A stretch of DNA of 26,695 bases from a virus, in IMG/VR virus record IMGVR_UViG_3300035698_006418, positions 1 through 26,695 of that record; one strand, given 5' to 3'. Positions 1-26,695 of this stretch are shown one piece after another. The notes beneath the pieces are model-generated. The model worked only from the letters and a program-made list of their open reading frames with translations. It ran no database searches and was not told the DNA's origin. The first letter of the stretch is position 1. Each line of letters begins with the position of its first letter. The position numbers were made by a program, and so were the translations under genes.

Positions 1-8653: not shown

Positions 8654-10606
8654 ATGGCATTAATGGGAAAAGACGAAAGCATCTGGGCACAACTTACTAG
8701 ACTATTCAAAAATGGTCCTGTTGTTCGCCACAAGATTGCGGCAAGCTCTAAGATGTATGAACCGCAGGGAACTGCTAGAGCATACAAGAAAGAGCTTTCA
8801 AGCCTTTACGTAAACTCGTTAGCTTCTTATGGCCAATACGAAAGACTTGCAAGATATGCAGATTACTCAGAGATGGAATACACTCCTGAGATAGCTTCGG
8901 CGATTGACATCTACGCAGACGAGGTTACAGCTGTAGACGAAAATGGCCACATGATCTCCATTGATACAGAGAATGAAGAGATCAAGCAGATCCTTGAAAC
9001 GCTGTTCTTCGACATTCTTAATATCGAGTTCAACCTGCAATCATGGACTAGAAACCTTTGCAAGTATGGCGACTTCGTCATGTTCGTTGATGCTAGCGAT
9101 AACAACGGAATCTTGAACCTACTTCCAATCCCTATCAACGAGGTTGAAAGAGAAGAAGGCTATGACCCGAACAACCCATTCGCATTTAGATTCAGGTGGT
9201 TGACTCAAGGTAACATGATTCTCGAGGCATGGCAGATAATTCACTTCAGACTTCTAGGTAACGACAACTTCCTACCTTATGGATCGAGTATCGTTGAGCC
9301 TGCGCGACGTGTTTGGAGACAGCTAATCCTCATTGAAGATGCTATGCTTGTGTACAGAATCGTTCGCTCACCAGAGAGACGTGTATTCAAGATTGAGGTC
9401 GGCAATGTAAAGCCAGATGAGATCCCACGTTACATGGAACAGGTGAAGACTGGTCTTAAGAGAAACAAGATTATCAACCAATCAACTGGCAGAGTTGACT
9501 TGAGGTACAATCCACTTTCAGTTGATGAGGATTACTTCCTTCCAATGAGAGATGGCAAAGGATCAGAGATTGACACTCTTCCAGGTGGCCAGTTCACAGG
9601 AGATATTGAAGACGTTCAATACATTCAGAACAAGATGTTTGCAGCTCTCAAGATTCCTAAGAGTTATCTAGGGTACGAGGGCGATGTCGGATCTAAAGCA
9701 ACTCTGGCTCAAGAAGATGTTAGATTCTCTCGTACAATCCAACGCATGCAGAAAATTGTTCTATCAGAGTTAACAAAGATTGCAGTAATCCACCTCTACC
9801 TTTTAGGGTACAGAGGAGAAGACCTAGTAGACTACGAGCTCAAAATGGCTAACCCTTCTACAATTGCCGAGCAACAGAAACTTGAGTTATGGAGGGTCAA
9901 GCTTGAGATTGCTGGCTCTGCACAAGAGGGTATGCTAGACAAGACAACTGTATGGAGAGACCTATTTGGATTCTCAAGTCATAAGATATCAGAGATTCAG
10001 GACGGACAACGTGCTGACAAGCTATTCCAATTAGAGTTGGAAGGCATGCAACTTCCAACAGAAGAGCCAGCAGCAGGTGAACCAGGGGCAGATCCGGTTG
10101 CAGGAGAAGATGAGTTACCATCTGAACTGGGTGGTGATGAAGGTGATGCAGGTGATGCAGAAGAAGAAGAACTCCAAGCCGCAGCAGATCCAGTATACGA
10201 TGATGAGCTTATGAGAAGTATGAAACCGGTGCTCCTTGCTGATGATGTAGAAGAAGATGATGAAATCAATGAGGACGGAGATGACGTCAAAGGATATAAT
10301 CCCGGCTCAGAAGGCGACCAGGCTGAAATGTCTGCTTCTAAAGGAAGAGATATCTTCTCACCATCCGAAGACTTGCACGCTCATGTCTTCGGAACAGAAA
10401 AGCAAACAGCTTCAGACCCTTTTGACATGATTGGCATGAATAGGATGATTACAAGACCCTTCTCTGAAGGAGCTGAGAAGGAAAAGATCAACCCAATTGG
10501 CCAATATGTCAGCAAATCTATCGATGAAATCAACAAATCAGAGAAAAAACTGTCATTAATTGAAGATATATTGAGAGAAATAAAAAATCCTAAGCGAAAC
10601 ATATAA
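8654..10606 (+). CDS. 20: Portal protein
   Basis: A 650-residue T4 gp20 homologue, the dodecameric vertex that nucleates prohead assembly and passes DNA. Family features include the N-terminal YTPEIASAIDIYADEV region, the RNIC-like stretch with the clip and stem, and LKIPKSYLGYEGDVGSKATLAQEDVRF near residues 330-360. It is longer than T4 gp20 (524): from about residue 466 a very acidic Pro/Gly/Asp/Glu-rich extension runs to about 560, ending with a helical tail. The extra tail may face the inside of the capsid and contact scaffold or DNA; that is inference. The ATG at 8654 follows the previous stop by two bases. Confidence 0.93.
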   Translation: MALMGKDESIWAQLTRLFKNGPVVRHKIAASSKMYEPQGTARAYKKELSSLYVNSLASYGQYERLARYADYSEMEYTPEIASAIDIYADEVTAVDENGHMISIDTENEEIKQILETLFFDILNIEFNLQSWTRNLCKYGDFVMFVDASDNNGILNLLPIPINEVEREEGYDPNNPFAFRFRWLTQGNMILEAWQIIHFRLLGNDNFLPYGSSIVEPARRVWRQLILIEDAMLVYRIVRSPERRVFKIEVGNVKPDEIPRYMEQVKTGLKRNKIINQSTGRVDLRYNPLSVDEDYFLPMRDGKGSEIDTLPGGQFTGDIEDVQYIQNKMFAALKIPKSYLGYEGDVGSKATLAQEDVRFSRTIQRMQKIVLSELTKIAVIHLYLLGYRGEDLVDYELKMANPSTIAEQQKLELWRVKLEIAGSAQEGMLDKTTVWRDLFGFSSHKISEIQDGQRADKLFQLELEGMQLPTEEPAAGEPGADPVAGEDELPSELGGDEGDAGDAEEEELQAAADPVYDDELMRSMKPVLLADDVEEDDEINEDGDDVKGYNPGSEGDQAEMSASKGRDIFSPSEDLHAHVFGTEKQTASDPFDMIGMNRMITRPFSEGAEKEKINPIGQYVSKSIDEINKSEKKLSLIEDILREIKNPKRNI

Positions 10607-10646
10607 TTACTACAAGAAATAATCCCATTGAGGAGACATCAGGAAT

Positions 10647-11516
10647 ATGGCTCTAGCTAAGAAAAACAAATTCTCTCACAACAAGAAGAGAAATTCAGGA
10701 CTTGTGTACGAATTCTTGTTACGCAAGATATCGGAATGTGTACTTGATAAGAATCTAAAGGAATCTAAAAAAGCCCTTAGAGTCATTAAGAAGTATTACA
10801 ACACAGCATCCCCATTGTACGAAGAGAAGTTACTCTTTGATATCATTGTTGGGACGAGTGGTGCTTCAAAACGAATCGCTAGCGGAGTCCTAGAAGAAGT
10901 TAAGAAAGTCGCCACCGGCTTAGACTTTAAGAAGATAGATATCAAAAAGAGTAATCTCATCAAAGAGATCAATCACACTTTTGGAAAGTCATTCTTCTCA
11001 AGCTTCGACATTGATGACTATAAAGCCCTTGCTTCAATCCAGCTCTTTGTAAATGGTTGTAATCCTAAGTCTACGCTTGTCGAGAGTGTTCAAAGGGTTA
11101 AGCTAGAAGAATCACTGATGAATTTCATGATTGTTGAAAGACGACCAAATAAAGAACAGGTTGTTGAAGCTGACGAGTTGTCATACAACTTAGCTGTAAA
11201 CCGCTACAACAAGAAGTACACACAAGCCCTTAACGAATCACAACAAAGTTTGCTTTCAAGTTATACAAGCTCCCTTACTCTTAAGGATGGCAAAGTACGC
11301 CTTGAGAAGTATCTCGTTAATCAAAAGGTAAAGCTACTTGGATTCTTAAGACAGGCTCACAATATCTCTGAAGTTAAGAAAGACAAGCTCATATCTGAGA
11401 AATTGAATAAAGCAGAAATGTTACTTGAGAATATGAATTTTAAAGGTGCAGGTCCAAAAGAGATTGAAGACCTTATGCTTTACTGCAAGTTAGTGGAAGA
11501 AATTGCATCAAAATGA
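10647..11516 (+). CDS. Conserved head-region protein of unknown function
   Basis: A 289-residue lysine-rich, almost wholly helical protein (first residues MALAKKNKFSHNKKRN are strongly basic). I do not recognise a domain. It lies between portal and prohead protease, where T4 has the prohead core proteins gp67 and gp68, so a role in the prohead core or an internal head protein is plausible. A GAGGAG site (in ATTGAGGAGACATC) about 12 bases before the ATG supports the start. Its stop codon overlaps the start of a 23-codon reading frame. Confidence 0.7.
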   Translation: MALAKKNKFSHNKKRNSGLVYEFLLRKISECVLDKNLKESKKALRVIKKYYNTASPLYEEKLLFDIIVGTSGASKRIASGVLEEVKKVATGLDFKKIDIKKSNLIKEINHTFGKSFFSSFDIDDYKALASIQLFVNGCNPKSTLVESVQRVKLEESLMNFMIVERRPNKEQVVEADELSYNLAVNRYNKKYTQALNESQQSLLSSYTSSLTLKDGKVRLEKYLVNQKVKLLGFLRQAHNISEVKKDKLISEKLNKAEMLLENMNFKGAGPKEIEDLMLYCKLVEEIASK

Positions 11517-11584
11517 GAAAGCATCTAATATACGGATTGAAAGACCCGAGGGTAGACGAGTACAGGGGGAAGGCCAATGGGTAA
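11513..11584 (+). CDS. Candidate 23-residue peptide bridging two head genes
   Basis: A short frame starts at an ATG overlapping the stop of the preceding gene (ATGA) and ends eight bases inside the next gene. Its peptide begins MRKHLIYGLKDPRVDEYR and then GKANG. The segment IYGLKDPR...YR..GK resembles the first strand of GIY-YIG nucleases, in which YIG would stand where two residues are missing here, so it could be a decayed stub of such a gene. It could also be a leader that couples translation of its neighbours. The coupling geometry is seen; the function is a guess. Confidence 0.3.
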   Translation: MRKHLIYGLKDPRVDEYRGKANG

Positions 11585-12752
11585 GAAGAAAAAAGTAGAA
11601 GAGATGGGAGTTGGCGGCCTAGCAGGAATGCAAGTACCAATTGGCATCAAGAAAAGAAAGAAGAAGGTTGACGAACTACTTGAGCTCAATGAGAGTGTAT
11701 CTGTAGCAGAAGCTATTGGATACTTCAGTGGTTTAGATGAGAAAGCTTCTCTTGAAGTCGAAGGAATGCTTGATGAAAGTGATTATGTCAAGCTATCAGA
11801 GATGATAAAGAATGGTTTCGCAGAGGCTGCAATCAGAGAGAAGATTAGGAAGAGAGTAAAAGAAGTTGTCAGGAGGCAACCTGATGGTCAGTATGCTCTC
11901 TACACTCCAAATCCAGATAAGGCTCATGGTTCATCGCAAGTTGGAACGTTCCCTACTAAACTAGCTGCCAGAAGAGCAGAACTTAGTAGATTCCCACCAA
12001 AGGAACCACAGAAGCTTGCTAGGCTTAGAAAAGATGTAGACAAACTACGCAAGAACCCAGAGCTCGCTTCAAAGGAAACTCCTGGCTGGATGGGTGATAA
12101 GAAGAAGAAGAAGAAAGCTCCAAAGCCAAAAAAGACAAAGAAGGAATCACTCGAGAACCTTATTACCAATCTATCAGAGAGCCTGTTCCGCGAAGAAAAA
12201 AAGGGTAGTGGCTGGGACGAGTACGTCTCGAAGTTGTCTAAGCAAGCAGTCCTTGCCGACAAAACGTTCCAGTCTCACCAGAAAGCTATTGCTAAGAGAT
12301 CAGAGAAAGCTCTGAAGTCAGCTGTTAAGTCTGTATCATCTGCTCTGTCTGGTGCAGGATTTGAAGTAAAGGATGGTGGGGTTAAGAAAGACCCTAACAA
12401 GGAAAGAGTGTACGCAGAGCTTTCCGCGTCTGACCAAGAGGGAACATCTGACGTCGGGCCAATCTACATCTTTATAGAGAATGGATATCCTAACATAGAG
12501 ATATCTGATACTGCAAAGAATGGTCTTACCAAAATGGATCCAGCTAGAGGTAAAGTTCTAAGAGCAGAGTTAATAACTGTACAGGATGAAGTTCTTGACA
12601 AAGACGAAACAGCATCAGGTGCGATTAAGAAAAGAGATGAATACCTCAACAAGATAGAAAAGAAGGTAGATGACTTCGTATCAGACATGTCTTCATTAGA
12701 AATAACGATGCTCAAGAGAACACTGAGCAGCAAGTTCAGGAAAATCAAATAA
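11577..12752 (+). CDS. Lysine-rich conserved head-cluster protein
   Basis: A 391-residue protein without a known domain. The N-terminus is basic (GKKKKVEE, KKRKKKVDE). Residues about 95-165 hold a compact conserved-looking stretch with YALYTPNPDKAHGS and VGTFPTKLAARRAELSRFPP, and a polylysine run follows at about 173-190 (KKKKKKAPKPKK). The last 200 residues are an alpha/beta region. The basic runs suggest contact with DNA or the acidic scaffold inside the prohead. It sits between portal and protease and its stop overlaps the protease start (TAATG). The ATG at 11577 follows GGGGGAAGG. Confidence 0.7.
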   Translation: MGKKKKVEEMGVGGLAGMQVPIGIKKRKKKVDELLELNESVSVAEAIGYFSGLDEKASLEVEGMLDESDYVKLSEMIKNGFAEAAIREKIRKRVKEVVRRQPDGQYALYTPNPDKAHGSSQVGTFPTKLAARRAELSRFPPKEPQKLARLRKDVDKLRKNPELASKETPGWMGDKKKKKKAPKPKKTKKESLENLITNLSESLFREEKKGSGWDEYVSKLSKQAVLADKTFQSHQKAIAKRSEKALKSAVKSVSSALSGAGFEVKDGGVKKDPNKERVYAELSASDQEGTSDVGPIYIFIENGYPNIEISDTAKNGLTKMDPARGKVLRAELITVQDEVLDKDETASGAIKKRDEYLNKIEKKVDDFVSDMSSLEITMLKRTLSSKFRKIK

Positions 12753-13336
12753 TGAAACTATTAAGAGAGTGGATAGCTTTAGACTATACGCCTGCTATGA
12801 TTACAGAGTCGCGTGCGAAGAACGATGGAAAGATCATGCTTCCATGTATCCTTCAGAAGGCTCACCTCAAAAACCAGAACGGTAGAATCTACCCGAAGGA
12901 AGTTCTTATACGAGAAGTTGAGAACTACAAGAAGGTAGTCGCAGAAACTAGAGCTCTTGGAGAACTTGACCATCCTGAGACTTCCACTGTTGCTTTAGAT
13001 AGAGCATCACATATAATCAGAGAAATCTTCTGGGAAGGTGACACAGTTCGAGGCATCGTAGAAGTTCTATCGACACCGAAGGGCCAGATATTAGCTACGC
13101 TCCTAGAGTCTGGAGTAAGGATTGGTATGTCATCTAGAGGTATCGGAAGCACAGAGGCCACGAATGAGGGCACAGATATCGTACAGGATGATTATGGCTT
13201 AATTTGTTTTGATGCAGTGTCTGAACCATCAACTCCTGGTGCTTTCATAAATGAGAACATTGAAATAAGTGGAAAGGTTTACACGAAGTCAGATAGAATC
13301 TGGCGTGCGTTAAACGATGTAACAAGAGGTAAGTAG
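12752..13336 (+). CDS. 21: Prohead maturation protease
   Basis: A 194-residue T4 gp21-type serine protease (peptidase family U9/U35-like, herpes-assemblin fold) that degrades the scaffold and trims the capsid protein inside the prohead. The catalytic His is in LGELDHPETS (about residue 73) and the Ser in GMSSRGIGS (about 129), with the supporting FDAVSEPSTPGAFI strand after it. T4 gp21 has 212 residues. It starts within the stop of the upstream gene. A matching L-x-E cleavage site is visible in the major capsid protein. Just past its stop, the +1 frame stays open for 26 codons (see the separate entry). Confidence 0.93.
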   Translation: MKLLREWIALDYTPAMITESRAKNDGKIMLPCILQKAHLKNQNGRIYPKEVLIREVENYKKVVAETRALGELDHPETSTVALDRASHIIREIFWEGDTVRGIVEVLSTPKGQILATLLESGVRIGMSSRGIGSTEATNEGTDIVQDDYGLICFDAVSEPSTPGAFINENIEISGKVYTKSDRIWRALNDVTRGK

Positions 13337-13412
13337 AACATGGGCAGCAGGTCCAGCACCAACAGAGTCTGTAACACAGATAAAAGAAATTACAATACTA
13401 CACGACCCATAG
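13323..13412 (+). other. Gap after gene 21: open +1 frame without a start codon
   Basis: The 87-base gap between the protease and the next gene contains, in the frame +1 to gene 21, an open stretch with coding-like content (RTWAAGPAPTESV then TQIKEITILHDP) ending in TAG at 13410. It has no usable start. It could be a C-terminal extension reached by a +1 slip at AAG-TAG-A, or a relic of a lost gene. An ATG-initiated 26-codon frame (13340-13420) in another frame is also present but has no good ribosome-binding site. No terminator or TATTTA motif is present here. Confidence 0.2.
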
Positions 13413-13423
13413 AAAGATAAGTT

Positions 13424-13951
13424 ATGAAGAGAACACACCTAGAAAATATGATTAGAAAAGTAGTTGCAGAAGAAGTGCGAAAGCAACTACCTAATGTAGT
13501 CTCTGAGATGTATCTAAAGAAGCTCGTATCTGAAGCATCAGTACGTGAAACTCACTGGGAAGACACATTCGACGCTGAACTACAGAGAAGAACTGAAGAG
13601 ATTCCCGAGATGATGCACAACTCAGATGAAGGCATATACCAAAGAGGTGGTCCGATCAAGAGAAAGAATGAAGAAGTCAGACAACAGAATGAGCAGGTTG
13701 TAAGTAAGTTACTATCACCAGGCAACAGCATGGCTCACCTGTATGAAAGCGTAGAGCCAATTGGTCGCCAGTCCGCAAGTGCTCCTGGTATGCCAGCACC
13801 TCAAACAGATGTCCCTCTAGAAGCTCTTGGCATTAAGAGATATAACTTAGCAGACTACAATGTTACCAACAGTGGTCCAATGCAGCAAACTGACGAAGCA
13901 GAAGAAAGAAGACTTGAACTACACAGGGCATCATTAGACAGAAAAGCATAA
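13424..13951 (+). CDS. Head-cluster protein of unknown function
   Basis: A 175-residue charged protein. The N-terminal helix (about 1-38: IRKVVAEEVRKQLPNVVSEMYLKKLV) is amphipathic and could be a coiled coil or an oligomerisation helix. The rest is polar, with Pro/Gln/Ala-rich linkers (SASAPGMPAPQTDVP), and is probably extended. There is no known domain. It is the first of three low-complexity genes between protease and scaffold. Its stop overlaps the next start (TAATG). The Shine-Dalgarno site is weak (AGAAAGA). Confidence 0.65.
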   Translation: MKRTHLENMIRKVVAEEVRKQLPNVVSEMYLKKLVSEASVRETHWEDTFDAELQRRTEEIPEMMHNSDEGIYQRGGPIKRKNEEVRQQNEQVVSKLLSPGNSMAHLYESVEPIGRQSASAPGMPAPQTDVPLEALGIKRYNLADYNVTNSGPMQQTDEAEERRLELHRASLDRKA

Positions 13952-15033
13952 TGAAAAAACCAACCAAAGAGTCGTCACTTAGCACAGGTGTCGGCGTTCC
14001 AGACGGATCCGGCGGCAGAAGCGGAAACAGAATCCATAAAGCGTATCAACGCGGTGGAGCTAAGTATCCGTACGACAAAGCTGCAGGAGCTCCAGGTTAT
14101 GGTGTTCCTTTAGGTTATGACAGGAGCAGCTCTGGTAATGGTGGTTCAAGACAGAATGTTAATGTTCCAAAGAATGTGGGAGCAGATGACACTCGTTGGT
14201 CTGATGATATTGTCGACACTAGCGAGTCAAGAGATGGCGCTTCGTGGAATAGTGCAAGTCCTACTAAGGGCAACATAACATACAACCCTAAAGAGAAATC
14301 TAGATTTGGAGAGGATGACATTGATGAAGCTCTTGGTAGTCCATCAAACTCTGCTAAAGCTGGATCTGGTGGCGGAGGTGGCGGAGGTCGGCCTGGTACA
14401 TCGGCCTGGGGAGGTAGACCGTGGACTGATGAGTTCGACAATCATATGTCAGATGACAAATTAGATAAGGCTTCTCGCCAAGATGAATTCAACTACGGTC
14501 CAGTCCGATCCCTATCTAAAGGAGAAGAGGAAAAGATTCCTTCTGTACCACAGCATGATATAGAGCTTGGCAAAGGTGCTGTCATATTGAAGGTAGGTGG
14601 AGCAGGGTTCCGTGCCGGTGCTGGTGGTGCTATGAAGCATTCGAGGATGCAACCAGGAATGTCATGGAGAGAATCCCTCCAGAGAGAACTAAATCACACG
14701 AGTCTAGTAGAGGCTTTCGTGTCACTGAGAGATACTGAACAGGGATGCCTTGCAAACTCAACATCAGCCCACGAAGTCGATCGAGGCATAGAGAATGATA
14801 CCTTTGTCTCAGCACACGCTCATGGCAAGAATGCAATGTCTTCGTTCGATGAAGGTGACATGGTTAAGCTGATGATGAAAATCGACCCAAATTATTTCGC
14901 TAATTCTCTCGGAAAGATAGGAAAGGCAGAGCTGCTGAATACTTATGATGAATGGGCCGATGATGTCATAGCCGACGATAAAGGCGATATTGGTGGTATG
15001 ACAGAACGTATATTAAAGGTTTGCGGAGAATAA
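13951..15033 (+). CDS. Gly/Ser-rich low-complexity head-cluster protein
   Basis: A 360-residue protein whose first two thirds are Gly-, Ser- and Asp-rich and probably disordered, with a seven-glycine run near residue 143. The C-terminal 130 residues are more ordered and helical (WRESLQRELNHTSLVEAFVSL; DEGDMVKLMMKIDPNYFANSLGK). No family is recognised. The flexible part and its location next to scaffold and capsid genes suggest an internal head or decoration component. Its start lies in the stop codon of the previous gene. Confidence 0.65.
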   Translation: MKKPTKESSLSTGVGVPDGSGGRSGNRIHKAYQRGGAKYPYDKAAGAPGYGVPLGYDRSSSGNGGSRQNVNVPKNVGADDTRWSDDIVDTSESRDGASWNSASPTKGNITYNPKEKSRFGEDDIDEALGSPSNSAKAGSGGGGGGGRPGTSAWGGRPWTDEFDNHMSDDKLDKASRQDEFNYGPVRSLSKGEEEKIPSVPQHDIELGKGAVILKVGGAGFRAGAGGAMKHSRMQPGMSWRESLQRELNHTSLVEAFVSLRDTEQGCLANSTSAHEVDRGIENDTFVSAHAHGKNAMSSFDEGDMVKLMMKIDPNYFANSLGKIGKAELLNTYDEWADDVIADDKGDIGGMTERILKVCGE

Positions 15034-15035
15034 AG

Positions 15036-15557
15036 ATGGATCTCACAATAGAAGAACTTAAAAAAGTAATTGAAGGCGCGATCAAAGAATTCGCAGAAGC
15101 TGGAGAGAAAGGCCGAGATGGCTATCAGCAAGACGAAGACTGCCCTGTACAGCCACGAGGTTTTGGCAAAGCCGATACACATGACTTCTCCATTGCATCA
15201 GCAGAAGGTAGTAGATATAAAAGGCAGGGTGCTTCAAACCTCGGCCCTTTTACATCAGAAGCTGCAATCAGAGCAATCGCCAAAGATGTCATTAGAGAAG
15301 CTATGAAGCCCATGCCATCAAAGAAGATGGATTCCTCAGCACCGTTTAATGCCAAGCAGGCTAAGATTGGTGAGGCTGGATCTGTAGGCAATGTTAGCAT
15401 GCCAGGGTGGAAGTCTACCAAGAAGAGTAAGAAAGAGTCAACAGACAGCTGGTTTGATACAAAAGAAATGAAAGGCCAGAAGTCTAAAATGAAAAACAAG
15501 CTCGAAAGCAATATCTTGCAGGGAGTATATGAGTCAAGAACGAAAGGTAAGAAGTAA
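15036..15557 (+). CDS. Head-cluster protein of unknown function, lysine-rich tail
   Basis: A 173-residue protein with an N-terminal acidic helix (MDLTIEELKKVIEGAIKEFAE), a polar middle, a second helix (EAAIRAIAKDVIREAMKP) and a lysine-rich C-terminus (KSTKKSKKES; KGQKSKMKNK). The two helices are of the short type found in scaffold-binding proteins, but no domain is recognised. ATG 15036 is chosen over the in-frame TTG at 15021, because GGAG (15025-15028) lies seven bases before the ATG. It is followed after two bases by the bS21-like gene. Confidence 0.65.
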   Translation: MDLTIEELKKVIEGAIKEFAEAGEKGRDGYQQDEDCPVQPRGFGKADTHDFSIASAEGSRYKRQGASNLGPFTSEAAIRAIAKDVIREAMKPMPSKKMDSSAPFNAKQAKIGEAGSVGNVSMPGWKSTKKSKKESTDSWFDTKEMKGQKSKMKNKLESNILQGVYESRTKGKK

Positions 15558-15559
15558 AG

Positions 15560-15781
15560 ATGGCTAGCAGAAGAGACGAAAACCATTTCAAAGCGTTAGA
15601 GGTAACTCAACGTGGAAATGAAAGCGTCGACAGAATGATTAAGAGATTCTCCAAGATGGTAAGAGGAGATGGCATCTTACAAGAGTTCACCGACAACAGA
15701 CAATACACCAAAAAATCAACCAAGCGCCGCAGGAAGCGCCAAGCAGCGAAATGGGCTGCACAGAATGCCTTAAGAAAATAG
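15560..15781 (+). CDS. rpsU: Ribosomal protein bS21 homologue
   Basis: A 73-residue, very basic protein that lines up with bacterial bS21. The pattern is V-x-R-x-N-E-x-x-D-x-x-x-K-R-F (here VTQRGNESVDRMIKRF), then GILQEF where bS21 has GVLAEV, then a Tyr-Lys segment (QYTKKSTKRRRKRQ) and the Arg/Lys/Ala-rich C-terminal helix. bS21 sits on the 30S platform next to the anti-Shine-Dalgarno sequence and affects initiation. Phage-encoded copies are known and are thought to bias host ribosomes to phage messages. Unusually, this copy lies inside the head operon, just before the scaffold gene, so it should be made late. It has an extra 14 or so residues at the N-terminus compared with E. coli bS21. 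Confidence 0.8.
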   Translation: MASRRDENHFKALEVTQRGNESVDRMIKRFSKMVRGDGILQEFTDNRQYTKKSTKRRRKRQAAKWAAQNALRK

Positions 15782-15804
15782 AAAAAAAGTTTGAAAAAAA
15801 GTTT
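15781..15804 (+). repeat. Two tandem copies of a 12-base A-tract unit
   Basis: GAAAAAAAGTTT occurs twice in direct succession (15781-15792, 15793-15804), starting on the last base of the bS21 stop codon. The second copy, with the next bases, also forms a 7-bp inverted repeat (TTTGAAA 15790-15796 with TTTCAAA 15102 offset, i.e. 15802-15808). A-tracts spaced about one helical turn apart bend DNA. The repeat lies just upstream of the putative promoter of the scaffold gene, so it may act as an upstream promoter element. Confidence 0.6.
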
Positions 15805-15810
15805 CAAATG

Positions 15811-15840
15811 TATTTAGTTCTAGATTTAGGCGGATAAATA
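15811..15840 (+). promoter_or_regulatory. Candidate late promoter region before the scaffold gene
   Basis: Two elements lie in the 74-base gap before the scaffold gene: TATTTA at 15811-15816, shared with five other gaps, and GATAAATA at 15833-15840, which matches the T4 late consensus TATAAATA at seven of eight positions. Either could be the -10 element. The second would place the start of the RNA very near the GGAG ribosome-binding site, so the first is more likely to serve a translated leader. Confidence 0.4.
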
Positions 15841-15855
15841 ATCCGGAGATCAAAA

Positions 15856-17004
15856 ATGAAAAGTAACAATGTAAAAGAATCGTTGGCCGACAGAGCTAGA
15901 ATTAGCAGAATGGCCGAGTCTATTGCAAAGAAGAAGATTATCGAAAGTATGACTCCATCAATTAGAATGTTAGTTGAGAGTCAGATTGAAGATGAAATGC
16001 AGACTTCCGAAGACACAGATCGTCTCCGTCGCGCTGCTGATGGTCGCGGCGAAACAGAGTTTGAAGAAGGCAAAGACCTTCCTAAAGGAGATGATGACAT
16101 GGATGATGAAAAAGAATTAGACCTAGAGAGCATGTTTCCACACCTTGCAGAAATGGAAGATGAGGAAGGACTTGAAGGCCCACCTAAAGAAGAGATGGAT
16201 GAATATGGTTTTGCCCAAGAAGGCTTTGGTGATGAAGAAGAAACGGAAATGCCAGCAGAAATGAGTATACCAACTCTTGGCGAAGGAGACGAAGGTGATA
16301 TGGAAGACATGGACGAAGAGATTTCAATTGATGAAGCTGAGCTAAAGAAAGCATATGAGTCAATTATGAAGACAAACGCTGCTCTTTCAGAAGCACAAGT
16401 CACAAGCGGATTTGCAGATACATACCCAAAGACAGAGTGGGAAACAGAGGATTCACCTCCAAGTGACACTGGCCTTATGGACAAGGATAGTGATAAACCT
16501 TGGGACGAAGGTCGTCCACCAGCTGCTCAAGACCTTACAGTAAAAGAGTCTATTGAGAAAAGCCTTAGAGAGAACAGAAACCTTAGAAAGTATGTTCTTC
16601 ATCTAGAAAGCCAGCTCGGCGCAGCTCACAAGGTTGTTGGCAAGCTAAAAGAAGAAGTTTCAAATGTAAACCTCTTTAACATGAAAGTTCTTCGTGTTAA
16701 TGAGATGCTTAACAAGTTTGGTAAGTCCCTTACTTTAGAGCAAAAGAAAGTCGTTATCGAGAAAATCGACAGCGCAAGAACAGTACGAGAAGTTAAGGTT
16801 GTTTCCGAAGCACTCAACGTGGCCTTCAAGTCTTCAGGCAAGAGAATGTCAGAGGGAAGAAAGCGCAGTAACTCTAGAGCAAACTCTTCACGTACACGCA
16901 GCAGTGGTTCACCAAACCAAAAAGTTCTCAGAGAATCTGTGGACAAGACCGGCAGTAACAATTACTCCCGTATGAGAGAGCTCGCTGGCCTTATCGGTAG
17001 CTAA
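15856..17004 (+). CDS. 22: Prohead scaffolding (core) protein
   Basis: A 382-residue protein in the T4 gp22 position, directly before the capsid gene. The N-terminal 45 residues are helical. Residues about 55-165 are extremely acidic with Met, Glu and Asp repeats. A central coiled coil (about 230-275, LRENRNLRKYVLHLESQLGA) and a helical region typical of gp22 (LTLEQKKVVIEKIDSARTVREVKVVSEAL) follow, then a short Arg/Ser-rich linker and the tail MRELAGLIGS. Scaffold fills the prohead and is destroyed by the protease. It is longer than T4 gp22 (269) because of the acidic insert. The GGAG in CCGGAGATC supports the ATG. Confidence 0.8.
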   Translation: MKSNNVKESLADRARISRMAESIAKKKIIESMTPSIRMLVESQIEDEMQTSEDTDRLRRAADGRGETEFEEGKDLPKGDDDMDDEKELDLESMFPHLAEMEDEEGLEGPPKEEMDEYGFAQEGFGDEEETEMPAEMSIPTLGEGDEGDMEDMDEEISIDEAELKKAYESIMKTNAALSEAQVTSGFADTYPKTEWETEDSPPSDTGLMDKDSDKPWDEGRPPAAQDLTVKESIEKSLRENRNLRKYVLHLESQLGAAHKVVGKLKEEVSNVNLFNMKVLRVNEMLNKFGKSLTLEQKKVVIEKIDSARTVREVKVVSEALNVAFKSSGKRMSEGRKRSNSRANSSRTRSSGSPNQKVLRESVDKTGSNNYSRMRELAGLIGS

Positions 17005-17041
17005 TCGCTACACTTAATACAATTCTTAGGAGAAAATACAA

Positions 17042-18736
17042 ATGAGTAGAAAAGCAAATTTCGACATCACTCAACTGACTGCAGGAATCCACAAGAAGGA
17101 TCGCATCTCAGAGGTAAGACGTTTAGTAGAAAAATGGGAAGACACAGGTCTCCTTGAGGGTCTTAAAGACACTCCAACAGCGAAGAACAAGTCATCAATG
17201 GCTGTCCTTCTCGAAAACCAGGCAGCATCGTTACTTAACGAGCAGTCAACTGTGGCCGACATCATCGGCTTCCAGAATGTTGCATTCCCAATCGTTCGCC
17301 GTGTATTCGGTGGTCTGATTGCAAACGAGCTTGTCTCGGTGCAGCCTATGAGTCTTCCTTCGGGACTTCTCTTCTACCTTGACTATAGAATGGATACTGT
17401 CAAGGCTGGTAACAAGAATGACGACTTCTCAGCAGGTGGTTCACTCTTCGGTAACCAGACAGCTCCAGGTACTGAGAACCTTGGAACAGGTGGTTTCTAT
17501 AACCTAGGAACTTCTTTCTCACAAAGAGAGAAAATCTCTGTTGCTACATTCTCTGGTACTCTCTCTGCTCTTACACTTGCAGACGTCGACCATGATCCAG
17601 ATCTTTCTGCATCACTTGCTTCTTACCAGAAGCTAACACTTACAAGTGCCCACTCGGAGGTTTCTCCTTCTGGTTCTGATGCAAGTGTTAATGGTCTTAA
17701 GCACTGGGTTCCAGTTTCTGGTTCGTCAACAAGCGCTAGTGCATCTTCGGATGGTTCTCCAGTACAGGTTGAATCAGGCATGTCTGTTATTAGACGACAC
17801 ACGGTACAAAGTGGCAATGACCTTGTCTTCGTAGTTAGTGCAGCTTCGGCAGCTCAGGCCGCTGGTTGGGAAACAGTCAAGCTTTCGTATCTTGTTAGCC
17901 CAACACTTACAGGTGGTACTTCAGGTACTCTTGTTCTTCCTTCGTTCGAGTCAGACCTTGATACGACTCCAATGCCAGAAATCCCTGAGATCGATCTTCG
18001 TATCCAATCTCTCGCGGTTACTGCAGAGACAAGAAAGCTCAGAGCTCGCTGGACTCCAGAGATGGCTCAGGACCTTGCTGCTTACCAGAACCTGGATGCA
18101 GAAGTTGAACTTACACAAGTTCTTTCTGAGACAATCGCTCTTGAAATCGATCGTGAGATTCTCGCTGATCTTCTTTATGGCGCAACTGGTGCTAACTTCC
18201 ACTGGTCACGTAAACCAGGTAAGTTCATCGACAAGCAAACTGGTAATACTGTAACAGGCGCTTCCTTCACTGGTACTGTTCGCGAGTGGTATGAGACTCT
18301 CATTGAGACTGTCATCGACGTTGCAAACGTTATTCATAGAAAGACACTCCGTGGTGCAGCTAACTTCCTCGTAACATCTCCTGATGTTGCTACAATCCTT
18401 GAGGCATCGGTTCTTTACAAGCCAGTACTCTCAATGGATCCAAAGGAATCTCAGTTCACTGTTGGCGCCGAAAAGGTTGGTACAATGAACAACCGCTTTA
18501 CGGTCTACAAAGATCCTTACTTCATCCGAAATAAGATCCTTGTTGGTTACAAAGGTGGGTCATTCCTCGAAACAGGATTTGTTTATGCCCCATACGTACC
18601 ATTGATTGTTACTCCAACAATCTACGCTCCTGAGGACTTCACACCTCGTAAAGGCGTTATGACTCGCTACGCTAAGAAGCTTGTCAGATCCGACTTCTAC
18701 GGTACTGTTGAAATCCAGGACCTCAACGTAATCTAA
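17042..18736 (+). CDS. 23: Major capsid protein
   Basis: A 564-residue T4 gp23 homologue with the HK97 fold. The hallmarks are VADIIGFQNVAFPIVRRVFGGLIANELVSVQPM and LPSGLLFYLDYRM. The likely prohead-protease site is LNE at residues 65-67 (cut after Glu67), matching the site after Glu65 in T4; the N-terminal delta domain before it is charged and helical. A Ser/Thr/Gly-rich variable segment (about 195-300) corresponds to the surface insertion region. The C-terminal half (ALEIDREILADLLYG, YAPYVPLIVTPTIY, FTPRKGVMTRYAKKLVR) is highly conserved in the family. A strong AGGAG lies before the ATG. A terminator follows directly. Confidence 0.96.
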   Translation: MSRKANFDITQLTAGIHKKDRISEVRRLVEKWEDTGLLEGLKDTPTAKNKSSMAVLLENQAASLLNEQSTVADIIGFQNVAFPIVRRVFGGLIANELVSVQPMSLPSGLLFYLDYRMDTVKAGNKNDDFSAGGSLFGNQTAPGTENLGTGGFYNLGTSFSQREKISVATFSGTLSALTLADVDHDPDLSASLASYQKLTLTSAHSEVSPSGSDASVNGLKHWVPVSGSSTSASASSDGSPVQVESGMSVIRRHTVQSGNDLVFVVSAASAAQAAGWETVKLSYLVSPTLTGGTSGTLVLPSFESDLDTTPMPEIPEIDLRIQSLAVTAETRKLRARWTPEMAQDLAAYQNLDAEVELTQVLSETIALEIDREILADLLYGATGANFHWSRKPGKFIDKQTGNTVTGASFTGTVREWYETLIETVIDVANVIHRKTLRGAANFLVTSPDVATILEASVLYKPVLSMDPKESQFTVGAEKVGTMNNRFTVYKDPYFIRNKILVGYKGGSFLETGFVYAPYVPLIVTPTIYAPEDFTPRKGVMTRYAKKLVRSDFYGTVEIQDLNVI

Positions 18737-18756
18737 GATTACTGATAGTATAGGAT

Positions 18757-18793
18757 AAAGAATGGCTCCTCCTTCGGGTGGGGCCATTCTTTT
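18757..18793 (+). terminator. Rho-independent terminator after the major capsid gene
   Basis: Outer stem AAAGAATGGC / GCCATTCTTT is perfect, continued inward by a T-G wobble and two C-G pairs, one T-T mismatch and CC/GG, capped by the very stable UUCG tetraloop. A T-run follows (18790-18793). It lies 20 bases past the capsid stop, as expected for the end of the head transcript. Confidence 0.9.
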
Positions 18794-18821
18794 ATTTGAA
18801 TCATAACTCTCACATGTTTCA

Positions 18822-18827
18822 TATTTA
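18822..18827 (+). promoter_or_regulatory. Candidate late-promoter element (TATTTA) before the neck genes
   Basis: TATTTA follows the capsid terminator by about 30 bases and precedes the next ATG by 18 bases, with an AGAGGAG ribosome-binding site between. A terminator followed at once by this hexamer is what a new transcription unit would show. The promoter role is inferred from recurrence. Confidence 0.4.
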
Positions 18828-18845
18828 CTAAGAGGAGACACGATT

Positions 18846-19115
18846 ATGAAGAAAAAGAAACAGCTGCTGAAGGAAGTGTTTGGCACTAATAACTCTATGG
18901 ACTACTCTCATGGTAAGATAAAACCTGGGAAGACATTTGTAGATGCAATGCAGGCATTGGATGACATGATTGATATTGGTTCGAACATCGTTGATGTAGA
19001 CAACAAACAGTCAGGAGATAGCTTAGAGATTATGCTCAGTGGTCTGATGGCATTGTTCGATGACATGGTTCAAGTTAGAGATGCATTGGATTCAAGAAGG
19101 GACTTAGACGACTAG
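18846..19115 (+). CDS. Small acidic hypothetical protein
   Basis: An 89-residue protein with a basic start (MKKKKQLLKEVFG) and an acidic, helical remainder rich in Asp and Met (MQALDDMIDIGSNIVDVDN; MALFDDMVQVRDALDSRRDLDD). No domain is recognised. A strong AGAGGAG site supports the ATG. It is the first gene of the unit after the capsid terminator and precedes the neck protein genes, so a structural or assembly role is possible. Confidence 0.65.
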   Translation: MKKKKQLLKEVFGTNNSMDYSHGKIKPGKTFVDAMQALDDMIDIGSNIVDVDNKQSGDSLEIMLSGLMALFDDMVQVRDALDSRRDLDD

Positions 19116-19144
19116 AACTACTTGTTGTGGGTAAGGGATAGATT

Positions 19145-19216
19145 ATGACAGCAGTAGGCGAAGCATACGGCACAGGATCGCAAGCTCGCTCAAAGCTACA
19201 ACGGATTTGTACGTAA
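19145..19216 (+). CDS. Candidate 23-residue peptide in the gap before the neck gene
   Basis: The 139-base gap between the small acidic gene and the gp13-like gene contains a short ATG frame (MTAVGEAYGTGSQARSKLQ...). In the neighbouring frame an open stretch ending at TAA 19240 reads ASSLKATTDLYVTVVWEELL, which looks coding but has no start. Together they could be one small gene broken by a frameshift. The ribosome-binding site (TAAGGGAT) is modest. No terminator or TATTTA motif was found here. Confidence 0.25.
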   Translation: MTAVGEAYGTGSQARSKLQRICT

Positions 19217-19254
19217 CAGTTGTTTGGGAAGAACTACTCTAAGAGGAATTAACA

Positions 19255-20448
19255 ATGACAGCATTTGTAACAGGTTCAACACCATTCGGAATATTCGACT
19301 CAGATGAGTGCTTCCAGGGTGATGCTAGCAAGATTGAAGATTGGGTCCGCCGCAAATTAGGTGGGTCACAGTTATGCGTAGAGCTGTCTTCATCAGACAT
19401 ATTCTCTTCTTTTGAAGAAGCTGCTATTGAATACAGCGCCTACATCAACCAATACCAATTCAAGTCTGTAGCAGCAGACATCCTTGGGTCAGCAACAGGT
19501 TCTCTGAGCGCATCACAGGCCGGTGGCGGACAGGAAAACCGCTATCCCCAGAGTCTATTGGAGTTCCAGAAAAGGCAATCAGAGCCATATGGAGAGATCG
19601 CTGGTGTCGGTGGTGCTTATACTCTCCACTCAGCTTCCTTCACCACAACAATTGGCATTGCAGAATATGATGTCCAAGATATTATCAGTGCACAATTAAC
19701 TGGAGCAGATGGCAGAGTCAAGAGAGCACAGATTAAAGAGATCTTTCACTTCAGTCCACTCAGTCAATACAGGTTCTTTGGAACTACATCTGCTGTAAAC
19801 TATCTCAACAACCAGTTTTCATTCGAGTCATTCACTCCAGAGACAGTATTCTACATGCTTCCAGTATGGGAAGATATCTTGAGAGGTATGCAGTTCGAAA
19901 CGTCCAACAGAGTAAGAAGAAGTCAATACAGTTATGATAACAACAACAACGTAATCAAGTTGTATCCACCACCGTCATCTGGTGGTACTAGAGTTCACTT
20001 CACATACTGGCTTCCAAAAGGCCCATACGCTCCAGACTATGATGATGCAGCTCTCGATGGAGTAGCGAATGTTTCGAATGCTCCATTCAGCAATATTAGA
20101 TACTGTAAGCTGAACTCAATTGCTAGGCAGTGGATATGGAAGATGTCATTCGCTTTATCAAAAGAGATACTTGGAGAGATGAGATCCAAGATGTCAACGA
20201 TCCCAATTCCAGGTGGTGATCTTACTCTCAACGGACCAGAGTTAATATCTGATGCGAGGGTAGAAGCAGACCGTCTGCGTAACGAGTTGAAAGAATACTT
20301 GGATGATACTACTTATCAAGCGATTGCGCAGAAAGAAGCTGACAAAGCAGATGCAATCAAGAAGACAATGGCAGAAGTTCCACTAGGAATTTATGTCGGC
20401 TCATTTTTGGCGATATTTCTACCGATTTCATATCTATTACATGGTTAA
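19255..20448 (+). CDS. 13: Neck protein, T4 gp13-like
   Basis: A 397-residue protein resembling the larger neck or head-completion protein of marine T4-like phages: N-terminal [26 protein letters not shown], a helix with [19 protein letters not shown], the central [29 protein letters not shown], and C-terminal [29 protein letters not shown]. Neck proteins close the portal after packaging and dock the tail. The family-like part seems to end near PLGIYVG. The last 15 or so residues ([15 protein letters not shown]) are hydrophobic and overlap the inserted mobile gene, so the natural C-terminus may have been altered. Start: ATG 19255 after AGAGGA. Assignment to gp13 rather than another neck protein is moderate. 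Confidence 0.65.
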
Positions 20449-20893
20449 ATGTATGGAGTGTGGCAAAGAATATAAAGCAATCGTCAGACGACACCTTAAG
20501 TCTCATGACATGACGTTTGAAGAGTACAAAGATAAATGGCCAAAAGCTCAAACTTGGACTCCTAAGTCTGCAGAGATGAGAAAGAAGATTTCCCAAGGTA
20601 CAAAAAAAGGTATGCATAAACCAGAATCTTGGTCAAAGTTCAAGACTCATATTAGTACTAGAGATATTTCTGGTGAGAACAATCCATTTTATGGCAAAGA
20701 GCATACTGACAAAACGAAAAAACTTATATCTGAAAATGAAGTCCGTTCGAAGAAAATATCTGAAAAGAAGGAAGAGTGGTGGTCAACAAGAAAAGGACAG
20801 ACTGTAGAACAACTCTTTGGTGAAGAGACTGGAAAGAGGATAAGAAAGATAAAGTCTGAACAGGCGACAAGTATTGCGAAGAAAACGGAATGA
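20441..20893 (+). CDS. NUMOD3-type mobile protein with N-terminal zinc finger (free-standing homing-endonuclease relative)
   Basis: A protein of about 150 residues. It begins [21 protein letters not shown], a C-x2-C...H-x3-H finger of Ros/MucR type, continues [11 protein letters not shown], and carries a NUMOD3 DNA-binding motif ([21 protein letters not shown]) and a further lysine-rich helix. These are accessory domains of phage homing endonucleases; no GIY-YIG or HNH catalytic motif is visible, so it may be a remnant or a recombined fragment. It overlaps the 3' end of the gp13-like gene and separates it from the gp14-like gene, which are normally adjacent. ATG 20441 is chosen since the finger begins there; an in-frame ATG at 20393 would add 16 residues. 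Confidence 0.6.
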
Positions 20894-20994
20894 CATTCAA
20901 AATCCTTACAGAAGATGACTTCCCAATCATCAAGATGGTGATAGCCAAAGATGACCCTGATATAATCTGGGCAAAAGGTGTGAGGTTCAAATAG
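20890..20994 (+). CDS. Candidate 34-residue peptide between the mobile gene and gp14
   Basis: Starts at an ATG overlapping the stop of the mobile gene (ATGA) and stops at TAG sharing its last base with the GTG start of the next gene. It reads [20 protein letters not shown] and then [24 protein letters not shown] resembles the start of the C-terminal helix-turn-helix of phage HNH/NUMOD proteins, so it may be the frameshifted tail of the mobile gene. It may instead be a small coupled gene. Real translation is plausible from the tight overlaps on both sides. Confidence 0.4.
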
Positions 20995-21497
20995 TGGCTC
21001 GCAAATTCATAACCGATAAAGAGTTCGCCTTCATTGAAAAGATTAACAAGGAGCTCATCCAAGAGTTTGTAGGGCAAGAGGTAATCTACTACGCCATCTC
21101 TATGGAGCATACGGTGTCTAATGACTTGTATAATGAATCTATAGATAAAGTATGGTTCAGCCCAGTCAGGATTAATGCTAGAGTAGAATGGGAAAACCCA
21201 GGAGTCTCATCTACAAGCTTTACATTAGATTCGAAGTACGATTTGATTGTAGACTTCCACATACAAGAGTTAGAAGAAAGGAATGTGAAACCAATAGAGG
21301 GCGATTTTATAGAGTTCGGACAAGTAGTATTTGAGATAACATCAGTTACAACTCCAGAGCTAGTCTACGGACAACCAAACAACAAAATAATGACGAGGTG
21401 TGTATGTGTACCTTCAAGAGAGGGTCAGATGCAAGTCCACTCGGATTCATCAGAATTTATTGATAACACACATCCTGTTGAAAATGAGGAGTGTTAA
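20994..21497 (+). CDS. 14: Neck protein, T4 gp14-like
   Basis: A 167-residue protein with segments I associate with the gp14 neck family: FIEKINKELIQEFVGQEVIYYAIS, DLYNESIDKVWFSPVRINARVEW, LIVDFHIQELEERNVKPIEGDFIEFGQVVFEITSVTTPELVYGQ and CVCVPSREGQ. It should form a ring with gp13 below the portal. It is shorter than T4 gp14 (256). The start is GTG overlapping the upstream TAG (TAGTG). Its stop overlaps the protease start (TAATG). Only part of the family pattern is remembered, so the assignment is moderate. Confidence 0.65.
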   Translation: MARKFITDKEFAFIEKINKELIQEFVGQEVIYYAISMEHTVSNDLYNESIDKVWFSPVRINARVEWENPGVSSTSFTLDSKYDLIVDFHIQELEERNVKPIEGDFIEFGQVVFEITSVTTPELVYGQPNNKIMTRCVCVPSREGQMQVHSDSSEFIDNTHPVENEEC

Positions 21498-22294
21498 TGA
21501 TTAAATTTATAATAGCAGTAGTGGTCGCGATTTTTCTCTTTACTTCGGTATCTTTTGTACCAACTACAAGAGGTGATACAGAGATTAGCCTTAGCAGAGG
21601 TGGCTTGTATGTCGAAGATATTGAAGAAGACTTTGCCTTATTAATGGAGCATGCAGTAAAGATCGAAAAAGAGATTGACACTGTAGATGTATTGGGTACT
21701 ACAACATCAACAGTAATAACGACTGGCTCTGGCTCTGTGATAGGACTAGAAGGCAATCATTCCCTTGTCCTTACTGTTCATCACGTATGCGAAAATATGG
21801 GGCTCAAGGGTAAGATACTTCTTGGTGAACTCATTACGGCAGAGAAAGACTTCGTAATTAGTAAGTCTGGTAGTAGGTTAAGGGTAACTGAGATCTTCTT
21901 TGAAGACAAGAGTAATGACATATGTGTAATAGGTGTGAAAGGTGTGGCAGGACTTCCAGCGTCACCAGCAGCATTCCTGCCAGAGCCAGGTGACGTTGTT
22001 TACTCGGTAGGTGCACCAAGCGGAATTTGGGACAAGGATGTCGTCCACCTAATTGACGGATACTTCATAGGCATAAAGTCAGAACCAATCAATGATATGT
22101 TCCACGGCTTCGCTCAGTACTCAATGCACAGCTCTGCTGGTGCAAGCGGATCGGCAATCTTCCACAAGGGTAGAATAATAGGTCTAATATCGCATGGAAG
22201 TCGCACATACTCTGGAGTTATGTGGGGACCTTCACTTGGTATTGTTCGCCATGCCGTAGAGACGGGTCTTAATAGATGGAGAGATAGCTTATAA
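21497..22294 (+). CDS. Trypsin-like serine protease with N-terminal signal or anchor
   Basis: A 265-residue protein. MIKFIIAVVVAIFLFTSVSFV is a signal peptide or membrane anchor. The rest shows a chymotrypsin/HtrA-like (Trypsin_2) fold: SLVLTVHHVC with the catalytic His (95 or 96), NDICVIGV with Asp141, and SSAGASGSAIF with Ser217 in GASGS, followed by GRIIGLISHG. All three residues are in the right order and spacing. Such a protein should act in the periplasm or at the membrane, and could process virion or host envelope proteins; the substrate is unknown. It lies between neck genes, and starts in the gp14 stop. ATG 21497 has GAGGAG five bases upstream, so the in-frame GTG at 21491 is not preferred. 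Confidence 0.75.
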   Translation: MIKFIIAVVVAIFLFTSVSFVPTTRGDTEISLSRGGLYVEDIEEDFALLMEHAVKIEKEIDTVDVLGTTTSTVITTGSGSVIGLEGNHSLVLTVHHVCENMGLKGKILLGELITAEKDFVISKSGSRLRVTEIFFEDKSNDICVIGVKGVAGLPASPAAFLPEPGDVVYSVGAPSGIWDKDVVHLIDGYFIGIKSEPINDMFHGFAQYSMHSSAGASGSAIFHKGRIIGLISHGSRTYSGVMWGPSLGIVRHAVETGLNRWRDSL

Positions 22295-23154
22295 TGTCCA
22301 GTGAAGAGCATGCAGAATACCAGAATATTGACATTGAGACAGTTGACCAAGCTGTAAAAGATTGGTTCAATCTAACTGTTGACTCTCATGTCAAGACTCC
22401 GACTGAAGAGTTGGCTAAAGTTCCTGTGCTCTTCGCATCTGGAGAACGGTGGGCAACCGCCAGAGACCAGAGAGGTATTAGAGATAAGAATGGTTTACTG
22501 ATACTACCTCTCATATCCATTAGAAGAACCAACATAGACAGAGACAGAACTCAAATCGCATTAGGCACTGAGACCAAGACTTTGACTGTGAGTAGGGAAA
22601 TCGCTCAAAAGACAAACCTAATTCAGAATGCAATCGAAGCTCGTAACCCCGCAAGGAAAGCTGCCAGTAACAAGATTGTGCATGAGATTACAACTATTCC
22701 TTTCCCTGACTGGTTCAACACTGGATACGAAATCATAATCCAAACGCAGTACACCTCTCAGATGAACAAGATACTTGAGAAGATATTTGATTCGCTGGCC
22801 CTGCAGAACTCATTTGTTATGCCTGTTGGGATGAGTAAGTTCGAAAGTGATTCCACAGATAAAGAGTTCGAAGACAGGAAGCTCCTAAACGATTACTACT
22901 TTGTTGGTTTCATGGACACTGATATGAACGACACGGGTAACTTCGAAGAATTCACAGACCAAGAGAGAATAATAAGATACTCTTACAACATTACAGTACC
23001 AACGTATCTACAACTAGATCCAGAGGGAACACGACCATCGCTACAGGTAAAGCACTCATCTTATAAGTTTGCTTTTAGGGATGAATGTGTTACTTTTGTA
23101 GATGATCCGCTCATCTTGGATGATATATTTTCCACCAATAAGCCAAAGCGGTAA
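22294..23154 (+). CDS. 15: Tail sheath stabiliser/terminator, T4 gp15-like
   Basis: A 286-residue protein in the position and size range of T4 gp15 (272), which caps the tail and joins it to the neck. Visible features are VPVLFASGERWATARDQRGIRDKNGLLILPLISIRR near residues 42-80 and FPDWFNTGYEIIIQTQYTSQMNKILEKIF near 145-175, the latter similar to tail-terminator proteins that monitor tail completion. No enzyme motif is seen. It begins on the last base of the protease stop codon. An AT-rich 119-base gap with a promoter-like motif follows. Confidence 0.65.
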   Translation: MSSEEHAEYQNIDIETVDQAVKDWFNLTVDSHVKTPTEELAKVPVLFASGERWATARDQRGIRDKNGLLILPLISIRRTNIDRDRTQIALGTETKTLTVSREIAQKTNLIQNAIEARNPARKAASNKIVHEITTIPFPDWFNTGYEIIIQTQYTSQMNKILEKIFDSLALQNSFVMPVGMSKFESDSTDKEFEDRKLLNDYYFVGFMDTDMNDTGNFEEFTDQERIIRYSYNITVPTYLQLDPEGTRPSLQVKHSSYKFAFRDECVTFVDDPLILDDIFSTNKPKR

Positions 23155-23205
23155 TTTTTTTCAATAAAAAATCAATTATTTTGGCCTTCTGCTAGTTTAA
23201 CTTTC

Positions 23206-23211
23206 TATTTA
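23206..23211 (+). promoter_or_regulatory. Candidate late-promoter element (TATTTA) before the tail sheath gene
   Basis: The 119-base gap between the gp15-like and sheath genes contains an A/T-only inverted repeat (about 23156-23172), TATTTA at 23206, a short hairpin TTGGC/GCCAA (23227-23242) in the leader, and CAGGAG before the ATG. The distance from the motif to the ATG is 68 bases. The A/T hairpin is not a convincing terminator. The promoter role is inferred from the recurrence of the hexamer. Confidence 0.4.
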
Positions 23212-23273
23212 CGTTAGTGTTATATCTTGGCGCTTATGCCAAACACAACTCGCGAATCAGGAGATTTCAATAA

Positions 23274-25610
23274 ATGGCTCAAAAATTCATTTCACCTGGT
23301 GTATTTACTAAAGAAATAGACCAGTCATTCTTAGCTCAAGGTGTTGCAGGCATCGGAGCTGTAATCATCGGATCATCGAAGAAGGGTCCTGCTTTTGAAC
23401 CAGTTGGTGTTACCAATTATGATGGCTTTGTTGCCAACATGGGTTCGATTGATCCGATTCACCAAGCAACTTACGGCGCAAAGAACTATCTTGAGAACTC
23501 AAGTGCTCTAAGTTATGTTCGTGTTCTAGGTCACTCTGACGGTGGCGATGCTGTTGCAGGTTACTCTGTAGGTGGTATCACTGGTATCACAGACGGAACA
23601 GGTTCCGACGCACAAGTTCTTGCTGTCATCCATCACTCTGGTGCATCTGATGTTCCTACTATTTCCGGTGTGGCATTGGACGCAGACAAGTTTGTATTTA
23701 CTATCGGAACGTTTGCTGCAACAGCTTCATTCCTTACATCATCTGCTCAGTACATCGAAAAAGTATTGAACACTGATCCGACTAGATATGATACTGACGG
23801 TCACTACCTCTACCAGACATTTAGATATGCAACTCCATTAGCTTCTGCTTCATGGTCTCCAGTTGGTATCTCTGGTTCACTTCTCTCATTTGAGAAGAAC
23901 TTTGAAGGAAGTAAGACTCCTTGGATTAAGTCGCAGGACCTTGGTGGAAATGAATACAACTTATTCAAATTCCATACGCTTGCTCACGGCAAAGCATCTG
24001 TCGATGACATCAAAGTCTCAATTCAGAATGTTAAACCAAGTACTAACCCAACAACAAATCCTTGGGGAACGTTTGATGTGATCGTTAGAAAGTTCTATGA
24101 CAATGATCTTAAGTCAGATACTCTCGAGAACTTCGTTGGTATGTCAATGAACCCTTCTGATAGAAATTATATCGGCCGTAGAATCGGTGATATTGTTGAA
24201 ACATTCAACACTTCTACTAGAAAGATGGAAGTAACAAGTGGCGATCTAGCTAACAAGAGTAGCCTCATTAGAGTTGAAATTAACAAGAACAGTGGTGCTC
24301 CACAAGAAAGCGTCCCTTGGGGCTTCCGTGGATTCGCCAAGATGGATTGGAACCTTGCAGATACTGCAGCTAATGGTGTGGCTCACACAGTCCCTTCCAT
24401 TACTTACCGTCCAAACCAGATAGACAAAAATGGTAACTACAATGCGAACCTTTATTGGGGAGTTCTATTCCTCTCAGGTGGTATTGCAGACAGAATGAGA
24501 TCGTTCCCAACACTCACTACTGCTCAAGAGACTGGTCTTCGTACAGATGATACTGACTTCTCTCTCAAACACTTGAGTGCTTCTTGGGATAACGGAATCC
24601 AGAAGTACCAATACAATGTTGGTGTTACAAACTATGAACCAATCTATCTGAGTGCTTCACTTCAGAGATTCACAATACCACTTCAAGGTGGATTCGATGG
24701 CTTCGATCTTAGAATTGAAAACCCTCTTAGTATCTCAAATAGTGCTGGTGATACAAATATCGGTGTTGCTTCTCTTAAGAGAGCTCTTGATATTGTTTCT
24801 GACCCTGACTTCTTGGATGCAAACCTTCTCGCAGTTCCTGGTGTTGATAACTTGAAAGTTACAGACCATGCTAGATTGCTTGCAAATGATAGAGCAGATA
24901 TGCTCTACATAATGGATATCACTGGTTCGACAGTTGGTGATGCTATCTCAAACCTACAAAACAGAGAACTAGATGACAACTACTCTGCAACATACTACCC
25001 AGACGTTAAAGTTGATGACCCAGAGAATAACATCATTGTTAGACTCAAGCCGTCTTCTGCAGTGCTAGGTGCTATTGCATACTCTGATAAGACATCACAG
25101 CCTTGGTTCGCACCAGCTGGTCTTAATCGTGGTGGTCTAAGACAGTTCGATGTTATTGACATCGTTGATAGAGTTAACTTCAAAGACAAGAATGATCTTT
25201 ACGAAAACAGAATCAATCCAATTACTTCATTCCCAAATGAAGGTGTTACTATCTTCGGACAGAAAACACTACAGGTTGCAGGTTCTTCTCTTGATAGAAT
25301 CAATGTTCGTAGGCTTCTAATCGTTGCCAAGAAGACAGTGGCTTCTGCTGCTAAATATCTTGTGTTTGAACCAAATGATCCTCAAACATACCAGACATTC
25401 ACTAACTCTGTAAATCCAATCTTGGACGACATAAGGCTTAAGCGTGGCCTTGAGAGATTCAAAGTTGTAATGGATACAAACACAAATACTCCAGACCTTG
25501 TTGATCAGAACATCATGACAGGGAAGATCTTCTTGCAACCTACAAAGGCAGCTGAATTTATCGATCTGAAGTTCATAATCAGCAATGCAGGTGTAGCATT
25601 CGACGAGTAA
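23274..25610 (+). CDS. 18: Tail sheath protein
   Basis: A 778-residue T4 gp18 homologue. It forms the contractile sheath around the tube. The N-terminus FISPGVFTKEIDQSF and GVAGIGAVIIGSSKKGPAFEPV is the inner conserved part, and the C-terminus (LVFEPNDPQTYQTFTNSVNPILDDIRLKRGLERFKVVMD... KAAEFIDLKFIISNAGVAFDE) packs against the tube. It is longer than T4 gp18 (659), with the extra length in the middle outer domains. No intein motifs were noticed. AGGAG upstream supports the ATG. A terminator follows 26 bases past the stop. Confidence 0.96.
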   Translation: MAQKFISPGVFTKEIDQSFLAQGVAGIGAVIIGSSKKGPAFEPVGVTNYDGFVANMGSIDPIHQATYGAKNYLENSSALSYVRVLGHSDGGDAVAGYSVGGITGITDGTGSDAQVLAVIHHSGASDVPTISGVALDADKFVFTIGTFAATASFLTSSAQYIEKVLNTDPTRYDTDGHYLYQTFRYATPLASASWSPVGISGSLLSFEKNFEGSKTPWIKSQDLGGNEYNLFKFHTLAHGKASVDDIKVSIQNVKPSTNPTTNPWGTFDVIVRKFYDNDLKSDTLENFVGMSMNPSDRNYIGRRIGDIVETFNTSTRKMEVTSGDLANKSSLIRVEINKNSGAPQESVPWGFRGFAKMDWNLADTAANGVAHTVPSITYRPNQIDKNGNYNANLYWGVLFLSGGIADRMRSFPTLTTAQETGLRTDDTDFSLKHLSASWDNGIQKYQYNVGVTNYEPIYLSASLQRFTIPLQGGFDGFDLRIENPLSISNSAGDTNIGVASLKRALDIVSDPDFLDANLLAVPGVDNLKVTDHARLLANDRADMLYIMDITGSTVGDAISNLQNRELDDNYSATYYPDVKVDDPENNIIVRLKPSSAVLGAIAYSDKTSQPWFAPAGLNRGGLRQFDVIDIVDRVNFKDKNDLYENRINPITSFPNEGVTIFGQKTLQVAGSSLDRINVRRLLIVAKKTVASAAKYLVFEPNDPQTYQTFTNSVNPILDDIRLKRGLERFKVVMDTNTNTPDLVDQNIMTGKIFLQPTKAAEFIDLKFIISNAGVAFDE

Positions 25611-25636
25611 TATCTAACTAAAAGGTATAAGATTAA

Positions 25637-25667
25637 AGGGTATCTCTTAACAGGGATACTCTTTTTT
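25637..25667 (+). terminator. Rho-independent terminator after the tail sheath gene
   Basis: A 10-bp stem (AGGGTATCTC with GGGATACTCT, two G-T wobbles) closed by the loop TTAACA and followed by six T. It is placed to separate the sheath and tube transcripts, so their levels can differ. Confidence 0.85.
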
Positions 25668-25719
25668 CGTTGGAGAACCCTAAAAGTTAGAAAACTTGCA
25701 TAAAACCATCGGCAGTCAT

Positions 25720-25725
25720 TATTTA
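25720..25725 (+). promoter_or_regulatory. Candidate late-promoter element (TATTTA) before the tail tube gene
   Basis: TATTTA lies 52 bases past the sheath terminator and 41 bases before the tube ATG. A terminator-motif-gene order like that after the capsid gene supports a new start of transcription here. Confidence 0.4.
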
Positions 25726-25766
25726 GATCAGAACCTACAATGCACAATGCATGGGGATAATTAAAC

Positions 25767-26258
25767 ATGGCTGAAATACTCTCACCTCAAAGACTACTAG
25801 AATTCAAACAGTACGAACCGAAGCGTAAGTTTCGTTGGATACTTGAAATTGCTGGCATCGATGCATATGTTATGAAGACGGCTGCTAGACCACAAGCTAC
25901 GTTTGAAGAGACAGTAATCGACTACGTCAACGGAAAGCGATTCCTTGCTGGTAAGCATACTTGGAATCCAATCTCTGTGACACTCCACGATCCAATCAAT
26001 CCTTCCGCAGCACAGAACGTAATGAACTGGATGCGAAAGAACTACGAGCCCCTAACAGGACGCATGGGTTACGCAAGTGTTTACAAGGAGAACATTACCC
26101 TTAAACTTCTAGACCCTCAGGGAGCTGTTGCAGAGCTCTGGGACATCGAAGGAGCATGGGCAATGGACATCAACTGGGGTGATCTTGATTACGCTTCATC
26201 TGATAACGCTGAAATCTCTCTTTCTATACGCTTCGACAACGCTACACTCCAGTTTTGA
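25767..26258 (+). CDS. 19: Tail tube protein
   Basis: A 163-residue T4 gp19 homologue (T4, 163). It polymerises as rings inside the sheath and conducts DNA. The family pattern is clear: FRWILEIAGIDAYVMKTAARP, TFEETVIDYVNGKRFLAGKHTWNPISVTLHDPINPSAAQNVMNWMR, and ELWDIEGAWAMDINWGDLDYASSDNAEISLSIRFDNATL. GGGGAT 10 bases before the ATG is a moderate ribosome-binding site. The stop codon lies inside an 11-bp inverted repeat. Confidence 0.96.
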   Translation: MAEILSPQRLLEFKQYEPKRKFRWILEIAGIDAYVMKTAARPQATFEETVIDYVNGKRFLAGKHTWNPISVTLHDPINPSAAQNVMNWMRKNYEPLTGRMGYASVYKENITLKLLDPQGAVAELWDIEGAWAMDINWGDLDYASSDNAEISLSIRFDNATLQF

Positions 26259-26295
26259 TTATGCGACGCTACAACAAGTTTAAAGCATAATCAAA
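26254..26295 (+). repeat. Perfect 11-bp inverted repeat overlapping the tail tube stop codon
   Basis: TTTGATTATGC (26254-26264) and GCATAATCAAA (26285-26295) are exact reverse complements around a 20-base loop. The TGA stop lies in the first arm. No T-run follows, so it is a poor intrinsic terminator on this strand. It could be an RNA-processing or stability hairpin at the end of gene 19, or a protein-binding site. Confidence 0.7.
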
Positions 26296-26301
26296 TAAAA
26301 G

Positions 26302-26307
26302 TATTTA
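26302..26307 (+). promoter_or_regulatory. Candidate late-promoter element (TATTTA) before the homing endonuclease
   Basis: TATTTA lies 45 bases upstream of the GTG start of the endonuclease and just six bases before a hairpin that covers its ribosome-binding site. If it is a -10 element, the RNA would begin at or near the first base of that hairpin. Confidence 0.35.
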
Positions 26308-26312
26308 CTTTG

Positions 26313-26340
26313 ACCTCCTACTTATCATGAGTATGGAGGT
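26313..26340 (+). promoter_or_regulatory. Hairpin that buries the ribosome-binding site of the homing endonuclease
   Basis: ACCTCC (26313-26318) pairs with GGAGGT (26335-26340), which contains the Shine-Dalgarno GGAGG. The stem continues as TACT with AGTA after one bulged T, leaving a seven-base loop. A short T-run follows, so the same hairpin could also act as a terminator for gene 19. RBS-hiding hairpins are known for T4 homing endonucleases. Confidence 0.65.
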
Positions 26341-26346
26341 TTTGTT

Positions 26347-26695
26347 GTGCTAGAAGAAAATGAAAAGAAATATTGCCAATGTGGTTGTGGAGAAGAAGTA
26401 AAGAGCAAGTGGGTTCGTGGTCACCACTCTCGTGTGAATAACATATCAAAACGTGCAGATATTAGAGAGCGCCGCTCAAGGGCAATGAAGAAAAGGCATG
26501 AAAATGGAGTAATGCCAGAAGCATGGAATAAGGGAAAGACAAAGTATGATGATGAACGATTAGCCACTGCTGGCAGGCCCTGGAAGGAAAACTTTACAGA
26601 TGAGATGAGGGAACAGTACTCTAAGACAATGAGGGAAAATCGTCTCAATGGAACTATTCCAACCCTTAGAGGCGAAAATCACTCACAGTGGCAAG
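26347..26695 (+). CDS. Homing endonuclease, HNH/NUMOD3 type (3' end outside the window)
   Basis: The first 116 codons of a free-standing phage homing endonuclease. It has an N-terminal zinc-finger-like CQCGCGEEVKSKWVRGHHSR, then NUMOD3-like repeats (MPEAWNKGKT; basic helices with RRSRAMKKRHENG and YSKTMRENRLNG), and ends at RGENHSQW, which in relatives precedes the HNH nuclease core. The core itself is beyond the window. The start is GTG with GGAGG seven bases upstream; an ATG at 26333 is out of frame. It lies right after the tail tube gene, so it is an insertion into the structural cluster. Confidence 0.75.
   Translation, partial: MLEENEKKYCQCGCGEEVKSKWVRGHHSRVNNISKRADIRERRSRAMKKRHENGVMPEAWNKGKTKYDDERLATAGRPWKENFTDEMREQYSKTMRENRLNGTIPTLRGENHSQWQ

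Follow-up and report, generated by a model that had tools for sequence, protein, structure and literature searches.

The analysed stretch of DNA (hereafter the window) is a virus contig of 26,695 bases that carries a T4-type gene module comprising a gp46/47-like protein (Metallophos plus an SbcC-type Walker B motif), terminase, portal, prohead protease, capsid, sheath stabiliser and sheath. Within this module, the open reading frame at 15560–15781 is a phage-encoded gene for ribosomal protein bS21, the only bS21 match on the record, and the protease, capsid, portal and terminase genes all lie within ten genes of it. The features around it are listed below; L007, L008 and L009 denote three related loci (IMG/VR 3300025018_000482, 3300017991_003989 and 3300024265_000035).

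12752–13336, + strand: prohead protease of the T4 gp21 type (Peptidase_S77, E 3.5e-29; PHROG 207)
13424–13951, + strand: 175-aa ORF in the protease–bS21 interval; homologues in the same place in L007–L009, no significant profile match
13951–15033, + strand: 360-aa ORF; homologues in the same place in L007–L009, no profile match
15036–15557, + strand: 173-aa ORF directly 5' of bS21; homologues before bS21 in L007–L009, unrelated ORFs there in other clades
15560–15781, + strand: bS21 gene (rpsU), ATG to TAG, 73 aa; identified by profile, PDB sequence, structure-model and Foldseek matches and by relatives
15782–15855, + strand: bS21–scaffold gap, partly conserved; TATTTA at 15811 (candidate promoter) and a CCGGAG Shine-Dalgarno (SD) site
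15856–17004, + strand: 382-aa ORF in the scaffold position (gp22 slot), before the capsid gene; homologues in L003, L007–L009 and L012
17042–18736, + strand: major capsid protein of the T4 gp23 type (Pfam Gp23, E 1.2e-76; PHROG 138)

The bS21 gene and its neighbours

The initial annotation had read the 73-residue product as bS21, to be checked by profile search and structure prediction, and several lines of comparison agree with it at a level far above chance. The product matches Pfam PF01165 Ribosomal_S21 over residues 15–63 (E 1.7e-13, 50.5 bits against a curated cut-off of 27), the NCBIfam equivalog TIGR00030 (E 2.8e-12, 46.3 bits against 28.95) and PHROG 21469 'ribosomal protein S21' (E 3.4e-6), so the family core is intact; in a phmmer search of the PDB, bS21 chains made up 35 of the 36 matches (best E 4.2e-6). 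An AlphaFold2 model, computed from 45 phage sequences (the window and IMG/VR loci only, with the cultured-phage row and some others left out), has the small helical bS21 fold with three helices (residues 23–37, 39–45 and 52–72; mean pLDDT 83, pTM 0.50). All four Foldseek matches of the model in the PDB are ribosomes at the bS21 chain (bacterial, chloroplast and mitochondrial), each singly non-significant (best E 0.31, probability 0.82) because the protein is so small and helical. Cellular bS21 from E. coli and Flavobacterium johnsoniae shares the core and helices but lacks about 11 residues by which the window protein is extended at its N-terminus; identity to E. coli bS21 is 26% (alignment A1). 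The gene has diverged faster than the protease, portal and capsid genes, at a rate similar to the small ORFs beside it. In sister clades it is under purifying selection (dN/dS about 0.02–0.15 where dS is measurable), and for the window gene dS is at or near saturation.

The gene had also been placed between the prohead protease and scaffold genes, two bases after the previous gene. Its position in the head cluster and the two-base gap (the preceding ORF stops at 15557) stand, but the protease is not adjacent, as three ORFs of 175, 360 and 173 aa fill the interval; on the other side follow the scaffold-position ORF and then the capsid gene. We call the ORF at 15856–17004 a putative scaffold because it precedes the capsid gene and shows weak homology in relatives; Pfam and PHROG searches with it gave no profile match.

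Three further ORFs of the module deserve mention in their own right. A Trypsin-like peptidase (21491–22294; Trypsin_2, E 2.4e-12) lies between neck and sheath-stabiliser genes, with no homologue detected among the relatives compared. The ORF at 20393–20893, which overlaps the 3' end of a neck gene, combines a ROS_MUCR-like zinc finger with a NUMOD3 motif, as in homing-endonuclease-type genes. Between terminase and portal, a 161-aa ORF (8166–8651) shows a sub-threshold match to an ART-PolyVal ADP-ribosyltransferase (E 0.045) and has a same-place homologue in L009 only.

Recurrence of the slot in related phages

Scanning IMG/VR with a four-sequence bS21 alignment yielded 66 loci. A same-strand prohead protease lies upstream of bS21 in 62 of them, and in two more (L089 and L105) a capsid gene follows downstream on the same strand, so that bS21 is near and co-stranded with protease and/or capsid in 64 of 66; the remaining two (L062 and L080) run off the contig, which begins 112 and 1,450 bases before bS21 with no marker gene visible. 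These loci are related, several are nearly identical and three belong to the window's own clade, so they do not count as independent events. With starts chosen mechanically, bS21 begins within 10 nt of the stop of the preceding long ORF, or overlaps it, at 47 of 57 loci. Of 23 records from a scan based on the protease instead, 14 contain bS21, all the closest ones among them; some of the nine records without it are short fragments. The gene occupies the same slot throughout the four-member window clade and in numerous distant relatives; L002, L004 and L005 carry it in the same region but on the other strand.

The three loci L007–L009 share the window's order of 175-aa, 360-aa and 173-aa ORFs, bS21, scaffold and capsid, although L007 and L009 carry extra genes between the protease and the 175-aa ORF. 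Their proteases are 74–78% identical to that of the window, their bS21 proteins only 44–52%. A fixed partner gene beside bS21 was considered and rejected, the upstream ORF coming from unrelated families in different clades. One such family of about 140 aa, starting MKKxELKxxIKECIKEV..EEG, stands directly before bS21 in L055 and about 23 other loci; it is absent from this place in the window clade, and PHROGs gave no significant function for it. We also noted an unannotated bS21 gene about 2 kb before the capsid gene of a 484-kb uncultured phage with an SD-less gene set (L120; LR756508.1, 160000–175500).

Judged by terminase and capsid, Flavobacterium phage immuto and Microcystis phage Mel-JY01 are among the nearest cultured phages, all of them below 50% identity. 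Immuto has the window's head genes but no bS21. Mel-JY01 (PP395634), which uses SD sites like the window, has an annotated RpsU on the same strand between prohead protease and capsid, with one ORF between protease and bS21 where the window has three, and three ORFs between bS21 and capsid. Its RpsU is about 22% identical to the window protein (alignment A3), and a tblastn search of cultured phages with the window bS21 gave no match.

Among the ribosomal proteins encoded by phages, bS21 is the most frequent (Mizuno 2019, PMC6375957), and hundreds of phages carry it near protease and capsid genes (Chen 2022, PMC9723584). Pelagimyophages such as HTVC008M are, like the window phage, myoviruses with bS21 (PMC6375957, PMC7029224), in their case outside any structural cluster (PMC7029224). 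In freshwater Bacteroidetes phages the gene lies in the terminase–portal–protease–capsid region but runs against the structural genes (PMC9723584), whereas in the window it shares their strand. The same study reported late transcription of phage bS21, found high transcript levels of both bS21 and the structural genes in active lake phages, and proposed essentially the late role that the initial annotation suggested here. The kind of gene, its position and its proposed role are thus already in the literature, and the window is a further example.

Initiation and transcription signals

SD use was assessed as the pairing energy between the 16S tail and the 20 bases before each start, compared with ATGs of the same sequence. 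In the window, 57% of genes reach dG <= -5 kcal/mol against a background of 20% (64% against 24% for hand-listed starts). L007, G007, G008, L003, L006, L010, L012, Mel-JY01 and six further loci likewise use SD sites, whereas the same test showed no enrichment in the opposite-strand loci L004 and L005, which have the Bacteroidetes-phage layout, in immuto or in the huge uncultured phage LR756508. Since the window differs in this from Bacteroidetes-type bS21 phages, its host is probably not a member of the Bacteroidia. A search for the host through the nearest cellular bS21 returned three genomic matches (two Gracilibacteria MAGs and one bacterium), in each of which the ORF directly after bS21 is one that we take to be prmC. 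We claim no host from them, because the search used narrow peptide patterns, TGA is an ordinary stop in the window (8 of 28 genes) and the cellular proteins score only 27–29 bits in Pfam.

The initial annotation had suggested that bS21 may tune 30S initiation toward late phage messages with strong GGAG sites. The window's SD use and the sites of the scaffold-position ORF (CCGGAG, energy -6.6) and the capsid gene (AGGAG) fit this idea, but any SD advantage of late genes is weak and inconsistent: in one-sided, uncorrected comparisons of the late block with the block upstream of terminase, with block limits of our choosing, we obtained p = 0.12 for the window, 0.43 for G008, 0.011 for G007 and 0.029 pooled. 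The bS21 gene's own site is weak in the window (-4.0), compatible with coupling to the gene before it, but stronger in other clades.

The 74-base gap after bS21 is partly conserved in an alignment of four relatives and contains the hexamer TATTTA, a motif picked post hoc after viewing the sequences. It occurs eight times on the + strand, at a frequency no higher than chance over the whole window, yet six copies fall within the 4% of sequence that is intergenic, preceding structural genes at 6047, 15811 (right after bS21), 18822, 23206, 25720 and 26302. Among distant loci, which overlap in ancestry, CTATTTA stands before 75 of 547 ORFs, and its reverse complement before not a single one; of 58 loci, 16 have the motif downstream of bS21 at a distance of at most 150 nt, and four have it upstream. 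We therefore regard TATTTA as a candidate late promoter only. If it is real, one transcript would finish with bS21 and another start with the scaffold gene; as the partly conserved gap with this candidate motif follows bS21, scaffold and capsid may be transcribed separately from bS21. No exact copy of the T4 late promoter TATAAATA was found in the window, its one-mismatch matches are below chance, and sigma-70-like sites are at chance level. The tight same-strand position in the head cluster, recurring in relatives, makes expression of bS21 together with the virion genes plausible.

A probable late role at the 30S platform

Taken as a whole, we consider it probable that this is a functional bS21 of a T4-like (myovirus) phage, placed in the head cluster for co-production with virion proteins and keeping or biasing host 30S initiation for phage messages. 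Made together with the virion proteins, it would replace the loosely bound host bS21 and probably enter the host 30S at the platform, beside the 3' tail of 16S rRNA, so that initiation could be held for, or shifted toward, phage messages during the bulk synthesis of virion proteins. We infer expression timing, ribosome exchange and any message preference in the window phage from gene position, from relatives and from work elsewhere: in Francisella and Flavobacterium, bS21 exchanges readily and influences the choice of messages for translation (PMC9578407, PMC9976891), and HTVC008M bS21 is incorporated into E. coli 70S ribosomes (PMC6375957). Ribosomes with the pelagiphage protein retained in vitro only about 5% of the activity of controls (PMC6375957), so any benefit of a phage bS21 is hypothetical. 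The above-cut-off profiles, the recurring slot and strand, the same slot in Mel-JY01 and the purifying selection in sister clades speak for this late role; close head-module relatives without the gene, such as immuto, and the lack of a clear SD advantage of late genes speak against it.

Among the alternatives, it is unlikely, though by no means far-fetched, that the protein simply tops up or replaces limiting or degraded host bS21 for all initiation, with no preference for phage messages and with the head-cluster position giving late, high expression. Initiation on natural messages requires bS21, which the ribosome holds loosely (PMC6375957, PMC9578407), and the inconsistent SD strength of late genes suits such a supply; the extended N-terminus and the low identity to E. 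coli bS21 set the phage protein apart from cell versions, which does not in itself prove a different function. Late transcription of bS21 (PMC9723584) is as compatible with the late role we favour as with bS21 being an internal head protein, packaged through the protease and scaffold pathway, injected with the DNA and acting early in the next infection. We judge the latter improbable: in its favour are only the place among head genes and the small basic make-up, in which bS21 resembles T4 internal proteins, while against it stand the opposite-strand genes of L002, L004 and L005, the position outside structural clusters in pelagimyophages (PMC7029224) and a literature search for bS21 in virion proteomics that found no report.

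That a bS21-like protein serves a non-ribosomal purpose, for example in RNA binding or autoregulation of its operon, is conceivable since an extra-ribosomal bS21 partner has been proposed in Bacillota (the OLE RNP, PMC12054373) and host bS21 synthesis is autoregulated in Flavobacterium (PMC9976891). With the family core intact by profile and no Rfam RNA family found in 12500–19500, we give this reading very little credence. We also disfavour the idea of a recently captured and functionally idle host gene as most improbable; some relatives with similar head modules do lack bS21, but its retention throughout the window clade and by numerous distant relatives, together with the purifying selection in sister clades, runs counter to it.

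One residue prompts a more specific, speculative reading. Trp65 (about 15752–15754) is invariant in the four-member window clade, an SD-using clade. Aligned via L004, it shares with F. johnsoniae bS21 Tyr54 a single column in a variable tail; in most other aligned phages this column is Arg, Ala or Lys. In Flavobacterium, Tyr54 contacts the anti-SD and helps to hide it (PMC9976891, PMC9723584), and its change to alanine raises translation from strong SD sites (PMC9976891). By means of Trp65 and the N-terminal extension, the phage protein could conceivably impose a partial Bacteroidia-like masking on an SD-using host, so that efficient initiation would be limited to translationally coupled genes and to strong-SD messages, for example those for the scaffold, capsid and sheath of the phage, a scenario we regard as a long shot.

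For the late role that we favour, the occurrence of the bS21 slot before scaffold and capsid in SD-using phages means that a benefit need not depend on the anti-SD masking of Bacteroidetes. The cultured Mel-JY01, which grows on Microcystis and carries bS21 between protease and capsid, makes the question of message choice testable.

Follow-up and report, generated by a model that had tools for sequence, protein, structure and literature searches.

A predicted exported, HtrA-type serine protease encoded between neck genes of a T4-like virus

Holins, endolysins, spanins, and small blocking lipoproteins make up most of the phage proteins known to act in the envelope when infection ends. The protein described here is best compared with the HtrA/Deg proteases (DegP, DegQ, DegS, and HtrA1), which it resembles in protease-domain fold, in triad order, in its GxSG motif, and probably in its envelope location, whereas its family differs from them in being phage encoded, in having no PDZ domain that we could find, in carrying cysteine pairs near the triad, and in consisting mostly of predicted lipoproteins. 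Among phages, the Sulfitobacter phage pCB2047-A carries a Trypsin_2 protease in a lysis cassette that otherwise comprises an endolysin, a holin, a hypothetical membrane protein, and XhlA. That protease has an apparent cleavable signal peptide and no lipobox by eye, and near-identical copies, likewise overlapping a gene named hemolysin, are found in pCB2047-C and NYA-2014a. It is phage borne and combines an apparent signal peptide with a Trypsin_2 domain, as in our family, but its gene neighbors are endolysin, holin, and XhlA and its carrier is a 41-kb, integrase-encoding phage, whereas the gene studied here lies outside any lysis cassette recognizable in the window. A profile of our family matches the pCB2047-A protease with an E value of 5e-19 when this single target is searched, and the BLAST link between the two is not significant (E 9). 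By analogy, we regard this weakly related protease as a lead towards a role in lysis.

Other phage lipoproteins offer further points of comparison. T5 Llp is a periplasmic lipoprotein that blocks FhuA (PMC9586334), though without cleaving it, and Llp and Cor are, comparably to our family, phage lipoproteins of the periplasm with a disulfide (PMC9586334). These are small binders, however, and our protein differs from them in size, in fold, and in its missing lipobox; Llp may nevertheless serve, again by analogy, as a lead towards superinfection exclusion. The o-spanins (lambda Rz1, T4 PseT.2) are envelope phage lipoproteins with a late function (PMC6139136), which is what we propose for our family, but they are short, nonenzymatic, and encoded with an i-spanin, whereas our protein has 265 amino acids and a predicted globular protease fold without a lipobox. 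The T4 prohead protease gp21 is also a phage protease encoded in a T4-like structural region, but it belongs to an unrelated family and has a separate gene. Searches of the open-licence PMC literature turned up no report of a trypsin-like lipoprotein protease carried by phages; PMC10783043 notes that one cluster of alphaproteobacterial phages has a trypsin-like serine protease. The family is uncharacterized and represents an HtrA-like domain carried by phages in a predicted exported, mostly lipoprotein form.

The window, by which we mean the whole stretch of DNA analyzed, is a 26,695-base virus record of T4-like make-up, in which PHROG matches support a terminase, a portal, a gp21-type head protease, a major capsid protein, a gp13-like adaptor, and a tail sheath. 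The protease gene is present where it was originally predicted, running from ATG to TAA over 265 codons with a ribosome-binding-like GAGGAG ahead of it. The features of the region are as follows.

20994..21497, + strand: neck gene preceding the protease gene, termed gp14-like from gene order; its stop overlaps the protease start (TAATG); no PHROG match
21486..21491, + strand: GAGGAG, Shine-Dalgarno-like sequence for the protease gene, located within the terminal part of the gp14-like gene before it, as read in the sequence
21497..22294, + strand: gene for a predicted exported trypsin-like serine protease (HtrA-like, no PDZ domain found), from the ORF, Trypsin_2, the AF2 model, fold matches, and the family alignment
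21500..21541, + strand: hydrophobic N-terminal segment (residues 2 to 15), putative export signal or membrane anchor, from the model helix 2 to 15, hydropathy, and a lipobox scan
21782..21784, + strand: codon of the predicted catalytic His96, invariant in 15/15 aligned members
21788..21790, + strand: codon of Cys98, half of a putative disulfide beside His96, from its co-occurrence with Cys143 in the family alignment
21917..21919, + strand: codon of the predicted catalytic Asp141, invariant in 15/15 and aligned with the DLAVL aspartate of DegQ
21923..21925, + strand: codon of Cys143, the other half of the putative disulfide, from the family alignment
22145..22147, + strand: codon of the predicted catalytic Ser217 (GASGS), invariant in 15/15
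22294..23154, + strand: neck gene following the protease gene, termed gp15-like from gene order; its start overlaps the protease stop (TAATG); no PHROG match

The placement between neck genes can be kept with one reservation: the gp13-like neighbor and the tail sheath are backed by PHROGs, but gp14 and gp15 are designations taken from gene order alone. The gp15-like protein weakly resembles proteins of Flavobacterium and Microcystis phages, and a search of its profile against solved structures gave no relevant match. Upstream, a ROS/MUCR and NUMOD3 homing-type gene (20393-20893, + strand) overlaps the end of the gp13-like gene and precedes the gp14-like gene; in locus L002, a longer gene of similar sequence is found in the same place (4161-5000).

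Our data agree with the assignment of the product to the trypsin-like proteases. The protein matches Trypsin_2 (PF13365) with 48.3 bits against a curated Pfam cutoff of 27.6 (E 2.3e-12), with residues 77 to 230 spanning the whole profile, and the cutoff is also passed by 8 of the 10 relatives scanned, L020 falling below it (23.1) and L095 giving no match. An AF2 model built from nine family members (mean pLDDT 80, pTM 0.76, residues 17 to 41 below 50) contains the double beta-barrel of Trypsin_2, one of the two features on which the original prediction had staked the assignment. The best solved structures found for the model by Foldseek are DegS, HtrA1, DegQ, and DegP, at E values of about 1e-11, and with VIA-align 2 the model superimposes on DegP (8f0a_A) with a Z of 23.7 over 194 residues at 2.8 A, HtrA1 and DegQ being tied with it. 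Although sequence identity to the HtrA/Deg structures listed is just 14 to 22%, a profile of 15 members matches solved DegQ (E 1.3e-12), with the family His, Asp, and Ser aligned with the DegQ catalytic motifs.

The triad had been read as His95 or His96, Asp141, and Ser217. It is complete and follows the trypsin order His-Asp-Ser, and His96, Asp141, and Ser217 are the same in all 15 rows of the family alignment, A3; since residue 95 varies among relatives while residue 96 is invariant, the catalytic histidine is His96 and not His95. Judged by these residues, the protein is probably catalytically active. Because the Trypsin_2 match is strong (E 2.3e-12) and relatives diverged to 14 to 33% identity keep all three residues, the frame is no chance ORF. 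A Pfam search to an E value of 10 returned Trypsin_2 alone, with no PDZ domain, and the protein ends at residue 265, directly after the C-terminal helix of the modeled protease domain (247 to 264). On the strength of the model, we conclude that the window encodes an HtrA/DegP-type double-barrel serine protease domain without a PDZ domain that we could find.

Two other identities were considered. The first, the T4 gp21 head-maturation protease, was rejected: the window protein has no PHROG match, head maturation proteases included, and the gp21-type protease is a different gene (12752-13336, phrog_207, E 1.4e-49). The second was LmuA, the Lamassu defense effector whose gene stands beside LmuB, for which PADLOC gave a partial match (E 2e-9, residues 57 to 225 against positions 15 to 160 of a 425-position profile); the matched stretch is the protease domain, and we read the match as probably reflecting that common domain.

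Counted by contig, 25 IMG/VR contigs carry the protease gene, the window being one of them, and several are near-identical. Alignment A3 holds 15 rows chosen from this family, in which relatives are 14 to 33% identical to the window protein; no family member has diverged further than L022. Relatives were obtained by fetching loci via neighboring genes and then by alignment-based scans; a scan of viral contigs with the window protein alone yielded no relative, and a tblastn search of 50,697 phage records, using the window protein plus three relatives as queries, yielded none at an E value of 0.01. A scan of genome contigs by one short peptide pattern (alignment A4), which says little on absence from cells, gave a single match of 26 residues in a Flavobacteriales genome (L122), which we treated as chance because its ORFs were unmatched by family or marker profiles at E values up to 1. 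A plasmid search with the L014 relative found nine Sinorhizobium replicons, each over 34% of the query (E 3e-4 to 8e-4), and a weak family-profile match at the extreme end of contig G007 (E 2.3e-5, 55 profile positions) was excluded from all counts.

The signal peptide that had been proposed is borne out as a hydrophobic, export-type N terminus, with a mean Kyte-Doolittle value of 3.49 over residues 4 to 15, but in the window copy it may be either cleaved or retained as an anchor. Using a PS51257-like rule, with the cysteine at residues 15 to 35, we detected a lipobox in 15 of 18 members versus 16 of 935 background ORFs (plus-strand ORFs of at least 150 amino acids, family members kept in); for L016, L019, and L106, an internal start codon was used instead of the earliest one in the ORF. 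Five lipobox members (L109 to L113) are 86 to 97% identical, so that the independent count is lower than 15. The scan detected no lipobox in the window protein, L002, or L094, all three of which keep a strongly hydrophobic N terminus, and membrane anchoring of the window copy is uncertain for this reason. By these sequence criteria, the N termini of the family are export signals, and most relatives are predicted lipoproteins.

The cysteines fit this picture. The window protein contains exactly two, Cys98 and Cys143, each placed two positions beyond a catalytic residue (His and Asp, respectively); the alignment shows both of them in 9 of 15 rows and neither in the other 6, of which 5 carry another cysteine pair. 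This paired gain and loss fits alternative putative disulfides in an oxidizing, periplasmic compartment, with few independent events behind the argument because both patterns largely follow clades.

With respect to genomic position, the gp15-like gene lies directly downstream of the protease in 19 of the 25 contigs, the gp14-like gene being out of view in four of these (L101, L103, L104, and L107). Of 11 representatives measured, 10 have a protease stop that overlaps the following start codon, the exception being L022 with a 212-base gap; a twelfth, L006, was left out of this count as its next frame is open far upstream. In the remaining six contigs (L095 and L109 to L113), the protease is found elsewhere, and the placement between neck genes holds for most of the family but not for all of it. 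The neighbors in L095 are DNA-metabolism and packaging genes; in L109 and L110, which have long flanks, and in the shorter L113, the protease is opposite in strand to most neighbors, and on the L110 contig, G010, some 50 kb separate it from gp15-like genes. This presence elsewhere argues that the neck position is not essential and that the protease does not belong to the neck.

In two close relatives, L015 and L021, the two neck genes are adjacent with no protease between them, and none was found elsewhere on these contigs (65 and 185 kb). Eighty loci were fetched by capsid protein, and 8 of the 10 closest carry the protease at the same site; of the remaining 70, both neck markers are visible in 31, none of which has the protease. 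The gp14-gp15 junction looks like an insertion spot, and the protease is a lineage-linked accessory gene rather than part of the neck. At this junction, large genes are inserted between the gp14-like gene and the protease in L007 (2264-4162, + strand) and L016 (7061-8719, + strand), that of L007 with collagen-like repeats.

Among 11 neck-located members, protease distances track those of the gp15-like protein (Mantel r 0.87, p 0.0002), and the protease is less conserved than both neighbors in 55 of 55 pairs, which indicates that the gene is inherited vertically but changes faster, in the manner of a host-facing gene. Within the clade of L109 to L113, purifying selection is strong (dN/dS 0.05 to 0.13 over ten pairs).

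Considering these data, we propose a model in which the gene product is an active serine protease that is exported; it would have an HtrA/DegP catalytic domain, with no PDZ domain found, and its N terminus would hold it at the host membrane, through a lipid anchor in most relatives and through a cleaved or uncleaved signal sequence in the window copy. The protease would be translated together with the late neck genes and hence expressed during virion assembly, and its site of action would be the periplasm or envelope rather than the virion. Its substrates, at a guess, would be host envelope proteins, cut late in infection. Action on the envelope at the end of infection is suggested by the export signals, the triad, the late neighbors, and the independence from the neck taken together. 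Fold, triad, family conservation, gene order, the lipobox in relatives, and purifying selection in one clade were computed directly; from them we infer catalytic activity, the compartment, and the late timing. That the protein is an active, exported envelope protease, accessory and not part of the virion, we consider likely, and to the whole reading of an exported, membrane-tethered accessory protease that cuts host envelope proteins late in infection we assign a probability of roughly 0.6. The earlier interpretation of a secreted or anchored phage protease agrees with the fold, the triad, and the export signal and is extended by the predicted lipoprotein nature of most relatives, but the neck is not required. 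If our reading is true, a conserved, exported HtrA-type protease in T4-like phages would add envelope proteolysis to the known late functions and would bear on how phages without a recognizable spanin disrupt the outer membrane.

As to purpose, our first guess, ahead of superinfection exclusion, is that cleavage eases lysis and progeny release, via outer-membrane or wall-tethering proteins or via receptors that would trap progeny; we advance it tentatively. A more specific version, in which these phage lipoproteins form a protease family that breaches or weakens the outer membrane through proteolysis, replacing spanins or acting beside them, appears unlikely. A crude scan for spanin-candidate lipoproteins found one nested in a larger ORF in G003; two nested ones, a 61-amino-acid protein, and a matrixin-like lipoprotein in G005; and one nested candidate plus the protease in the 98.7-kb relative G006, where the protease is the sole lipoprotein candidate not so nested. 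The same scan gave no candidate in the window, the filter being crude and the contigs incomplete. According to the 2018 spanin survey (PMC6139136), about 13% of the genomes analyzed there have no recognizable spanin, and lipoprotein genes are called rare in phage genomes. If true, the outer-membrane-opening reading would bear on how these phages disrupt the outer membrane, providing an enzymatic exit route for phages without recognizable spanins. The contig of L094 also encodes a lipoprotein with a matrixin (M10) metalloprotease domain (L149, 4104-4736, - strand, E 2.9e-7) that has a relative in L161. Matrixin (PF00413) as a fixed partner of the protease was rejected, being found in G005 only, 1 of 15 contigs.

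The protease might instead serve superinfection exclusion or receptor removal, cleaving a surface receptor from the periplasmic side or blocking DNA passage, so that secondary phages or progeny are left unbound. The lipoprotein form of most members would suit this role, as would the lower conservation of the protease than of its neighbors in all 55 pairs, which is expected of a host-facing gene, and known superinfection lipoproteins of phages act from the periplasm and contain a disulfide, in the description given for them in PMC9586334. However, Llp and Cor are small binding proteins and not enzymes, and cotranslation with neck genes suggests late expression, late for blocking a secondary infection; we consider this purpose doubtful.

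A role in controlling the envelope stress response or a periplasmic defense, with the protein acting as a PDZ-less, DegS- or DegP-like protease on an anti-sigma factor, on misfolded envelope proteins of phage or host, or on a defense protein located in the envelope, seems quite improbable. DegS activity is gated by a peptide signal via its PDZ domain, and a protease without PDZ would be ungated by this usual signal; the closest solved folds, DegS, DegP, DegQ, and HtrA1, also favor such a role. Nevertheless, identity to the listed Deg/HtrA matches is low (14 to 22%), NCBIfam models of DegP, DegS, and DegQ do not match the window protein, and all DegP/DegS matches of its relatives are far below cutoff, the best scoring 29.6 bits against 416.2 (TIGR02037).

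Location between neck genes in 19 of 25 contigs and inheritance with them (Mantel r 0.87) could also indicate a virion-associated neck or tail protease acting in assembly or entry. We think this very improbable: an export signal or lipobox is present, the T4-type head protease gp21 is separately encoded (phrog_207, E 1.4e-49), and the protease is missing between the same genes in L015 and L021 and lies elsewhere in 6 of 25 contigs. Entry as part of the virion is the least likely of the roles considered, because of the export signal and the presence of the gene elsewhere. That the gene is cargo kept by chance with no role in the phage cycle, as its absence from the close relatives L015 and L021 and from all 31 distant loci with both neck markers visible might suggest, is hardly credible: the triad is invariant among proteins 14 to 33% identical to that of the window, purifying selection is strong in one clade, and 8 of the 10 closest capsid relatives have the gene at the same site.

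The T4 late promoter TATAAATA found no support in the window, where 17 matches (one mismatch allowed) compare with 27.65 expected. Shine-Dalgarno-like motifs precede 13 of 24 chosen gene starts in the window versus 88 of 605 other ATGs, and a host using Shine-Dalgarno signals is therefore favored; Bacteroidetes are largely without Shine-Dalgarno use. Elsewhere in the window, a 161-amino-acid protein encoded between terminase and portal (8166-8651, + strand) bears a weak resemblance to ADP-ribosyltransferases (ART-PolyVal E 0.045 and PARP E 0.23, both below cutoff). At 4448-5507 (+ strand), a small hydrophobic protein precedes one that begins with a membrane segment; by eye, the two are possibly holin- and spanin-like, with no Pfam family above cutoff, and a TnsA-like N-terminal endonuclease domain (PF08722, E 1.4e-10) is encoded at 3-356 on the + strand.
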